Assembly: GCF_902506325.1 (NCBI RefSeq)
Contig: NZ_LR732330.1
Span: 1-64,000, forward strand
Origin: Limnobacter sp. 130
GTDB taxonomy: Bacteria; Pseudomonadota; Gammaproteobacteria; Burkholderiales; Burkholderiaceae_B
Reading direction: 5' to 3'
DNA: 64,000 nucleotides
Part shown: positions 1 to 64,000 of the stretch, piece by piece
Numbering within the stretch: position 1 is the stretch's first letter
How the letters are laid out: every line of letters starts with the position of its first letter
Position numbers and translations under genes: made by a program
Notes under the pieces: generated by a model
Databases searched by the model: none
Told to the model about the DNA's origin: nothing
Seen by the model: the letters and a program-made list of their open reading frames with translations, nothing else

Positions 1-47
1 GATACACACGAACGGGACGTTTCGGGGTAGTTTGAAGTGCACTCATG

Positions 48-74
48 GTGTCCACCAAGAAATGGAGTGGACAC
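48..74. repeat. Inverted repeat in the left intergenic stretch
   Basis: A perfect 8-bp inverted repeat, GTGTCCAC at 48-55 and GTGGACAC at 67-74, is separated by 11 bases and could form a hairpin or bind a dimeric protein. The surrounding stretch, bases 1 to about 315, shows no convincing gene; the short open frame at 32-229 has no ribosome-binding site or recognisable sequence. The role of the repeat is unknown. Confidence 0.4.
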
Positions 75-423
75 TATGGTCGCCGTTCAGAACCAGTCAT
101 TTCAAGATGGGTTTGCTGGGGGCTTACGTTGGTAACCATCCAGAGACATTCTTTGAGTCCTCTCGGAGACCTTATCCAGTCAGTCCCTCAGTCTCTCTCT
201 TAGTGTTATCTAAGGGACTTACCCTATAGGTGGGAGTCATAAGACCAAGAGGTAGAGCCTGCCTTGCTCTCAGCGTTGCTGCCCCTGTGAATGTCTCCGG
301 GCCAACCACCGCCAATTGTCTCCACCACTGCTTCCCGCTACCTCAGGGGAAGACCCTCAGACCATCCCTGTACAAGCCTGTAGCCATCTTTCGGTAAACC
401 TCCGTGGGAGGCCGAAGGCATGG

Positions 424-1794
424 ATGGACGAACCACCCTTACCCCACCCATACCCTGTCATGAACTACCCTACCCACCCCCTAGAGAACCCCTTAGAAAC
501 CCCCTGTGACTCCCCAGTCAAACATAGGGCCATTGACCCATGGAGAGAGGCTAAGACACAGCCAGCCAGAGAACTGGTCAATCGTGTATTCACCTCTGTG
601 CTGGACCATGAGTCCAGAAGTGCCCCACGGAAACGGGCCAGAAAGAAGCAAGATGAATTGATCCTGTATCGTCAGGTCGATATGACCATCTCAAACCTAG
701 CCACCCAGTGTCTGTCAGGAGACACTTTGCCTCTGCGTGTATCCCGGTCTAACCGAGTTCTTGGAGCTACTGATCAATACTCCCGTGGGCAGTGTTTCTC
801 CACGGCTTACCCAAGGGTTCTAGACGCTCTTGGTGCCCCTGAGATTGGGCTATTGAGTCTCACTGTGGGTGAGCCCTACCATCGCAGCCAGCGCCCTCTA
901 AATCAGTCCAGCATCGCTCCTACAGAGAGATTCATTAGCCTGTTGGATGCCCATGGAATTGGTATTGATGACTTCACCAGAAACTTCCAAGGGGAGCCCA
1001 TTGTGTTGAAGTCTGAGAAGCATCGAGACCTCTTTACTGGTGAGGCTTCTTCTGAGAAGTTGCAGTACAAGGACACCTCCGAGACCAGAAGGCTTCGCAG
1101 GGAAATGAATGAGATCAACTCATGGTTTTACCAAGCGGACCTGAACTTCGATGAATCACTATCTGAGAAATTCGTTGATATCTCCATGGTCCAGCTTAGG
1201 AGGATATTCAACAATGGGTCATTCAAGGACGGTGGAAGGCTCTATGGCGGCTTCTGGCAGCGCCTGTCCAAGGAACAGAGAGCCAAGGGACTGAGCATCA
1301 ATGGCAGCGATACGGTGAGTCTGGACTATGGGCAGATTGCCCCGAGAATCCTCTATGCAATGGTGGGGGTGGTTCCCGACTTTGTGGATGCTTATGCATT
1401 ACCTGGACTAGATCCGGACATGTGGCGGCCCATCATCAAGAAGGTGTGTAGCTCCATGTTGTTCAAGGCCAAAGACCCTAAGAAGATCCCAGAGGACATC
1501 CGCAAGAAGTGGCCTGATCCCTTGGTGCGCATTGAGACCCTTGTGGACATGATCAAGAAGCACCACCGCCCAGTTGCTCATTTGTTCTGCAAGGAGGTGG
1601 GCTTTCAGGTGTTCCGTAAAGAGAGTGACATCATGGTGGATTTGCTACTGAATCTAAAATCTCAGGGAATCGTAGGTCTCCCAGTCCATGACTGTGTGAT
1701 TGTCGCTAAGGAGCACGAGGCCTATGCACGGGGAGCAATGCAGGGAGCATTCAGGAAGCACCTTGGGTTTGACCCAGTGGTTGAGAGGGAGTGA
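424..1794 (+). CDS. Family-A DNA-polymerase-like palm-domain protein
   Basis: The C-terminal half resembles the palm of family-A (Pol I type) polymerases. A motif-A-like segment LDYGQIAPRILYA carries Asp301. A motif-B-like helix around RPIIKKVCSSMLF carries Arg335 and Lys339. A motif-C-like segment GLPVHDCVIV carries His422-Asp423. Before motif A lies GGRLYGGFWQ (270-279), which I recall from uncharacterised mobile-element proteins with this fold. At about 456 residues it is much shorter than PolA, and no 3'-5' or 5'-3' exonuclease domain is visible. The N-terminal ~100 residues are proline-rich and basic, then helical. Motif C reads HDC rather than HDE, so activity is uncertain. The start is ambiguous: ATG 424 lies 12 bases after GGGAGG, while TTG 316 and ATG 460 are alternatives in the same frame. 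It is read toward the phage-like remnants downstream. The polymerase fold is inferred from motifs only. Confidence 0.6.
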   Translation: MDEPPLPHPYPVMNYPTHPLENPLETPCDSPVKHRAIDPWREAKTQPARELVNRVFTSVLDHESRSAPRKRARKKQDELILYRQVDMTISNLATQCLSGDTLPLRVSRSNRVLGATDQYSRGQCFSTAYPRVLDALGAPEIGLLSLTVGEPYHRSQRPLNQSSIAPTERFISLLDAHGIGIDDFTRNFQGEPIVLKSEKHRDLFTGEASSEKLQYKDTSETRRLRREMNEINSWFYQADLNFDESLSEKFVDISMVQLRRIFNNGSFKDGGRLYGGFWQRLSKEQRAKGLSINGSDTVSLDYGQIAPRILYAMVGVVPDFVDAYALPGLDPDMWRPIIKKVCSSMLFKAKDPKKIPEDIRKKWPDPLVRIETLVDMIKKHHRPVAHLFCKEVGFQVFRKESDIMVDLLLNLKSQGIVGLPVHDCVIVAKEHEAYARGAMQGAFRKHLGFDPVVERE

Positions 1795-1830
1795 TGCCAA
1801 GTGGGGAGAGGGGAGGAATGTTTGTGTGAA

Positions 1831-1878
1831 AAATTCTCTGAGGTCAACCTCGAGATAATCATGGGGTCAGTTCCCCCC
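1831..1878. repeat. 48-bp imperfect direct repeat, copy 1
   Basis: This stretch matches 2864-2911 at about 40 of 48 positions, including an uninterrupted core GAGGTCAACCTCGAGAT. The core contains the near-palindrome GAGGT-CA-ACCTC followed by CTCGAG. It begins 36 bases after the stop of the polymerase-like gene. Read in frame with that gene, both copies encode a peptide like KFSEVNLEII, and three of the differences fall at third codon positions, so an old coding duplication is one explanation. A protein-binding or recombination site is another. Confidence 0.6.
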
Positions 1879-1997
1879 TCGGCCCGGCCCGTGCCACCTC
1901 CGGTCATTGGAGAGACCATTGAACTGGTTGCAGAACTTCCTAAGTCTTCCACACAGAAGAATAAAGAAGCAGTGGCCACCAAGCTCCTGCCCAATGG

Positions 1998-2300
1998 ATG
2001 CGCCACGACCAGCTCAAGAATATGGTGCTGGAATTAGAAACTATGCGAACAAGCACAGTTCCCCCAGTCTCCTCAAAGATGGGCCGTAATGGTGGCATCT
2101 TCATGGCCCTACAGAATACTGTCGGCCTGATAGCGGTAATAAACTCCGAAGATTCTCGGAGTATCTCCCCTGTGACAACCAAGATGCGACGCGACGGTGG
2201 GACCTACGTGGTCAAGACAAATGGGTTAATCCATGAGATTCGTCAATCTGAGGATTTGCTGATTGCTGCCCCTATCAATCACATAGCACTCAAGGGTTGA
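1998..2300 (+). CDS. Small two-repeat protein of unknown function
   Basis: A 100-residue protein starting at ATG 1998; no strong Shine-Dalgarno is visible. It consists largely of two copies of one ~35-residue unit. The first runs around PVSSKMGRNGGIFM and the second around PVTTKMRRDGGTYVV, each followed by a hydrophobic strand (TVGLIAVI and TNGLIHEI) and then SED. The paired K-M-x-R-x-GG pattern suggests a small beta-rich fold duplicated in tandem. No signal peptide or membrane segment is present. It sits between the first direct-repeat copy and the broken KilA-N gene. No family recognised; the internal duplication is the main argument that it is or was a real gene. Confidence 0.45.
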   Translation: MRHDQLKNMVLELETMRTSTVPPVSSKMGRNGGIFMALQNTVGLIAVINSEDSRSISPVTTKMRRDGGTYVVKTNGLIHEIRQSEDLLIAAPINHIALKG

Positions 2301-2315
2301 TCGCTGAAATTCTAA

Positions 2316-2850
2316 ATGCCGGAAATCCGGCAGTTAAATCCACGGCTGAACGGAGAGGGACGCTACTGCCTGAATGACATCCACAAGGCTGCTGGTGGTG
2401 AGAATCGTCACCGACCTCAGTTCTGGCTGGATGTGACCAGCACCCAAGAATTACTCAATGCTTTGGAAAAGGATGGTATTCCTGCCTTTTATACGAAATG
2501 TGGTCGTACTGGTGTCACCTTCGGAATCCTGAAGGTCGTTTATGCCTACGCATCGTGGATCCAGTCCAACCTTCAACATTTAGGTTCTGGATGCTTTCGA
2601 ACGTCTGGAGACCCGTGGTTTTGCGGTGGCTGATCATGCTGCTGCTGACCTCCAGAAGAACCCACTGAAGTACATGCGGGAACTACTGGAGCAAGCTGAA
2701 GAAATCGAAGCCAAGCTGGCTATTGCCCAACCCAAGGCTGATGTCTTTGATGCCAACTGCGCTGTCAATGGTGAGACCTTGGCACGGTTCGCACGGTCCT
2801 TGCCTCAGGTGAGCTCACTGATGATCAAGAAGGATCTGGCACGGTCATAA
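2316..2850 (+). pseudogene. Broken KilA-N phage antirepressor gene
   Basis: The first part encodes a KilA-N domain: R-x-YCLNDIHKAAG, a W-L-T-x-E-L segment, GVTFG and then YAYASWI. KilA-N domains normally continue S-P-x-F-N-x-K-V-L-D-A-F. Here that continuation is found in the next frame (SPTFNI, stop, VLDAFERLETRGF), so one extra base near 2561-2568 shifts the frame, and a TAG replaces the expected Lys codon a few codons later. Downstream, the second frame continues to 2850 with a helical linker (about 2650-2740) and the start of an antirepressor C-terminal region (ARFARSLPQVSSLMIKKDL), which is cut short. KilA-N proteins are DNA-binding antirepressors of phages and plasmids. This copy has two lesions plus a truncation and is most likely dead. 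The start ATG 2316 has no clear Shine-Dalgarno. Confidence 0.75.
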
Positions 2851-2863
2851 ATATTTCCATTAG

Positions 2864-2911
2864 AAATTCTCAGAGGTCAACCTCGAGATCATCACGGGAC
2901 GAACTCCCCCC
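2864..2911. repeat. 48-bp imperfect direct repeat, copy 2
   Basis: Second copy of the element at 1831-1878, in the same orientation and 1033 bp away, starting just after the end of the broken antirepressor gene. It keeps the GAGGTCAACCTCGAGAT core and ends in a run of C. A stop codon (TAG) lies directly before the frame that encodes the shared peptide, so this copy is not a complete gene. The two copies bracket the two-repeat protein and the KilA-N remnant. Confidence 0.6.
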
Positions 2912-2996
2912 GTACCCCCGCCTCGTTCTTGGGGCTGGTTAGACGCCTCGGGATCGATTAGTCTTTGGGTGAACTCAGAGTTAAGGAACCCAGCCG

Positions 2997-3614
2997 ATGT
3001 TAAATCCCAAGCTTGCCTTGTGTGTTTTGTTAGTCTGTTACCAAGGTCATGCTATGGCTAATCCGGTAATGGAAATCGATGCGGCGGTCCAGCCTCAAAT
3101 GAAGTTGAACGAAAGCGGTGCTATTACAAGTTGTGGAATCAGAGTGTTAGGCCTCCGGACGATTGGGGTAAGTCCTGAAACGCTACGGGTGGACGGTTTT
3201 GACATGTCGACAAATATTTATGACGACGAGCAAGTCTTTGGATTGTCCAAAGTTATCTTTCTACAAGGGAAAATTGGCGAATCTCTTCAATCTGGAAAGT
3301 ATCCGGTCGCGTCTCCATACAAGTCTTTCTGGCTTCGATCTGACACTAGGACTCTTAAAAGCTCTGGCAAATTCATCACAGGGGGATCTGCTCATTCCTT
3401 GATGGTGGGCCATGATTTCAGTGATGCTGTTCAATTTATTGCTGAGGTCCTCGAAAGCCAGACGTTGAGACTTGGCCTAAACTTTGAGGACAGCACAAAA
3501 AACATGGCCTATGTGGCCCGTATACGAATACCACCAGAGGATCAGCGGGAAATAAGTCAATGCCTAGTTGGAATGGCTGAAAAATTACAAGAAGAGATCA
3601 ACCAGCAAAGGTGA
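2997..3614 (+). CDS. Exported protein of unknown function
   Basis: A 205-residue protein with an N-terminal signal peptide (hydrophobic LALCVLLVCY, likely cut after AMA near residue 21), so it should be periplasmic or secreted. The mature part has one Cys near its start (ITSCGIR) and one near its end (ISQCLVG), which could form a disulfide. The middle looks beta-rich and the last 25 residues form a charged helix. The start ATG 2997 is preceded by AAGGAACC, a fair ribosome-binding site. It ends exactly where the convergent resolvase gene ends (3614/3615). No family recognised. Its layout (signal peptide, two Cys, about 150-190 residues) resembles the exported protein at 4392-4841, without obvious sequence identity. 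Confidence 0.6.
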   Translation: MLNPKLALCVLLVCYQGHAMANPVMEIDAAVQPQMKLNESGAITSCGIRVLGLRTIGVSPETLRVDGFDMSTNIYDDEQVFGLSKVIFLQGKIGESLQSGKYPVASPYKSFWLRSDTRTLKSSGKFITGGSAHSLMVGHDFSDAVQFIAEVLESQTLRLGLNFEDSTKNMAYVARIRIPPEDQREISQCLVGMAEKLQEEINQQR

Positions 3615-4196
3615 TTAATCGGCATTTGAGTCTCTGATCCTCATGATGGTCTGCCTAGTGGTGTCGTATTCCCTTGCGAGCTGTGCGATGGGGATGCCCG
3701 CTTTGATCTTGGTGATGACCTCTGACCTCTTAGCTTGAGACAGGGCAGGGGGGCGACCAAAGGTTTTACCCTCGGACTTGGCCCTCTTCAGTCCAGCTTG
3801 GGTCCTCTCGATGAGTAGGTCTCTCTCAAACTCTGCCACCGCCCCCAACACTTGCATGGTCATCCTACCTGCAGCACTGGTGAGGTCTACACCACCTAGG
3901 GCCAAGCAATGGACCCTGACCCCGAGTTGCTCTAGGTGTTCAACTGTGGACCTCACATCCATGGCGTTCCTGCCCAAGCGATCCAGTTTACTCACCACCA
4001 GTACATCACTGTCTTCGAGCTTCTCCAGAAGCCTCAGGAAGCCCTCGCGCTGCATGGCAGGTACCGACCCTGAGACTGTCTCAGCGATGGTCCTAGAGGG
4101 CTTGAGATCGAAGCCAGCAGACTTTATCTCCTGCACTTGGTTGGCGGTGGTTTGGTCGAGGGTGGATACTCGGCAGTAGGCGAAAACTCGAGACAT
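3615..4196 (-). CDS. Serine site-specific recombinase (resolvase/invertase family)
   Basis: A 193-residue protein with the full small serine recombinase layout. The N-terminal catalytic domain begins YCRVSTLDQ with the nucleophile Ser11, then VVSKLDRLGRN and MTMQVLGAVAEFERDLLIERT. A C-terminal helix-turn-helix follows GRPPALS (about 148-190, ending AREYDTTRQTIMRI). The length matches Tn3-type resolvases and DNA invertases (~180-200 residues). Such enzymes form a Ser-DNA link and resolve or invert DNA at paired subsites. Upstream of the start (4213-4316) lies a set of TGTACG inverted half-sites that fits a res site, which favours resolvase over invertase. No transposase is visible in the window, so it may serve dimer resolution of a former plasmid or element, or belong to an element cut off by the window edge. 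Confidence 0.9.
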   Translation of the reverse strand: MSRVFAYCRVSTLDQTTANQVQEIKSAGFDLKPSRTIAETVSGSVPAMQREGFLRLLEKLEDSDVLVVSKLDRLGRNAMDVRSTVEHLEQLGVRVHCLALGGVDLTSAAGRMTMQVLGAVAEFERDLLIERTQAGLKRAKSEGKTFGRPPALSQAKRSEVITKIKAGIPIAQLAREYDTTRQTIMRIRDSNAD

Positions 4197-4212
4197 GGGA
4201 TAGGCTCACGGG

Positions 4213-4316
4213 TGTACTAAAAGGGAGTCCGATTCTCTATGATGTACGGAAATATGTCAACCCTTAGATTCGTACACCCTCAGAACGCTATGTACGAAAC
4301 CGGAGGATTGCGGACA
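4213..4316. other. Putative res site of the adjacent resolvase
   Basis: Immediately upstream of the resolvase start are repeated half-sites with the core TGTACG. TGTACT occurs at 4213, then TGTACG at 4243 facing CGTACA at 4271-4276 (a 34-bp inverted pair with longer arms TGTACGGAAAT and ATTCGTACA). TGTACGAAA at 4291 faces TGCGGACA ending at 4316 (26 bp, imperfect). Tn3/gamma-delta res sites have three subsites of about 28, 34 and 25 bp next to tnpR, with a 34-bp middle site. The spacing here matches that plan, although the third subsite nearest the gene is only a half-site. Function is inferred from position and symmetry. It probably also contains the resolvase promoter. Confidence 0.5.
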
Positions 4317-4391
4317 GAATGGTTCGCTGCAAGGTCTTCAAACTCATGTCATCATGGATCTGGGTTCTTGGAGGCGTATCAGGAGATAACA

Positions 4392-4841
4392 GTGTCGATC
4401 CAAAATTTTATGAATGCTAGATTTGTAAGTTGCATTGGTCTGTTTGGGTTGATCTCCGTTGGCGATGCTCGTGCGGGGGAAATAACCTGTAACTTCAATA
4501 AGGCATTCGTTGTGTATCTAAGTGAACCTGAGCGTATGGAGGTCACCAACATCGCGCAAACCATGCGTATCAGCGGTGAGAAAACAGCCCCTGAGACCCT
4601 CAAGCTCGATGGTAAGCTCAGGGCTACCAACAGCAAATCATGGGCACTCCTTAGGCCGGATGCTATTGATTCACTGAGTATCCAATATGCGGGTAGTTAC
4701 GGTGATCTACTCGCTTTGAGCAAGAAATCAGAGTCCTCTGGAAAGGGGGACAGGTTAGGCCTACACAGTGCCAGTCTGAGTAGTACCGTGGATGAGATGG
4801 TGGTGGTGAAGAAGGGTAGTTGTCAGGTTTCTGAAAAGTAG
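4392..4841 (+). CDS. Small exported protein of unknown function
   Basis: I place the start at GTG 4392, six bases after AGGAG (4381-4385); the open frame extends back to 4239, but that part runs through the putative res site. ATG 4410 is an alternative. The product (~149 residues) begins with a signal peptide (FVSCIGLFGLISV, cut after DARAG), leaving a mature protein starting EITCNF. A Cys near each end (ITCNF and GSCQV) could form a disulfide. The mature part contains APETLKLDGKLRA. No known family. It is followed after 5 bases by the winged-helix-like gene, so the two are probably co-transcribed. Confidence 0.55.
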   Translation: MSIQNFMNARFVSCIGLFGLISVGDARAGEITCNFNKAFVVYLSEPERMEVTNIAQTMRISGEKTAPETLKLDGKLRATNSKSWALLRPDAIDSLSIQYAGSYGDLLALSKKSESSGKGDRLGLHSASLSSTVDEMVVVKKGSCQVSEK

Positions 4842-4846
4842 TCGCT

Positions 4847-5308
4847 ATGAAGAACATTGAGATCTATGAGGAGCTTTCTGCTCTCACCATGGCTAAACTT
4901 TATGATCAGTTTCCGCGTAGTGTGGACATTGATCCGATGGCGTTGGCAATCTTGTTACCTGATGACTTGTGGAGTGAATCTACCGAGATGGTCGATGGTA
5001 ATCCCAATCATCACCAGTACATCAGAGGTAAGAGTCCTGCTGGACTAGCTGTCCCTACAATTAAATGGTTGGCCTCGAGTGGGTTAATTACTTATGCCCG
5101 ACTTCACAACGGCATTTTCGAGGAGACCGCCTTCACTCCGAAGGGGTTCGAGTTGGCATCCAAGAATTCTTCGTCGATGAAACGAGTTGCCAAATACCTG
5201 TCGGATTTGGGCAAAGGCGTAGGCAAGGAGCTACTTATGGATGGCATAAAGTCTGCAATCAAAGAGTTGATCCAGTCGATCTTTATGTCCGCTAGCTCTC
5301 CTGGGTAG
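4847..5308 (+). CDS. Unknown protein with winged-helix-like core and amphipathic C-terminus
   Basis: A 153-residue protein starting five bases after the preceding gene. Residues ~65-105 (PTIKWLASSGLITYARL, then FTPKGFELAS) have the helix-wing spacing of a winged-helix domain, as in small regulators. The C-terminal ~35 residues form an amphipathic helix rich in Lys, Gly and hydrophobics (DLGKGVGKELL, then AIKELIQSIF), which might contact membranes or mediate dimerisation. No signal peptide. The N-terminal helix ends in acidic residues. No family assignment; DNA binding is an inference from predicted fold only. It converges on the lipoprotein gene at 5336. Confidence 0.55.
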   Translation: MKNIEIYEELSALTMAKLYDQFPRSVDIDPMALAILLPDDLWSESTEMVDGNPNHHQYIRGKSPAGLAVPTIKWLASSGLITYARLHNGIFEETAFTPKGFELASKNSSSMKRVAKYLSDLGKGVGKELLMDGIKSAIKELIQSIFMSASSPG

Positions 5309-5335
5309 CCTCAAAGTCTTGCCCTTCTGAATTGT

Positions 5336-6106
5336 CTACTTCTTGGGATTTAGCGAGAAGTCGAACTGATGTAACTCACCATTCAGATCAATTTCAAAGG
5401 TCATTGGTAGTGGCCCATCTAGATTCCGAGCTGGTTGTAAGGTGACGATCTTCGTGTACATCTCACCGGGGGACAGTTCATGTTTCTTGAACGCTGTTTT
5501 CTGTAAATGACTCAGGGTGTTAGCCTCCTCATCACTGGCTTGTTGCATTTGAATTGCACTGTTCTGGTTGGCCTGTTGTCTGATTTGTTCAGCTTGTGCA
5601 GCGTTGTAGGACTGTCCGTAGAATGTCCCAGTCGAGTTCCCTATGTACCCGCTTTGGCTCCCATAATAATTATTTTGATAGGTGCCGCTGTAATTGGTTG
5701 TGGCTGCCGCATTTGCATTCAAGGACGCGCTAAAGGCCTGTAGAGCCGCGCCTATGCGTTTACTCCGGGCAGCACCCTCCGCTTCTTCTACAAGTTGCTC
5801 ATGTGACAACACTGCAGCCTGTTGAGGTCCAATCGAGGCCCTCATGAGTTCAGGTCCAACATAAAGCTTTGTCGAACTCGTGTTGACGATTGATACGATC
5901 AAGGAGATTCTGCGGTTACTTTGTACTCTCTGGGAAACAGGAGAGACCGCTACGGTGTGGGTCTTGGCCGATAGGACCTGCTCTGCACCGTCATTCAACT
6001 TTGATACTTGACCCTCTTTAGGTTGTGCCTGGATGTTGTACGTACTGGCGCAGCCCGTAGAGAAAACAATAGCTGTCAGTGCGAATAGCTTTGTGAGGAG
6101 GTTCAT
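5336..6106 (-). CDS. Lipoprotein with Asn/Gln/Tyr-rich middle
   Basis: Starting at ATG 6106 (the frame is open further upstream, but this start gives a proper leader), the ~256-residue product has a lipoprotein signal peptide, LLTKLFALTAIVFSTGCAS, with lipobox STGC. It should be acylated and anchored to a membrane facing the periplasm. Residues ~60-110 look beta-stranded (SNRRISLIVSIVN). Residues ~140-195 are low complexity, rich in Asn, Gln, Tyr, Gly and Ser. The C-terminal part (TFEIDLNGELHQFDFSLN) is again beta-rich. The overall plan suggests an adhesive or envelope-associated lipoprotein, but no family is recognised. The next gene (6332) is divergent; the 225 bases between them hold promoters and nothing else evident. 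Confidence 0.65.
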   Translation of the reverse strand: MNLLTKLFALTAIVFSTGCASTYNIQAQPKEGQVSKLNDGAEQVLSAKTHTVAVSPVSQRVQSNRRISLIVSIVNTSSTKLYVGPELMRASIGPQQAAVLSHEQLVEEAEGAARSKRIGAALQAFSASLNANAAATTNYSGTYQNNYYGSQSGYIGNSTGTFYGQSYNAAQAEQIRQQANQNSAIQMQQASDEEANTLSHLQKTAFKKHELSPGEMYTKIVTLQPARNLDGPLPMTFEIDLNGELHQFDFSLNPKK

Positions 6107-6331
6107 GGCGTCTATCTTTTTGTGGTTATTGGGATTTCTATTGTGGCAAGTGTGTGTCACGAACCATTTACCGATCGATACTAAAACATGTGATGACCAG
6201 TGTCTTCACCCTAAAAGAGTCCCCTTTGTTTATGTTTGACAGAAGGCGATCGGACTCCCCCCAATAATGGTGGTGACTGCTCGTAGATGATAAGCAGTAC
6301 CCTGAAAGGACATAACAAGGAGACAGGCATC

Positions 6332-6541
6332 ATGAAAAAACGCTACCTATTAGCTGTGACTGTGGCATTGGTAACCGTATCAGGAGCATATGCAGTAAAG
6401 GATTATCCGAAGGAGCCTGTTCTCTTTTATTCAGGACATACTCACGACGAGAATGGTGACGCAGTTAATGCACCCTCCCATAGTGGTGGCCTCGACAGAA
6501 AAGGATGCCATAACAAATCCGTTCCTTACCACTGTCATTGA
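6332..6541 (+). CDS. Exported YHYH-type mini-protein
   Basis: A 69-residue protein with a good ribosome-binding site (AAGGAGAC seven bases before ATG 6332). It has a signal peptide (KKRYLLAVTVALVTVSGAYA). The mature ~49 residues end in SGGLDRKGCHNKSVPYHCH, the Cys/His motif GGxDxxGCH...YHCH of YHYH-type domains, which are found alone or fused to nucleases and calcium-binding repeats. The His/Cys cluster suggests metal binding. It stands alone between divergent and convergent genes. Assignment rests on the terminal motif. A role in the periplasm is expected from the signal peptide; the biochemical function of the motif is not established to my knowledge. Confidence 0.65.
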   Translation: MKKRYLLAVTVALVTVSGAYAVKDYPKEPVLFYSGHTHDENGDAVNAPSHSGGLDRKGCHNKSVPYHCH

Positions 6542-6581
6542 TTGGCCTTCTGGTGATCCCGAGTGATTCAGTCGCGAGGGA

Positions 6582-7052
6582 TCAACTCAGATTATTTTGG
6601 TGACGATTCTCCCTTCGGCTTTTAGATCGACGATCTGTCATTCGGCGCTTCGGTACAAAGGCGTGTATCTTTGTGCCCTGATAGTGCTCTGCAAACGATG
6701 AGCAATTAGCAGGATTCCCCACCATTCTCTTCAGCTCCAGTTGTCCGTGGAAGGTTAAATCAAGGGGCTTTATCCTGCAGTCAGTTGGATCCATATCCAC
6801 TTTGATCCACGCGGGGCCTTCTACTTTGGTCGGGACATTCCCACACTTCCGCCAGTAGCCTAGATGGCGGCTTATTGCAGCAGTGGTGATCCCAGTGTCC
6901 TCGATGAATTGGGCTGAAGTTTTGTTTGGTTCAAGCGCAACTTTAAGAAGTACGAGTAGCCTTGAGATTGTCAAATCGCTATTGATCTTCATGACTTGTT
7001 GAATGAAATCAGCATGTGATTGAAGCGCTTGGTAATCAGACTCGCTAAACAT
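6582..7052 (-). CDS. Helix-turn-helix protein, MarR/winged-helix-like
   Basis: A 156-residue protein with a strong ribosome-binding site (GGGAG eight bases before ATG 7052). Residues ~28-70 (TISRLLVLLKVAL, then TTAAISRHLGYW) form a helix-turn-helix of the type seen in MarR and related winged-helix regulators. The C-terminal ~20 residues are very basic (KRRMTDRRSKSRRENRH) and may add nonspecific nucleic-acid binding. No ligand domain is visible. The upstream gene at 7065-7418 ends 12 bases before this start, so they are probably an operon. It is likely an element-encoded regulator; its target is unknown. Confidence 0.6.
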   Translation of the reverse strand: MFSESDYQALQSHADFIQQVMKINSDLTISRLLVLLKVALEPNKTSAQFIEDTGITTAAISRHLGYWRKCGNVPTKVEGPAWIKVDMDPTDCRIKPLDLTFHGQLELKRMVGNPANCSSFAEHYQGTKIHAFVPKRRMTDRRSKSRRENRHQNNLS

Positions 7053-7064
7053 TTTGATTACTCC

Positions 7065-7418
7065 CTAAGCGTGTGCGCGTTTCCGACTGATGTCGATCTT
7101 GTGGTTAAGCCATGACAAGGAGAATTCGAATGTCTGGCACCTGTCATTACTGTTATCTCGAAGGCGGCTAACTCTTGGGAGCACATTGAACGATTTTTCT
7201 GGAATGCCACATAGTTCAGTATTGAAAATTCTGAGATAGACATATCCCTGAGTAATCTCAGCGGTTATAGGGTTACTAGTAAAAATCAAAATCCTCTCCT
7301 TGTATTTTTGGCTAATGATCGAATAAGGTAACGGGGAAGTTGAGAGGTCGTAAACGATTGGAAGAAATAAAATAATCCACAACGGATTTATATTCTTTGT
7401 GTCCGCGGGGCGATTCAT
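7065..7418 (-). CDS. Hypothetical protein with N-terminal hydrophobic segment
   Basis: A possible ~117-residue protein from ATG 7418 (TTG 7427 is an alternative). A hydrophobic stretch near the N-terminus (PLWIILFLPIVYDL) may anchor it in the membrane; the rest is mixed and ends in basic residues. Its stop codon sits in the ribosome-binding region of the downstream HTH gene, consistent with coupled translation. The ribosome-binding site is weak and the codon use is AT-rich. No family recognised, and it could be a chance frame. Confidence 0.35.
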   Translation of the reverse strand: MNRPADTKNINPLWIILFLPIVYDLSTSPLPYSIISQKYKERILIFTSNPITAEITQGYVYLRIFNTELCGIPEKSFNVLPRVSRLRDNSNDRCQTFEFSLSWLNHKIDISRKRAHA

Positions 7419-7559
7419 TCTGCTCAATAAGTTGGGCTTTTTTTTGTTGTCACCGGATGCTTGTCACGGTGTTGCGCAAAGTTGACGCTTGTTTATTATT
7501 TGTCGAAGGCTTTAATTGAAAAGCGTTCATTGGCCTCTGAAGTCAACGGGAAATTGTCT

Positions 7560-7982
7560 ATGAAAGATAAAGGATTTAGATCGCTCCATTGGTCATTCTA
7601 TTCAGCCTTGTCTGGGGTTTCATTTGTAGGCCTTATGACTTCCGCTCAACTCCACGACAGAATAGGTCCGTCTTGGCTATATGATCCTTTATTGGCACTT
7701 TTTGGCATGTCGACTGTGATCATGGCGACCTTTGCGATTGTTCACCTGATGATTCTTGAAAGAGAAGATGAAGATGTTTATTTGAAACTTAAAGCTCGAT
7801 TGCAATCGAGACATGCGGGTTTGATTACTGGTGTTGGTCTATTGATCTTCGGATCTTCATTTCTCCTGATGGTCTTGGCACTAAGCGTCCAAGCCTTTTT
7901 GATCGTGGTTCTCACATTAATCGTTATGCGCTACTGTGTAGCCAGATTTTTTAGTGCCCATGATGATGACTTTCTTGGATGA
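7560..7982 (+). CDS. Four-helix membrane protein of unknown function
   Basis: From ATG 7560, preceded by GGGAA, the product has 140 residues and four hydrophobic segments (around FYSALSGVSFVGLM, LLALFGMSTVIMATF, GVGLLIFGSSFLLMVLAL and FLIVVLTLIVMRYCV) separated by short charged loops. It is therefore an inner-membrane protein. The frame is open upstream to TTG 7461, but that part lacks a ribosome-binding site. No family recognised. Its AT-rich codon use resembles its left neighbours rather than the chromosome to the right. Confidence 0.55.
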   Translation: MKDKGFRSLHWSFYSALSGVSFVGLMTSAQLHDRIGPSWLYDPLLALFGMSTVIMATFAIVHLMILEREDEDVYLKLKARLQSRHAGLITGVGLLIFGSSFLLMVLALSVQAFLIVVLTLIVMRYCVARFFSAHDDDFLG

Positions 7983-8006
7983 GTTGGGATACTTCAGTCA
8001 CGCCGG

Positions 8007-8020
8007 ACTTGGTACCAAGT
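8007..8020. repeat. 14-bp perfect palindrome ACTTGGTACCAAGT
   Basis: A perfect palindrome 24 bases after the membrane protein gene; ATACTT occurs again 12 bases to its left (7990-7995), inverted relative to AAGTAT at 8017-8022. It lies in the gene-free strip between the foreign segment and the chromosomal genes (7983-8212), which otherwise holds only the terminator at 8151. It could be an attachment-type or operator sequence; no matching copy was seen elsewhere in the window. Confidence 0.4.
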
Positions 8021-8150
8021 ATAGATTGATCTTGATCGCTCGCTGCTAAGAAATCTGCTAATATGAAACTGAAATTATCCGGTAAGTTATTGAAAATAAG
8101 AGACAATAATTTGGGGTTAAGTGAATCCCTCCTTCTCCGCCAAAAAACAG

Positions 8151-8172
8151 AAAGCCCCGTAAGGGGCTTTTT
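8151..8172. terminator. Bidirectional intrinsic terminator
   Basis: AAAGCCCC and GGGGCTTT (8151-8158 and 8163-8170) form an 8-bp stem with loop GTAA. T runs follow on the plus strand (CTTTTTG) and on the minus strand (CTGTTTTTTGG). It ends the minus-strand choice-of-anchor-I gene and insulates it from the accessory region. Confidence 0.85.
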
Positions 8173-8212
8173 GTTGACTCTCGGCACGCAGGAGTGGCGT
8201 TGGGTGAGAAGC

Positions 8213-10087
8213 TTAGAAGCTCAAATTTACCCTCATCACCGCAGTGCTACCACTCACCTCATTGCCAACCACCAACAAGGGTTCACCTGTTGGGGAATCC
8301 TTGGCTGGAATGAATACCAGTCCCTCTGGTCCCAGGTCGCCCACTGTTGGCAGCACCGCGGGGTCTGCGGGATTGTTGGTCCAGTCGTCGCGGGTGTTGT
8401 AATAGTCCACGCGCACGGGTGCCGAAGGATCGGTTACGTCATAAACCAGAATTCCGCCGATGCGTTCAAGACCAATGAACGCAAAAGTCTTGTCGCCGAT
8501 CTTGCCTACAGCTACACCTTCGGGCTCAGGGCCTTTGGCGTCGCTTCGGCTGTCCAGTGCGTTGCCTTCGTCATGGCCTGAATTGAAAAAGTCTTTGCAA
8601 TTCAGGTTGCGGGTACTGCCCACTTTACAATCATCGCTGGCCAGGAAGCGTTCAATTTCAGAGCCTGAGTCGAATACGAGTACACCTTCTTCATTGAAAA
8701 TCGAGAATGAACGCGCACCGAATGAATACAGTTTGTCGTACATCAGGCGATCGCCTGCAGGGTCTTCTACACCCGTGCTGTTAAATAGAATAGGCGCGCC
8801 ATTGGCATCAGTGCGATAGCCCATGGTCCACGTTACGTTCAAGCGACCGAGTTGATCATCTGCTCGGCAGCCGTTCGGGTTTCCTGCTACGGCACCACAG
8901 TATCCAAACACCGTTGGGTTAAGCAAGCCGCCATTGGCCAAGTCGTCGAGTTGAGCTGGCAAGTCGTCATTCAATCGACCAGCCCAACCATTTCGGTTCA
9001 CCAGGTGTTTCACCCGGAATTCTTCAACAAAGCCTTTGCTTGCATCACCGGCGAAGTAAGCTGGGTTGTCCTCACCCCAGGTGCGCGCATCGCCTTCGTT
9101 GGCTGTTATCAAATAGGTATTGCCGTCTGCAGCCGTGTAAGAGGCCATGGCATCGGGTAGGTACAAGCCAATCACACCTGCCCAGTTGCGAATGTTGATC
9201 GTGTCACCATCGGAGTCAGAGGCATCAAATTCATTTCCAACGGCACCGTGATCTTTTTCGCCCAAAGGGAATACGTTAGTCACGGTTGCTGTCGCAATGT
9301 CGATTTTTGCAATTGCATTGTTTTCTTGAAGGGTCACGAATGCCGTGGTGCCGTCAGCGGATACAGTGATGTATTCAGGTTCGAAATCTTGTGAGGCCGA
9401 AGCTCCAGGCCCATAGATTCGAATGCCTTGGGCACGCAAACTGGCCTCTTGCCCTGTGAATGCGCTAAAGCTGGCGGTTCGCACGATCGGGGCACGTGGG
9501 TCACGCACGTCAATTACGCTGATACTGCCTTCCGGGTCAATTTGGTAGTCGTCACTGGGTTCGCCCTCGTTGGCCGTGAGTACCGTATTACCGTCGGGTG
9601 TGAAGGTGATCATGTCGGGTTGCGCACCCACAGTGCGTGCGCTTAGCAACGTCAAATCACTGGCGCGATACAAAGCCATGCGACCCAGATTGGTTTTGAT
9701 CGGTGCTTCAATGGCCACAGCCACAATTCCATTCGCGACTGCGACGCTGTTGACTACCGAGCCTGCAAGTACATCGTTGGTGTCTAGCGTGTTGATCAAC
9801 GTGGGGTTTTCAGGATCAGACAAATCAAATACATCCACAGCACCTGCCAAAGCGTTGACCATAAACAGGCGTTTACTGGCTGGGTCATATGCTGGAATTT
9901 CAGCTGCGCTCTCATCGAACTGGTTGGTGGAAAATCCACCAATCTTTTCCAGAGTCACGCTGGCTGGCGTTACCTCGGAAGGAGTTGTGGTGTTGTTGGC
10001 CGAGCTTTCGCCATTACCGCCACATGCAGCGAGGGTAGCTGCTGCAATCACACTGAGTGTGAATAATTGAATTTTGGTCTTGTTCAT
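8213..10087 (-). CDS. Choice-of-anchor I family lipoprotein (beta-propeller)
   Basis: A 624-residue lipoprotein: the signal peptide ends LAAC (Cys near 22), followed by a Ser/Thr/Asn-rich linker. The body resembles the choice-of-anchor I family, beta-propeller proteins often annotated as phytase-like or alkaline-phosphatase-like. Repeated strands carry the signatures VDVFDLSDPENP, GSISVIDVRDPRAP, NAIAKIDIAT and GGILVYDVTDPSAP, and the segment TANEGE(P/A) recurs (about 172 and 332). GPEPEGVAVG and LGPEGLVF near the C-terminus are typical of the family. Acidic loops (FDASDSDGDT) could bind calcium. It should sit on a membrane facing the periplasm or outside. A strong hairpin lies directly before its start codon and no Shine-Dalgarno is evident, suggesting translational or attenuation control. 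Confidence 0.8.
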   Translation of the reverse strand: MNKTKIQLFTLSVIAAATLAACGGNGESSANNTTTPSEVTPASVTLEKIGGFSTNQFDESAAEIPAYDPASKRLFMVNALAGAVDVFDLSDPENPTLINTLDTNDVLAGSVVNSVAVANGIVAVAIEAPIKTNLGRMALYRASDLTLLSARTVGAQPDMITFTPDGNTVLTANEGEPSDDYQIDPEGSISVIDVRDPRAPIVRTASFSAFTGQEASLRAQGIRIYGPGASASQDFEPEYITVSADGTTAFVTLQENNAIAKIDIATATVTNVFPLGEKDHGAVGNEFDASDSDGDTINIRNWAGVIGLYLPDAMASYTAADGNTYLITANEGDARTWGEDNPAYFAGDASKGFVEEFRVKHLVNRNGWAGRLNDDLPAQLDDLANGGLLNPTVFGYCGAVAGNPNGCRADDQLGRLNVTWTMGYRTDANGAPILFNSTGVEDPAGDRLMYDKLYSFGARSFSIFNEEGVLVFDSGSEIERFLASDDCKVGSTRNLNCKDFFNSGHDEGNALDSRSDAKGPEPEGVAVGKIGDKTFAFIGLERIGGILVYDVTDPSAPVRVDYYNTRDDWTNNPADPAVLPTVGDLGPEGLVFIPAKDSPTGEPLLVVGNEVSGSTAVMRVNLSF

Positions 10088-10090
10088 GAA

Positions 10091-10127
10091 AATAGGCTCG
10101 TATCGCTATAAAACGATCGAGCCTATT
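10091..10127 (-). promoter_or_regulatory. Hairpin abutting a start codon, possible attenuator
   Basis: AATAGGCTCG (10091-10100) and CGAGCCTATT (10118-10127) pair perfectly, extended by ATCG/CGAT across one bulged base, giving a ~14-bp stem with an 8-base loop. On the minus strand it ends four bases before the ATG of the choice-of-anchor-I gene and lies 45 bases after the stop of the retention-module gene. It may terminate the upstream transcript or hide the initiation region. Confidence 0.55.
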
Positions 10128-10172
10128 GTTCAAAGATGAAATCTTGATGACAAATATTAAGTGCGATGCGTA

Positions 10173-11477
10173 TTAGCTTGGCAATCCATCGGTTGGCAAT
10201 CCGGGTAAACCGCCCAATTCGCCACCCAGTGCATCGGCACCGGATGAAATACCACTGCTGAGCGTGCCCAACAAATCGCCTTCGGGAACTTCTGGCAAAC
10301 CAGAACCGCCACCGCCTTCCAAGGCATTTTGAAGGGTATCGGCGCCACCCAGAATGCCATCGACCAAGTCTGCCAGGCCACTTTCAACTTCGGCGGGCAG
10401 GGCGGGGCTGGAGTCTCCCAAACCGTCGACATTCGGAACTTCGGTTGTCACTTGGCTCAACACGCCATCCAGTACGTTGTCGATTTCAACGGCAGCATCC
10501 CTCAAACCCTGTAGCAATTGATCGTAGGGCTCGACCTGTTCGCTGATGGGTTGGGTAATACCATCTGCCAAATCCACCACGCTGGTGACCAGTCCACCAT
10601 CGGCAGGATCAACATTGGGCAAGGCAGAAATCAGGGTGTCCAGTCCAAGATCAGTGTTCACAGCATCAAGTAGAGGGCTGGTAATCGGGCTCAGGGGTTC
10701 ACCCAAGGGTGTTTCATTCGCGCCCTCGACCAATTGTTGTACCAGGTCGGCTTGCGGTGTGCCTTCGCCCGTGGTGGCCACCAAGGCATCGTGCACGTTT
10801 TCCAACACGCCCAGGCCTGTTTGTTCCACAGCAACAGCAACGTTGTCAGGGGTGGTTTCAGGGTTGCTCTGGCTGTTTTGCACTGCATCCTGAATGGGCT
10901 GCAAAATGCTTTGTTCCAGGTTTTCCTGGGTCAGGTTTTCATTGGCAAATTCTTCAAGGCTTTGAGGGCTGTCTTGTGAGGAAAATTCGCCAGCACCCAC
11001 ACCGGCATTGTTGATGTTGCTGTCGCTGCCGGAGCCACTGCCAGAGTCCCCAGAACCACCTGCCAAAAACGCACCAGCCGCCACGGCGCCTGCACCAGCT
11101 ACGCCACCACTGCCTGCGCCTAACAGGCCAGCACCAAACAAGCCGGCAACAGCCCCGCCTTCGGCAGCAGCAGAGTTCTCAGCCAGTTCTGTGGTGAATT
11201 CAAAACATTCACCGTCTTCCAGCACAACGATTTGCTGCTGGCCGTTGGGGCCTGGTTGTTCGCCCAATGTCAGCTTGCCGTTGGCGGTCATCACCCCGGC
11301 AGCGGGAATTTGACCGTCAGAACCGGGGAACTCCAGTGCCATACGCCCGTTAGCACCGGTGATTACTTCATCACCGGGTAGCAGGTAGTCACCAGCTTTC
11401 ACGGCCACTGCTTCACCGTTGCGGTTCACGTTCACTTCGCCTTCTATGTTCTTGATCAATGCTTGGGGTGCGGCCAT
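10173..11477 (-). CDS. Retention-module-containing secreted protein, short form
   Basis: A 434-residue protein whose first ~100 residues match the N-terminal retention module of large type-I-secreted adhesins (LapA type): ALIKNIEGEVNVNRNGEAV, then GDYLLPGDEVITGANGRM. In such proteins this module plugs the outer-membrane TolC-like channel until cleaved by a LapG-type protease. Here a Gly/Ala-rich segment with GSGSGSDS (about 120-155) follows, then ~270 acidic, Leu/Asp/Gly-rich residues. No RTX nonapeptides or bacterial Ig repeats are seen, and LapA-like proteins are usually thousands of residues. It is either a reduced adhesin or a different secreted protein using the module. The start ATG 11477 has AAGGAGC upstream. 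The secretion system is not in this window. Confidence 0.7.
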   Translation of the reverse strand: MAAPQALIKNIEGEVNVNRNGEAVAVKAGDYLLPGDEVITGANGRMALEFPGSDGQIPAAGVMTANGKLTLGEQPGPNGQQQIVVLEDGECFEFTTELAENSAAAEGGAVAGLFGAGLLGAGSGGVAGAGAVAAGAFLAGGSGDSGSGSGSDSNINNAGVGAGEFSSQDSPQSLEEFANENLTQENLEQSILQPIQDAVQNSQSNPETTPDNVAVAVEQTGLGVLENVHDALVATTGEGTPQADLVQQLVEGANETPLGEPLSPITSPLLDAVNTDLGLDTLISALPNVDPADGGLVTSVVDLADGITQPISEQVEPYDQLLQGLRDAAVEIDNVLDGVLSQVTTEVPNVDGLGDSSPALPAEVESGLADLVDGILGGADTLQNALEGGGGSGLPEVPEGDLLGTLSSGISSGADALGGELGGLPGLPTDGLPS

Positions 11478-11552
11478 GGGTTTGCTCCTTGTTTGTTTGA
11501 TTGGTATTTAACACACCTGTCAATTTTGCAAGTAGCGCAATTTTTTAATCCT

Positions 11553-11624
11553 CCAATTAGGGGGAGGGTTCTACCCTCTATTGGTGAATTTATAATTGAC
11601 AATGTTCGTTGTCAGATATACATT
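11553..11624 (+). promoter_or_regulatory. Promoter with overlapping inverted repeats for the monooxygenase operon
   Basis: TTGACA (11596-11601) and TACATT (11619-11624) have the ideal 17-base spacing of a sigma-70 promoter. The palindrome TGACAA-TGTTCG-TTGTCA (11597-11614) overlaps the -35 box and would suit a repressor. Just upstream, GAGGGT-TCT-ACCCTC (11564-11578), flanked by CCAAT and ATTGG (11553-11584), forms a second inverted repeat. The start codon follows 37 bases after the -10 box. Confidence 0.6.
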
Positions 11625-11660
11625 CACGGAAGCAAAATTTTTCTGACAGAGGTCTTTGGC

Positions 11661-13187
11661 ATGAGTGAATACACAGTCGTAATTATTGGCAGTGGCTTTG
11701 GTGGCCAGTGTGCAGCAATCAATTTGAAAAAGCGTGGCATTGAAGATTTCATCATGCTGGAGCGCCGCGACTTTATGGGCGGCACCTGGTGTCAGAACTC
11801 ATATCCCGGCGCCGCGGTCGATGTTCAATCGCTGCTGTATTCCATCGAAAGCGAACCGTATGACTGGAGTCAAATGTTTGCAGAAGGGGAGGAGCTTCAG
11901 CAATACACCGAGCATGTAATTACCAAGCACGGTCTGCGTGAGAAAACCCGAACCAACAGCAATGTACAGCGCACCGAGTGGCACGAGAACGAGCAGCGCT
12001 GGCGTGTGTACCTGCAGGGTGGCGATGTACTCAAGGCGCAGTTTGTGATCAATGCATCTGGCCCGCTGAGTACGCCTGTGATTCCAAATTTCAAAGGTCG
12101 CGACACATTCAAGGGAAAAACCTTTCACACCAATGCCTGGGATCAAAATTACGACCACACTGGCAAACGCGTTGCCATTATTGGAAGTGGCGCCAGTGCT
12201 GCGCAGGTTATTCCGGCGATTGCACCCGAAGTGGGCCAGTTGCATGTGTTTCAGCGCTCGCCTCACTGGGTGTTGCCCCGCGCTGACAGGGTTTTCAAGC
12301 CCTGGCAACGTGCCTTGTTGAAAGTGGAGCCAATTAGAAAACTGGCGCGTGCTGCGATTTATTGGGGTTTGGAAAGCCGTGTAATTGCCTTTAAGTACTC
12401 CGACTTTGCCTTGAAACACATTGCGCAGCGTGAGGCTTTGCACCACATCAAAAAGCAGGTCAAAGACCCGGAATTGCGCAAAAAAGTGACGCCCGATTTC
12501 ACCATAGGTTGCAAGCGGATTATTTTGAGCAACACGCTTTACCCGGCTTACTGCCGCCCCAACGTGAACCTGCACGACAAAACCGATGGAATTGCGGAAA
12601 TCAATGAAACCGGTATCAAAACGCTGAGTGGTGCGCAAATTGACCTGGACTGCATTGTGTATTCCACGGGCTATGACGCCACCGACGGCGTTATTTCCTA
12701 CCCAGTGGTGGGCAAGGGTGGCACCCAACTGGCTGATGTGTGGAATGAATTTCCGCGCGCTTACCTGGGAACTACTGTGCCGCAGTTTCCGAACCTGTTT
12801 ATCGTGACCGGCCCAAACACCGGTATTGGGCATACCAGCGCGATTTTCGTGATTGAAGCGCAGATGCATTACATCATGCGTGCCATTGCGGAGGTGAAGA
12901 CCAAAAAAGCCGTGGCCATCGAGGTAAAGCCCCAGGCTGAAGAACGTTACACCACCCATATTCACAGCGAAATGGAAAAAACCGTGTGGAAGCGCGGCGG
13001 TTGTACCAGTTGGTACAAAAGCAAAAGCGGCCATGTGGTGGCCATGTTTCCGGGCTTTAGTTACACCTACCTGCGAATGGCCAGGAATTTCAAGATGAAC
13101 GACCACGTGTTGCAGGCTCCTTTGCCACAGCAAAAGCCGCAGCACTTCAATGAATCCGAATTGAGCACTGAAGGAGCTGCAGCATGA
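11661..13187 (+). CDS. Baeyer-Villiger-type flavin monooxygenase
   Basis: A 508-residue FAD/NADPH monooxygenase. The N-terminal FAD site is VVIIGSGFGG (residues 6-15). The Baeyer-Villiger fingerprint F-x-G-x-x-x-H-x-x-x-W is present as FKGKTFHTNAW (150-160). The NADPH Rossmann motif IIGSGASA follows at ~173-180. The length fits class-B monooxygenases, which insert oxygen next to a ketone carbonyl to give an ester or lactone, or oxidise S/N atoms. It is cytoplasmic. The start ATG 11661 gives the canonical MSEYTVVIIGSG start, although the frame is open upstream. The SDR gene overlaps its stop by 4 bases (ATGA), so an alcohol-to-ketone-to-ester route is plausible. The substrate is unknown; the arrangement recalls mycobacterial MymA-type clusters, an analogy only. 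Confidence 0.88.
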   Translation: MSEYTVVIIGSGFGGQCAAINLKKRGIEDFIMLERRDFMGGTWCQNSYPGAAVDVQSLLYSIESEPYDWSQMFAEGEELQQYTEHVITKHGLREKTRTNSNVQRTEWHENEQRWRVYLQGGDVLKAQFVINASGPLSTPVIPNFKGRDTFKGKTFHTNAWDQNYDHTGKRVAIIGSGASAAQVIPAIAPEVGQLHVFQRSPHWVLPRADRVFKPWQRALLKVEPIRKLARAAIYWGLESRVIAFKYSDFALKHIAQREALHHIKKQVKDPELRKKVTPDFTIGCKRIILSNTLYPAYCRPNVNLHDKTDGIAEINETGIKTLSGAQIDLDCIVYSTGYDATDGVISYPVVGKGGTQLADVWNEFPRAYLGTTVPQFPNLFIVTGPNTGIGHTSAIFVIEAQMHYIMRAIAEVKTKKAVAIEVKPQAEERYTTHIHSEMEKTVWKRGGCTSWYKSKSGHVVAMFPGFSYTYLRMARNFKMNDHVLQAPLPQQKPQHFNESELSTEGAAA

Positions 13188-14008
13188 AAAATTTCAAAGA
13201 CAAAGTGGTGGTGATCACAGGTGCTGGTTCTGGCATGGGGCGCTCTTATGCGTTGATGTTCGCCAATTTGGGCAGCAAAATTGCATTGTGTGACTACGAT
13301 GAAAAAGGCTTGAAAGAAACTGAAAAACTGGTCATGCAAGCGAGCAATGTGCAGGTGTATGCCGAGACACTAGATGTGTCTGACAAGGCCGGGGTGTACG
13401 CCTTTGCCCAAGCGGTGAAAGCCGCTTTGGGTAATGCGCACGTGATCATCAACAACGCTGGCGTAACCGGTGAAGGTCGCCCGGTGTGGGCTTTGAGTGA
13501 CGACAGTTATGAACGTGTGATGGGCATCAACTTTTGGGGTGTGGTGCATGGTACGCGCGCATTCTTGCCGCAACTGTTGGACAACGGCGAAGGCGCCGTG
13601 GTGAATGTGTCGAGCATTTTTGGTTTGGTGGGTACGCCCAGTAATTCAGATTATTGCGCCAGCAAATTTGCAGTACGCGGCTTTACCGAATCGCTGATGG
13701 TTGAGCTTTCAAACAGCAAGGTGCAGGTGCATTTGGTGCATCCAGGTGGAATTAACACCAACATTGCCAGCAAGCCCGAGCACGAAAAGTTTGCCAAAAA
13801 ATTTCTGACCACACCGCCCGATGAAGTTTGCGAGTACGTGTTGAAGTGCATCAAGAAAAACGAACCCCGCATTGTGTACGGCAACAACGCCGCGCGCGTG
13901 TGGTTGGGTTCACGACTGATACCGTTCAAGCGCATGCGCCACATTCTTTGGCAACAAATGGGACGCACGCTGAACGCGGAAGATTACAAGGGCATACAGA
14001 TCAAGTAA
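13184..14008 (+). CDS. Short-chain dehydrogenase/reductase, monooxygenase partner
   Basis: A 274-residue classical SDR: NAD(P) motif TGAGSGMG (residues ~12-19), NNAG, catalytic Ser in VVNVSSIFG, and Y-C-A-S-K (Tyr-x-x-x-Lys). An acidic CDYDEKG after beta-strand 2 suggests a preference for NAD. The ~25-residue C-terminal extension is basic (GSRLIPFKRMRHILW). It overlaps the monooxygenase gene by 4 bases and is translationally coupled to it, so it probably oxidises the alcohol that becomes the monooxygenase's ketone substrate (inference). Confidence 0.88.
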   Translation: MKNFKDKVVVITGAGSGMGRSYALMFANLGSKIALCDYDEKGLKETEKLVMQASNVQVYAETLDVSDKAGVYAFAQAVKAALGNAHVIINNAGVTGEGRPVWALSDDSYERVMGINFWGVVHGTRAFLPQLLDNGEGAVVNVSSIFGLVGTPSNSDYCASKFAVRGFTESLMVELSNSKVQVHLVHPGGINTNIASKPEHEKFAKKFLTTPPDEVCEYVLKCIKKNEPRIVYGNNAARVWLGSRLIPFKRMRHILWQQMGRTLNAEDYKGIQIK

Positions 14009-14020
14009 GCCTTGCCATGT

Positions 14021-14794
14021 TTACACCACCAGGTAACCGCCATCTACATTGATGCAGGAACCGGTGGTGTAGCTGGAAGCCTCGGAAGCCAAATACAACA
14101 CCGTGCCAGCCATTTCACTGGGCTGTGCAACGCGGTTCATGGGCACATGTTGCAACAACGCACTGCGTATTGCATCGTTGTGCACCAGCGCCGAGGCAAA
14201 CTTCGTGTCGGTAGCGCCGGGCAGCAGTGCATTCACACGCACCTTCATGGGGGCACATTCCTTGGCAAAGGCCTTGGTCATTGAAATGACGGCTGCTTTG
14301 GTGATTGAGTAGATACCTTGGTACAAGCCGGGAATCACGCCGTTGACCGATGCCACATTGATAATGCTGCCGCCGCCGTTCTTGGCCATCAACTTGCAGC
14401 CGTGGCTGCTCATGTAAAAATAGCCCCGAATGTTCACATCGCAGGTTTTTTGAAAGGCCGCCAAATCGGTGTCGTAGATTGGCCCAAAGTGAGGGTTGGT
14501 TGCGCCGTTGTTCACCAGAATATCCAGCTTTCCAAACTTGGCTTCAATTTGTTGGTACAGCGCCTCAATTTGTTCCATCTCGCCCAAATGGCAAGCCATG
14601 GGCACTGCATTCAGCCCATCTGCTTGAAATTGCGCGGCAATTTGTTCGCATGCTTCTTGTTTTCTGCTTGAAATAATCACGGTGGCACCCTTGGAGGCCA
14701 GCAATTCCGCACAGGCCAAGCCTATTCCGCGGGTTGCACCCGTGACCAAAGCCACCTTATCTTGTAAATTGAACAAATCAGTTGTTGTTTTCAC
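14021..14794 (-). CDS. Short-chain dehydrogenase/reductase (FabG-like)
   Basis: A 257-residue SDR with TGATRGIG (about 18-25), NNGA (a variant of NNAG), Ser in INVASVNG and the catalytic Y-S-I-T-K. The end, INVDGGYLVV, is typical of FabG-like reductases. Residues SSRKQE after beta-2 favour NADP(H). It is convergent with the monooxygenase-SDR pair (12-base gap), and its start faces the GGCT-like gene. It may act on 3-oxoacyl or other keto substrates; the specific one cannot be read from the sequence. ATG 14794 follows GGAGAC. Confidence 0.85.
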   Translation of the reverse strand: MKTTTDLFNLQDKVALVTGATRGIGLACAELLASKGATVIISSRKQEACEQIAAQFQADGLNAVPMACHLGEMEQIEALYQQIEAKFGKLDILVNNGATNPHFGPIYDTDLAAFQKTCDVNIRGYFYMSSHGCKLMAKNGGGSIINVASVNGVIPGLYQGIYSITKAAVISMTKAFAKECAPMKVRVNALLPGATDTKFASALVHNDAIRSALLQHVPMNRVAQPSEMAGTVLYLASEASSYTTGSCINVDGGYLVV

Positions 14795-14849
14795 ATCGTC
14801 TCCTTACAGGCATTTTCTAATTGTTTTTCATCTGAAAAGGTAACATCGC

Positions 14850-15299
14850 ATGGGCTCGGAATTTGAGCAAGACGGCAAACATGTTTTTGTATACGGGTCA
14901 TTGATGTATTTGCCCGTGTGGGGGCAAGTGGTGAAGGGTGTTTACCCTTGCTTGAATGCGGTCGCCCAAGGCTACCAACGCCACGCTGTGCCTGGCGAAA
15001 CCTACCCGGCCATGATCGAAAACGCCGACGCGCAAGTGCAAGGTTTGGTGTGGCTCAATTTGCGGCCCGATGATGTGAAGCGTCTGGATGCTTTTGAAGG
15101 CCCCGAGTATGAGCGCCGTGAAATTGAAGTGCTGCTGAACACCAGTGGTGACACCATGAAAGCCGAGGCTTACATTTGGCTAAACGCGTCGGTATTAACA
15201 GCTGAGCTTTGGAGCATAAGCCGTTTTGAAGCCGAAGGCATGCAGGCATTCTTGAATAAACACGTGGGCAACTGGAACAACACCGGGCAAAGAAAGTAA
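14850..15299 (+). CDS. GGCT-like (gamma-glutamylcyclotransferase/AIG2 fold) protein
   Basis: A 149-residue protein with the AIG2/GGCT signature: VFVYGSLM (residues 12-19, the GSL substrate loop), then a strand leading to [15 protein letters not shown], and [16 protein letters not shown] with the conserved Glu in FEGPEY. The fold binds gamma-glutamyl-amine compounds and releases 5-oxoproline or related products. It is cytoplasmic. It lies 22 bases before glpK and may share its transcript. The true substrate is not evident; AIG2-like proteins vary widely. Confidence 0.75.
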
Positions 15300-15321
15300 C
15301 AACAAGAAAGGAGACAAACCC

Positions 15322-16812
15322 ATGGGTTTTATCTTGGCACTCGACCAAGGCACCACCAGCTCGCGCGCCATTGTGTTCAATTCACGGGCGCAAGTGGTGG
15401 CCAGCTGTCAGCAGGAATTTGAGCAAATTTTTCCGAAAGCCGGCTGGGTTGAACACCGGCCTGAAGACATTTGGAACACGCAGTTGGCCTGTGCACGCAG
15501 CGCAATTGAAAAGGCCGGGTTAACGCCTTCTGAAATTGCCGGCATTGGTATTACCAACCAGCGTGAAACCACTGTGGTGTGGAATCGCAAAACAGGCAAG
15601 CCGGTTTACAACGCGATTGTTTGGCAAGACCGCCGCACAGCCGCCTATTGCGACAAGCTGCGAGAGCAGGGCAAAGCTGCATTGATTCGCCGAGTCACCG
15701 GGCTTGAACTGGATTCGTATTTTTCCGCAACAAAAGTGAACTGGATTCTGAACAATGTGGAAGGTGCGCGTGCGCAGGCTGAATCAGGTGAGCTGGCATT
15801 CGGCACCGTAGACAGCTGGCTGATCTGGAATCTTACAGGTGGTGCAGTTCATGCAAGCGATGTAAGCAATGCATCTCGCAGCATGGTGTTGAATATTGAA
15901 ACATTGAAATGGGATGTCGAACTTCTTGAGTTGTTTGGTATTCCTGAAAGCATGTTGCCGCAGGTGTGTGAGTCCAGTGGTGAAATTGCACGCTGCGATT
16001 CGTCTGTGCTGGGTGCGGCCATTCCAATTGCAGGTGTTGCGGGCGACCAGCAAGCTGCTACCTTCGGGCAAACTGCATTCAAAGCGGGTGAGGCGAAAAA
16101 CACTTACGGCACGGGTTGCTTCATGTTGATGAACACGGGCAGCGAAGTAGTTGAAAGCCACAACCGTTTATTGACCACCGTGGGTTGGCAAGTCAATGGC
16201 AAAACAAGTTACATGCTGGAAGGCAGTGTGTTCATGGGCGGGGCAGTGGTGCAATGGCTGCGCGATGGTTTGGGCATTATTGAAAAGTCAGCCGATGTGC
16301 AGGCATTGGCCGCCAGCGTGCCCTGCACCGATGGTGTGTGTTTGGTCCCCGCATTTGCGGGTCTTGGCGCACCCCACTGGGACCCGTATGCTCGGGGCAC
16401 TTTGGTGGGTATGACGCGGGGCACCAGCAAGGCACACATTGCGCGCGCAGCCTTGGAAAGCATCGCACTGCAAACAGTCGATTTGGTGCAGGCCATGCAA
16501 CGTGACGGTGCCAAGCCGCTAAGTGAATTAAGGGTAGATGGCGGTGCATCCAACAATGATCTGCTGATGCAGATTCAGGCTGATTTATTGGGCGTGCCAG
16601 TGGTGCGCCCCACAGTAACCGAAACCACCGCATTGGGCGCGGCCTACCTGGCTGGCTTGGCCGTTGGTGTGTTTGATACGGAGGAAAGCCTGCTGGCCAA
16701 TTGGCAGGTGGATGCGCGTTTCGAACCCAAAATGAGTATTGATGAACGGGGTGCCTTGCTTGACCGCTGGCACCGCGCGGTAGAACGTTCCAAAGGATGG
16801 GCAGATGCTTAG
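15322..16812 (+). CDS. glpK: Glycerol kinase
   Basis: A 496-residue FGGY-family kinase, full length for GlpK. It begins [14 protein letters not shown] (phosphate loop DQGTTS), then [25 protein letters not shown], the catalytic Asp region GVAGDQQAA, and the C-terminal [14 protein letters not shown] and [12 protein letters not shown]. It converts glycerol and ATP to sn-glycerol 3-phosphate in the cytoplasm. A strong AAAGGAGAC lies before ATG 15322. Its stop overlaps the start of glpD by 8 bases, so the kinase and dehydrogenase are translationally coupled. No glpF or glpR is seen next to them. Confidence 0.97.
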
Positions 16813-18316
16813 TCGTAAAAAGCACCTTGATACTTTAACAATCAAGGCACAAGAGCAATATGAATGGGACGTCATCGTGATTGGCGGTGGTGCCACTGGC
16901 TTGGGCAGTGCGGTAGATGCTGCAAGCCGTGGCCTGAAGGTGTTGCTGCTTGAAGGGCACGACTTTGCCAAGGGCACCAGTTCACGCGCTACCAAGCTTG
17001 CGCATGGTGGTGTGCGTTATTTGGCTCAGGGCAATTTCAGCCTGGTCAAAGAGGCGCTTGAGGAACGTGGACGCATGTTGGTGAATGCGCCGAACCTGGT
17101 CAAACCTTTGGCGTTTGTCATTCCTGTGCGCAATGTGTTCCAGAAGCTGTTTTACTGGATCGGCCTGAAAATGTACGACATGCTGGCGGGCAAGCTCGGT
17201 GTTGGGCCGACCACCATGATGAAGAAAAATGAGGTGTTGCGCGCCGTACCCACCATTTCGCAACACAAACTGCATGGCGGTGTGCGTTACTTTGACGCGC
17301 AATTTGACGACGCACGTTTGGCGATTGCCTTGATGAAAACCTTGCACAAGCTGGGTGGAATGGCGATCAATTACATGCCGGTAACCGGGTTTGTAAAAAA
17401 CGCAGAGAAAATAAGTGGCGTGCAAGCCCGCGATGAATTCAGTGGCGAGACACTGACTTTCAAGGCCAAGGCTGTGATCAATGCAACCGGGGTGTGGGTA
17501 GACGATATTCGCAAGCTGGATTCAGCCGACTCCAAGCCCATGCTCAGCCCCAGCCAGGGGGTGCATGTGGTGGTTGATCAGCATTTTTATCCGGCCAAGG
17601 AAGCATTGCTGGTGCCTAAAACCAGCGATGGCCGTGTGCTGTTTGTGGTGCCGTGGTTGGGTAAAACACTGATCGGTACCACAGACACGCCGCGCACTGA
17701 CTCCCCTTGGGAACCCGATGCCTTGCCTGAAGAAGTGGATTTCATTCTGGAAACGGCAGGGAAATACCTGGCCAATGCCCCCACACGCGCCGATGTACGC
17801 AGCGTGTTTGTGGGATTGCGACCCTTGGTGAGTGCTGGTGGTGAAAAGCAAAATACCAAAAGCATTTCAAGGGAACACACTGTGATTACCGCAGCAAGCG
17901 GATTGGTGACGATTACCGGGGGCAAGTGGACTACCTACCGCAGCATGGCTGAAGAAGTGGTTGATTTGGTGTGTGAGCAGCATGGTTGGGCACATAAACC
18001 AACCCGCACCCGCAACATGCGCCTGGAGGATGATTTGCCCATGCGCAAACCTGGTTCGGCCATTCACGAGAATCTTGATTTGAATGAAGCGGAAATTGCG
18101 CAGGCCGTGCTGGAAGAAATGGCGGTAACCATTGAAGATGTGCTGGCACGCCGAAGCAGGGCGCTTTTTCTGGACAGCAATGCAGCCTTGGCATGCATGA
18201 ACGAGGTTCGATTTGTGCTGCAAAACGAGCTGCGTTACAGCGATGAGGAACTGGATCGCCAGGAAGCCGAGTTTCGCAAGCTGGTTGCCCAATATGGCTT
18301 GAATTCGGTTTCTTAA
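16805..18316 (+). CDS. glpD: Aerobic glycerol-3-phosphate dehydrogenase
   Basis: A 503-residue FAD enzyme: [18 protein letters not shown] (residues ~20-37) binds FAD. The family signatures [16 protein letters not shown] and [11 protein letters not shown] follow, with ATGVWVDD and TDTPR in the substrate domain. The C-terminal helical domain (about 385-503) belongs to the DAO_C type. It oxidises glycerol 3-phosphate to dihydroxyacetone phosphate at the inner membrane and passes electrons to quinone. It starts within the end of glpK (ATGCTTAG overlap). Together they form the glycerol catabolic pair. Confidence 0.96.
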
Positions 18317-18388
18317 AGTTTTTTGTAGAAAGTGGGGTTCGGTGCTTGCACCATGGCAATGTTTCATGCATAATCTCGCTTCTTCACT

Positions 18389-18465
18389 GCGGCTGTAGCT
18401 CAGCTGGATAGAGTACTTGGCTACGAACCAAGGGGTCGTGGGTTCGATTCCTGCCAGCCGCACCA
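18389..18465 (+). tRNA. tRNA-Arg (anticodon ACG)
   Basis: A 77-base cloverleaf. The acceptor stem is GCGGCTG/CAGCCGC with A as discriminator and an encoded CCA. The D-arm is GTAGCTCAGCTGGATAGAG, the anticodon stem CTTGG/CCAAG encloses CTACGAA (anticodon ACG), and the T-arm carries GGTTCGATTCC. An intrinsic terminator follows after 11 bases. No copy of its 3' end was seen in the window, so there is no sign that it served as the attachment site of the left-hand element. Confidence 0.98.
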
Positions 18466-18476
18466 GTTCAAGAAAA

Positions 18477-18504
18477 ACCCCCGCTCAAAAGGCGGGGGTT
18501 TTTT
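18477..18504 (+). terminator. Intrinsic terminator of tRNA-Arg
   Basis: ACCCCCGC (18477-18484) pairs with GCGGGGGT (18492-18499) around a 7-base loop and is followed by a T run. It ends the tRNA transcript 25 bases before the DoxX-like gene. Confidence 0.92.
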
Positions 18505-18528
18505 GTTTTTCAACTACCCATTAAACAC

Positions 18529-18894
18529 ATGCCACCAATTTCCGTACTTGTCGTCGCCGGTTTTTTCATTGGCGCAGGCATTTTGCATTTTGTGCTGCTG
18601 GATTTTTTCGCCAGCATTGTGCCGCCCTATTTGACTAATCCAGATGCGCTGGTTCAGGTCAGCGGTGTTTTTGAAATTCTGGGTGGCATCGGCATTCTGG
18701 TTCAACGCACCCGCACCTGGGCTGCTTATGGGCTTATCGCGCTGTGTATTGCGGTGTTGCCCGCGAACATTCACATGGCAATGAACCCTGATCAGTTTGC
18801 AGAAATCCCTGTGGTGCTTTTGTACTTGCGCTTGCCGCTACAAGCCCTGATTATCTGGTTTATTTGGCGAACCACCCGTGTCAGCGCACCTTGA
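18529..18894 (+). CDS. DoxX-like small membrane protein
   Basis: A 121-residue protein with four hydrophobic helices (VLVVAGFFIGAGILHFV, VFEILGGIGILV, AYGLIALCIAVLP and LPLQALIIWFIW). The pattern, including a short lumenal loop with PPYL and the segment NIHMAMNP, fits the DoxX/DoxD-like family of inner-membrane proteins, some linked to quinone or thiosulfate metabolism. No redox residues identify a function. Its 3' end overlaps the convergent PepSY gene by 14 bases. Confidence 0.7.
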   Translation: MPPISVLVVAGFFIGAGILHFVLLDFFASIVPPYLTNPDALVQVSGVFEILGGIGILVQRTRTWAAYGLIALCIAVLPANIHMAMNPDQFAEIPVVLLYLRLPLQALIIWFIWRTTRVSAP

Positions 18895-20143
18895 CGCGGT
18901 AGGCTGCCACTTTCCGCTCAATCCGGTGTGCCTGCGCACACCGTTTCTTTAGCCAGACTATGACGCCAGTCACCGAAAGTACGGCAACCATCACACCAAG
19001 TACGCACACGAAAAGTCGATAAGGCAGTCCAAATACATTGGCCATGTGTAGTCCTTGCAGCCAGTTGCTCACCGTATTGCCAGCGGCATCGCCGCTTGGA
19101 AACGAGGACCCAAGAAATACGCCGCTTGATGCATCAATGACAATTTTCGTTTTGCCAGCACCCGGTGCAGCGTCGTATACATCCTCGCTGGTGTGCACCC
19201 GGTAAATATAAATATTGCGTTTGCGGTTCAGCAAAAGGCTGTTTTCGTGGTTGATCGTGAATCCCCGCTCAACTGACAAGCGATTCAGTTCGTATGCAGC
19301 TGCCGCATGGGCGGCACGCCAATCAAGTGTGCTTGCAGATTCGGTTTTTGATCGGGCAGTATTGTTGTTCTCACTGAATTCAAACGCCAGCGACATCACC
19401 GGGTTGTAGACCTCTTGTCGCAAATTCAGCATGACGCTTGACCATGCAAAAACCAGAAGCATGAACCAAAGCCACAGGCCAATGCAACGATGCAAATCCA
19501 GATTGATCCGGTATGCACCACTGTGCCATTTAATGAGCCAGGCCGGTTTCCAGCGTTTCAGGAATGGCCGCTGCGCGCGCTGAAAGCGGGGCAAGGTGAG
19601 AAACAGGCCGATGAAACAATCCAGCGTCCAGATCAGTGCAATTGCGCCAAACAACCACGCACCCCAGGGCTCTGGCAAGGCCAGCGAGGAATGAAGGCGC
19701 CACAGAAACGGAATCAGGTTTTCCCAGTGAATTTCGCCATTGGATATGAATTCACCCCATTGGCGCCGACCCAGTTCTTCGCCGGTGGCTGGATCAACAA
19801 ACAATTGATCTGCGCTTAGTTTGAAAGGTTGCCCCGTGTCAGGGTTGATTCGCGGCGTTAGCCAGAACATGGCTGATTGACCTGGATGCGGTCCGAATAC
19901 CACCTCACTCACATCTGCTTTCGGTTCCAGATCCTGAACGTGTTCACGCAGTTCGAAAGGATCAAGCGGAGCAGGGGAAGATATGTCGGCTGAAGGGGTC
20001 GCGACAAACAGGTGTGGGTTGAGGAGCACTTCAAGATCATGCTCAAAAGCCAGCAGGCTGCCGGTTAAACCGGCAAGCAGCAAAAAGCCGGCTGTCATTA
20101 ATCCTGCCCATCTGTGCAGTTTGATGAAAGCCGGCCTAAGCAC
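18881..20143 (-). CDS. PepSY-associated membrane protein (siderophore-linked reductase type)
   Basis: A 420-residue inner-membrane protein with four main hydrophobic helices: near the N-terminus (TAGFLLLAGLTGSLLAF), at ~150-185, at ~215-240, and near the C-terminus (FVCVLGVMVAVLSVTGVIVW). Conserved HRWAG (residues 10-14) and HSSLALP lie in or near the helices and may ligate heme. The large periplasmic loops carry PepSY-type segments. This family (PiuB/FegB-like) usually accompanies TonB-dependent siderophore receptors and is thought to reduce or release iron. It sits 5 bases after the receptor gene, confirming the pairing, and is presumably under the same Fur-type control. Confidence 0.85.
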   Translation of the reverse strand: MLRPAFIKLHRWAGLMTAGFLLLAGLTGSLLAFEHDLEVLLNPHLFVATPSADISSPAPLDPFELREHVQDLEPKADVSEVVFGPHPGQSAMFWLTPRINPDTGQPFKLSADQLFVDPATGEELGRRQWGEFISNGEIHWENLIPFLWRLHSSLALPEPWGAWLFGAIALIWTLDCFIGLFLTLPRFQRAQRPFLKRWKPAWLIKWHSGAYRINLDLHRCIGLWLWFMLLVFAWSSVMLNLRQEVYNPVMSLAFEFSENNNTARSKTESASTLDWRAAHAAAAYELNRLSVERGFTINHENSLLLNRKRNIYIYRVHTSEDVYDAAPGAGKTKIVIDASSGVFLGSSFPSGDAAGNTVSNWLQGLHMANVFGLPYRLFVCVLGVMVAVLSVTGVIVWLKKRCAQAHRIERKVAAYRVKVR

Positions 20144-20148
20144 TGTGA

Positions 20149-22314
20149 TTAGAAGCTGATGGAAAGAGACGCTACAACAGAACGCGGTGCGCCGGGGTGC
20201 GCAATTGCAGTGGTGCTGGCACGTGCAATGTAGCGTTCATCGAACACGTTCTTCAGGTTCAAACCTGCCTTCATGTTTTTCCACTGGTACGAAGCGCCCA
20301 GGTCGAACACTGTGTAGTCATCAAGCTCAACAGTGGGGTCGAATTGGGTGGTGCTTTTTCCAACATATCGAACGCCGCCGCTTACGCCGAGCCCAGCCAG
20401 TGAACTGGCCTGGTCGAAATCATACTTCAACCAAACACGTGCTACGTGGGGAGCCACGCCGCCCAATTGATTACCAACATCCGAGGGGTCGCCTGCATTT
20501 TCAAGCACTTCGGTGTCGGTGTAAGCGTAGCTCGCAATCGCTTTCAACTGCCGTGTCAGGTTGCCGGTAAGATCGAATTCAATCCCGCGGCTGCGTTGCT
20601 TCACGCCAGGGAAATAGGCCTCTTGGCCCGTGGCATTGAAAAGCCCTTCATCAAACACCGCAACGTTTTCCTTTTCAATTTCGAAAATTGAAACGGTGCT
20701 GAACAGGCGTTCATTCAAGAATGAGCTTTTGAGGCCCACTTCAAATTGCATGCCGGTTTCTGGATCCAGCGGAACACCATTGACATCGACTGCGAACGCA
20801 AATTGTGGCCTGAAAGACTGGCTGGCACTGAAGTATGCAGAATGCCGGTTCGACAACATGTACAGCACGCCGCCACGCGCGGTAAACGCGCTGTCTTCAA
20901 CGTTCGCTGACGAAACGCCACCGGAACTGCCTTCCGTTTTTACGTCATCAAAACGACCACCCAACAGCAGCTTTAAGCGACCGTCTTCAAGCAGCGACAT
21001 TTGATCCTGCACGTACATGCTTGTCCAGCTTGTGTTGCTCAAGTCAGGGGTTTTGGTCTGATTGGCAGGGGGATCGAAATTGATATTCGGGTTGTCTGAA
21101 ATCGCGTAGTTCGGCGTATTGGTTCGGAACCGCAGGAAATCCGTTTCCTGCTTGATCAGTTCCAGGCCAATCAACGTGGTGTGGTCAACAGCGCCAGTGG
21201 AAAACTTTGCAGTACCGTCCAGCACGAACTGGATTTCGTCATCTGTTCGGTCTTCATTTTGATAGCGCATTCTTAATTCATCGCCTGAAACGCTGCGTGC
21301 ACGCAGTGCTTCGTTTTTGTTTTCTGCGCGGTGAAACTGAAGCTGGTTGCGAATGCTCCAGACAGGGCTGATGGTGTGGGACAACTGATAACCGGCGTAG
21401 TAGTCTTCGTTGGTGCGTCCCGCCAGGTCGGGATCACCGAAAAACGCGCTGTCGGCCACCAAGGGCTTCCCGTCTTGTGAAAGGGGAATACCGGTGTCAT
21501 AAGGTTGTGTTTCTTTCACATAAGAAAAATCGAACAGCACTTCTGTTTTGTCCGACAGCTTCCACAACAGGCTTGGCGCAATAGCCGTGCGTTCCAGTTC
21601 AATGAAGTCACGGAACGAATCACTGTTGGTGTACGCAAAATTCAGGCGATAAAGCAGGCTGCCATCGGTGTTCACAGGCCCGGTCAGGTCGCCAGAGGAA
21701 CGAAGGAAGTTGTAATCCCCCACCTGTTGCTCAAACACAAAGCCACGCTGCGCCTGTGGACGTTTGGTGACGTAATTGATCACGCCACCAGGCTCGAGCG
21801 CACCGTACAAAATTGATGCGGGCCCCTTGAGCACTTCGACTCTTTCAACGTTGACCAGATCAACACTTCCCGCAATCGTGCTGCGAAGACCGTTGCGCAA
21901 CAGGCTGGGTGACTCGAAACCACGAATGATGGGCAATACTTCGCTTTGTGCGTTCAGTGTATTGCCAGCCTGTTGAACACCGCTGATGTTCTCGTAAACG
22001 TCTTTCAGGTTGACAGCCTTCTGATCTTCGATAACTTCGCGTGGAACCACCTGAACCGAAGCAGGGGTTTCCATGATGGGCGTGTCGGTTTTCGTGCCAG
22101 TTGCGCTGCGTTTGGCTGCATAGCCAATCACAGGGCTAGTGGCCGTTTCTACATCGGGTGTCGCTGTTACGCTAACCTCAGGCAAACGGGCGTCTTGTTG
22201 GGCGTGAACCGTGCCGGCAAATGAAGCACCAAGCAATGCGATTTGAATGGAAGCAGTCAGAACTTTCAGGCGCACTTTGGTCGAGTGCGCCCGAGTCTTT
22301 GTGTTGTTTTTCAT
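20149..22314 (-). CDS. TonB-dependent siderophore receptor
   Basis: A 721-residue outer-membrane receptor. The signal peptide ends THVHAQ-like (AGTVHAQ, ~39). A TonB box-like LPEVSVTA follows, then a plug domain (TPASVQVVPREVIEDQ, then DVYENISGVQQAG and GPASILYGALEPGGVINYVTKRP) typical of ferrichrome- and ferripyoverdine-type receptors. The 22-strand barrel ends in SVVASLSISF, with a terminal Phe for BAM recognition. It imports Fe(III)-siderophores powered by TonB-ExbBD, which are not in this window. It is the first gene of a two-gene operon with the PepSY protein, and a Fur-box-like sequence lies ~107 bases upstream. No siderophore biosynthesis genes are nearby, so it probably takes up foreign siderophores. 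Confidence 0.92.
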   Translation of the reverse strand: MKNNTKTRAHSTKVRLKVLTASIQIALLGASFAGTVHAQQDARLPEVSVTATPDVETATSPVIGYAAKRSATGTKTDTPIMETPASVQVVPREVIEDQKAVNLKDVYENISGVQQAGNTLNAQSEVLPIIRGFESPSLLRNGLRSTIAGSVDLVNVERVEVLKGPASILYGALEPGGVINYVTKRPQAQRGFVFEQQVGDYNFLRSSGDLTGPVNTDGSLLYRLNFAYTNSDSFRDFIELERTAIAPSLLWKLSDKTEVLFDFSYVKETQPYDTGIPLSQDGKPLVADSAFFGDPDLAGRTNEDYYAGYQLSHTISPVWSIRNQLQFHRAENKNEALRARSVSGDELRMRYQNEDRTDDEIQFVLDGTAKFSTGAVDHTTLIGLELIKQETDFLRFRTNTPNYAISDNPNINFDPPANQTKTPDLSNTSWTSMYVQDQMSLLEDGRLKLLLGGRFDDVKTEGSSGGVSSANVEDSAFTARGGVLYMLSNRHSAYFSASQSFRPQFAFAVDVNGVPLDPETGMQFEVGLKSSFLNERLFSTVSIFEIEKENVAVFDEGLFNATGQEAYFPGVKQRSRGIEFDLTGNLTRQLKAIASYAYTDTEVLENAGDPSDVGNQLGGVAPHVARVWLKYDFDQASSLAGLGVSGGVRYVGKSTTQFDPTVELDDYTVFDLGASYQWKNMKAGLNLKNVFDERYIARASTTAIAHPGAPRSVVASLSISF

Positions 22315-22420
22315 AGGGGGCTGATTGGCTGGAAGTTGATGGGTTAATGAAAATAAGTGCTGTTCTAAAAAATACGACGAATATCAGTCGCAGGTTTTTA
22401 GTGATTTTTGATAGTGTATT

Positions 22421-22439
22421 GAAAATAGTAATGATTCGC
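22421..22439 (-). promoter_or_regulatory. Fur-box-like operator
   Basis: GAAAATAGTAATGATTCGC matches the Fur consensus GATAATGATAATCATTATC at 13 of 19 positions. It lies 107 bases upstream of the siderophore receptor start, in the 323-base gap before the acyl-CoA synthetase gene. The rest of the gap is AT-rich, with no further gene seen. Iron control of the receptor is the natural reading. Confidence 0.55.
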
Positions 22440-22637
22440 AATAACTAATTATTTTATTGATGCCACTAACAATTCAAAGCAACTTACAAGTAGAAAATTG
22501 CGCATGAATGATGCAGATCCCTTCACAGGGGCAACAAAAGCGTCTCGCGCTGATTGTGGGGTAAAGTAGAACGAAGATTATGCTTCTCTGGGTTACACTT
22601 TACAAAAAGTAGGCCAACAAACGAGGAGACAAAAACA

Positions 22638-24278
22638 ATGTTGAAGCCAGGTCTGATGATGAAGCAGGAAATGCTGCTTTCTTCAATTTTGGTGCATGCC
22701 GAGCGGTTTTATGGCGGGCAAGAAGTGGTGGGTCGCCGGGTAGAGGGCGATTTGCACCGAATTACATTCAAGGCCATGGCCGCGCGCGCCAGGCAACTTG
22801 CCAATGCATTGAATGGCTTGAATATTCAGCAGGGTGAAAACATTGGTACCATTGCCTGGAACAGTCACCGCCACATTGAAATTTACTATGCAGTGGCGGG
22901 CATGGGTGCTGTTACTCATACTTTGAACCCCCGATACACCCCTCAGCAGTTGATTTACATTATCAACCACGCGCAAGACAGCACCATTTTTTTCGACCTG
23001 ACTTTTGCGCCGCTGATCAAAGCCATTGCACCGCATTGCCCCAGTGTTAAAAACTGGATTTTGCTGATTGATGAAGACAAAATGCCAGCCGAGCCGCCCG
23101 TGGCCGGTTTGTTGAATTACGAGGTTTTGCTGAAGGCCCAAACTGATGCGTATGTGTGGCCCGAGTTTGATGAAAACTCGGCCTGCACCCTGTGCTACAC
23201 CTCGGGTACCACCGGCAATCCCAAGGGCATTTTGTATTCCCACCGTTCAACCATGCTGCACGCCATGATGTCCAATTGTGCCGATGCGATTGCATTGAGC
23301 AGAAAAGACATCATCCTTCCAGTTGTACCCATGTTCCATGTGAATGCCTGGGGCTTGCCCTATGCCGCATTGATGACAGGTTGCAAACTGGTCATGCCCG
23401 GCCCTCAGCTGGATGGCCCATCAATTTACGAGCTGCTTGAAAAAGAGCAGGTGACGGTTGCTGCCGGTGTGCCCACCATTTGGCTGGGTTTGATTAATCA
23501 CATGAAACAAAATGGGCTTGCGTTCAGCACTTTGAAGCGCTCGCTGGTGGGTGGTTCGGCTGTGCCCGTCAGTTTGATTCAAGCCTTTGACGAAATGGGC
23601 GTGGAGTTGATGCAGGGTTGGGGCAGCACGGAAATGTCGCCCCTGGGTACCGTGTCCAAACTGAGCGGTGATGAGCGCAATTTGCCCAAACAAGAACAAT
23701 ATGAAATTGTTGCCAAGCAGGGCCGCACCATTTTTGGTGTTGACATGAAACTGTTGGCGGAAGACGGAACCGAATTGCCTTGGGATTTTGAGCAAAGCGG
23801 CGAATTGCATGTGCGTGGCCATTGGGTATTGCATGAATATTATGGTGGTGATGGTGCCAAAGCCTTCAGCCAAGACGAAACCGGCAAACGCTGGTTCGCG
23901 ACCGGCGACGTGGCGCGAATGGCACCAGACGGTTTGATGCAAATTACCGACCGCACAAAAGATGTGATCAAGTCGGGCGGGGAGTGGATCAGTTCAATTG
24001 ATCTTGAAAATATCGCCATGTCGCACCCTGCAGTGTTGCAGTCTGCTGTCATTGCCATTCCCCATGAAAAGTGGAATGAACGGCCTTTGCTGATTATTGT
24101 GAAGCGCCCTGGTGCGGACATTAGCAAACAGGAGTTACTGAATTTCTACGAAGGACGAATTACAAAAATGCACATTCCCGATGACGTGGAGTTTGTCGAA
24201 GCCATGCCAATAGGCGCCACAGGCAAAGTGCAAAAGTCTGAACTTCGGGAACAGTTCAAGGGCTTGCGATTTGTGTAA
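22638..24278 (+). CDS. Fatty-acyl-CoA synthetase (AMP-forming)
   Basis: A 546-residue ANL-superfamily ligase. The P-loop-like motif is YTSGTTGNPKG (about 190-200); WGSTEMSP is the adenylate-binding A5-type motif, followed by W-F-A-T-GDVA and DRTKDVIKSGGEW. The conserved C-terminal Lys is in TGKVQK. It activates medium- or long-chain fatty acids with ATP and CoA in the cytoplasm. The start ATG 22638 is chosen because GAGGAG lies ten bases before it; the open frame extends upstream without one. It most resembles AlkK/FadD13-type enzymes. It may serve the hydrophobic-substrate genes around it (monooxygenase, FadL), an inference. Confidence 0.9.
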   Translation: MLKPGLMMKQEMLLSSILVHAERFYGGQEVVGRRVEGDLHRITFKAMAARARQLANALNGLNIQQGENIGTIAWNSHRHIEIYYAVAGMGAVTHTLNPRYTPQQLIYIINHAQDSTIFFDLTFAPLIKAIAPHCPSVKNWILLIDEDKMPAEPPVAGLLNYEVLLKAQTDAYVWPEFDENSACTLCYTSGTTGNPKGILYSHRSTMLHAMMSNCADAIALSRKDIILPVVPMFHVNAWGLPYAALMTGCKLVMPGPQLDGPSIYELLEKEQVTVAAGVPTIWLGLINHMKQNGLAFSTLKRSLVGGSAVPVSLIQAFDEMGVELMQGWGSTEMSPLGTVSKLSGDERNLPKQEQYEIVAKQGRTIFGVDMKLLAEDGTELPWDFEQSGELHVRGHWVLHEYYGGDGAKAFSQDETGKRWFATGDVARMAPDGLMQITDRTKDVIKSGGEWISSIDLENIAMSHPAVLQSAVIAIPHEKWNERPLLIIVKRPGADISKQELLNFYEGRITKMHIPDDVEFVEAMPIGATGKVQKSELREQFKGLRFV

Positions 24279-24394
24279 GCGCAACAGAAGGTATAAGGAA
24301 AGTTAAATTGTAAAATAGCCTTTATTTAATAGTTTAACTTTTCTGAAATTACTTTATCCTTGCTTTTTCTGAACAGGAATAAGGCAGGGTGAGC

Positions 24395-25243
24395 ATGTTG
24401 CGTTTGTTTTTTGCCGGGTTGTTGTTGACCTCAGGAGTGTTGGCGCATGCGCAGCAGCCTCAAGCCCAGCAACCGGTTTACAAATTTTCTCCGGTTAATC
24501 AATGGGATATTCCCAAAACAGCTGCGTACTGGAATCCAATTATTCAGTACGTCAGTCAACAAAGTGGTGTGCAGCTTGAACTGAAAATTGGCCGCACCTC
24601 TGCCGACACCACCGCCTATGTGTTGGCGCAAGAAGTCGAGTTTGTTTTCTCCAATCACCTGTTTAGTCCTGAGCGAGACAAGCTGGGCTGGAAGGTGTTT
24701 GGACGACGCACAGGGCCTGCCTTGCAGGGACAAATTGCTGTGCTTGAAGATTCTCCCATCCGCAGGCTTGAAGACCTGAACAAACAGGACGTGGTGTTTG
24801 CTGGCCCTGAGGCTTTTGTGGGTTATCGATTGCCACAGGCTGAATTGATGAGTCGTGGTGTCGAGGTGAACGCTGTGTTTGCAGGCAACCAGAATGCCGC
24901 CTTTGCGCAATTGTTGGCTGGAAAGGCCAAGGCAGTGGGCAGCAACTCCGCATTAATCGACGGGTTCATGGAAAAGCAGGGTGCCAAATTCCGCGTGTTG
25001 TGGACATCGGCAGATTACCTGGACTTGGCCCTGATGGCGTCCAGCAAGGTGAGTATTAAAGATGTTCGCGCGGTGAGTCAGGCATTCATCAATATGCACA
25101 AAAGCAAGGCCGGCGCATTGATCCTGAAACAGGCTTCTGAATCAGTGGGCATGAACCCAGACAGTCATTTTTTACCTGCGACCGACAAAGATTACGAAAG
25201 CTATCGCCGCTTCTACGCCACAGCGCCCATGGCGGTACGTTAA
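24395..25243 (+). CDS. PhnD-like periplasmic binding protein
   Basis: A ~282-residue exported binding protein of the phosphate/phosphite/phosphonate (PhnD, PF12974) type. The signal peptide ends VLAHAQ. The body has [19 protein letters not shown], the hinge segment [26 protein letters not shown] and [22 protein letters not shown] permease genes are absent; instead the next gene, 19 bases on, is a histidine kinase. Such PhnD-like proteins are known as ligand-sensing partners of kinases, so it is more likely a sensor subunit than a transporter component. The start could be GTG 24389 or ATG 24395; the latter gives the cleaner leader. The ligand is unknown. Confidence 0.82.
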
Positions 25244-25262
25244 TGCCAACGCGTTTGTTGCA

Positions 25263-26684
25263 ATGAAGCGAATTCGTTTATTACCGTCGTCTTTAATAGG
25301 CCGTGTATTTTTGTTGTACACGGTCGCTCTGCTTTTGTTCATCAGCATTAGTTTCCTGGCGTTTTCCCGGTTTCAATATCACAGCGCGCTGGAAGAGGCA
25401 CAAGACTCGGCACACATGATGATCGAGGTGGTTGCCCAAACCGTGTCCGACAGTGCCGTGATTGGAGACTACGACACCATTCAGCGAACCTTGAACAAAG
25501 CAATTGCCGGTTCACGGTTTGAGTCTGCAAAGTTCATTGATCTGAACGGTGGCATTATCCTTAGCGAAAATTCGACCATTCTGGAAAGCACGGCACCTGA
25601 CTGGTTGACCGAGCAAGTGGCCGAGCAACTGTACGACGTCAATCGTGCGATTAATGCGGGCGGTTACGACTATGGGGTGTTGCGATTTACGTTTGCGGTG
25701 GAGGCAATTGCAGAGGGATTTTGGGTTCTCATTCGTGTGGCCATGCTCAGCGCCGTGGGTGGTTTACTGGGTGGCATGTTGGTCATTTGGTTTCCACTGA
25801 AGCGCTGGTTGGGTGCGCTGGAACAAGTGGAACGATTCGATGCCGCACCGTCTGGCATCGCAGGTGGCGAATCAGAATTGTTGATTGAGAACCTGCCAAG
25901 CGAGTTTCGACCTGCTTTTGAAAAGCTGAAGCGAACCAGTGAGAACCTGGACGATGAATCCCGTGCCAAGGAAATCGCGGAAAGCGCAAACCGGGCAAAA
26001 AGCGAGTTCCTGGCGAATATGAGTCACGAAATTCGTACACCGCTCAATGGCATTATTGGAATGACAGAACTTGCCCTGGAAACCAAGTTGAGCAAAGCGC
26101 AACGGGAGTTTTTGCAGGTGGCCAACGACTCGGCCAACACGCTGTTGCTGATCGTCAATGAAATTCTGGATTTCTCGAAAATCGAGGCGGGCATGATGAC
26201 CATTGATAGCGTGGTTTTTGATCCAAAACGAGTTTTTGAGCAGGCACTTGGACCCATGATGCCCCGTGCAAAATCGAAAAATCTTGAACTGCAGTGCACC
26301 TATTCAGAAGGTTTTCCGAAAGAGTTTATGGGTGATCCGGTTCGCCTTTTACAAATCATCAACAATATGGTGGGCAATGCGATCAAGTTCACCGAGCACG
26401 GTGGTGTGTATGTTCATGTGCAGGCAAGCAAAGACATGAACGGGCTTCAATTGCTGAAGTGTTCAATTCGAGACACGGGAATCGGTGTTCCGTTCGAGAA
26501 AGTCAATGTAATCTTCAAGCCGTTCGAACAGGCTGATTCATCCATTACCCGGAATTTTGGAGGCACTGGGCTTGGGCTCACAATTACCCGCAGATTGGTG
26601 GAGCTAATGCGTGGTGAGGTGTGGCTAGAGAGTCAGGTGGGTGTGGGCAGCACTTTCCATTTCTCTCTGCCAGAAATACGTTAA
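25263..26684 (+). CDS. Sensor histidine kinase
   Basis: A 473-residue kinase. TM1 (about residues 14-33, [16 protein letters not shown]) and TM2 (~155-178) bracket a ~120-residue periplasmic region. A linker leads to the dimerisation/phospho-acceptor helix ([12 protein letters not shown], His255). The ATPase domain has an N-box near [14 protein letters not shown]1 DTGIGVP, the F-box FKPFEQAD and G2 GGTGLGL. It ends after STFHFSLPE, with no receiver domain attached, although its sequence is like that of hybrid kinases. It follows the PhnD-like gene by 19 bases, and the pair probably forms a binding-protein-dependent sensor. No response regulator is nearby, so its partner must lie elsewhere. 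Its stop overlaps the end of msrA by 4 bases on opposite strands. Confidence 0.92.
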
Positions 26685-27283
26685 CCGTTTGCCTTGGCTC
26701 CCCACAACTCTTCAAGGCGTTTGTCCCGACCACAGCCATTGCGGTAATAACCATACCGAATCGGGTTTTTGGTGTAGTAGTCTTGGTGATATTCCTCGGC
26801 GGGATAAAATTTGATCACCGGCGCTACTTCGGTGTAAATGGTCTTGAATTTCCCACTGGCTTGAAGCTTGGATTTGCTGGCCTCTGCAATTTTTTTCTGT
26901 TCGTCGTTTGAGTAGTAAAACCCGCTGCGGTATTGCGTACCACCATCGCAAAACTGGCGATTTTTTACGGTGGGATCAATGGTTTTCCAGAAATACTCCA
27001 CCAATTGGCTGTAGCTGACTTTGGTGTCGTCATAGGTCACTTCAACCACCTCGGTGTGGTCCGTACGGCCTGCGCTGACCACCTTGTAATCCGGGTCTTT
27101 GTATTGCCCACCGGCATAGCCTGAAATCGTTTTTAAAACACCAGGTACTTTGTCGAAATCGGCCTCGGTACACCAAAAGCAGCCACCACCAAACACAGCG
27201 GTTTTTGTTTCAGCCTGTGCGCCGGTCACAGCAAGCAAGCCCATTGCCAGGGCCAGTGTGGTCTTCAGTTTCATTTGTTTCAT
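26681..27283 (-). CDS. msrA: Exported peptide-methionine (S)-S-oxide reductase
   Basis: A 200-residue MsrA with the catalytic GGGCFWC motif (Cys35 in the chosen numbering) and the conserved [12 protein letters not shown] and HQDYY segments. A signal peptide ([18 protein letters not shown]) places it in the periplasm. It repairs the S-epimer of oxidised Met in proteins. The start ATG 27283 lies 4 bases after the msrB stop, so the two genes form an operon, msrB first. One or two more ATG codons (27274) could also be used. An exported MsrA-MsrB pair is typical of oxidative repair of envelope proteins. Confidence 0.93.
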
Positions 27284-27287
27284 TGTT

Positions 27288-27791
27288 TTACGCCTTACGC
27301 ACTGCGGGTAATGTTTGACCTTCGGGCACAAAAGCCAGGGCCAGGCCATTGTTGCAATAGCGTTTGCCGGTTGGGGCAGGGCCGTCGTCAAACACATGGC
27401 CCTGGTGGCCGCCGCAATTGCTGCAGTGGTATTCCGTGCGGGGCAAGATCAACTTGTAGTCTGTTTTGGTATTCAGTGCGCCTTTGTTGGCATCAAAAAA
27501 ACTGGGCCAACCGGTACCACTGTCGTATTTGTATTGGGAAGGAAACAGCGGCTGGTTACACGCTGCACACACATAAGTGCCTTTGCGTTTTTCTTCATTC
27601 AAGGGGCTGGAAAAAGGGCGCTCGGTGGCCTCTTTGAACAACACGTTGTATTGGTCTTTCTTGATGATCTTTAACCATTCGGCTTCAGTTTTGTTCAATT
27701 TGTTCATGCTGGCAATTGTGCTTGAAGGTTTTGCGATCATCAGTCCTGCGCCAAGTGCGGCAAGTCCTGCTAACAGGGTACGGCGTTGCAT
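27288..27791 (-). CDS. msrB: Exported peptide-methionine (R)-S-oxide reductase
   Basis: A 167-residue MsrB. The N-terminus MQRRTLLAGLAALGAGL is twin-arginine-like, so it may be Tat-exported. The SelR domain shows two zinc CxxC pairs (YVCAAC and HCSNC), GTGWPSF, GHVFDDGP and the catalytic Cys in RYCNNG. It reduces the R-epimer of Met sulfoxide. It is the first gene of an operon with msrA. The usual RYCIN motif reads RYCNN here, a small deviation. Confidence 0.92.
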   Translation of the reverse strand: MQRRTLLAGLAALGAGLMIAKPSSTIASMNKLNKTEAEWLKIIKKDQYNVLFKEATERPFSSPLNEEKRKGTYVCAACNQPLFPSQYKYDSGTGWPSFFDANKGALNTKTDYKLILPRTEYHCSNCGGHQGHVFDDGPAPTGKRYCNNGLALAFVPEGQTLPAVRKA

Positions 27792-27829
27792 GGTTGTGTT
27801 TCCTTTTCAATGACTCAATCAATATTTAG

Positions 27830-28638
27830 TTAGCTGCATTGGCCCAAGGCCTTTGGTGCATTCAACGCCTGAAGCACGGTATTGGATTCATTGTTCTCGA
27901 GAATGACACCAATGCCCACGTTGCTTTGGTTCCAGTCAGCCGGCACGGTGGGCTGAATACCTGCACCTTCGTAGCGAGCGACACTTTTTTCGGTTCACTC
28001 AAGTGTCGCACCACGCGGTCATGCTTCAACAATTCTCCGCGATTTTCGCCTGATTTCACTTGCTGGCTTAAGTTGTCTTCATACAACGCCAAAAACACGC
28101 GTCCTGCTGAGTACCGTTCGTCAAGCCATTCGGTTTTTACCTTGATTTCGACCTGATTGGCCGCCTTTCGTTCAAGTGAAACTTGCAGGCCCACGGGTGC
28201 TTTGTCTTGTTGCATGGCTGCCAATCTTTGTGGAATCAGCCCCGCCTGTCCCCAACGGCGAACTTCACGATTCGAAAACACATATTGAGGTGTGTAAATT
28301 TGGCTCACATTGCCTGCCCGTTTGTGGGCGTATTGCCGCTCTGTGAACTGCTTTTTGGAATAGGGGTCTTGCCAGCCAATGTAATTCCAGTAATCCACGT
28401 GAAATGACAAAGCCAGAATGTGCTTTGAGCGCTCCGGGCTGCTCAACTGGCTGCTGAGCCAACGGTCGGCAGGTGGGCAGCTGCTGCAGCCTTCTGAGGT
28501 GTAAAGCTCAGCCACGATCATCCGTTCAGCAGCGCTGGTCCAAGTGCAGCTGCCTTGCTGGGCAAGGGCGGATGTGCCGGCCAAACCAAGAAACATCAAT
28601 GTGCCTGTGCCAACCATGAAGTTCAAGCCGCTTGTCAT
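27830..28638 (-). pseudogene. DUF1223 exported thioredoxin-like protein, 3' frameshift
   Basis: The protein starts at ATG 28638 (AGGGGG upstream) with a signal peptide ending SALAQ. It continues as DUF1223: VAELYTSEGCSSCPPAD (thioredoxin-like CSSC), LSFHVDYWNYIGW and YTPQYVFSN. As read, it stops at 27862 after an odd tail (LTGTKATWALVSF). In the other frame the family's normal ending appears (VPADWNQSNVGIGVI, then TVLQALNAP) and runs to a TAA at 27830. Adding one A to the A6 tract (27985-27990) joins the two frames. So it is either a recent inactivating slip, a phase-variable tract or a sequencing error. Only the last ~45 residues are altered, and the CxxC part is intact. Confidence 0.75.
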
Positions 28639-28860
28639 ACAACCCCCTGGCTGCTGCGTTCTAGTCAGGAGAGTATTCGCCAGGCTTCACGGAAAGGTTA
28701 CATGGCAGTGCTTAGCAAATTCTAGGATTGTTAACAACTGTGGCAAGTCCTGTGGCTACTCCGACTAAGTGACTCATGGGTAATTTATTTACCCTGATAG
28801 AGTTAACCTGCCTCGAAACACCAAGTATCGGGGTGAGTTCCATAAAAAAAGGAGATTGGG

Positions 28861-29907
28861 ATGAAATTCAAAGCCTTGCTAATGTCAGCCTTGCTGACAA
28901 GTTCTTTCGCTGTGCATGCACAGGACAAACCCGTGGTGCAGTTTATCGCCACTGGCGGCACCATTGCCATGAAAATTGACCCCGTAAAAAATGCGCCCGT
29001 GCCTGCCATTTCCGGTGAAGACCTGTTGGCCACTGTGCCTGATGTGGGCAAGTACGCCAACATTCAGGTCAAGAGCTTGTCCAATGTGCCTTCCGATTAC
29101 ATGGATCCGCCGCGCTGGGTTCAGTTGACCAAGGAAGTGAACGCAGCACTGGCTCGTCCGGAAGTGGCCGGGGTGATCGTTTCTCACGGAACCGACACAC
29201 TGGAAGAAACTGCCTTCTGGCTTGACTTGACGGTGCGTGCTGAAAAGCCGGTGGTGTTGATTGGCGCCCAGCGCAACGCCTCATCCTCGGATTTTGACGG
29301 TCCACGCAACCTATTGAATGCAGTGCGCATTGCTGTGGACGCACAATCCAGAAATAAGGGCGTGATGCTGGCCATGAACAACCAGATCAACGCCGCCCGT
29401 TATGTCACCAAAACCCACACGCAGAACGTTGAAACCTTTCAAAGCGGTGCGTTTGGCTTGATTGGTGAGGTTTATCCAGACCGCGTAATTTACGCGAGTA
29501 CACCACTGCGTCGCCAAACATTCCAGTTGGTGGAGGGCCCCATGCCTGACGTGGAAATTGTGGCCATGTACGGTGGTGCCAATGGCGCGGCATTGCGCAA
29601 TGCGGTGGATCGTGGCGTGAAGGGTATTGTGGTTCAGGCATTGGGTATGGGCAATATGAATGTGCCCATGTTTGAAGCCGTGCAATATGCCTTGTCGAAA
29701 AATGTACCCGTGGTCATTTCAACACGTGTGCATCAAGGTCGGGTTATGGCCAACTATGGGTTCGTAGGTGGCGGCAAAACCACGTTTGATGCCGGTGCAA
29801 TCATGGCGGATGATTTGTCACCCCAGAAAGCCCGCATTTTGCTGATGTTGGCTTTGCAATCGGGCATCAACAAAAAGGTAGATCTGCAGCCTTTATTTGA
29901 CCGATAA
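28861..29907 (+). CDS. ansB: Periplasmic L-asparaginase (type II)
   Basis: A 348-residue asparaginase with a signal peptide (LLMSALLTSSFAVHA). The first catalytic Thr is in ATGGTIA (about 31-37), and the second set in SHGTDTLEETA. VLIGAQRNASSSDFDGP and the C-terminal STRVHQGRV match type II enzymes. It hydrolyses Asn (and often Gln) to Asp and ammonia in the periplasm. A strong AAGGAG lies 6 bases before ATG 28861. Upstream, GGGTAA-TTTAT-TTACCC (28778-28794) is an inverted repeat that may be an operator. It is a single gene, convergent with the ADC-like gene. Confidence 0.94.
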   Translation: MKFKALLMSALLTSSFAVHAQDKPVVQFIATGGTIAMKIDPVKNAPVPAISGEDLLATVPDVGKYANIQVKSLSNVPSDYMDPPRWVQLTKEVNAALARPEVAGVIVSHGTDTLEETAFWLDLTVRAEKPVVLIGAQRNASSSDFDGPRNLLNAVRIAVDAQSRNKGVMLAMNNQINAARYVTKTHTQNVETFQSGAFGLIGEVYPDRVIYASTPLRRQTFQLVEGPMPDVEIVAMYGGANGAALRNAVDRGVKGIVVQALGMGNMNVPMFEAVQYALSKNVPVVISTRVHQGRVMANYGFVGGGKTTFDAGAIMADDLSPQKARILLMLALQSGINKKVDLQPLFDR

Positions 29908-29922
29908 GTTTGACCAATAAGT

Positions 29923-30603
29923 TCACACAATGTGTGCCACTGGAAATGTCATCTGAAACTGGGTGATTTCCAGTGCCATCAACACCTCATTGAGATCCAG
30001 ATCCGGAAAGGCATTGCCCAGATTTTGCATTACATGCACCTTTGCAAATCGGGCCTTGCCTTTCGCGCTGGGACTGTACATAAACTCTTTGCTTTCCCAG
30101 CGTTGACCCAAGGTTTTCATGAAGCCGGGAACCAGGCCAGTGTGAATCGGGAAGGCGAAGCCTTTGCCCCGATAGGCCAGTTCAAATTGCGGAATGTCAT
30201 CTTGATGAAGGCTGATTTCTTGTAGATTTTCGGGTCCCTGTGCAACATCAAAGTTGCACAGGTTTTTTGGAATACCCCAATTGATCCGGCCATTCTTTAC
30301 ACTGCTGGCGCTGCTCACCACAATATTGCTGATGGTCAGCAATCTTTTGTTGCCAAGTTTTTCGCTGAATTGCGCGGTGCCTGGTACATAGAGCAGTTCT
30401 TTGTATGGGCCTGCGTTGGAGTGGGTGTAGTCCACATACATCAGTACACTGACGGAGCTTTTCAAGCTGTCGCGAATATCCAGCGGAATTCGTTTGTCAG
30501 CCATCAATTTTTCTGCCTTGCTGCGCATGAGCACAATCAGGCCTTTGCCAGTCAATGTCCAGGGTGCAGGTACATCTTCAACGTTGTTCAATTGGGTATT
30601 CAA
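29923..30603 (-). CDS. Acetoacetate decarboxylase-like protein
   Basis: A 226-residue protein of the acetoacetate-decarboxylase fold: GPYKELLYVPG (about 65-75) and the segment INWGIPKNLCNF with the conserved N-W-G-x-P-K, whose Lys could be the Schiff-base residue or a neighbour. The family includes decarboxylases, hydratases and aldolases, so the reaction is uncertain. The best start is TTG 30603, five bases after the VOC gene's stop, without a clear Shine-Dalgarno; coupling to the VOC gene would explain this. It is the last gene of the minus-strand run. Confidence 0.72.
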   Translation of the reverse strand: MNTQLNNVEDVPAPWTLTGKGLIVLMRSKAEKLMADKRIPLDIRDSLKSSVSVLMYVDYTHSNAGPYKELLYVPGTAQFSEKLGNKRLLTISNIVVSSASSVKNGRINWGIPKNLCNFDVAQGPENLQEISLHQDDIPQFELAYRGKGFAFPIHTGLVPGFMKTLGQRWESKEFMYSPSAKGKARFAKVHVMQNLGNAFPDLDLNEVLMALEITQFQMTFPVAHIV

Positions 30604-30607
30604 CGGG

Positions 30608-30976
30608 TCAGCCCATTTTAAAAATGTTCATCTTGTGCCCATCGGGCGTGCGGAAATAGGCAGCGTAAAAACCAGGCATGCGCTCGCCGGGTTCGCCTTC
30701 GCAAGTGCAACCCAGTGTTTTTGCATGGGCATAAAACTCGTCCACCTGTGTACGGCTTTGAGCGGTCAGTGCCGCCATGGTGCCATTGCCTGCGTTGGCA
30801 GGCTGACCATTGGCCGGCTTTAAAAGGCCAATGAAAGGGCTGGCCATGCTGGTGCCCCAGAAAATGCCGTGCGGCAGTTCCAGAATGCGTTTGGCGCCCA
30901 GCGGTGCAAACAGTTTGTCAAAGTATTCACCGCTTTTGGGCAGGTCATTGGTGCCCAAGGTAATGTATCCAATCAT
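30608..30976 (-). CDS. VOC-superfamily (glyoxalase-like) protein
   Basis: A 122-residue single-domain VOC protein: IGYITLGTNDLPKSGEYFD at the N-terminus, where the first metal ligand position is not a His, and a second beta-alpha-beta-beta-beta unit ending PDGHKMNIFK. Such proteins are glyoxalases, dioxygenases or binding proteins. A GGAGAAG lies before ATG 30976. It is 26 bases after the amidohydrolase gene and directly before the ADC-like gene, so all three are probably one transcript. The substrate is not evident. Confidence 0.8.
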   Translation of the reverse strand: MIGYITLGTNDLPKSGEYFDKLFAPLGAKRILELPHGIFWGTSMASPFIGLLKPANGQPANAGNGTMAALTAQSRTQVDEFYAHAKTLGCTCEGEPGERMPGFYAAYFRTPDGHKMNIFKMG

Positions 30977-31002
30977 CGTACTTCTCCGTGGATTTTTAAA
31001 GT

Positions 31003-32751
31003 TCAGGTTTTTGCAGGCAAGAATTGCCCGTAACCCATTTCTTTTCCGAGCTCGGGCACAACACCCTCGTTCTCGATTGCTATCTTGCCATTAATCAGCA
31101 CATGTTTTACCACGCCAGGGTTGCGGTTCACCAAACGTTGCAAGCCGAAGTTTTCCATGTCGCCCCAGCTGACCTGTTCCAGGTTCTGTTTGAGTGCATC
31201 CGGGTTCAACACCACCAAATCGGCGCGGTCGCCTACCCGAATTTTTCCCGCCTCAATACCAAGCCAGTCGGCCTGTTCACCGGTTAGCCGCCACACGGCA
31301 TGTTCCATGCTCATAATCGGCTTACCCTCTTCAATGGTCTCTTTCACCAGTTTCAGGAAACGCAAGGGCAGGTTGTAAAACGCCATGTTACGAATATGTG
31401 CACCGGCATCGCTGAAGGTGATCAGGGTGTTTTTGTCCTGCACCAGTTCGCGGATTACCTCACGCTTGTGGTTGCCCACCGTGGTGTACCAGCGCAGCTG
31501 GCGGCCAAACTGCACCACCAAATCCAGAAACAGATCGACCACATGCACTTTGCGGGCGCGGGCTACTTCGTCAAAGTTTTTGCCCACCAGGTTTGCGTCG
31601 GGGCATTCCAGAATAATGGCGTCACCGAAATCGCGTTGCCAAACACGGGGGCTGAGTTTTTGCCCGTAAAACTTGCGGAACTGGCGGCGGTAGTCTTCGT
31701 TTTGCAACAGGCTGTTGCGCTCTACTTGCGTGCGCAAATCCAGGGCCATTTCACCGGCACCAAATTCCTCGAAAAACACCACATCAATGCCGTCGGCATA
31801 CACGGTGAATGGCGTGGGCAACAATTGCCAACGGAATGCACCGCCCAGCCAGTTCACCACGCGGCTTGAAATTTGCGCCATGGGGCGCACGGTTTTGTTG
31901 CCTTTCAGATCAATGAGCGCGATCAGCGTGGTTTTCAGGGGTTTACGAATCCAGCCCAGTGTCTCGATCAAATATTCAAAAATTTGTAGTGGATTGGCTG
32001 CGTTCGGCGCGCCTTGGTGCACACGGCGGTACTTGCGCAAAAGTTTGTTCAGGCGTCGAAGCTCGCCCCAGCGCGCATAGGTGCTGGGCAGGCTTTTCGA
32101 CCAGGCGCGATCACCGTCAATCTTGTCCCATTTCAGGCACATGGTGGAAAGGCCCAGAAAACCCGCGTCCAGCGCTTCGGTCAGCGTGGCTTCCATCTGC
32201 TGCATCTGGGCTTCAGTGGGTTTTATTTTTCGATCTGTTGAGTCCAGCAAACCCATGGTGCCCACGCGCAAATCGCTGTGGCCCAGAAATGAAATCAGGT
32301 TGGGTCCCAAGGGTTGTTTTTGTACAAACTCGACCCACTGACGCGGCGTACTCCAGGTTTTTTTCTCCTGAAGAATGGGCAGCACCTTTTCTCGGGGTAC
32401 TGTTTCTACGCGTGTGAATATATCGGACGCATCTTCGGCTTCGCTGCAGATCATGCTGAGCGAACAACTGCCCACCAACACCGTGGTCACACCGTGTCGA
32501 ACAGATTCAGAAAGGCTGGGGGCCACAATCATTTCGGCGTCGTAATGGGTGTGAGTGTCCAGAAAACCGGGAGTGATCCAGTGGTCCGTCGCATCAATTA
32601 CTCTGGGGTTGCCTTCAAACTGCAGCGGGGCTTCGCTGACCGCGGCAATTCGGCCGTCTTTAATGCCGATGTGGCGCAGGGCGGAAGGGCCGCCACTGCC
32701 ATCAAAATAGCGCCCACCTGCAATGACTACATCGAATGTCGAAGCTGTCAT
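31003..32751 (-). CDS. N-acyl-D-amino-acid deacylase-like amidohydrolase
   Basis: A 582-residue amidohydrolase. It begins DVVIAGGRYFDGSG, then TPGFLDTHTHYDAEM (metal-binding HxH), VLVGSCSLS, and the late segments FSDAGAHIRNMAFYN and VGDRADLVVLNPDAL. The layout fits the D-aminoacylase/D-hydantoinase-like group, with zinc-dependent hydrolysis of N-acyl-D-amino acids or similar amides in the cytoplasm. The start ATG 32751 is set by TTGGAGAC five bases before it. Middle insertions (about 225-330) are less conserved, so substrate specificity is open. It is co-directional with the VOC and ADC-like genes after it, and 65 bases after the MBL gene. Confidence 0.82.
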   Translation of the reverse strand: MTASTFDVVIAGGRYFDGSGGPSALRHIGIKDGRIAAVSEAPLQFEGNPRVIDATDHWITPGFLDTHTHYDAEMIVAPSLSESVRHGVTTVLVGSCSLSMICSEAEDASDIFTRVETVPREKVLPILQEKKTWSTPRQWVEFVQKQPLGPNLISFLGHSDLRVGTMGLLDSTDRKIKPTEAQMQQMEATLTEALDAGFLGLSTMCLKWDKIDGDRAWSKSLPSTYARWGELRRLNKLLRKYRRVHQGAPNAANPLQIFEYLIETLGWIRKPLKTTLIALIDLKGNKTVRPMAQISSRVVNWLGGAFRWQLLPTPFTVYADGIDVVFFEEFGAGEMALDLRTQVERNSLLQNEDYRRQFRKFYGQKLSPRVWQRDFGDAIILECPDANLVGKNFDEVARARKVHVVDLFLDLVVQFGRQLRWYTTVGNHKREVIRELVQDKNTLITFSDAGAHIRNMAFYNLPLRFLKLVKETIEEGKPIMSMEHAVWRLTGEQADWLGIEAGKIRVGDRADLVVLNPDALKQNLEQVSWGDMENFGLQRLVNRNPGVVKHVLINGKIAIENEGVVPELGKEMGYGQFLPAKT

Positions 32752-32816
32752 GATTTGTCTCCAATTCTCATTTTTTTCAAATGTAACAAGAAATCTTGTC
32801 GAATTGGAGAAAACTT

Positions 32817-33884
32817 TCACCGACGATCGTAGATCACCTCTTTATTGCCCACCGGCAGACTAATGAAATCGCCATCTTCCCCGATGCGGAAGGGACCTTT
32901 GAAAATATCGGGGGCCTTGCCCAGAAATATTTCCCGCAACGGGGGCAGAGGCAAAGGCGGCACAATGTGGCTCAATACCACATGGCCCACCTGCGCCTGC
33001 TGCGCCAGCACGGCCACATCCAGCGGGGTGGCGTGGTAGTTGGGAATGTCCGAGAAAATTTTGGCCAGTTTGCTGCGATTGTTCTTGATGGCGGTTTCCT
33101 GCAATTTAGCCACCAGTTCAGGGCTCAGGGCCTCGTGCACCAACAGGTCGGCATTGCGGGCAGCGTCTTTCACTTGCTCGTCGCTGGCAGTGTCGCCACT
33201 CAGCACCACGGTTCGGCCTTTGTAATTGATTCTGTAACCCACTGCTGGGTTGATGGGTTGGTGATTCACCGCAAAGGCCTCGATGAGCAAGTCGGGCTGT
33301 TGCAATACTGTGGTGTAGCTTCCTTTTTCTACCGTGAATTCATGCATGTTTGCACCCGCCAGTTCTGGTGGCATGGTGGCCTCACCATGGTGGGCTGTGC
33401 GGTAGCCGGTGTCTGCCGTGTAAGCAGTTTTGAAGCCGTCTAGCACCGCAGAAATGCCAGTGGGCCCATGCACGGTCAATCGTTGGCCTTCGGTGTGCTG
33501 CGCCCAACGGGTCATGAGAACTTCGCCCAGGCCGTCGATGTGGTCTGAGTGAAAATGGGTAACAAATACACCCTTGAGTTGGCCTGTTGAAAAACCCATG
33601 GTGGAAATTTGCTTGGCCGCGGCACTGCCAGCATCGAATAGGAACATGTCCTTGCCAGCAATTACCAAGGTGCAAGGCGCTGCGCGGTCAGGGTCGGGAA
33701 AGGGTGAGCCTGTGCCGCAAAGCCCAACGTGCAAGCCATCGCTTAGCGTGATCAAGGGGTCTTGCATGCGTTTGTTGGCCACTTTTTCCACGATGGCCAA
33801 CGTAATTTCACTGCGCTGAATGTACGCCACAGCTGCACCTGCGGCGATTAAGGCAACAACGCCAATCAACAGTTTTTTGACCAT
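32817..33884 (-). CDS. Membrane-anchored MBL-fold metallohydrolase
   Basis: A 355-residue protein with an N-terminal membrane anchor (KLLIGVVALIAAGAAVAYI) and a metallo-beta-lactamase-fold domain. The metal motif is THFHSDHIDG (HxHxDH), with LSGDTA and VLSHIVPPLP as later ligand regions. It resembles the RNase Z-like/arylsulfatase-like MBL group, but with a periplasmic or membrane location. It starts 12 bases after the DUF3604 gene, so it is likely part of the same transcript. The substrate is unknown; phosphodiesterase or sulfatase activity would be a guess. Confidence 0.84.
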   Translation of the reverse strand: MVKKLLIGVVALIAAGAAVAYIQRSEITLAIVEKVANKRMQDPLITLSDGLHVGLCGTGSPFPDPDRAAPCTLVIAGKDMFLFDAGSAAAKQISTMGFSTGQLKGVFVTHFHSDHIDGLGEVLMTRWAQHTEGQRLTVHGPTGISAVLDGFKTAYTADTGYRTAHHGEATMPPELAGANMHEFTVEKGSYTTVLQQPDLLIEAFAVNHQPINPAVGYRINYKGRTVVLSGDTASDEQVKDAARNADLLVHEALSPELVAKLQETAIKNNRSKLAKIFSDIPNYHATPLDVAVLAQQAQVGHVVLSHIVPPLPLPPLREIFLGKAPDIFKGPFRIGEDGDFISLPVGNKEVIYDRR

Positions 33885-33896
33885 GATTCTTCCTTG

Positions 33897-36209
33897 TTAT
33901 TGCTTGCTGCTTTCGACCCAAATGGGCGAACTCCAGGCGCGTTCCTGTTGCGTAATGAAGCGGAAGTCTCCGCGGAAATTGCCCGGCTCACCTTCGATTC
34001 GGCAACATCCTTCAAACCCAGCAAATCCACTTTGGGCCGGAAACAATCCGTTGCCAGGTTGCAGTGCTTCACACTGAACTCCCTTGGCTGTACATATTTT
34101 GGTGGTCCAGCGGCAAGAGTTGTTTTCAAGTGCTCGGGCGTAGTAACTGGCACCTGTATTCTTGTTGTATTGGGTGTCATGAAACACTGCGCACATTTGC
34201 TCTGGGCCTTGTTGTTGAATACTGCAGTCGGCGTTGGGCTGCGGTGCATTGGTATTTTCTGCAAGTTTAAGAACCTGTTGCTTGGGCTCTCCTTTGGAAT
34301 CTGCCCAGGTTTTAATGAGTTCAAGGCGCTGCAAAGGGATGCCTGCCTCTTCGCCGCCTGGGTCCTGAATGGCGTAGGCCACAATGTAGGGTCCACCACC
34401 TTTCACATTCAGTGTGCTGCCCATGGGTACACCGTCCACCAAACCTTCTTCAATCGGGCTTGCACCTGCGGCCAACTGTTCGCAAATATTGTTGGGGAAG
34501 GGTTTGCTCGATGCCAGTGTACGAATACGCATGCGCGAACCCGAGGTCGCGAACGTTTCGCGCCGCTTCAATGCGGCAAAAATTTCCTTGCGGGTGTTTT
34601 CTCTCGCCCACACGCCAGCCAAACCACCTGGTGTGAAGTTGGAGGCGACTGGATTGAATACACGTTCTTCGCAGTTGTCGGGATCTGCTGCGGACTCGGT
34701 GCTGAATGGCAATTTGAATCCGGTGATTGAATCTGTTGGAAGTGGTCGTTGTTTGCATTCCCAGTTACCCAATGCTTCGTGGGGTTCATCATCCAGCACA
34801 CCACCGTGCCCAGAGTTTTTTGAGAATTTTGTTTTGTCAGTGTTGCCGGCAATGCCGTTGTGCGTGTCACTTGAACCAATGAAGCCGTATTGGTAGGGGT
34901 TCACGCCCAGTTTGCGTTGAATGGCGCTGCCTTCAGGCAACACATTGCGCGCGTAATCCAGTGGGGCAGTGCAGTCGGCAGGGGTTGATCCACCAATATC
35001 GCTACCTGTGCATTGGTCAGCGGCGTGAATGCTTTTTCCAGTGCCTTGCAGGCGGTTCACTTGGCAAAACAGCGGGTCGTTGGGTTTGCCTTTGCATACC
35101 TTGGCACATTCTGCGGGGTCGTCAACACCACCTTTGCATAGCGTTTTCCATTCTTCGAATCCACAGCCTGATTCCTCACCGCCGGTCAGGCCTTTGTTAA
35201 AGCCAGTGATACATTCGCTGGCACCTTTGTGTTGAACAATCTCGAACAGGCGGTCAAAGGTGTTGCGCAAAGTGGCGTCGGCTGCAGTCAGTGTTGCGTT
35301 GTTTCGCGCAAGTGGCAAACCGGTGTCGGACTGGCGGGCACGCGCAAAGCGGCCATCGCTTTGATTTGTACTGTGTGGAATGGTGACCACATTGCAGCCT
35401 TCAACATCCAGACATTCAGTTTTAAGTCGATCGAACAAACCCCATTCGTCATTCGTGTTGTCGGTGGTTGGAAGAGGGGGGATCGAGCTGATGACATTGG
35501 CGGGCACTTGAGTGCCTTCGAAAATCACATTGCGGTGAAGTACTTGACCGCCTTTGTTGGATGAGAACTCATAGCCGTTGAACGTGGTGAATTTGCAAGG
35601 CTGGTTTTCGGCATTGGCCACAGCCTGAATTTCCTCCCACGTTCGTGTGCTGGGTACCCGGCTACCCGCACTTGTAATCAGTTGAAGGTAAAGCGGCACG
35701 TTGCCTGTGATGAATACCGACACATTGTCCCGAATCAACTGCCCCAAGGCACTACAGGCCGGGTTGGTTCCGGCGGGTACATTGCCTTGAAGCTCACAAA
35801 TATTGGAGAAGGTTCCCAGTTGTTCGGCGTGCTCGGTGACCGCCGCAAAATCGAGTGGTCGACCAATGTTGATTTGACGCATGGGTGTATCCGGATCCTC
35901 ACCCGATGGCAAAAATGCATTCTCGCCCTTGGCGAATTGATAGGCCTCGCGTGGGCCGTTGATTGAATTAAAAAAGTAGGCGTCAAACGAGAGCTTGGTG
36001 TGAATATGCAGATCACCAAAAAAAGCCTGTTTGCGAATGCTGCTGCCCAGGCATTCCACATCGTCGGGCCGCTCGGCTGGAGTAACCGTTGCAGGAGTAC
36101 CAGATTGTGCAACGGTGTTGCTGTTGTCGCCCATGCATGCAGACAAGGTGAGGATCAGCCATGCTGACAAGACGGGATACAGCCGCGCACGGCCCTGTTG
36201 ATTAAACAT
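33897..36209 (-). CDS. DUF3604 lipoprotein
   Basis: A 770-residue protein from ATG 36209, which gives a lipoprotein leader (LYPVLSAWLILTLSACMGD, lipobox LSAC). The body is DUF3604, a PHP-like metal-binding fold: FFGDLHIHTKLSFDAYF (HxH), DFAAVTEHAEQLG, VTIPHSTNQSDG and GSSDTHNGIAG carry the histidines expected for a tri-metal site. A C-terminal beta-rich part follows. The cellular role of DUF3604 is not known; a hydrolase is implied by the fold. It overlaps the HupE-like gene by 8 bases and belongs to a PPIase-HupE-DUF3604 set. Confidence 0.86.
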   Translation of the reverse strand: MFNQQGRARLYPVLSAWLILTLSACMGDNSNTVAQSGTPATVTPAERPDDVECLGSSIRKQAFFGDLHIHTKLSFDAYFFNSINGPREAYQFAKGENAFLPSGEDPDTPMRQINIGRPLDFAAVTEHAEQLGTFSNICELQGNVPAGTNPACSALGQLIRDNVSVFITGNVPLYLQLITSAGSRVPSTRTWEEIQAVANAENQPCKFTTFNGYEFSSNKGGQVLHRNVIFEGTQVPANVISSIPPLPTTDNTNDEWGLFDRLKTECLDVEGCNVVTIPHSTNQSDGRFARARQSDTGLPLARNNATLTAADATLRNTFDRLFEIVQHKGASECITGFNKGLTGGEESGCGFEEWKTLCKGGVDDPAECAKVCKGKPNDPLFCQVNRLQGTGKSIHAADQCTGSDIGGSTPADCTAPLDYARNVLPEGSAIQRKLGVNPYQYGFIGSSDTHNGIAGNTDKTKFSKNSGHGGVLDDEPHEALGNWECKQRPLPTDSITGFKLPFSTESAADPDNCEERVFNPVASNFTPGGLAGVWARENTRKEIFAALKRRETFATSGSRMRIRTLASSKPFPNNICEQLAAGASPIEEGLVDGVPMGSTLNVKGGGPYIVAYAIQDPGGEEAGIPLQRLELIKTWADSKGEPKQQVLKLAENTNAPQPNADCSIQQQGPEQMCAVFHDTQYNKNTGASYYARALENNSCRWTTKICTAKGVQCEALQPGNGLFPAQSGFAGFEGCCRIEGEPGNFRGDFRFITQQERAWSSPIWVESSKQ

Positions 36210-37206
36210 AACTGTAAATCCTCTCGACGGTCCAATACAGCGCGGCGCCACCCATGCACAGGGTGAGTGTGTGTTGTGCAAGGCGGGACCAGGTGGGCAG
36301 GTGGGTTTTCTCAAGAAATGCAAAAGTGGTGGCAAGCAAAGTGACAATCCACAACTGGCCAATTTCGATCCCCAAATTGAACAGCAAAAGCGTGCTCAAC
36401 AAAGCATCTTCTGGAAAGCCCCGCTGCTCCATGGACAGCGCAAAACCCGAGCCATGCAGTAAACCAAAGGCCCCAATCAACACGAGATGAGCCCAGCTGG
36501 ATTTGCCCGGCACCTCTTTGCGAATCAACTCCCATGCAAGCCAAAGTACGCTCAATGCAATCCACGCTTCAATGGCGCGCGTGGGTACTGCAATCAAGCC
36601 GAGCACCAGCAGGGCCAAGGTCAGGCTGTGCCCCACTGTGAACAAAGTGAATTGTCCAATCAATTGGCGCAGTCGCTGTCTGCGTTTTTTCCAGAGCAGG
36701 TACAAGCCAGCGACAAACAACACATGATCCCAACCAAATACGATGTGTTCAATGCCAATGCCGAGATATTCCAGTGGTGCAGCGGTGGGGGTTTGTGAAC
36801 CCAGTGACGCTTCAGTTTGTTTGGGTGTCAGCACCGATTGAACGCGACTACCGTTCAGTGGCGTGGCCAATACAATTAAATCGGGTGCCAAGCGGGTGAA
36901 TCCATTGGCCTGTAGCCGGTGATTTTTTAAAGCGCTGTTGCAGTGAAACTGTCCACGCTGAATAACCTCGGCATTGTCTTCCCATTCTGTGTTGATATTG
37001 CGCAGCTCACAGCGTGGTTCAAACTTGAAATCGATCGGGGGTACTTTGCCATCAGCACTCACGGTGCGTTTGAATACCAGTTGACCATATCCTTGTGATT
37101 CCTCGTGCAGTACCAGTGCAGATGTCCCCATTTCGTGGGCCTGCGCCGGTATACCAAAGCCCAGCCACAGGGCGAACAATCCAGCGAGAAGTGCGAACGG
37201 CCTCAC
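36202..37206 (-). CDS. HupE/UreJ-family membrane protein
   Basis: A 334-residue protein: a signal peptide ending AQAHE, a ~120-residue periplasmic beta domain, then about seven hydrophobic helices from LGIGIEHIVFGWDHVLFVAGL onward (with HIVFGWDH, typical of HupE/UreJ-2), GQFTLFTVGHSLTLAL and GLLHGSGFA. The histidines in the helices fit metal transport or binding, and members are linked to Ni/Co uptake or envelope metal handling. It starts 4 bases inside the PPIase gene and ends 8 bases inside the DUF3604 gene, so the three are tightly coupled. Confidence 0.85.
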   Translation of the reverse strand: MRPFALLAGLFALWLGFGIPAQAHEMGTSALVLHEESQGYGQLVFKRTVSADGKVPPIDFKFEPRCELRNINTEWEDNAEVIQRGQFHCNSALKNHRLQANGFTRLAPDLIVLATPLNGSRVQSVLTPKQTEASLGSQTPTAAPLEYLGIGIEHIVFGWDHVLFVAGLYLLWKKRRQRLRQLIGQFTLFTVGHSLTLALLVLGLIAVPTRAIEAWIALSVLWLAWELIRKEVPGKSSWAHLVLIGAFGLLHGSGFALSMEQRGFPEDALLSTLLLFNLGIEIGQLWIVTLLATTFAFLEKTHLPTWSRLAQHTLTLCMGGAALYWTVERIYSYV

Positions 37207-38006
37207 TCCGATTCCTTGATGGTGTACGTTGAACGCAAGGCAGCCAGGCCAGCAGCGTTCACTGTTTCGCGCTGCGCTGCCATCAGGTCGGATCGCAACT
37301 GATTGCCTGCCTGCTCAACAGTCATGGTGTGGCCCTCATGTCGCTCCAGCACCTTGAACAAATGCACCCCAAGGCTGGATTGAACCGGCGCTGACCATTG
37401 CTCAAGTGGCAGCTCCAGCAAAATTTTGCCGACAGGTGAGCCCATGTCTTTGATGATCTGGTCTTTGCTCACCGGGCTTTGATCGGCTTGCAAAGGAAAG
37501 GGGTCTGATTGCACTGCTTTGCCTTGCCCCAATTCCTGGCGAGCGATTGCAGCCTGATATACGGCTTCGTCTCCGCGTTTGCCCCGGCTAAAAAAGTGAT
37601 GCTCAAACCGCACGGTTTGTTCGGTTTGATAGCGTTGCGGATTTTGCTGAAGCCAAACCTCAAGCTGCTCTTGCGTGGGTGGAGCCACTGGGGTCATGTC
37701 CTCGAGCAAAAAGCGCATTTTTTGCACCACGCGCCGCTTCACGATTAAATCGTCTTTGTCCAGTCCAAGTTTCAAACCCTCTCGATAAAGTATTTCCTCA
37801 TCGATGTAGGTTTGCATGGCATGGTCAAAGGTCGATGTACCCTTTGTTTGGGCACCTGCCTGCAAGGTTTGCTCTCGAACAAATGCCCGCTGTGCGCCGG
37901 TAATCACCAGTTCGTTACTAGCGGTAGGTTCGTCGCTTTGCCATTCCAGTAAGCCGATCAGCGCAGCCACAAACAGAAATCCAAACACGGAGAAGGAGGT
38001 GCTCAT
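37203..38006 (-). CDS. Parvulin-type peptidyl-prolyl isomerase, membrane-anchored
   Basis: A 267-residue protein with an N-terminal hydrophobic anchor (SVFGFLFVAALIGLL). A helical SurA/PpiC-like N-domain contains DEEILYREGLKLGLDKDD and VVQKMRFLL. The PPIC rotamase domain is at ~140-230, with VGKILLELPLEQWSAPVQ and GVHLFKVLERHEG. It should act in the periplasm, folding client proteins. It is the first of the PPIase-HupE-DUF3604 trio (4-base overlap with the HupE gene), suggesting that it serves those exported proteins. It follows the SDR gene by 7 bases. Confidence 0.85.
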   Translation of the reverse strand: MSTSFSVFGFLFVAALIGLLEWQSDEPTASNELVITGAQRAFVREQTLQAGAQTKGTSTFDHAMQTYIDEEILYREGLKLGLDKDDLIVKRRVVQKMRFLLEDMTPVAPPTQEQLEVWLQQNPQRYQTEQTVRFEHHFFSRGKRGDEAVYQAAIARQELGQGKAVQSDPFPLQADQSPVSKDQIIKDMGSPVGKILLELPLEQWSAPVQSSLGVHLFKVLERHEGHTMTVEQAGNQLRSDLMAAQRETVNAAGLAALRSTYTIKESE

Positions 38007-38013
38007 GTCTGGT

Positions 38014-38763
38014 TTACTTCATGTAGCGCCACACACCCGAGGGCATGTTGGCCAGCAATGGCTTGAGCAATTTCCAGGGGTAAGCTGGAACAACACCGGT
38101 GCTGCGACGCTTCTCAATGTGTTGCGCCATTTCCTTTGCTGCTTGCTCTGCGGAAACCACGAATGGAAATTTGTCCATGTTGTCAACAATGTCTGTTTTT
38201 ACAAAACCAGGCAAAATTTTTGTCACGTCAATTTTGTATTTTTTCAGCTCAATGGCAGCAGAATCCAGATACATCGAGAACGCCGCCTTGGTGGCGCAAT
38301 AAGCCGCCTGTTTTGGAATGGGCGTGAGCGAAGCCAGTGAGGAAATTCCGACCAGCTGACCGCCTCCGGCCTGTTTAAACCACTCCACTGCAGCATTGAC
38401 GGTGGCAATGGCACCCAGCAAATTGGTTTGTATCAATCCCAATTCTTCATTGAGTTGACCTTTGCCGATACTCGTCAACTTGTTCACTCCCGCATTCACG
38501 ATCACCACGTCAACCTGGTTAAGGTGGCTGAACAAGGTATGCAGCACCGGACCAACCGTGTCGGTTTGATTCACATCCAGTTCAATTACTTCAACCTGCA
38601 GATTCTGGCAACCAGGCAGCAACACAATTTCAGCGCGCAGCGCTTCAAGTTTGTCGAGCCTGCGTGCAGCCAAGCCAAGGTTGTAGCCGCGCTGGGCGAA
38701 TTCCAAAGCAAGGGCTTTTCCAATGCCCGACGACGCTCCGGTGATGACGACTGTTTTGCTCAA
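38014..38763 (-). CDS. Short-chain dehydrogenase/reductase
   Basis: A 249-residue SDR: TGASSGIG (residues 7-14), VNAGV, catalytic Ser in VGISSLA and the Y-C-A-T-K motif. AARRLDK after beta-2 suggests NADP. The start is taken as TTG 38763, which overlaps the stop of the GST-like gene (TTGA), so its translation depends on that gene. The open frame upstream of this point lies inside the GST gene and is not this protein. It is paired with a GST-like protein and lies downstream of a divergent TetR gene. Confidence 0.85.
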   Translation of the reverse strand: MSKTVVITGASSGIGKALALEFAQRGYNLGLAARRLDKLEALRAEIVLLPGCQNLQVEVIELDVNQTDTVGPVLHTLFSHLNQVDVVIVNAGVNKLTSIGKGQLNEELGLIQTNLLGAIATVNAAVEWFKQAGGGQLVGISSLASLTPIPKQAAYCATKAAFSMYLDSAAIELKKYKIDVTKILPGFVKTDIVDNMDKFPFVVSAEQAAKEMAQHIEKRRSTGVVPAYPWKLLKPLLANMPSGVWRYMK

Positions 38764-39890
38764 GCTACTTTCTCCATGCGTTGTTTCGACAGCGAAGTGA
38801 CTGCCACGGTCAGTGCCCTGCGTTCCACGCGGGGCAAATCCAAATTGAGTATGTGTTCGGCCTGGTGTTGCCTGAGCCAGTCGCGAACGGCATGCTTGTC
38901 GCTGTCTGCCATTTGCTGGTAACAATTCAGGGCACGTTGCAACATCCAGATCATGTAGGGCAGTGCACCACGCTTGAAAGGTTTGCCGCCCATGGTTGAG
39001 CACACTTCACCGATTCGTCTGGGCAAACGCTGATTCAAACCGTGTTTTGCCGCGTGTTCAGTGGCCAGGTCGCCTACGCTGGCCACCATTGGAATGAATT
39101 CATCAAAAATTGACCTAAATACCGGATTCAGCGTTGCTGGAATTTCATCATTGGGCAGTAGATCAAACTGGGCATGCGAGGCCGGATCTTTCATCCGCTC
39201 CAGCCAGGCGTGCAAATGTTTTCGAGGCTCAATCAGTTCGCGTTTGGGCCAAGGGTCACGGCCCAAATGACCGTACATGGTGCCCACCAAGCCGAAGTCG
39301 CCCAGGGTGGGGCGTGCGCCGAGTAAAAAGGGAAATTGCTTGAAATGCATGTCCAGTGTGTCGAGCATTTGGACAGTCCATTCATTCATGGTGTCGTATT
39401 GCTCGGGCACAATGCCAACAAAAGGCAGCATGCCTTTCAGCATTTTCGCAGGTCGTTGGGCGGCTTTGTTCTGAAGAAAGCGGGGCATCCAGGGCAGCAG
39501 TGCTTTTCCGGCGTCGTGCTCAAACACGGCGTAGTTCTCGGGGTAGTTCCAGCGTGTGTGCATGGCGATCGGTACCCACCACTCATCCCCCCAGGCCTCC
39601 AGCAGCATGGAGGCAAATTCCTGCACGGGCGTGTTTGGAATCACTGGGTTGTCGTGATGCAGCGACTCAATGTAATCAATGATCTCGCTGGTGTCCTGAA
39701 TCCAGTCACCGGATGCAGTTTTTAGTACGGGCATGACTGCCGCGCCGGTTTTTTGTTTGATGGTGCGCGTCAATGTAAACAGGTTGACTGCTTTCAGCGT
39801 GTGGTCCACCTGCTTGTAACGCAGATAACACAAAGCCTTGCCTGTGAAATAGGACAGGTGCCAGCCATAGAGCGTGTAGTTTTGTCTCAT
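38760..39890 (-). CDS. Glutathione S-transferase-like protein, paralogue A
   Basis: A 376-residue two-domain protein. The N-terminal thioredoxin-fold GST domain is YTLYGWHLSYFTGKALCYLRY, then AVMPVLKTASGDWIQDTSEIIDYIE (cis-Pro in MPVL, Asp-Thr-Ser for gamma-Glu binding). A helical C-domain follows, with FLLGARPTLGDFGLVG. It is about 150 residues longer than ordinary GSTs. It shares its N-terminal layout (LSYFTGK, DEWWVP, PTLGDFG) with the gene at 41168-42256, so the two are paralogues. It heads the minus-strand run; an inverted repeat lies between it and the divergent TetR gene. Confidence 0.8.
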   Translation of the reverse strand: MRQNYTLYGWHLSYFTGKALCYLRYKQVDHTLKAVNLFTLTRTIKQKTGAAVMPVLKTASGDWIQDTSEIIDYIESLHHDNPVIPNTPVQEFASMLLEAWGDEWWVPIAMHTRWNYPENYAVFEHDAGKALLPWMPRFLQNKAAQRPAKMLKGMLPFVGIVPEQYDTMNEWTVQMLDTLDMHFKQFPFLLGARPTLGDFGLVGTMYGHLGRDPWPKRELIEPRKHLHAWLERMKDPASHAQFDLLPNDEIPATLNPVFRSIFDEFIPMVASVGDLATEHAAKHGLNQRLPRRIGEVCSTMGGKPFKRGALPYMIWMLQRALNCYQQMADSDKHAVRDWLRQHQAEHILNLDLPRVERRALTVAVTSLSKQRMEKVA

Positions 39891-39941
39891 GTCGACCCAT
39901 TTGGTAGGGGTTTTGATACTTGATTAGAACATTAATATTTA

Positions 39942-39976
39942 CAGTGTGTCAATTTCTTTAAAGCTGTGGCACACTG
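39942..39976. promoter_or_regulatory. Putative TetR operator in the divergent promoter region
   Basis: CAGTGTGTCA (39942-39951) and TGGCACACTG (39967-39976) are inverted repeats matching at 9 of 10 positions, 15 bases apart, between the GST-like gene and the TetR gene. The GTGTCA core also occurs in the palindrome at 42294-42316 upstream of the paralogous GST operon, which suggests related regulators bind both. Confidence 0.5.
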
Positions 39977-40006
39977 AGCAAAGTTTCACCCTATTGATAC
40001 CGCTCA

Positions 40007-40600
40007 ATGACCTCAAGCCAAACCCAAGAAAAGCGCCCTTATCTGGGCAAAAACGATCGAAAAAAAGCCTTGTTGCACAGCGCGGCTGAATTGGTCGAAG
40101 ACGCTGGGTGGGGTGTGCTGAACATGAGCGCGCTGGCCGATCGCGCTGGTGTTAGTCGCCAGTTGGTTTATCAACATTTTCCGAATCTGGAAAGTTTGTT
40201 GGGGGCCACTGCCTGGGCAGTGTTCACCGACACCATGCAAGGTACGGCGCAGGCCATTGCCAATCATCCAAATGACTTGAAACAGGCCATTCGCGCTGCT
40301 GAACTTGTGTCTCTGGATATGCCTGTCGGAAAAGGCGATGCCTTGTGGCAGTTAATCGCCGGGTCGGGGTTAAATTCGCCTGAACTGGAAACAATTCGAT
40401 TGGGTATTCGCGACGTCATTTTGAAGTTGTGGGTGCCTGCGATTCGCAAGTCAAAGGGACTTGACGAAGCAGCAGCAACCAGCCTGGTCTGGATGGTCAT
40501 TCTCTCGTTTTGGGGAATTCGGCAATTAATACGCGACAAGCTGGTGACCCGCGAGCAAGGCATTGCGCAGTTCGATCTGCTGCTCGATCACCTCATGTAA
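40007..40600 (+). CDS. TetR-family regulator
   Basis: A 197-residue TetR regulator. The N-terminal HTH (about 28-60) is LNMSALADRAGVSRQLVYQHFPN, with a LESLLGA start to helix 4. The remainder is a helical ligand and dimer domain. It is divergent from GST-like paralogue A with the operator-like repeat between them, so it probably represses the GST-SDR operon and itself. The ligand is unknown. Confidence 0.88.
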   Translation: MTSSQTQEKRPYLGKNDRKKALLHSAAELVEDAGWGVLNMSALADRAGVSRQLVYQHFPNLESLLGATAWAVFTDTMQGTAQAIANHPNDLKQAIRAAELVSLDMPVGKGDALWQLIAGSGLNSPELETIRLGIRDVILKLWVPAIRKSKGLDEAAATSLVWMVILSFWGIRQLIRDKLVTREQGIAQFDLLLDHLM

Positions 40601-40607
40601 AGTGCGT

Positions 40608-41174
40608 TCACTTCAGCAATTGCTCAATACTTCGTCGTAGTACTTTTTTAGCCTGGCTCACACTGAGTTGCTGATCGCGTCGAAGCCGCAACCAGGTTTC
40701 TATACTAAGAGTCAGGTCGATGGCTTCGAACAGTATTTTGTCTTTCACCAAGTCGGCCGGCAGGAAAGCCTTTAGCAGGAAGCGTTGCAGCTCAACATTG
40801 TCAGCCTGGCGTTTACGCAAGTAAGGTGACTCATGCAAATGCACCAAGCTTGCAGCTTGTAGTGGCGCCAGCTTCTCAAACATGTCTGCTCGCCGGTCAA
40901 TGGCGTGCATCAGTTTTTCACTGGTGGTTTCGCCCTGCACAGGAGTGGCCAGTACCGGGGCCAGGATCGCTTCTACTGCACAGGTCATTTCCCGGTACAG
41001 GGTTTCCATGTCTTTAAAATGCCTGAATACTGTTCGAAGACCCACGCCTGCGCGGGCTGACACCATTTCGGCTGTTGGGGCAGGCTGTCCTTCACGAATC
41101 AGTTCAATCAGTGCCTGAACAATCTGTTTTTTGTTTTCTTGCCCGCGAGTCGTTCTACCGTCTACTTTCACCAT
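40608..41174 (-). CDS. TetR-family regulator, co-transcribed with a GST-like gene
   Basis: A 188-residue regulator. I choose ATG 41174, which overlaps the end of the GST-like gene by 7 bases; the frame is open further upstream but only as part of that gene. The HTH is PTAEMVSARAGVGLRTVFRHFKD. The C-terminal domain is helical (SEKLMHAIDRRADMFEKLA). It is translationally coupled to the upstream GST-like gene and probably binds the palindrome at 42294-42316. It is convergent with the other TetR gene (7-base gap). Confidence 0.86.
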   Translation of the reverse strand: MVKVDGRTTRGQENKKQIVQALIELIREGQPAPTAEMVSARAGVGLRTVFRHFKDMETLYREMTCAVEAILAPVLATPVQGETTSEKLMHAIDRRADMFEKLAPLQAASLVHLHESPYLRKRQADNVELQRFLLKAFLPADLVKDKILFEAIDLTLSIETWLRLRRDQQLSVSQAKKVLRRSIEQLLK

Positions 41175-42256
41175 GTTCTGCTTGTCATTGTTGTGGGTGT
41201 TGTGATGGGTAATCCCTTGATTCTGCTTTCTATCGGGAATGTTACAGCTTTGAGCAACGCTTCGCCCAGTTCTGGGCAATACGCGTGTATCTCGTTTTGG
41301 GTGTGCGGGGGAAGTTGTTGATAGCGTGTTCGAAGCCGCTGGAACCGCCATGCCCGATATGGCTGTGCTGGCAGATTGAACAGCGTGCCTTGGCTGTCGA
41401 ATTTGAATGTCGTATGGCCCAGTTCAATGGCCGCTTCATTGGCTTGCATATAGGGCAAAAACTCCTGACCGACGATTCTGAAAAGTGGGCGCAAGTTTTC
41501 AGAAATTACCTCCGGCATGGGGCAGTTGATGTAGTCCTCAATGCGGGTGTTCCACAAGCGGGCCACCCACTCATGCACTGCTGGTGCCCGTGTACGCATA
41601 ATTGCAGCTGGTGTTGGGTCACAGAAAAAGTGCCGGAACATGCCGCCATAAAAACCATAGTCAGCCAGCGTGGGGCGGTTTCCAAGTACAAAAGCCTGTT
41701 TGCTCAAAATGTGCTCGAGCGCATCCAGCGTTTCCAGATAATGGGCTTCAACCCTTTTTGCAGTGCGTGGTCGCACACCGTCACGCCAAAGAAAATGAAA
41801 TCGCTGACGGTTTAATATCGCCCAGCGTCGCATGAACAGGGGCAGGGGCACATCCCGCATCATGCCCTCGGCTAGGCGGGTACTCATCAGCCTTGCGTCT
41901 TTCGCATTGGCCCAGCGATAGTAAAGGGCAGGGCGCCACAGCCATTCATCGCCAAAATCTTCCAGCAATTGAGCAACAAATCGTACAGAAGCCTTCTGCG
42001 GCATGATCGTCGTTTCTGGCTTGAGTTCTTCAAGAAATTCAATGATCAATGTGCTGTCGCTAAGCCATTGCCCATTGAGCCACTCCACCTGCGGCATTTG
42101 GGCCACTCCCGTTGCCTTGCCGCAGTGTTTAAAATCGGCGGTGTCCATTTCGATCAGCTCGTAAGGAATTTGCTTGCTGCGCAAGTAGGCCTCAAGCTTG
42201 CCAGTGAAATAGGAAAGATCCAGACCATGAACCTTCAACACATTTGGCATTGCCAT
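41168..42256 (-). CDS. Glutathione S-transferase-like protein, paralogue B
   Basis: A 362-residue paralogue of the 38760 gene: LDLSYFTGKLEAYLRSKQIPYELIEMD, then MPQVEWLNGQWLSDSTLIIEFLE in the thioredoxin-fold domain, DEWLWRPALYYRW, and FVLGNRPTLADYGFYGGMF in the helical domain. The Ser-Thr pair in DSTLI takes the gamma-Glu-binding role. The last residues (TPTTMTSRTW) overlap the TetR start. ATG 42256 has CAAGGAG upstream. With its own TetR and a strong operator, it looks like an inducible system, probably for electrophilic or hydrophobic compounds (inference). Confidence 0.8.
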   Translation of the reverse strand: MAMPNVLKVHGLDLSYFTGKLEAYLRSKQIPYELIEMDTADFKHCGKATGVAQMPQVEWLNGQWLSDSTLIIEFLEELKPETTIMPQKASVRFVAQLLEDFGDEWLWRPALYYRWANAKDARLMSTRLAEGMMRDVPLPLFMRRWAILNRQRFHFLWRDGVRPRTAKRVEAHYLETLDALEHILSKQAFVLGNRPTLADYGFYGGMFRHFFCDPTPAAIMRTRAPAVHEWVARLWNTRIEDYINCPMPEVISENLRPLFRIVGQEFLPYMQANEAAIELGHTTFKFDSQGTLFNLPAQPYRAWRFQRLRTRYQQLPPHTQNEIHAYCPELGEALLKAVTFPIESRIKGLPITTPTTMTSRTW

Positions 42257-42293
42257 GCGCAGAACTCCTTGAGATTAAAATTTCTTTTGTATA

Positions 42294-42316
42294 TAGTGAC
42301 ACAAATAGTGTCACTA
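42294..42316. promoter_or_regulatory. 23-bp palindromic TetR-type operator
   Basis: TAGTGACAC (42294-42302) and GTGTCACTA (42308-42316) form a perfect 9-bp inverted repeat with a 5-base AAATA centre. It lies 38 bases upstream of the GST-TetR operon start and 50 bases upstream of the divergent sulfatase gene, so it could control both directions. Perfect spaced palindromes of this length are typical of TetR sites. Confidence 0.7.
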
Positions 42317-42365
42317 GTTAAGAGCACTTGAAACAGACACCAACAATTCAAACGTGGGGACAGAC

Positions 42366-44795
42366 ATGGCGCAGCAAGACGATGATCAACAGGGTGGTTC
42401 AAACGACGACAGCCTGTCGCCCAAGCGTTTAAAAAGGCGCGCATTTTTGTCGGGCCTTGCAGTGGGTGCCGCCACCGTGGGTGTTGCTGCCACTGGCGCG
42501 CATGTGGCCAACAACAAGGCGCGTGCATTGATGACACCCAAAGCCTTGCCCGAGGGTGAGGCTGCGCAGGTTGCCCTTTCGTTTCAGGATTCCCGCCCAG
42601 CCAGCACAAGCAAACCGAAAGCCAAAGCGGGCGCGCCCAATGTGGTGGTCATACTTCTGGACGACTGCGGCTTTTCCGATTTGGGTTGTTACGGCAGCGA
42701 AATTAAAACACCGGCCATAGACACCTTGGCAAAAACAGGTTTGCAGTACACCAACTTTCGCACCTGTTCCATGTGTTCGCCCACGCGCGCATCGTTCCTG
42801 ACGGGTTTGAATCACCATTCAGCCGGCATGGGCTGGCTTGCCGACATTGACGCAGGCTACCCCGGCTACCGGGGCGATTTAACCCATGAAGCAGCCACCC
42901 TGGCTGAGGTGTTGCAGGGTGCAGGTTGGTCTACTTTCCTCAGTGGCAAGTGGCACGTCAACAATGCGCACACCACGGGTGCCAATGGTCCCTATGACAA
43001 TTGGCCGACTCAGCGCGGTTTTGATCGTGCTTACTGGTTTCAGGGGCACTCCACGGATTACTTCAAGCCCTCGGAATTGTTCGATGGCATTGCACCGGTA
43101 GAGCCACCCGATACCCCCGATTATTTCGTGTGCGACGACCTTACCGATCGGGCAATCACCTACATTCGCACCCAGCAAGCATTGGAGCCCGGTCGCCCGT
43201 TCTACCTGCACCTTGCTTTCCCTGGTCCGCATTCACCTTTGCAGGCGCGTGCCCATGAACGTGATGCCTACAAAGGCCAATACGACAAAGGGTGGGATGC
43301 CATACGTGCCGAACGGCTGGAACGGCAAAAAGCGCTTGGCGTGATGCCCGACACAGTTGAATTGCCGCCCCTTTCGTTTGGTTCCGACAGCTGGGACAAA
43401 TTGCCGCAGGCCCACAAGCAGATCACCGCGCGTTACATGGAAGTGTATGCAGGCTTGATGAGCAATATGGATTCAAATATTGCACGCCTGTTGCAAAGCC
43501 TGGATGAACTGGGTGTGCGCGAGAACACCATTGTGGTTTTGTTCTCGGACAACGGCGGCTCCCCGGAAGGTACGCCCACGGGTACACCCAATGTATTCGC
43601 GCCTGCCTTTGGTCGTCCAATTCCTGTCGAAGAAGCCGCGCAGTTGTACGATGTGCTGGGCGAAGAGGGCACCTTCCCGCATTACCCCATGGGTTGGGCC
43701 AGTGCATCGAACACACCATTCAAAATGTACAAACAATATGCCCACCTGGGCGGTGTGGCCGATCCGCTGATCGTAAGCTGGCCAAAAGGAATTGCTGCGC
43801 AGGGCGAATTGCGTAACAACTTCGTGCATGTGGTGGATTTGTTTCCCACCTTGCTGGAAGCCACAGGCGTTGAACGCCCGGCGGTGTACAAAGGCCAGCC
43901 ACAAAAACCCATCGAGGGGCAAAGTGTACTGCCCACATTCGGCAAAGCCGATAGCCCAACCCGCACGGAACAGTATTTCGAGTTGGGCGGTCACCGTGCC
44001 TACATGGAGAATAACTGGCGAGCCGTGGCGCGCCACACGCGCGGCAAGCCTTTCGACGACGATGTGTGGGAACTCTACGATTTAAGCAAAGACCCGGCCG
44101 AGGGCGTTGACCTGGCCAGCCAGTTCCCCGAGGTGGTTGAGCGCCTAAAAAGCAAATGGTTAAAAGCTGCGCAACAGCACAATGTGCTGCCACTGGACGA
44201 TCGCAACCTGGTGCTGCGCCTGGTGCAAGACAGGCAAGAAAAAGGCCTGCGTGCACGCTGGGATTTTTACCCGCCCGTGGAGCGTTTGGCACGCGACGTG
44301 GCACCGATTGTATGTGGTTTGTCCCACACCATTGAACTGGATTGTGAGCGCACCAAGGACGCTGGCGATGGCGTGTTGCTGGCGCAAGGAGCCAAGTATG
44401 CTGGCTGGGTGTTGTACATCCAGAACGGAAAGCTGTTTTATGAGCAAAGCCTGGTGCCGTATGTTGAGCGAATTGAATCGAATGCCGTATTGCCCGAAGG
44501 GAAACTGAAAATCAAATACCAGCAACGCATGACAGCCCGACCCTTTGATGGTGAGGGCGCCTTGTTTGTCAACGGTCAACAGGTGGCCAAGCACACTTTC
44601 AAGCGCGTGCTGTTTTCAACCAGTTACGATGGCTTTACTGTGGGTTCCGATCTGGGCAACCAGGTGTCGACCCGGTACAGCGGCCCCAATCCTTTTCAGG
44701 GCAAGTTGGGCAAAGTGACAATTGATGTCGATACCAGTAAAGTCAACCCGGTTGAAATGCTGCGCTTTTTAAGCCAAATGGGACTGAATGTTTAG
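42366..44795 (+). CDS. Tat-exported Cys-type arylsulfatase
   Basis: An 809-residue sulfatase. The leader has a twin-arginine motif (KRLKRRAFLSGLAVGAATVG), so it is folded and modified in the cytoplasm before Tat export. The formylglycine motif is MCSPTRASFLTG, with Cys137 as the residue to be converted (C-x-P-x-R type). Metal ligands are in VVILLDDCGFSDLG and VLFSDNGGSPEG, and GKWH is conserved. A ~200-residue beta-rich C-terminal domain follows the core. The overlapping downstream gene encodes its activating enzyme. I start at ATG 42366 (GGGGA upstream) rather than GTG 42354. The sulfate ester substrate is unknown. Confidence 0.92.
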   Translation: MAQQDDDQQGGSNDDSLSPKRLKRRAFLSGLAVGAATVGVAATGAHVANNKARALMTPKALPEGEAAQVALSFQDSRPASTSKPKAKAGAPNVVVILLDDCGFSDLGCYGSEIKTPAIDTLAKTGLQYTNFRTCSMCSPTRASFLTGLNHHSAGMGWLADIDAGYPGYRGDLTHEAATLAEVLQGAGWSTFLSGKWHVNNAHTTGANGPYDNWPTQRGFDRAYWFQGHSTDYFKPSELFDGIAPVEPPDTPDYFVCDDLTDRAITYIRTQQALEPGRPFYLHLAFPGPHSPLQARAHERDAYKGQYDKGWDAIRAERLERQKALGVMPDTVELPPLSFGSDSWDKLPQAHKQITARYMEVYAGLMSNMDSNIARLLQSLDELGVRENTIVVLFSDNGGSPEGTPTGTPNVFAPAFGRPIPVEEAAQLYDVLGEEGTFPHYPMGWASASNTPFKMYKQYAHLGGVADPLIVSWPKGIAAQGELRNNFVHVVDLFPTLLEATGVERPAVYKGQPQKPIEGQSVLPTFGKADSPTRTEQYFELGGHRAYMENNWRAVARHTRGKPFDDDVWELYDLSKDPAEGVDLASQFPEVVERLKSKWLKAAQQHNVLPLDDRNLVLRLVQDRQEKGLRARWDFYPPVERLARDVAPIVCGLSHTIELDCERTKDAGDGVLLAQGAKYAGWVLYIQNGKLFYEQSLVPYVERIESNAVLPEGKLKIKYQQRMTARPFDGEGALFVNGQQVAKHTFKRVLFSTSYDGFTVGSDLGNQVSTRYSGPNPFQGKLGKVTIDVDTSKVNPVEMLRFLSQMGLNV

Positions 44796-45603
44796 CAATC
44801 ATGTTGTGCTCTCGGGTGGCGATTTTTGCATGGGATCGAATCGCCACTATCCTGAGGAACGCCCCGAGCGCACCGCAAGTGTGGCTGAGTTTGCAATCGA
44901 TGTTTTTCCCGTGTGCAATTCAGATTTCGCAGCGTTTATTGACGCGACTCGTTACATCACCCAAGCCGAGCGTCAGGGGCACTCACATGTGTTTCAAATG
45001 ACTCAAAGTCCTGTGCCTTTGAACAATCCCGACCTGTGGTGGAAAGCGGAGCAGGGCGCATGCTGGCACAACCCGCGCCCTGGCCAGAAATTGCCCGCTG
45101 ACTTTGATCAGCACCCCGTGGTACACATTGCCCTTGAAGACGCCAAAGCTTATGCGGCCTGGGCAGGCGGAAGGCTGCCCACGGAAGCAGAATGGGAGTT
45201 TGCGGCACGCGGTGGCTTGGGCAACACTGAATTTGCCTGGGGTGATGAATTTGCACCCGCCGGCAAACGCATGGCGCAGGTGTGGCAGGGGGCTTTCCCA
45301 TGGTATTTCGCCCCGGGCGGCATACCTGCCACTGTGGCAGTGGGTCAATTCCCGGCCAATGGGTATGGTTTGCACGACATGATTGGCAATGTGTGGGAAT
45401 GGACACAAACCGCTTTTACAGCTCCTTCCGCTTGCTGTTCATGTAGCCCGCAACAAGATGCACACACCTTGTTCACCCTGAAAGGTGGCTCGCACCTGTG
45501 CGCTGCTGAGTATTGCCTGCGCTACCGGCCCGCCGCACGCATTGGTGTGGCAGGTGCCAGCAGCACCTCGCACATTGGTTTCCGCTGCGTTTCCAGCCGC
45601 TGA
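44788..45603 (+). CDS. Formylglycine-generating enzyme (sulfatase maturase)
   Basis: A 271-residue SUMF1/EgtB-fold protein. It starts with FCMGSNRHYPEERPER. The core includes GGRLPTEAEWEFAARGG and NGYGLHDMIGNVWEWT. The C-terminal active-site motif is GGSHLCAAEYCLRYRPAAR, with the paired catalytic Cys238 and Cys243 as in aerobic copper-dependent FGE, then TSHIGFRCV. It oxidises the sulfatase Cys to C-alpha-formylglycine. It overlaps the sulfatase gene by 8 bases, making a dedicated enzyme-substrate pair. The short insert with CCSCSP (about 215) is not in the usual FGE core. Confidence 0.93.
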   Translation: MFSNHVVLSGGDFCMGSNRHYPEERPERTASVAEFAIDVFPVCNSDFAAFIDATRYITQAERQGHSHVFQMTQSPVPLNNPDLWWKAEQGACWHNPRPGQKLPADFDQHPVVHIALEDAKAYAAWAGGRLPTEAEWEFAARGGLGNTEFAWGDEFAPAGKRMAQVWQGAFPWYFAPGGIPATVAVGQFPANGYGLHDMIGNVWEWTQTAFTAPSACCSCSPQQDAHTLFTLKGGSHLCAAEYCLRYRPAARIGVAGASSTSHIGFRCVSSR

Positions 45604-45674
45604 CCCGATGCTGGATTGAATTTTTTCCCGGATTCACAGTCCATTCATTTCAACAACAAGAAATGGAGCCGTGA

Positions 45675-46376
45675 ATGAATTCCAAGAGTTTGATTGACCA
45701 ACTGTTGAAAGCTGGCACTGACATGATCCAGGGCGGCAGTGGTGGTGCGTCCAGACCCTCCGCTGGCAGCAATACGCAGATGAGAGACATGTTGGTTGGC
45801 GCAGGTGGTGGCGCTGCCGCCACGGCAGCATTGGGCATGCTCTTGGGCAACAAACGCCACAAAAAAATGGCGGGCAAAGTAGTTACTTACGGTGGTTTGG
45901 CGGCTTTGGGCGTGTTGGCTTACAAAGCGTATGGCAACTGGCAACAGCAGCAGGGCAATATTGCAGCCACACGCGAGCCGCAAACCGTTGATCGTTTGCC
46001 AGAACCGCAAGTTGAACAGCACAGCCAGGCTATATTGCGGGCGTTGATTGGCGCTGCAAAAGCCGACGGTCACATTGATGCGAAAGAGCGCCAGCTCATA
46101 GACGGTGAAATTGCAAAAATTACCAATGATCCCCAACTTCAACGCTGGTTTGATCAGGAAATGAACAAGCCCTTGGATCCGCTGGAAATAGCGAGCTATG
46201 CAACAACGCCTGAGTTGGCTGCTGAAATGTTTCTGGCCAGTGTATTGGTGGTGGATGAAGAAAGCTTTATGGAACGCAGTTACCTGCAAGAACTGGCCAA
46301 GCAATTGCGGCTAGATCCTGCGCTGGAAGTGGAGTTGCGCGCGCAGGTAGAGCAGGCGAAAAAAACGGCCGCTTAA
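45675..46376 (+). CDS. DUF533/TerB-like membrane-associated protein
   Basis: A 233-residue protein. The first ~75 residues are Gly/Ala-rich with a possible membrane helix (VGAGGGAAATAALGMLLG, then GGLAALGVLAYKAY). Residues ~115-233 form an all-helical TerB-like domain (ILRALIGAAKADGHIDAKERQLI, then VDEESFMERSYLQELAKQL). This layout matches DUF533 proteins, which are inner-membrane associated. The TerB domain may bind metal through its acidic residues. A single gene after the FGE gene, with its 3' end inside the terminator of the convergent fadL-type gene. Confidence 0.82.
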   Translation: MNSKSLIDQLLKAGTDMIQGGSGGASRPSAGSNTQMRDMLVGAGGGAAATAALGMLLGNKRHKKMAGKVVTYGGLAALGVLAYKAYGNWQQQQGNIAATREPQTVDRLPEPQVEQHSQAILRALIGAAKADGHIDAKERQLIDGEIAKITNDPQLQRWFDQEMNKPLDPLEIASYATTPELAAEMFLASVLVVDEESFMERSYLQELAKQLRLDPALEVELRAQVEQAKKTAA

Positions 46377-46386
46377 AGCGACCGTT
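46358..46386 (-). terminator. Intrinsic terminator of the FadL-type gene
   Basis: On the minus strand AACGG-T-CGCT pairs with AGCG-G-CCGTT around a 3-base loop, followed by a T run (positions 46364 down to 46358). It overlaps the last codons of the convergent DUF533 gene. Confidence 0.7.
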
Positions 46387-46420
46387 CAAGTTACTGCTTT
46401 CAGGGTGTTTTTATTAACAC

Positions 46421-47899
46421 TTAAAACTTTTGAATCAAACTGAACGACACGAAATCAGCGTCCAGGTCGGCAATGCCTTTGAACTCACCGCCAGACACTT
46501 CACGTGGTCTGACCTGGTCGTTGTTACCTACCACACTGGCGTCTACGTCGATAATGCCGTAGGCCGCCGAAATGGTAGTGTCCCGGCTTGGTGTGAAGCT
46601 TGCGCCAATACCGTAAAAGCGACGGTCGTTGTCAGGAAGAATCGGAATACGAAGATCGTCGCCCACCACGCCATTTTCCATGCCGTAGCCAGCATGCAAG
46701 GTGAGTCGCTTGAAGGCCCTGTAGTTCATGCCCACGCGATAAGCGTGCGCAACCTGGAAGTTCTGTGGGACCTCTTGGATCACGCGGCCAGTTGCCACGC
46801 GTTCATAACGCAGGAAAGTCTCGGTGTAATCCTGGTAGGTGTAGGTCGCCATCAAGTCCAGCTTCGGGCTGTAGTGGTGGAACAGCGAAATGCGGAATTC
46901 ATCCGGGAAAATAACACTTTGCCGAGCCTGCTGCTGAGGTTGAAGGTCACCAGCCGCTTGAGGGCCATTGATGCCCAGAATTGGGCCAGCCAACGTGACC
47001 AAACCACCATTCAAAAACTCTCTGAACGCTGCTGTGTCCGCATTTTCATTGATGGTCAGCTCGCCTTGGTTACCATTGAATCGGGTTTTGGGGCGATAAG
47101 AGGCACCAATCCGCGTGCGATCCGTCGGTTCCCACAACAAGCCAGCCTGCGCGTTGAATGCCCAGCCAAAAATTCTCAGCTTGCCGTCAGTTTCGCCAGG
47201 GACGGGGGGCGCTTGTCCGAGGGCTGCCGCGGTATCAAGGGCTGCCAGCGTTCCGGGTGGTCCAAGCTTGCTCACCGCGTCGCGGAAGTTCACACGCAGT
47301 TTGATTGACTGGAAATAACGTTCATAAGATCCGTTGGCACCAATCGACAATGTGGGCGTCAACTTGTAGCCAAAACCCAGGTTGAGTCGAGTCACTTTCA
47401 GATCACTTTCCCGACCCGAACCACGGCCAGGGTAATCTTCGCGGTAGCGTGTCAGCAAGCCGTGTGAGCCTGATGCGCTAAAACCCACCACCAGCTTCGG
47501 ACTCACAGGAATAGCTACAAAAAGGCCAGGGATAAACAGGGCTGAGTCGTAGCCGTCTTTGCGAGAAAAGAATTCGCCAGCGGAACCCTCACGGCCATCG
47601 TCCGTGGGCGGGCCATCGTTGTTTTGAGTTGAGGTGTAATCGTTGTCAAAAGTGGCAATGCTGGCCACGTTCAACACTTCAATTCGTTTAAATCGGGTTA
47701 ATGCAGCCGGATTGAAGAAAATGACCGATGCATCCGAAGCCTCGGCCGCCTGGCCGGCACCCGCGGTCGCGATACCCATCGTGCTTTGATTGTCGTTGGC
47801 TGTACCGCCTGCAATGGCTTGCTGGCTAAGCGAAAACGCCGTGATTGAAAATGCCACGGCACAGGCTCTCCGAAGGGAGCTTTGCTGCAAAAACACCAT
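46421..47899 (-). CDS. FadL/OmpP1/TodX-family outer-membrane channel
   Basis: A 492-residue OMP: the signal peptide ends QAIAGG. The N-terminal hatch shows GTANDNQSTMGIATAGAGQAAEASDASVIFFNPAALTRF, typical of the family (NPAAL). The ~14-stranded barrel includes GFGYKLTPTLSIGANGSYERYF, and the terminal strand DADFVSFSLIQKF ends in Phe. It passes hydrophobic molecules (fatty acids, aromatics, alkanes) across the outer membrane by lateral diffusion. Single gene with its own terminator. It supports the hydrophobic-substrate theme of this region. Confidence 0.92.
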   Translation of the reverse strand: MVFLQQSSLRRACAVAFSITAFSLSQQAIAGGTANDNQSTMGIATAGAGQAAEASDASVIFFNPAALTRFKRIEVLNVASIATFDNDYTSTQNNDGPPTDDGREGSAGEFFSRKDGYDSALFIPGLFVAIPVSPKLVVGFSASGSHGLLTRYREDYPGRGSGRESDLKVTRLNLGFGYKLTPTLSIGANGSYERYFQSIKLRVNFRDAVSKLGPPGTLAALDTAAALGQAPPVPGETDGKLRIFGWAFNAQAGLLWEPTDRTRIGASYRPKTRFNGNQGELTINENADTAAFREFLNGGLVTLAGPILGINGPQAAGDLQPQQQARQSVIFPDEFRISLFHHYSPKLDLMATYTYQDYTETFLRYERVATGRVIQEVPQNFQVAHAYRVGMNYRAFKRLTLHAGYGMENGVVGDDLRIPILPDNDRRFYGIGASFTPSRDTTISAAYGIIDVDASVVGNNDQVRPREVSGGEFKGIADLDADFVSFSLIQKF

Positions 47900-48102
47900 T
47901 GGTCTGTCTCCTGGCTCCGACGTGCCGAGTCGCTGTGCGCCCGACTTCGAGTGTCGTGAGTTTTTTGCTGGTTGTTCTTAAAATTTTACTAGGTAGTTTC
48001 GTTGAATAATACTTGAGTAAAGACCCTATGTTTACAACGATTAACATTGATACACGTGGAAATGTAACTCAGATTCAATCAATCGTTCAAATTTTTTTTT
48101 AT

Positions 48103-48933
48103 TTAAACCAGGGACAGTCGTTCTTTCCACAACTTCATAGAGGCGTCCATATTGGTCTGCATGGGGTGGAAGCCGGGTTTGTAGAAACAAAGCAGGTCAG
48201 GAATCATCTTGCGGAAAAGGCCTTTGCGCCCCAAGTACAGGTCAGCGCATTTCAACCATGATTTTGCGTTATACAGTTCTCCGTCTTGTTTCATGCAGCT
48301 TAGCGTGGCGGCCAATACCACGGGCCCGATTGCGATTGACACGATTGTCATGGCTACGGCGCGTTGGAGATAAGTGCCCCCCACCGCTTTGTGCGTATCG
48401 AAGGCAACAGCACGGTGCTCACTTTCTTCCATGGCATGCCAGTAGATCAGGTTCTTGATGGTTGGATCGACAATCATCGTGTGAAATTCTTCACTTTTCA
48501 TGATGTGTTCGGCAATCACAGCAGTGTAATGTTCAACCGCCGCAGTACCCGCCAGTCGGGCTTTTACCGACAGTAATCTGTTTAAGCGTTTGCGCGCCCA
48601 GCGTGTGCGGGCGTCCCAACCGTTTACATTGATTCCTTGGTGTTTCAGTTCGGCATTGGCCTGCAAATGTTCTTTGCCGTGCATGGCTTCTTGACCGATG
48701 AATGCGCTTATCTCTCTTAGCAGTGCCTCGTCTTTTACCCACTTTTTAGCGTCTCGAACCGCGTCCACGAAGAATTGCTCGCCTTCAGGAAAATAAGCTT
48801 GAAAGGCGGTCCAAACGTGGCTACTGGCTGGGTCGTTGTTCACAAAATGCCGATTGATGTTGGAGAAATCAAAATCCATTCGACGAACAGGAAAGCTCGA
48901 ACCTTTCTGGTGAATAGAAACAGGTGTACGCAT
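48103..48933 (-). CDS. Metal-dependent hydrolase-like protein (PF10118 type)
   Basis: A 276-residue protein. Start ATG 48933 is set by GGAGG five bases before it. Helical core with EAMHGKEHLQANAEL, HYTAVIAEHIM, and WHAMEESEHRAVAFD: the spaced His and Glu residues (HGKEH, EESEH) fit a di-metal site as in the family once called predicted metal-dependent hydrolase. A hydrophobic stretch near 195-215 (AVAMTIVSIAIGPVVLAA) could be membrane-bound. The reaction is unknown. It lies downstream of the PaaX-type gene on the same strand, with a palindrome between them. Confidence 0.75.
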   Translation of the reverse strand: MRTPVSIHQKGSSFPVRRMDFDFSNINRHFVNNDPASSHVWTAFQAYFPEGEQFFVDAVRDAKKWVKDEALLREISAFIGQEAMHGKEHLQANAELKHQGINVNGWDARTRWARKRLNRLLSVKARLAGTAAVEHYTAVIAEHIMKSEEFHTMIVDPTIKNLIYWHAMEESEHRAVAFDTHKAVGGTYLQRAVAMTIVSIAIGPVVLAATLSCMKQDGELYNAKSWLKCADLYLGRKGLFRKMIPDLLCFYKPGFHPMQTNMDASMKLWKERLSLV

Positions 48934-48990
48934 GACAGCCTCCACTGGGTCTTGTTCGTCATTACCATCAATGACGTTGACAGTTGTGGA

Positions 48991-49002
48991 TGTAATATTA
49001 CA
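48991..49002. promoter_or_regulatory. 12-bp palindrome TGTAATATTACA
   Basis: A perfect palindrome ~58 bases upstream of the metal-dependent hydrolase-like gene and just after the PaaX-type gene. It overlaps a possible -10 region (TAATAT) on either strand and may be an operator for the hydrolase gene. Confidence 0.4.
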
Positions 49003-49043
49003 GATATGGAATTAAAAGTAAAGCGGTGTAATGAAGTGCTTTT

Positions 49044-49853
49044 TTAGATCACTTCTTCGTCTTTCAAAATGCGCAGTTGCAACTCACGCCACACCCGGGT
49101 GCCGGTTTCATCAAAGCGCAGCACACTTTCAAAGAATTGTTGCCGTGCAGCAGCGTTCACCCATTCAGCCGGAAGCAGGGGGTCGCGGCGCACCTCATAA
49201 ATAGCCTGACTGCCCACCAGGTAGGCGTCTCGGGCAGCCTTTTCAAGTTTCATGCGTGAATAGCCCTGCATCCAGTCATTCAGTTTTTTGGTGTGGCTTA
49301 AATACAGTTTTTCAAGTTTTCGGGTATCCCAAAGCTTTTGAATCGATTTGAGTTGCGTGGGGTTGGCCGGAGTTAGTTCAAAAGCAAGAACCTGTTTTTC
49401 AACGCCTTGCGCCAGCAGTTTTTCCTGAACGCCCACCAAGCCCAGGTTTAAATTGGCAGGGCGCAAGAACAAGCCTTGTTCATATTCCCGAAAGCCAAGC
49501 AGTGCCAGGGCTTTTTCTCGAATCTGCAATTGTTTCCGATTGCTGCGGCCAAGGTGTGCCGTAAACACTGCATAGAAATTGCCATGCCATGCGCAGGTGG
49601 CGGTTAGCCTGCTGCTCCAGCCTTGAATGTCTTGCCCTGTAAATGCGGCTTGTTTGCCCAGGGTATAAATGCCCCGGCCAGCAGATTTCAATTGGCCTTC
49701 GGCAACCAGGCGAGCCATGGCCACACGCGCGCTGTTCTCAGAAACACCGAACAGGCTGCAAGCCAGCACAATGTGTGCTGCTTTTACTTGACGGCCCTTG
49801 CCAGCCAACATCAAGCCAAGAATCAATTGTTTTGGGGAAGCGTTTGTTTTCAC
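49044..49853 (-). CDS. PaaX-family transcriptional regulator
   Basis: A 269-residue regulator: the N-terminal winged helix contains LFGVSENSARVAMARLVAEGQLKSAGRGIYTLG (about 34-66), as in PaaX repressors. The central part includes WHGNFYAVF, and C-terminal helices follow (RMKLEKAARDAYLVG). PaaX-type proteins respond to aryl- or acyl-CoA and repress catabolic operons. It is divergent from the esterase-SDR-hydrolase operon across a 154-base gap, which it probably controls. The start GTG 49853 has only a weak ribosome-binding site. Confidence 0.82.
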   Translation of the reverse strand: MKTNASPKQLILGLMLAGKGRQVKAAHIVLACSLFGVSENSARVAMARLVAEGQLKSAGRGIYTLGKQAAFTGQDIQGWSSRLTATCAWHGNFYAVFTAHLGRSNRKQLQIREKALALLGFREYEQGLFLRPANLNLGLVGVQEKLLAQGVEKQVLAFELTPANPTQLKSIQKLWDTRKLEKLYLSHTKKLNDWMQGYSRMKLEKAARDAYLVGSQAIYEVRRDPLLPAEWVNAAARQQFFESVLRFDETGTRVWRELQLRILKDEEVI

Positions 49854-50007
49854 GGAATTTTTTATTAAATTGGAGGTAATAGTCTAACTTGTTGCAGGGT
49901 GGGGTGGTTGGCTGGGGCTGCCGCCTGCTGCAAATTCGCTATATTGAAGAAAATAACAAAAACAGCGTAAATGGAATTGCGCTGTCACATTCGGAGACCC
50001 TGCACTC

Positions 50008-50919
50008 ATGAACCCGATTCAGTTTGTGGCCGAGAAAGCTGTTCGCGCAACATTGCGCAGCACCTTCAAAGCGCCCGGTAAACTTCCTATTCCACTCAGT
50101 TGGCTGGCTGCCACCATGAATGCCGGTGCACCGCTATTCAAAGTACGGCCCGATGCTCGCGTTGAGTATCTGGAGCTGGGTACCTGCATGTGTGCACTGG
50201 TTCGCCCAGCCAATGCGCACACCGACCAAGTGTTGTTGCACATGCATGGTGGGGCATTTTTCGCAGGCTCGCTTGAGACGCATTTGCCCCTGGCCAGTGA
50301 ACTTGCTGTTCGGTGCAATGCCCGTGTATTTTTACTGGATTACCGGCTTGCTCCCCAAAATCCATATCCAGCTGCACTGGAAGATGGAATGGCTGCGTAT
50401 CAGGCTTTGCTGGATCTGGATGTGAATCCGCAAAACATGACATTGATAGGCGATTCTGCAGGCGCGGCACATATATTGTCGATGGCCATTTATGCGCGTA
50501 ACGAAGGCATTCCTCTGCCGGCTGGCCTGGTGATGATTTCCCCGTTTGTTGACATGACATTGACTTCAGACTCCATTCAAAACCGGGCCAAGGCCGACCC
50601 CATGTTAAGCGTGGTGCCCTTGCAGCGGGGTGTCAGTGCGTATTGTGGCGAGATACTGCCGGCTGACCCAAGTGTGTCACCCGTATTTGCTGAACTTGAT
50701 GATTTGCCGCCCATGTTGATTCAAGTGGGTAGCGACGAAATTTTGCTGGATGATGCTTTATTGCTCGAACAGCGCGCCCAAGCCGCTGGCGTACAAGTAA
50801 GCTGCACTGTGCACGAAGGCATGTGGCACAACTTTCAAATGTTCAGTGCCTTTGTGGAAAAAGCCGATAAAGCCTTGTGGGCGATCGCCGATTTTGTGAG
50901 AAGAGGGGAAGATGAATGA
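50008..50919 (+). CDS. Alpha/beta-hydrolase, hormone-sensitive-lipase family
   Basis: A 303-residue esterase: oxyanion motif MHGGAFFAGS (HGG, ~78-87), DYRLAPQNPYPAALEDG, the nucleophile in GDSAGAAH (Ser ~153), catalytic Asp in GSDEILLDD and His in HEGMWHNFQMF. The layout is HSL-type (family IV). It hydrolyses short- to medium-chain esters and is cytoplasmic, with no signal peptide. CGGAGACC lies before ATG 50008. It heads a three-gene operon: its stop overlaps the SDR start by 4 bases. It may hydrolyse esters made by Baeyer-Villiger oxidation, which is inference. Confidence 0.9.
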   Translation: MNPIQFVAEKAVRATLRSTFKAPGKLPIPLSWLAATMNAGAPLFKVRPDARVEYLELGTCMCALVRPANAHTDQVLLHMHGGAFFAGSLETHLPLASELAVRCNARVFLLDYRLAPQNPYPAALEDGMAAYQALLDLDVNPQNMTLIGDSAGAAHILSMAIYARNEGIPLPAGLVMISPFVDMTLTSDSIQNRAKADPMLSVVPLQRGVSAYCGEILPADPSVSPVFAELDDLPPMLIQVGSDEILLDDALLLEQRAQAAGVQVSCTVHEGMWHNFQMFSAFVEKADKALWAIADFVRRGEDE

Positions 50920-51695
50920 AGCAGTGGGCATTGGTGACAGGTTCGTCGTCTGGTATTGGTTTGCATTTGGCCGAGTGTTTTGCAAAAGACGGAATTTCCT
51001 TGGTGCTCAGTGCACGCAATGAGGCCAAGCTTGCAGAGTTGGCTGCAGACTGGATGGGCAAATACAAAGTCGATGTAATCGTGATTGCCTCCGATTTATC
51101 CAAACCCAATGCGGCAAGTGAATTGATTGCCAAGGTGAAAGCACACAACATTGAACTGAACTACTTGGTGAACAATGCGGGCGTGGGCACCTATGGTTTG
51201 TTCAAAGACACGCCCGTTGAAGACACCACCAGCATGTTGCGCCTGAACATGGACGCACTCACCGTGTTGTGCAGTGGCTTCATGCCCGATTTGCTCAACA
51301 CCCGCGGAAAAATTCTGAACGTGGCTTCAACTGCAGCATTTCAGCCCGGCCCTTACATGGCAGCTTATTACGCTACCAAGGCGTATGTGCTTAGTTTTAG
51401 CGAAGCGCTGGCCGAAGAGTTGGCAGACAGCGGTGTGGCTGTGTGCACCTTGTGCCCCGGCCCAACTGCATCGGGTTTTCAGGCTGAAGCCAATATGCAG
51501 AAGTCAGCCCTGGTTCAAGGCAAACGCATGCCAAGCTCCGAGGATGTCGCTGTGAAAGGCTACGCTGCCATGAAGCGAAACCAGCGTGTGTACATTCACG
51601 GCGCCTTGAACTGGACCATGGCCCAAAGCATTCGCTTCACGCCACGCAGCTGGGCCACCAAGGTGGTGAAGTTCATCTCAAAACCTGCGGCTTGA
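50916..51695 (+). CDS. Short-chain dehydrogenase/reductase
   Basis: A 259-residue SDR: TGSSSGIG (residues 7-14), VNNAGVG, Ser in LNVASTAAF and Y-Y-A-T-K. SARNEAK after beta-2 is NADP-type, and the fold is of the DltE/YqjQ kind. It overlaps the esterase gene (ATGA). It probably handles the alcohol or keto product within the same pathway; the substrate is unknown. Confidence 0.88.
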   Translation: MKQWALVTGSSSGIGLHLAECFAKDGISLVLSARNEAKLAELAADWMGKYKVDVIVIASDLSKPNAASELIAKVKAHNIELNYLVNNAGVGTYGLFKDTPVEDTTSMLRLNMDALTVLCSGFMPDLLNTRGKILNVASTAAFQPGPYMAAYYATKAYVLSFSEALAEELADSGVAVCTLCPGPTASGFQAEANMQKSALVQGKRMPSSEDVAVKGYAAMKRNQRVYIHGALNWTMAQSIRFTPRSWATKVVKFISKPAA

Positions 51696-51700
51696 ACGCT

Positions 51701-52558
51701 ATGGCGGGTTTGCAGATGACACAGGAAACTCACCTGGTCCCCATGCAGGGTGGTGGCCACGTGGCCTTGCACAGGTACAAGCCTGCCAAGCCCGTAGGTT
51801 TGCCAGTGGTGGTTGCGCATGGCACGTTGTCCAACCAGTTGGCAGTGGAACATTTGGGAAGTTTTCTGGCCGAGCAGGGTTTCGACACCTGGTTGTTGGA
51901 GTGGGGCGGGCACGGGCATGCAAAGCCAGCGCACCGCAAACAAAACTTTGAATATCCCGCTTTGAATGATTTGCCCGCAGCCATTGATTTCATTGTTCAG
52001 TACACGGGCTTTGAACAGCTGCATTGGACTTCCCACAGTGGGGGTGGTTTGCTCGCGCTGATGTTGCTGGCGCGCCAGCCACAACGCCTGGCACAAATCA
52101 AAACCCTGAGCCTGATTGGTGCGCAAGTCACCGACGCAGCACCCAACCTGAAAGAAAAAATGCGGGTGGCTGCCCTGGGTACCTTAACGCGCCTGTTCGG
52201 CCGTACACCCCGAAAGCTGGTACCCATCGGCCCCGAGGGTGAGCCCACATTGCTGCTGGTGCAGTGGTGCAAGTGGAATTTGAGTGGGCGATGGAAAGGC
52301 ACTGACGGTTTTGATTACCTGGAGGCACTCAAACAAATTAACGTGCCTTCACTGGTGATTGCCGGAGGTCGGGACGAAGTGGCACCCACCAAAGGTTGTC
52401 GGCGAATTTACGAGGCACTGGGTGGCCCCAAAACCTGGCACGAATGCACTGTGAAGCAGGGGTTCAGCAAAGACTTTTCGCACAGCCAAATGATTCGTGG
52501 CGAAGCCGCGAAAACGGAAGTGTTTCCGCTGCTGCACCGTTTCATTCAAGCGGCTTGA
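51701..52558 (+). CDS. Alpha/beta-hydrolase
   Basis: A ~285-residue hydrolase: VVVAHGTLSNQL, LLEWGGHGHA, the nucleophile elbow in HWTSHSGGGLLAL (Ser in SHSGGG), Asp in GGRDEVAPT and His in FSHSQMI. This resembles the poly(3-hydroxybutyrate)-depolymerase- and lipase-like membrane-associated hydrolases. Start choice: ATG 51701, or TTG 51692 which overlaps the SDR stop (TTGA). Third gene of the operon. The substrate is not evident. Confidence 0.85.
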   Translation: MAGLQMTQETHLVPMQGGGHVALHRYKPAKPVGLPVVVAHGTLSNQLAVEHLGSFLAEQGFDTWLLEWGGHGHAKPAHRKQNFEYPALNDLPAAIDFIVQYTGFEQLHWTSHSGGGLLALMLLARQPQRLAQIKTLSLIGAQVTDAAPNLKEKMRVAALGTLTRLFGRTPRKLVPIGPEGEPTLLLVQWCKWNLSGRWKGTDGFDYLEALKQINVPSLVIAGGRDEVAPTKGCRRIYEALGGPKTWHECTVKQGFSKDFSHSQMIRGEAAKTEVFPLLHRFIQAA

Positions 52559-52561
52559 AGA

Positions 52562-53245
52562 TTACTTTCTGATCAGAAACTTTTCAAAGTGAGCTGCAAT
52601 ATTGGGGCAGCTTTCCACCTTGATGTGTGGGGGTAGTTTGCGCAGTGTGTGTTTGAACAGCGTGTGCAGCACATTGATCACACCGTTGATTGTTTTGCTG
52701 ATCACAAAGTTAAAACCCATCAGGTCTTTGGGTGTGTACACCAGCGGCACCAGCGCAGTTTCAATCGCCTCAATCAACAGCTCAACACCTTCTTGAATGC
52801 GCGTATCGTCTTTCATGGCCAGCGCATTCATGACATCGCTGGCATTTTCGGCATAAGTCGTGGTGACCGGAATTACGATGTAAGGGCATTCTTTGCCGTT
52901 CAGGTTCAGCAGGTGAACCATGTCGTGAAAGTGGTGTATCACCGGCGGCACGCGTTTGTTGGCGATGAATTTGATCAGCCAACCGATGTAGTGCTGTGCC
53001 TCGCTTTGCACCTTGTGAATCACCTTTGATGCATCTTGCAGCATTTTGTCGGGCTGGGTTTTGTTCAACTCGTCGAGCAAGTGAGTAAAGCAGGTATCGA
53101 GCAGTTGCACATAGGTTTGTGCCAGCAGGTCAGCCCCCAAGGCTTTGTCTTCATCGCTGATGGGTTTGGATGCGCGAACATGCAGCGCCTTCATCTGGGT
53201 GTAAACATCTTCTTTGATTTGAACGGCAATATAGGGTGTGATCAT
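52562..53245 (-). CDS. Hypothetical all-helical protein
   Basis: A 227-residue protein with no signal peptide, predicted largely helical. Features: PYIAVQIKEDVYTQMKAL at the start, QHYIGWLIKFIANKRVPPVIHHFHDMVHLLN in the middle (His cluster HHFHD), GVELLIEAIETALVPLVYTPKDLMGF, and a C-terminal part rich in Lys/His. The His cluster might bind metal. It is convergent with the hydrolase operon (3-base gap) and divergent from the Sel1-repeat gene. No family recognised. Confidence 0.6.
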   Translation of the reverse strand: MITPYIAVQIKEDVYTQMKALHVRASKPISDEDKALGADLLAQTYVQLLDTCFTHLLDELNKTQPDKMLQDASKVIHKVQSEAQHYIGWLIKFIANKRVPPVIHHFHDMVHLLNLNGKECPYIVIPVTTTYAENASDVMNALAMKDDTRIQEGVELLIEAIETALVPLVYTPKDLMGFNFVISKTINGVINVLHTLFKHTLRKLPPHIKVESCPNIAAHFEKFLIRK

Positions 53246-53292
53246 GATTATTCAGTAAGATCTCGATTCGAACAGTTTACGTTTAACACGCC

Positions 53293-54189
53293 ATGCAATC
53301 CCAACCCCCAGTCGAATTCACCGACGAAATCAAATCCCTTTTTGTTGCGAAGAAGTTGCCACAGGCACGCCAGCGCTTGCTGGACACCCTGAAACATCAA
53401 TGGGACGGTCACTACAACCTGATCGCGTTCACTTATCTGTATGCAGAGAACCGCAGTGAGGAAGATTGCCAGCAGGCGTTGCAGTGGCTTGAAAAAGGTG
53501 TTGAAGCGAATGAAGTGGATGCCAAGGTTATTCTCGGGCGTTTGCTGGTGTCTGGTGAATTGGGCATGCAAGATGTTCCGCGTGGCGTAAGTTTGCTGGA
53601 ACAAGCCGCCCAGGCCGGGGTGTTGATGGCCGTACTTACCTTGGCCCAAATATACAAGGGCGGCGTAGAAGGACATCTGGATGCCAGCGCTGACTTGACC
53701 GCACAATACACCCGGCAGGCTGCCGACTTGGGCGATCCGAATTCGGCTTACCACCTGGCACTTGAGCTAGAACGTGCGCCAGTGCCCGATTTTGCGCAAG
53801 CCTTCAAGTATTTTGACAAAGCAGCGCAGGGCGGTTTGTCGCAGGCCATGCACAACGTGGGTGTGTATTATCTTCACGGCAAAGGGCTTGAAAAAAATGC
53901 AGCTTTGGCCATGGCTTACTTCACTGAAGCAGCCAAACTCGGTTCACCCCTGTCCATGCTGAGTTTGTCTTTGCTGTATCTCGATGGCGTTGAAGTGTCG
54001 AAGGATCGGGGTGTTGCCTTAAGCTGGCTTTACATTTACCAAGTGCTTTTTCCCGAGACCGACATACCGGAGCAGCTTCAATTGTTGCTTGATGATGTTT
54101 CTCCCGAGGAAGAGAATTTTGCACGCGGGGCGGCGCAAAACTTCGTCAGTCATCAATTGAATAAACCCCCTAGCGGAACATTGCACTAA
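53293..54189 (+). CDS. Sel1-repeat (TPR-like) protein
   Basis: A 298-residue protein built of Sel1-like helical repeats, each ~36 residues: VILGRLLVSGELGMQDVPRG, LTLAQIYKGGVEGHLD, YHLALELERAPVPDFAQ, NVGVYYLHGKGLEKNA and LSLLYLDGVEVSKDRG. No signal peptide, so it is probably cytoplasmic. Such repeats act as protein-binding scaffolds. Divergent from the helical hypothetical gene and upstream of the 42-residue Cys-rich gene. Confidence 0.85.
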   Translation: MQSQPPVEFTDEIKSLFVAKKLPQARQRLLDTLKHQWDGHYNLIAFTYLYAENRSEEDCQQALQWLEKGVEANEVDAKVILGRLLVSGELGMQDVPRGVSLLEQAAQAGVLMAVLTLAQIYKGGVEGHLDASADLTAQYTRQAADLGDPNSAYHLALELERAPVPDFAQAFKYFDKAAQGGLSQAMHNVGVYYLHGKGLEKNAALAMAYFTEAAKLGSPLSMLSLSLLYLDGVEVSKDRGVALSWLYIYQVLFPETDIPEQLQLLLDDVSPEEENFARGAAQNFVSHQLNKPPSGTLH

Positions 54190-54240
54190 TCTGCAATACT
54201 GAATGTGGGAGCTTTCCCATAACCACAAACGAGGACCGCC

Positions 54241-54369
54241 ATGACTGTTTGCCCGATTGCGATTGCTGTTGGTTGTCAAAAATGTCCTGCATTTAAAATT
54301 TGCCCTGCCAAGTCGATCCTGGGTGATCAACCCAAGGCAGGCGAAAAGCAGCCCGAAAAGAAACAGTAA
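54241..54369 (+). CDS. 42-residue Cys-rich protein
   Basis: A small gene with a good ribosome-binding site (CGAGGAC before ATG 54241). The protein begins TVCPIAIAVGCQKCPAFKI and continues CPAKSILGD, then a Lys/Gln/Pro-rich tail. Four Cys, spaced C-x8-C-x2-C-x5-C, with two CP pairs, suggest a small metal or Fe-S site, or a structural zinc knuckle. It is followed by a strong terminator after 21 bases, as expected for a short transcript. I recall similar short proteins in other proteobacteria but cannot name the family. No annotated function known to me. Confidence 0.65.
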   Translation: MTVCPIAIAVGCQKCPAFKICPAKSILGDQPKAGEKQPEKKQ

Positions 54370-54390
54370 GTTGCGATACTTTTTCTGAAA

Positions 54391-54418
54391 AACCCCGACC
54401 TGGTTCGGGGTTTTTTTT
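54391..54418 (+). terminator. Intrinsic terminator after the Cys-rich gene
   Basis: AACCCCGA (54391-54398) pairs with TCGGGGTT (54405-54412) around a 6-base loop, followed by a T8 run. It separates the 42-residue gene from the symporter gene. Confidence 0.92.
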
Positions 54419-54543
54419 GCGCCAATAATTTGTTTGATTTGTTAATAAAAGTGTCGCGGGCATATTGCTTGCGTAATAAACTGAAAATTCGCCACAGCAG
54501 CACCAAATTGGCGCATCGCTTTTCACAACAAGGAGAACAATGC

Positions 54544-55887
54544 ATGGAAGCACTCACGCAATTTGTTAATGCAATCAACGGCATCGTGTGGGGTCCTCCC
54601 ATGCTTGTCGCCATCTTGGGAACTGGTCTGTTTTTGCAATTACGTTTGAAATTCATGCCCATATTTAAAATTGGCATGGGCTTTCGTTGGGTTTGGAAAA
54701 GCCGCACGCCTGATGAAAACGCCAAGGGCGACATCACACCATACGCTGCACTAATGACTGCATTGGCTGCAACCGTGGGTACGGGCAATATCGCTGGCGT
54801 GGCCACAGCCATTGCGCTGGGTGGCCCAGGGGCTTTGTTCTGGATGTGGATGACCGCACTGGTGGGCATGGCAACAAAATATGCAGAGGTGCTGCTGGCG
54901 GTGCATTATCGCGAAACAGACACCCGTGGACATCAAGTGGGCGGCCCCATGTATGCCATTAAAAATGGCTTGGGCAAGAACTGGAAATGGCTTGGTATTG
55001 CCTTTGCCTTGTTTGGTGGCCTGGCCGGTTTTGGTATCGGCAATATGGTGCAGTCCAACAGCGTGGCCGATGTGCTCAATGTCACTTTTGGCATCGACAA
55101 ATGGATTTCCGGAATTGTGATGACCGTGTTGGTGGGCTTTGTGTTGATTGGTGGCGTGAAGCGAATTGGTGCAGTGGCTCAAAAAATCGTGCCTTTCATG
55201 TGCGTGGCTTACATCATCACCTCGCTGATTGTTCTGGGTATGTACATTCAGGAAATTCCCGCCGCTTTTGCCTTGATTATTGAAAGCGCATTTAATCCTG
55301 TTGCAGCCACAGGCGGTTTTGCCGGTGCTGCGATCATGCTGGCCATTCGTTATGGTGTGGCACGTGGAATTTTTTCCAATGAAGCTGGTTTGGGTACAGC
55401 AGGTATTGCCCAGGCAGCGGGGAAGAGCAAAAACCCGGTTGAGTCTGGTCTGGTTGGCATGATGGGTACCTTCATCGACACCATCATTGTTTGCACCATG
55501 ACTGGTTTGGTGATCATCGTAACCGGCGTGTGGAACAGTGGTGTGAATGGTGCAGCGCTTAGCTCCAGCGCATACGCCACAGGCTTGCCCGGTGTTGGTG
55601 AGTATGTACTGGCGATTTCACTCGCATTTTTCGCTTTCTCGACCATTATTGGCTGGTCGTATTTTGGTGAAAAGTGCTGGGAGTTCATCGCCGGAACGGC
55701 AATTACCATGCCTTACCGCGTTCTGTGGACAGGTTTCGTGATGGTGGGTGCTGTTACCCAACTTGACTTCGTATGGCTGGTGGCAGACACGCTGAATGCG
55801 TTCATGGCCTTGCCCAACCTGATTTCATTGTTGTTGCTTTCGCCTGTCATTGTGAAACTCACAAACGAGTATTTCGCCAACAAATAA
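54544..55887 (+). CDS. AGCS-family sodium:alanine (glycine) symporter
   Basis: A 447-residue transporter; start ATG 54544 after AAGGAGAAC. It has about eleven hydrophobic helices with the AGCS signatures MTALAATVGTGNIAGVATAIALGGPGALFWMW (about 77-108), GVARGIFSNEAGLGTAGIAQA and FSTIIGWSYFGEKCWEF. It imports Ala or Gly with Na+ at the inner membrane. A 12-bp perfect hairpin follows 20 bases after the stop. Single gene. Confidence 0.93.
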   Translation: MEALTQFVNAINGIVWGPPMLVAILGTGLFLQLRLKFMPIFKIGMGFRWVWKSRTPDENAKGDITPYAALMTALAATVGTGNIAGVATAIALGGPGALFWMWMTALVGMATKYAEVLLAVHYRETDTRGHQVGGPMYAIKNGLGKNWKWLGIAFALFGGLAGFGIGNMVQSNSVADVLNVTFGIDKWISGIVMTVLVGFVLIGGVKRIGAVAQKIVPFMCVAYIITSLIVLGMYIQEIPAAFALIIESAFNPVAATGGFAGAAIMLAIRYGVARGIFSNEAGLGTAGIAQAAGKSKNPVESGLVGMMGTFIDTIIVCTMTGLVIIVTGVWNSGVNGAALSSSAYATGLPGVGEYVLAISLAFFAFSTIIGWSYFGEKCWEFIAGTAITMPYRVLWTGFVMVGAVTQLDFVWLVADTLNAFMALPNLISLLLLSPVIVKLTNEYFANK

Positions 55888-55907
55888 TTTCTGAATCCTT
55901 ATCAAAC

Positions 55908-55936
55908 CGGCAAACCGCAATCTCTGCGGTTTGCCG
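55908..55936. terminator. 12-bp perfect hairpin after the symporter gene
   Basis: CGGCAAACCGCA (55908-55919) and TGCGGTTTGCCG (55925-55936) pair fully around a 5-base loop. No T run follows, so it is not a standard intrinsic terminator; it may protect the 3' end of the mRNA or act with Rho. The rest of the gap up to 56061 shows nothing else. Confidence 0.55.
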
Positions 55937-56061
55937 TCCACACTTGAACCTGTTTCGAGTTTTCTACCAAGTTTTACCGATTGTTCTGCGCTTTGCCGCC
56001 ATGATACGGTCCCCTTGCTCAAGCACGCGCTTACCCACCATATGCCTTCAGGAACATACGC

Positions 56062-56592
56062 ATGGCTGATGTAAAACGTTTCAACAATGTGAAAAGCAGT
56101 TTTCTGGTGTTGATCGTTGCATTCTGGCCGGGTTTTGCATCCAGTGAAGCGTCGCTGGACGTTCTGTTGAATCAGCCCGTACCCGAGCAGTCATACAGCA
56201 CTGAAATTCAAAATGCACTATTGGCTCATTATTCAAGCTGGGCAGGTACTCGCCACAAGTTGGGCGGTACCGGTACAAATGGTGTCGACTGTTCCAGCTT
56301 TATTCAAGCACTGTTCGAGGACAAATTTAAGCTTCAATTGCCGCGCAGCTCGCGTGAGCAAATGACCATGGGCGAGCGAGTGGATATCGCTGATTTACGC
56401 ACTGGTGACCTTCTGTTTTTTCGCACGGGTCCCACACGCCGACATGTGGGCGTTTACATGGGCAACGACCAATTCATGCATGTGTCCACACGCGCGGGTG
56501 TTGAAATAGCCAAGTTGCTCAGCCCCTATTGGCAGCGTCATTTTATTACCGCACGCCGTATTGGGTTGAACGGTTTTACACCTTCAAACTGA
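56062..56592 (+). CDS. NlpC/P60 cell-wall hydrolase
   Basis: A 176-residue exported protein: an N-terminal hydrophobic leader (SFLVLIVAFWPGFASS), then an NlpC/P60 domain with HKLGGTGTNGVDCSSFIQALF (catalytic Cys in VDCSSF), LRTGDLLFF and RRHVGVYMGNDQFMHVST with the catalytic His residues. It cleaves peptidoglycan stem peptides (D-Glu to diamino acid) in the periplasm. Small single-domain form, as in E. coli NlpC/Spr. Its 3' end overlaps the convergent transporter gene by 17 bases. Confidence 0.88.
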   Translation: MADVKRFNNVKSSFLVLIVAFWPGFASSEASLDVLLNQPVPEQSYSTEIQNALLAHYSSWAGTRHKLGGTGTNGVDCSSFIQALFEDKFKLQLPRSSREQMTMGERVDIADLRTGDLLFFRTGPTRRHVGVYMGNDQFMHVSTRAGVEIAKLLSPYWQRHFITARRIGLNGFTPSN

Positions 56593-57283
56593 ATGGTGTG
56601 AAGTTGGTTTTGTTGTCATAGTAGTCTTCATTTTCTGCTCGTTTTAATCGAGCGACTATCCAATACGTCAGCGGCGTAGCGAGTATCTCCCAACTGGTTT
56701 TAAGCACGTACTGGGTTAATGCCACCGTGATAATTTGATCGGTGGTCATGATTCCCCAGAATGCGATGGTGTAGAACAAGCTTGAATCAATGAATTCACC
56801 CACCACAGTGGAGCCAATGGTTCGTGTCCACAACCATTTGCCTTGGGTCCAGATTTTCATCTTGGCCAGCACAAAGCTGTTGATAAAACTGCCACTCCAG
56901 AATGCAATCAGCGAGGCCAGAACAATTCGCCATGTGTTGCCAAATACACTTTCAATGGCCGCTTGTTTGTCAACCCAGAAGGGTGCAGCAGGCAAGTTCA
57001 CTACGGTAAACGCCATGAATGAGGCAAAGGCCAGCGCACCGAATCCTGCCCACACAGCCCTTCGGTCACGGCCATAACCATACACCTCGGTCAGGATGTC
57101 ACCAAAAATATAGGAAATGGGAAAGAACAACACGCCTGCCGCAAAGGTGACCGTGCCGACCATGGGCAGGTTCAATTCGGCAATTTTTGCAGGCCCAATC
57201 AGGTTGGAGCACAGCAGCACGGCCACAAAAGCGACCAGGACAAACTCATAGTATTTATATTGGCGCATCCAAAACTGGCTCAA
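56576..57283 (-). CDS. Queuosine-precursor transporter (VUT/YhhQ family)
   Basis: A 235-residue protein with six hydrophobic helices: FVLVAFVAVLLCSNLIGPAK, VTFAAGVLFFPISYIFGDILTEVYGYGR (the family signature PISYIFGDILTEVYGY), FGALAFASFMAFTVVNLP, ASLIAFWSGSFINSFVLAKMK and others. The pattern matches YhhQ/VUT proteins, which import the tRNA modification precursors preQ0/preQ1. Single gene; no Q-biosynthesis gene is adjacent. Confidence 0.9.
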   Translation of the reverse strand: MSQFWMRQYKYYEFVLVAFVAVLLCSNLIGPAKIAELNLPMVGTVTFAAGVLFFPISYIFGDILTEVYGYGRDRRAVWAGFGALAFASFMAFTVVNLPAAPFWVDKQAAIESVFGNTWRIVLASLIAFWSGSFINSFVLAKMKIWTQGKWLWTRTIGSTVVGEFIDSSLFYTIAFWGIMTTDQIITVALTQYVLKTSWEILATPLTYWIVARLKRAENEDYYDNKTNFTPFSLKV

Positions 57284-57423
57284 ATGGTTAGTGTGATTAA
57301 TGTGTTTGTTGAGTGTATCGCGTAGTCATTGTGCTTATTGTAGTAATGAATATCGCACCCTATACTCAAACAGTAATAATTTTTGTTTAATGTTTTAGTG
57401 TCAACTGCAGTGAGGATGGGAAA

Positions 57424-59025
57424 ATGAACAGTTTAAGGAAGGCGACAAACCCGAACAAGAACAATAAGTTTACTAAGAAAATTCTGACAGGTAGCCTTTT
57501 GGCAGTCCTGAGCGTGGCGGCATTTGCCTCTAGCCATCGCGAAGCGCCCTCAATTACCACCACACCAAAAGCAGATGGAACTGACTTTTACATGTTCCGA
57601 AGCTACGAGACGAACCGGTCTGATTTCATTACCGTGATCGCGAATTATCAACCGTTGCAAGACGGTTATGGCGGTCCGAATTACTTCTCGATGGATCCCA
57701 ATGCCCTGTATGAAATTCACATCGACAACGATGGCGATGCGCAGGAAGAAATCACTTTTCAGTTTAATTTCAAGAATACGCTGCGAGATATTCAGCTGCC
57801 AATTGGCACCACCAATCCGCCATCGGTTAGCATTCCCTTGATTCAGGCCGGAACGGTGTCTGCTTTGTCAGATCCAAACCTGAATTTAACCGAAAGCTAT
57901 ACCATGACCGTGGTTCGCGATGGTCGCCGCAATAGCAACCGTACATTGGCTGCCAAAACCAGCGGAGGCAGTACCACGCTGGAAAAACCAGTGGATTATA
58001 TTGGTGAAAAAACGCTGGGTGATGCCGCGGCTTACCAGACCTATGCAAATCAACATATTCACACTGTGAGCATTCCGGGTTGTGCAAGCGGCACTAATCA
58101 GGCACGTGTGTTTGTAGGTCAGCGCCAGGAAGGTTTTGCGGTTAATCTGGGCACAATCTTCGACCTTGTAAACGCGCCGGCAGAGGTTATTGGCAACAGG
58201 GCTATGTTTGCAAACGAAGCCGCAGCCAATTCAATTCAAGACAAAAACGTCACCAGTATTGCTTTGGAAATTCACAAAGATTGTTTGGCACCAAGTACAG
58301 AGAAGGTGATTGGTGGTTGGACCACAGCCAGCGTGCGTCAGGTTCAAATTGGCGACGGCGTTCCAGGGCAAGGCCACCAGAAAGCTGAAAAAGTAGGTGG
58401 TGCATGGGTTCAGGTTTCACGCTTGGGCATGCCTTTGGTCAACGAGGTTGTAATCGGTTTGAAAGACAAAGACCGGTTCAATGCATCCAAGCCAAGTGGC
58501 GATGGTCAATTCTTGACCTATGTTTCGAACCCTACCTTGCCTCAGTTGATAAGCATGGTTGTGCCTGGTCTTGAAAACACAGCCCCCATAAACTTTCCTC
58601 GTACCGATCTGCTCAATGTTTTTCTTGCTGGTATTCAAGGTGTGAACCGGCCTGCGAATGTGACGCTTTCGGAAATGTTGCGGTTGAACACCACGATTGC
58701 CCCCAAGCCATTTGCTGAACAGCAGACTCTCGGTGTACTCGCCGGCGACTTGGCAGGCTTTCCAAATGGCCGCAGACCGAAAGACGATGTGGTTGATGTG
58801 GCGCTAGTTGCGGTGATGGGCGGTTTGTGCGTAGCCAATGGTGCAAATAACGGGTTTGGGCTAAACACTGTGCCTGGAACAACCTTGAGTTCAGCTTGTA
58901 ATCCAGATAGTGTGCCTTTGGGTGATACCTCGCTGCAGGTGCATGATGCTGTTGATCAAGCACAAGTGCCATTTCTCAATGTATTTCCGTACTTGAATAC
59001 ACCAATTCCTGGTGCGGTTAACTAA
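57424..59025 (+). CDS. DUF4331 exported protein
   Basis: A 533-residue protein: the signal peptide ends VAAFA, followed by SSHREAPSITTTPKADGTDFYMFRSYE, the hallmark DUF4331 start (SSHREAP). Later signatures are NYQPLQDGYGGPNYF, HIDNDGDAQEEITFQF and SRLGMPLVNEVVIGLKDKDRFNAS. The function is unknown; the His-Arg-Glu start and acidic DNDGD loop suggest metal binding. It heads a set with a small lipoprotein (22-base gap) and a TonB receptor. It is probably periplasmic or surface-exposed. Confidence 0.86.
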   Translation: MNSLRKATNPNKNNKFTKKILTGSLLAVLSVAAFASSHREAPSITTTPKADGTDFYMFRSYETNRSDFITVIANYQPLQDGYGGPNYFSMDPNALYEIHIDNDGDAQEEITFQFNFKNTLRDIQLPIGTTNPPSVSIPLIQAGTVSALSDPNLNLTESYTMTVVRDGRRNSNRTLAAKTSGGSTTLEKPVDYIGEKTLGDAAAYQTYANQHIHTVSIPGCASGTNQARVFVGQRQEGFAVNLGTIFDLVNAPAEVIGNRAMFANEAAANSIQDKNVTSIALEIHKDCLAPSTEKVIGGWTTASVRQVQIGDGVPGQGHQKAEKVGGAWVQVSRLGMPLVNEVVIGLKDKDRFNASKPSGDGQFLTYVSNPTLPQLISMVVPGLENTAPINFPRTDLLNVFLAGIQGVNRPANVTLSEMLRLNTTIAPKPFAEQQTLGVLAGDLAGFPNGRRPKDDVVDVALVAVMGGLCVANGANNGFGLNTVPGTTLSSACNPDSVPLGDTSLQVHDAVDQAQVPFLNVFPYLNTPIPGAVN

Positions 59026-59047
59026 TGTATGAGCCCAAGGAGGAATC

Positions 59048-59290
59048 ATGAATCTGAAAAACAAACTTGGACTTAGTGCGAGCGGAGCATTAATTCTTGC
59101 GCTTGCTGCATGTGGTGGTGGAGACGGTTCACCGTTTAACCTGGGCAGCGCCAGTAGCGATGGCAGTATCAGTTCCACAGAAGCAGGCACACTGGTTGGT
59201 AGCAGCACGGAAACCGGGGAACCTGATGATGTCAGCAATTTGATGCTGGCAACTTCCGAGACAGACGAGCCGTTTGATCTGCCTGACTAA
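59048..59290 (+). CDS. Small acidic lipoprotein
   Basis: An 80-residue lipoprotein: signal LSASGALILALAACGGGDG, lipobox LAAC. The mature ~58 residues are Ser/Thr/Asp/Glu-rich and low in aromatic residues. AAGGAGGAATC lies before ATG 59048. It is 22 bases after the DUF4331 gene and followed by a terminator, so the two form one transcript. No family recognised; it may be an accessory protein for DUF4331. Confidence 0.72.
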   Translation: MNLKNKLGLSASGALILALAACGGGDGSPFNLGSASSDGSISSTEAGTLVGSSTETGEPDDVSNLMLATSETDEPFDLPD

Positions 59291-59314
59291 CCGAAAGTTA
59301 ATGTACTGTATGGA

Positions 59315-59350
59315 AAATCCTGTGACTCACAAGGTTGCAGGATTTTTTTT
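59315..59350 (+). terminator. Intrinsic terminator after the small lipoprotein
   Basis: AAATCCTG (59315-59322) pairs with CAGGATTT (59338-59345) with a 15-base loop and a T8 run. It ends the DUF4331-lipoprotein transcript, so the TonB receptor downstream needs its own promoter or read-through. Confidence 0.82.
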
Positions 59351-59389
59351 GCTTAGTTAAACGTTCAATATGCTGTTACGGAAACCCGA

Positions 59390-61471
59390 ATGAAAACCAA
59401 ATCTGTTCTTGCTGTTTGTTGCTTGCTGATCTTTGGCAGTGCGTGGAGCCATGGCATTCACTTTGACAATCAGGAGCTTGATGAGATCTCGGTGACAGAA
59501 AATATCGAAGCTGTTCATACTTTGGGCGGCATCACAAGCTCACAGGGAATTTTGGGGCAGCAACGTTTGGCCAATCAAAACCCTGCCAGGTCTTCCGATG
59601 TGCTTGAAGCGGTGCCCGGATTGAATGTCACGCAACATTCCGGTGGGGGCAAGGCCAACCAATATTTTCTTCGCGGATTCAGCCTTGATCACGGCACTGA
59701 TTTGTCCATTAATTTTCTTGGTGCGCCACTGAACTTGCCTGGGCATGCACACGGTCAAGGTTATGCAGATTCCAATATGATCATTCCTGAACTTCTGTCC
59801 AGGATTGAATATCGCAAGGGGCCTTACTTTGCGCAAGATGGTGATTTCAGTTCTGCGGGCTCATTGAATATCGATTACGTCAGCGAGTTGAAAAAAGGAT
59901 TGGCCTCGTTGTCAGTCGGTGAGTTTGGCTATCGGCGTGGACTGTTGGCCAATTCAACAACATGGAATGATGAACAAACCAAGTTGCTGTATGCCCTCGA
60001 AGTGACCGAAAATGACGGTCCCTGGGAAGTGGCTGAAAACCAGTACAAATACAATATGCTGCTCAAGTTGAGTCATCAAATTGACGCCAGCAAGAAATTT
60101 GAAGTGCAATACTCCGGATACGAATCACAATGGACATCGACCGATCACATTCCAGTCGAGGCAGTGGAACGTGGCTTGGTCAATCGCTTCGGTAGTCTGG
60201 ATCCAACAGCCGGTGGATTTACCCAACGGCATGCGGTTTCCGGTAACTTCACCACGGTTTGGGACCAGTCGATCACACAAGTTCGCGCATTCCTTGCGGA
60301 TTACAAGCTCGATCTGTTTAGCGACTTCACTTACGGCCTTCGCGACAACTCAGTGTTTGGTCGGCCAGGTGTCAGGTCAGATCAATTCAATCAATTCGAT
60401 AGTCGAACCACCTATGGTGGTGGCGTAACGCACACCATTTTCGAGAACCTCACGTTCATGCGTTCTCAGCTTGCAATGGGCCTTGATTATCGCGTTGATG
60501 ATGTGAATCCGGCGGGTCTATATGAATCCATTGCACGTGAACGTTTGGCCACGCGTAACCAAGATAACTTTGAGCAGCAAAATCTTGGCTTGTTCGTTTC
60601 TCAGCAATTGCAGCCTGTACCGTGGTTGAAATTGACAGGTGGCTTGCGATACGACAGCTTTGATGTTGATTTGAATGGTGAGTTTGATGACGATGAAGAC
60701 CCTGGTACGCCCAATACACAGCGTTCAGGTTCCCGCAGTGATTCTCAGGTCAGCCCGAAATTTACAGCCAGCGTGAAGCCCTTTGCGCACAACACCGAGT
60801 TGTTTTTTGCGGCAGGCCGTGGTTTTCACAGCAATGATCCCCGTGGCTTGTTCACAGCGAATCCGGTTGATTACCTGGTAAAAACCAAAGGCTCTGAGTT
60901 GGGGATTAAATCCACCAACGCCAGCAAAAACCTGAGCGCATCAGCCACTTTGTTTCAACTGGAAAGTGATTCAGAACTTGTATTTGTGGGCGACGCCGGC
61001 ACCACTGAGCCAAATGGTGCAACAAAACGAAATGGACTGGAGTTGATTGCAAGTTACTTCAACAAAACGGGATTTGAAATTGATGGTTTTGTCACGCTGG
61101 TGGATGCACGGTTTGTGAATGTGACCGACAACGGAATTCCGAACGCAATTGAGGAGTCCGCCGCGGTGTCATTGAGTCAAACCTGGGGTGATCTCAAGCT
61201 TGGTTACAAGTTCAAGTATGTGGGTAGCGCCCCATTGACTGAAGACCGGAGCATTCAATCGGACTCAGTCATTAATTCAGACCTGTTCGCTAACTTCAGG
61301 CTGAACAAAGACCTGAGCCTGAACCTTTCAATCTTCAATCTTTTTGATCGGGAAAACAGCGATATTCAGTATGCTCAGGAATATTTTCTGGCTGGCAATG
61401 CTGCATTTGGAAAAACATTCCACCCCGCATTGCCAAGACATATTCGCCTGACAGCGAGTTTGCAATTCTAG
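59390..61471 (+). CDS. TonB-dependent receptor
   Basis: A 693-residue outer-membrane receptor: signal peptide ending SAWSHG, TonB-box-like ELDEISVTE, plug domain with SSDVLEAVPGLNVTQHSGGGKANQYFLRGFSLDHGTDL (a variant common in metal- or uncharacterised-ligand receptors, with a H-G-H-A-H-G-Q-G loop at ~117-123), then a 22-strand barrel ending HIRLTASLQF (terminal Phe). The His-rich plug loop hints at a metal ligand. It faces the DUF4198-like gene and follows the DUF4331-lipoprotein set. DUF4198 proteins often accompany nickel/cobalt or other metal uptake, so a metal-uptake locus is plausible (inference). Confidence 0.86.
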   Translation: MKTKSVLAVCCLLIFGSAWSHGIHFDNQELDEISVTENIEAVHTLGGITSSQGILGQQRLANQNPARSSDVLEAVPGLNVTQHSGGGKANQYFLRGFSLDHGTDLSINFLGAPLNLPGHAHGQGYADSNMIIPELLSRIEYRKGPYFAQDGDFSSAGSLNIDYVSELKKGLASLSVGEFGYRRGLLANSTTWNDEQTKLLYALEVTENDGPWEVAENQYKYNMLLKLSHQIDASKKFEVQYSGYESQWTSTDHIPVEAVERGLVNRFGSLDPTAGGFTQRHAVSGNFTTVWDQSITQVRAFLADYKLDLFSDFTYGLRDNSVFGRPGVRSDQFNQFDSRTTYGGGVTHTIFENLTFMRSQLAMGLDYRVDDVNPAGLYESIARERLATRNQDNFEQQNLGLFVSQQLQPVPWLKLTGGLRYDSFDVDLNGEFDDDEDPGTPNTQRSGSRSDSQVSPKFTASVKPFAHNTELFFAAGRGFHSNDPRGLFTANPVDYLVKTKGSELGIKSTNASKNLSASATLFQLESDSELVFVGDAGTTEPNGATKRNGLELIASYFNKTGFEIDGFVTLVDARFVNVTDNGIPNAIEESAAVSLSQTWGDLKLGYKFKYVGSAPLTEDRSIQSDSVINSDLFANFRLNKDLSLNLSIFNLFDRENSDIQYAQEYFLAGNAAFGKTFHPALPRHIRLTASLQF

Positions 61472-61492
61472 AAAAGTTGCCTGGCAATTTGC

Positions 61493-62188
61493 TTATTGGG
61501 GCTCCAGAATGACAGAGAGAAACTGGCTTTTGTAGCCTGTGCCGTTTTGTTCGGTGATCAGTGTTCTTAACAGCGCTTTTGATGTGGGTTGCAAGATCAA
61601 TTTGACTTTGCCTTCAGCGTCGGTGTTGCTCCACAGGGTAATCGGAGTTTCCGGGTACTCAAGGCCCACCGGCAGGTTGGGTACAGGCTCACCATTTTTG
61701 TACACATAAATCGTTTTTGGATCGTCGGGCTTGCTCACAAACTGTGCAATGTCCTTGTTGTACAGCGGATCGCCAACCAGTACTGGCTTGATTTGTGCAA
61801 GTTTGAAATACACTTCCTCAAACTTCTGCTTGGCGCGTACCTGATCGATCAGTGTTTTGCTCACTTTGTTTTCGGAAAAGTGCTGAACCCCTTGGGCTGG
61901 CGTCAGTTCGATCAAAGTGGTTTTAAGTTGGGCAACACAATTGGCTGGTTTTTTTGGGTAAACATAGCGAATACTTTGCGCATCAAACCCAAGCTCGAAC
62001 AATTCGCCCACCACGGTTGTGCAACGAATCGTTTGAACGTATTCGCCTTTCACCGTGATTTCCTTTGCGGGGAAATTGTGCCCGGTAGACAATCCGAGGC
62101 TTTGCTCGCCTGCCTCAATCCAGGTTAAGTGGGCCATGGCTGGAGCAGTGGTACTAATAAAGAACAGGGCAATTAATTTCTTCAACAT
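61493..62188 (-). CDS. DUF4198-like exported protein
   Basis: A ~231-residue protein: start ATG 62188 gives the leader LIALFFISTTAPAMAHLTW, cut after AMA and leaving a His at the mature N-terminus, as in DUF4198 proteins. The body has SLGLSTGHNFPAKEIT, DDPKTIYVYKNGEPVPNLPVGLEYP and TDAEGKVKLILQPTSKALL, with the Ig/CnaB-like beta strands of the family. It is periplasmic; such proteins are found with TonB receptors and metal transporters. Convergent with the TonB receptor gene (21-base gap). Membership is judged from layout, so it is moderate. Confidence 0.65.
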   Translation of the reverse strand: MLKKLIALFFISTTAPAMAHLTWIEAGEQSLGLSTGHNFPAKEITVKGEYVQTIRCTTVVGELFELGFDAQSIRYVYPKKPANCVAQLKTTLIELTPAQGVQHFSENKVSKTLIDQVRAKQKFEEVYFKLAQIKPVLVGDPLYNKDIAQFVSKPDDPKTIYVYKNGEPVPNLPVGLEYPETPITLWSNTDAEGKVKLILQPTSKALLRTLITEQNGTGYKSQFLSVILEPQ

Positions 62189-62239
62189 AACAACTTTGGT
62201 GCCGCAGGTTAGAATCATTTAACAGTACTACACATCGGA

Positions 62240-63280
62240 ATGACAATGGCAAAAACCTCAATCCCGGAACCCAAAGATTTGGCTTCGCAACTGCTTGAGG
62301 CCGAAGTTGCTTTCTGGCTTCAGAACCTGAAAGGTAAAAAGTTTCAGGCTTTGCTTGCCGACGAAGTGACCCATATCCTGGGAAGGTTTGAATACATTCG
62401 CCTGCGCGATGCTGTGGATGAAAACAAGGTCAAGGCCACTGCGCAACGTTATGCCGTGGAAATGGAAATTGGTGGTGCCATTCCCGAGTTGTTTGGTGAA
62501 ATTGCCAATCGCATTTTTGAATTTCCAGCCAGCCAGACCACAAAGATTGGCGAGGTGGTGTCCGACTCAATCGCGACAGAATTCATCGAGAAAATATTTG
62601 AGCAAGACGGTGTGCTTGATCATGCTGTCACCAACATCAGAAACAGCACGCCATTTCGGCATTTTTTGTCAGACGTCATTTTCACCGTGCTCAAAGGCTA
62701 TGTATTTGAGCAAAACAACCTGATGAAATTTTCGACGGTGGCCAGCAGCACACGCAAAGTGCGGGAGTGGCTCAGCTCCAAAGCGCCCGATTTGTCAGAA
62801 GGTCTTGAAGACCGAGTGCGCAACCTGATGGAAAGTGGCGTCAAAGGTTCGCTCGAAATGGTGGATGAAACCCTGGACAACGAGCAATACCGTGAAACAG
62901 CCATGAACAGCGCTTTGGCTTTTTGGGATGTGGTGCGCGAGTGGCCGTTGACCGCGTATCGCGATTACCTGACCGAGCAAGACTTCCAGGAGTTCATGGT
63001 GCTGGGCTATGAGTTCTGGCTTGAATTCCGCAACACCGAGTACTTGAAGTCGTGCATTGATTTGGGTGTCGACTTTTTCTTTGAGAAGTATGGCGACCAG
63101 TCGCTACAAGCTCTGTTGGACGACATCGGGATCACCCATGAAATGATCACGGGCGAACTGGACAATTACATTCCGGACCTGGCTGCCTTGATGATCAAGG
63201 AAGGGGTTGCGGAAAGTTTCCTGCGTCGCAATTTGCTGCGTTTTTACAGCAGCAAGAAGGTGCAAGACCTTCTTGCCTGA
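62240..63280 (+). CDS. Hypothetical cytoplasmic protein
   Basis: A 346-residue, mostly helical protein with no signal peptide: LASQLLEAEVAFWLQNLKGKK at the start, RRNLLRFYSSKKVQDLLA at the end, and repeated acidic/hydrophobic helices (FVFEQ-like segments, SGVKGSLEMVDETLDNEQY). ATG 62240 or ATG 62246 could start it. Divergent from the DUF4198-like gene. No family recognised. Confidence 0.6.
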   Translation: MTMAKTSIPEPKDLASQLLEAEVAFWLQNLKGKKFQALLADEVTHILGRFEYIRLRDAVDENKVKATAQRYAVEMEIGGAIPELFGEIANRIFEFPASQTTKIGEVVSDSIATEFIEKIFEQDGVLDHAVTNIRNSTPFRHFLSDVIFTVLKGYVFEQNNLMKFSTVASSTRKVREWLSSKAPDLSEGLEDRVRNLMESGVKGSLEMVDETLDNEQYRETAMNSALAFWDVVREWPLTAYRDYLTEQDFQEFMVLGYEFWLEFRNTEYLKSCIDLGVDFFFEKYGDQSLQALLDDIGITHEMITGELDNYIPDLAALMIKEGVAESFLRRNLLRFYSSKKVQDLLA

Positions 63281-63289
63281 TCGATGGTT

Positions 63290-64000
63290 TTAAAGGTTAC
63301 CTGTACTGGTGCCTGCTGGCAGATTCAATACCTTGCCGTTGCTGAAATTCAGTACCACGGGACCATCTGACACGACAGTGTAGGCTGCGCCGTTTTGCAG
63401 GCAGCTAGCCGCCGTGTCAATTCTCATTGATGTCACATTGGTCAAATTGGCTGTGAGGCGATTTTCATTGGCTGCCTGCACTGGCATACCCATCAACCTG
63501 CGGAAAGTCTGGATGAAAGGTACTGGCCCATTGCCAGCCGTTTGCCCGTTCTCGAAAGTGCTGGTGCTTCGTGCACAGGCAAAGCTTTCTACGTCTATGA
63601 CAATGTCGCCTTCGGCACGGCCCTTGATACGGCTTAGCCAATAGGCTTTGTCATGCTTGATGTCGTATTCCGGGTATGCAAATGCTTCATTGGTTTTGTA
63701 CGTAATTCGGCCATGGTTCTTCACGCGGGTCAGGTTGCGTGTGAACTCGGCTTCTTTGCCCCATTCATCGAGTGCAATCAGGGTCAGGTGTTCAGCCACC
63801 AGGTGCATGTAAAACTCGTATAACACACCGTCAGTCTGGCCCAGTTTCAAGGCCCAATCCAATCCGGTATTCACTTGCACCAGCTCGTCCAGCGCGCCAT
63901 AAGAATGCGTGCCAGGAATGTGGCGTAAATTGCCCAGATAATTGCTGATGTTGCCAACGCCACCGATGGTGCTACTCAAGGGAAAGGCGAAGGGTAGGGT
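63290..64000 (-). CDS. Hypothetical protein, 5' end beyond the window
   Basis: The frame is open to the right edge of the window, so the N-terminus is missing; the 236 visible residues are the C-terminal part. Visible features: NISNYLGNLRHIPGTHSYG, LDWALKLGQTDGVLYEFYMHLVAEHLTLI, AYPEYDIKHDKAYWLSRIKG, and a beta-rich C-terminal tail (TVVSDGPVVLNFSNGKVLNLPAG). Two Cys (FACARS and ASCLQNG) may pair. No family recognised. Convergent with the hypothetical gene at 62240. Confidence 0.6.
   Translation of the reverse strand, partial: TLPFAFPLSSTIGGVGNISNYLGNLRHIPGTHSYGALDELVQVNTGLDWALKLGQTDGVLYEFYMHLVAEHLTLIALDEWGKEAEFTRNLTRVKNHGRITYKTNEAFAYPEYDIKHDKAYWLSRIKGRAEGDIVIDVESFACARSTSTFENGQTAGNGPVPFIQTFRRLMGMPVQAANENRLTANLTNVTSMRIDTAASCLQNGAAYTVVSDGPVVLNFSNGKVLNLPAGTSTGNL

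Follow-up and report, generated by a model that had tools for sequence, protein, structure and literature searches.

A TV-Pol-type family-A polymerase as the probable primase-polymerase of a putative genomic island in the tRNA-Ser(CGA) gene of Limnobacter sp. 130

What does a stand-alone family-A palm do on a mobile element? We propose that the 456-residue protein encoded at positions 424-1794 (forward strand) of the window, by which we mean the whole 64,000-nucleotide stretch analysed, is probably its island's own primase-polymerase, a member of the TV-Pol branch that would start and extend DNA copying. A replication polymerase of the element was one option raised in the initial annotation of this DNA, and predicted structure, profile comparisons and gene context all lend it support. 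TV-Pol, divPolA2 and CCPol-MP are already in print; new here are the island in tRNA-Ser(CGA), the union of phage and island proteins in one family, the replacement of the residues that discriminate between sugars, and the counts of linked genes.

The reading frame is uninterrupted, with zero internal stops, and has the length that the initial annotation gave for it. Translation may begin at ATG 424 or at ATG 463; the start is uncertain because residues 1-31 are modelled poorly (pLDDT < 50 in the AlphaFold2 model) and the alignment with relatives becomes good only at about residue 37. A Pfam scan of the protein named no family above the cut-off, its sole match being weak and unrelated, and found no exonuclease or other nuclease domain; upstream of the palm, the model holds only a 185-residue N-terminal domain, in agreement with the earlier remark that an exonuclease domain is missing. 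The protein does match PHROG family phrog_4756 (E 1e-35), whose function is not assigned in PHROG. We describe the gene as one for a TV-Pol-type family-A polymerase on the combined evidence of the open frame, the PHROG match, the alignments, the model and the profile comparison.

The palm itself is predicted with confidence. The AlphaFold2 model built from an 18-sequence alignment has a pLDDT of 87 and a pTM of 0.84, and a Foldseek search of the PDB returned 105 matches at E <= 0.001, the best 50 of which are all family-A DNA polymerases (best match E 2.0e-6, probability 1.00). The TM-scores are low, about 0.2-0.33, because the protein shares only a part with the matched polymerases. In a search of predicted viral structures, the top 11 rows (E <= 1.3e-16) include, where named, proteins of Aeromonas and Rheinheimera phages; one phage protein among the 11 is recorded as a DNA polymerase, and family-A polymerases follow among the later rows. 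Profile comparison leads to the same family: hhalign aligned the window family with three genuine PolA sequences over 199 columns, at E 2.2e-5 and a probability of 76, and the GR hairpin, motif A, RxxxK and motif C all fall in register; the single-sequence controls gave E 0.22 for RecA, 0.6 for an integrase, 0.68 for a helicase and 0.099 for a primase. Similarly, the phrog_4756 model also picks two ordinary polA genes (L051 and L052, E 2.4e-5 and 4.9e-5). In the 12 members of the broad alignment, Pfam DNA_pol_A (PF00476) gave no match up to E 1 and the RNA polymerase family PF00940 reached no better than E 0.16, in one; the profile of that alignment found only weak matches among PDB sequences, a designed protein at E 0.42 and then Taq polymerase at E 2.6. 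Taken together, the predicted structure and the profile comparison uphold the family-A palm that had been proposed from motifs.

The N-terminal domain (residues 32-216, positions 517-1071, forward strand) shows, in the full and the separate models, an order of elements weakly like that of a winged helix. Modelled alone it reaches a pLDDT of 83, and the Foldseek matches listed for it are mostly MarR-type winged helices, the best at E 0.17 with a probability < 0.5, so that the predicted likeness is suggestive only. Long helices are predicted by AlphaFold2 at residues 46-66, 75-98 and 219-237; the TV-Pol description has an N-terminal thumb made of two antiparallel helices.

The active site is conserved almost throughout the family. 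All on the forward strand, and placed by alignment except where stated, are a beta-hairpin with Gly271-Arg272 (residues 258-275, positions 1195-1248; strands modelled at 258-262 and 270-275), motif A (residues 295-313, positions 1306-1362) with the catalytic Asp301 at 1324-1326 and Ala306 at the position of Pol I E710, the fingers with Asp322 and R335xxxK339 of motif B (positions 1387-1464), and motif C with His422-Asp423-Cys424 (residues 418-428, positions 1675-1707). The initial annotation had picked out Asp301, Arg335/Lys339 and His422-Asp423; each is correctly placed and invariant in both the 12-sequence and the 18-sequence alignment, and in the former N232, G271, R272, R286 and Y324 are invariant as well. 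A larger alignment of 45 rows was made without duplicate fetches of one gene and without frames of < 330 residues; it retains two frames that do not reach motif C (L038 and L048) and a pair that is 91% identical (L010/L016), and relatives L076-L084, fetched later, stand outside it. In these rows D301, G271, R272 and R286 are present in 45 of 45, K339 in 44 (the exception being L038), R335 in 43 (exceptions L038 and L070, the latter an alignment gap), H422 and D423 in 43 each (exceptions L038 and L048) and D322 in 42, the remaining three being E, E and A. Thus both aspartates of the palm are kept. The motif C of the window protein reads HDC, as noted at the outset, and its third residue is small throughout the branch: among the 43 rows with HD it is S in 19, G in 14, A in nine and C in one, and never Glu. 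We also observed a highly divergent relative on a short viral contig (L082 7347-8327, a 327-residue frame) whose motif C is HDC like that of the window.

Which nucleotides might such a site accept? The position equivalent to E710 is occupied by His in 17 of the 45 rows, Phe in 14, Gly in four, Tyr in four, Met in two, and Ala, Trp, Asn and Glu in one each, and we reject a conserved Glu steric gate on that count. Phe occupies the F762-equivalent position in one of 43 readable rows, and the window protein has Ser343 there. CCPol, according to the paper that describes it, retains both Pol I residues (PMC7581432). Their replacement is one of four points that would suit a family-A-derived DNA-directed RNA polymerase or an RNA primase using NTPs; the others are a motif C whose third residue is small, which the KASIA phage RNA polymerase shares (HDS), the RNA polymerases reported among the structural matches of divPolA2 (PMC11348598), and an RNase-H-like gene linked in nine of 45 loci. 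We nevertheless regard RNA synthesis from NTPs as quite unlikely to be the role. The His, Phe, Tyr or Trp that stands at the gate position in 36 of the 45 rows may itself exclude NTPs in most members, judging from residue identity, and because these side chains may still act as a gate the choice between NTPs and dNTPs cannot be read from the sequence. The Tyr-Gly of motif B is common to Pol I and T7 RNA polymerase. It is absent here, none of the 43 readable rows having Tyr at position +12 of motif B, and hhalign aligned the KASIA RNA polymerase over 34 columns around motif C only (E 0.014, probability 3). Likewise, the RNase-H-like frames, recognised by an iterated profile, pass the Pfam cut-off in three of the nine loci (L021, L066 and L081); two lie below it (L023 and L084), four have no RNase_H match, and by eye only the frame of L081 keeps its catalytic residues. 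On these grounds we rejected the RNase-H-like gene as a firm nuclease partner.

The family is patchily spread. Relatives occur in 212 phage records (115 of Rheinheimera, matched by tblastn from the window protein, 86 of Vibrio, eight of Aeromonas and three others), in three plasmid records and in five of 369 genomes of the class, the window's own counted. The phrog_4756 model matches 27 of 397 genomes of the phylum, two of them through ordinary polA, and among 60 genomes of the window's kin, its own included, the gene is found in the window's own only. A single-protein search with the window protein against genome contigs and viral contigs returned no relative. The broad 12-member alignment was too varied for pattern scans, and single relatives and narrower alignments were used instead, two of these scans being empty. 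All 12 members of the broad alignment, Barba19A included, match phrog_4756. A tree of 48 rows, drawn without L016, L038 and L048, sets six phage rows apart on one branch (support 90/89); several of its branches are long and its deeper joins are unsure. As judged by these sequence comparisons, the phage and island proteins are one family. Two partial relatives were seen on the Paracoccus versutus plasmid pBEN (L015, 1989-2435 and 2509-3132), about 4-4.7 kb before a longer member, and the second of them covers profile positions 14-181.

In Limnobacter, the gene appears to lie in an island whose right end is at 8123-8142 (forward strand), where the last 20 bases of tRNA-Ser(CGA) form the right attachment site, the intact tRNA of relatives lying near the same flank. 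Nine of 16 genomes of the genus, the window's own included, have the gene 8213-10087 in some form, and five relatives from the genus were compared by BLAST at the boundary. Similarity stops at 8123 in L109 and L112; in L110 and L113 a 53-bp piece (8123-8175) is separated from the main match, which runs from 8182 or 8250; and in L111 similarity starts at 8044. An intact tRNA-Ser(CGA) is found in the region in all five relatives, and in the window no more than its final 20 bases are left. Elsewhere in the genome these 20 bases recur exactly just once (G000:C3:867297-867316), at the end of a tRNA that is intact (C3:867297-867386) and has a 5' side syntenic with the relatives. Sixteen bases beyond the 3' end of this tRNA is a 552-aa frame with DUF6538 and phage-integrase domains, for which blastp gives integrase matches at 17 of the other loci. 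From the tRNA remnant, the end of synteny near 8123 and the integrase beside the intact tRNA copy, we therefore infer that the left 8.1 kb of the window is the right part of an island, that its left part is on another contig, and that a DUF6538 tyrosine integrase placed it in the 3' end of tRNA-Ser(CGA). In L111 (11905-14552), tRNA-Ser(CGA) and a second stretch like 8044-8172 are about 2.5 kb apart, so that this site may also be used there by a further small insert. Near the start of the contig and upstream of the polymerase gene, a repeat at 102-130 that recurs in the genome is probably the end of an insertion sequence, which would have split the assembly or the island at this point. The longer contig-start repeat (window 1-130) is common to C3:1-147 and C3:1120305-1120431, and 102-130 recurs at several further sites.

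What else does the island carry? Downstream of the polymerase gene are broken pieces of the KilA-N/antirepressor type (ORFs 1998-2300, 2316-2633 and 2626-2850; 1998-2850 overall, forward strand), of which 2316-2633 matches Pfam KilA-N (E 2e-8) and the flanking two have PHROG matches (E 4.6e-5 for 1998-2300 and 0.0046 for 2626-2850); they are possibly two degraded tandem copies. An intact serine resolvase/invertase follows on the reverse strand (3615-4196; Pfam E 1.1e-36) and matches recombinases at 15 other loci (blastp). The phage-type remnants reported beside the gene are thus real, and an intact recombinase lies close by. A 73-bp direct repeat (forward strand) occurs after the polymerase gene (1817-1889) and again after the KilA-N pieces (2850-2922); the two copies are 74% identical, share a GAGGT-CA-ACCTC palindrome, and could be a regulatory or recombination site. 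The ORF at 4847-5308 (153 aa) matches a phage family whose function is not assigned (phrog_2266, E 3.4e-12).

The survey of neighbouring genes in other genomes ties the polymerase to loci with recombinases. It covers 45 loci, a set that differs from the 45 rows of the alignment, with genes clustered by BLAST and clusters named by Pfam on representatives. A serine recombinase is present in 20 of the 45, at least one of which (L008, a phage, 5.7 kb away) is probably unrelated, and a DUF6538-type integrase in 18. In 14 loci a protein of 224-293 aa adjoins the polymerase gene or lies within about 0.6 kb of it; its alignment shows C-x4-C, C-x2-H and RHGS motifs, L079 departing from RHGS, and the label zinc-finger-like is our reading of this cysteine/histidine motif. 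Pfam had no match for three representatives, and their sole PHROG match was a weak one to HNH (L079, E 0.03). A search of the window genome at E 0.001, run without a positive control, found no such partner. The islands of L063, L064, L066, L073, L081 and L013 contain type I or type III restriction-modification and other conflict genes, as seen from annotation, PADLOC and inspection by eye. A defence system was considered and rejected, as PADLOC returned no match for three polymerases or for the one zinc-finger-like protein tested.

Two further explanations of the protein were weighed. The first is a repair or gap-filling DNA polymerase capable of primer extension only. Its Pol I-like fold and motifs accord with such a role, which has been suggested as an option for divPolA2 (PMC11348598), and CCPol is reported only to extend primers when MP is absent (PMC10061031). 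The patchy, recombinase-linked occurrence and the lack of a nuclease domain argue against it, as does the separate PolA with a complete polymerase domain that the host genome carries; because of that PolA, 424-1794 encodes an extra polymerase, and we consider a repair role unlikely. The second is that the protein is a relic, dead in catalysis or in decay, or that it serves defence or regulation with a reused fold. Broken KilA-N pieces adjoin the gene, a contig-edge repeat lies upstream, and related islands carry conflict genes; set against these are the intact frame, the full complement of catalytic residues and the absence of a PADLOC match in the three members tested, and we hold this second explanation to be very improbable. 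Because its KilA-N neighbour is broken, this copy of the island may nonetheless be decaying.

We return to the primase-polymerase reading. During an excised, replicating stage, DNA synthesis would be started on single-stranded island DNA, and the polymerase would then extend the strands. Asp301 and Asp423 would carry out two-metal catalysis, the Arg272 hairpin would hold the template, and Arg335 and Lys339 of the minimal fingers helix would serve the incoming nucleotide or the growing strand. The N-terminal domain probably aids template binding, as the linked zinc-finger-like protein probably does in other islands. The analysis shows the predicted fold, the kept active site, the tie to the family, the right end of the island and the linkage to recombinases; catalysis, priming, a part in copying the island and the role of the partner are inferred. 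Several points count against this reading. The characterised member, CCPol, is much closer to Pol I, needs MP to prime and adjoins a helicase; among the 11 frames scanned in 424-8122 Pfam recognised no helicase, the upstream side being cut by the contig edge. The broken KilA-N neighbour, the search of this genome that returned no zinc-finger-like partner, the roles favoured for divPolA2 by its authors and the weak result for Microcystis phage LMM01 (below) weigh on the same side.

A broader proposal, tentative and on balance doubtful, concerns the whole branch that unites phage divPolA2 with the proteobacterial island TV-Pols. Its members might be family-A primases that lack the sugar discrimination of Pol I and make RNA or mixed primers, with the zinc-finger-like protein replacing an OB-fold partner in template binding and, in some islands, the RNase-H-like protein acting on the primer hybrid. 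If true, bacterial RNA priming would have a third chemistry in addition to those of DnaG and the AEP enzymes. Because the branch is without CCPol's sugar-gate residues and often has a different, conserved partner, it allows a direct test of the way in which a family-A palm turns into a primase and integrative islands replicate themselves.

How does the protein compare with known systems? With Pol I it shares the palm, the GR hairpin and motifs A, B and C in register, and it differs in having no exonuclease domains, small fingers, no YG in motif B and no Glu after HD. CCPol and MP of SCCmec are described as priming DNA synthesis de novo with dNTPs (Bebel 2020; PMC7581432), and CCPol is the only characterised member to the knowledge of its authors, as that paper puts it (PMC7581432); a survey of PolA-SSB pairs in Bacillota followed (Rice 2023; PMC10061031). 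The initial annotation knew of no described function; for the family this does not hold, given these results and the primase-polymerase function predicted for TV-Pol in 2008 (PMC2579912). It had also suggested untemplated or RNA-templated synthesis, which we set aside as the role since nothing in the locus points there, although there is a precedent in vitro in the reported addition of nucleotides to 3' ends by CCPol-MP (terminal-transferase-like) and its extension of primers on RNA (reverse transcriptase) (PMC7581432). The likeness to CCPol-MP lies in a family-A catalytic subunit encoded by a separate gene of an integrative island with recombinases. However, CCPol is much closer to Pol I, whose two sugar-gate residues the window branch almost always replaces, and its partners are an OB-fold MP and a helicase, whereas the linked protein of the window branch, where present, is zinc-finger-like.

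The phage arm has a name of its own, divPolA2, given to a barbavirus protein in a 2024 paper of which Yutin is reportedly the first author. That paper describes a palm predicted to be active, no exonuclease, and an N-terminal domain for which no similarity to known domains could be detected, and its authors lean towards a DNA polymerase for repair or an RNA polymerase (PMC11348598). TV-Pol is named there a single time, as background and without reference to divPolA2 (PMC11348598), and in the accessible text of the literature under the two names we found no statement joining them. The Barba homologues L011 and L078 belong to the window family (by phrog_4756 for L011) and to the same tree, the difference being that the six phage rows group apart from the others; no accession is shared, and from host phage, size and fold we take these homologues to be the divPolA2 of the paper.

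Finally, the closest description is that of TV-Pol itself, defined by Iyer, Abhiman and Aravind in 2008 by a helical thumb, a hairpin Arg, two palm Asp residues and fingers with Asp and RxxxK (PMC2579912). The window protein has the minimal superfamily-A core and, at 456 residues, falls within the 400-600 of TV-Pol proteins; its hairpin bears the absolutely conserved Arg (R272), its palm the two conserved Asp residues (D301 and D423), and the fingers inserted in the palm the Asp (D322) and RxxxK (R335 and K339). Three of the four structural features are thus present, the long helices noted above being candidates for the fourth, the thumb, and by the three the protein fits TV-Pol. A profile of the window family found no match in Microcystis phage LMM01, named by Iyer as a TV-Pol holder; in a second scan the best ORF of that phage, MAP_030 (L087 22749-24293), scores weakly (E 0.012, the next 1.1; by hhalign E 7.2e-4, probability 26), adjoins a transposase and is probably the TV-Pol that was meant. 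The elements described in 2008 carry resolvase and integrase genes and sit at restriction-modification hot spots, and one combines TV-Pol, a resolvase and a Bro-N/KilA-C gene (PMC2579912). The Limnobacter island resembles the subset without a D5 helicase, with its resolvase in the window and its integrase at the other attachment site, and its trio of polymerase, broken KilA-N pieces and resolvase recalls that one element in particular.
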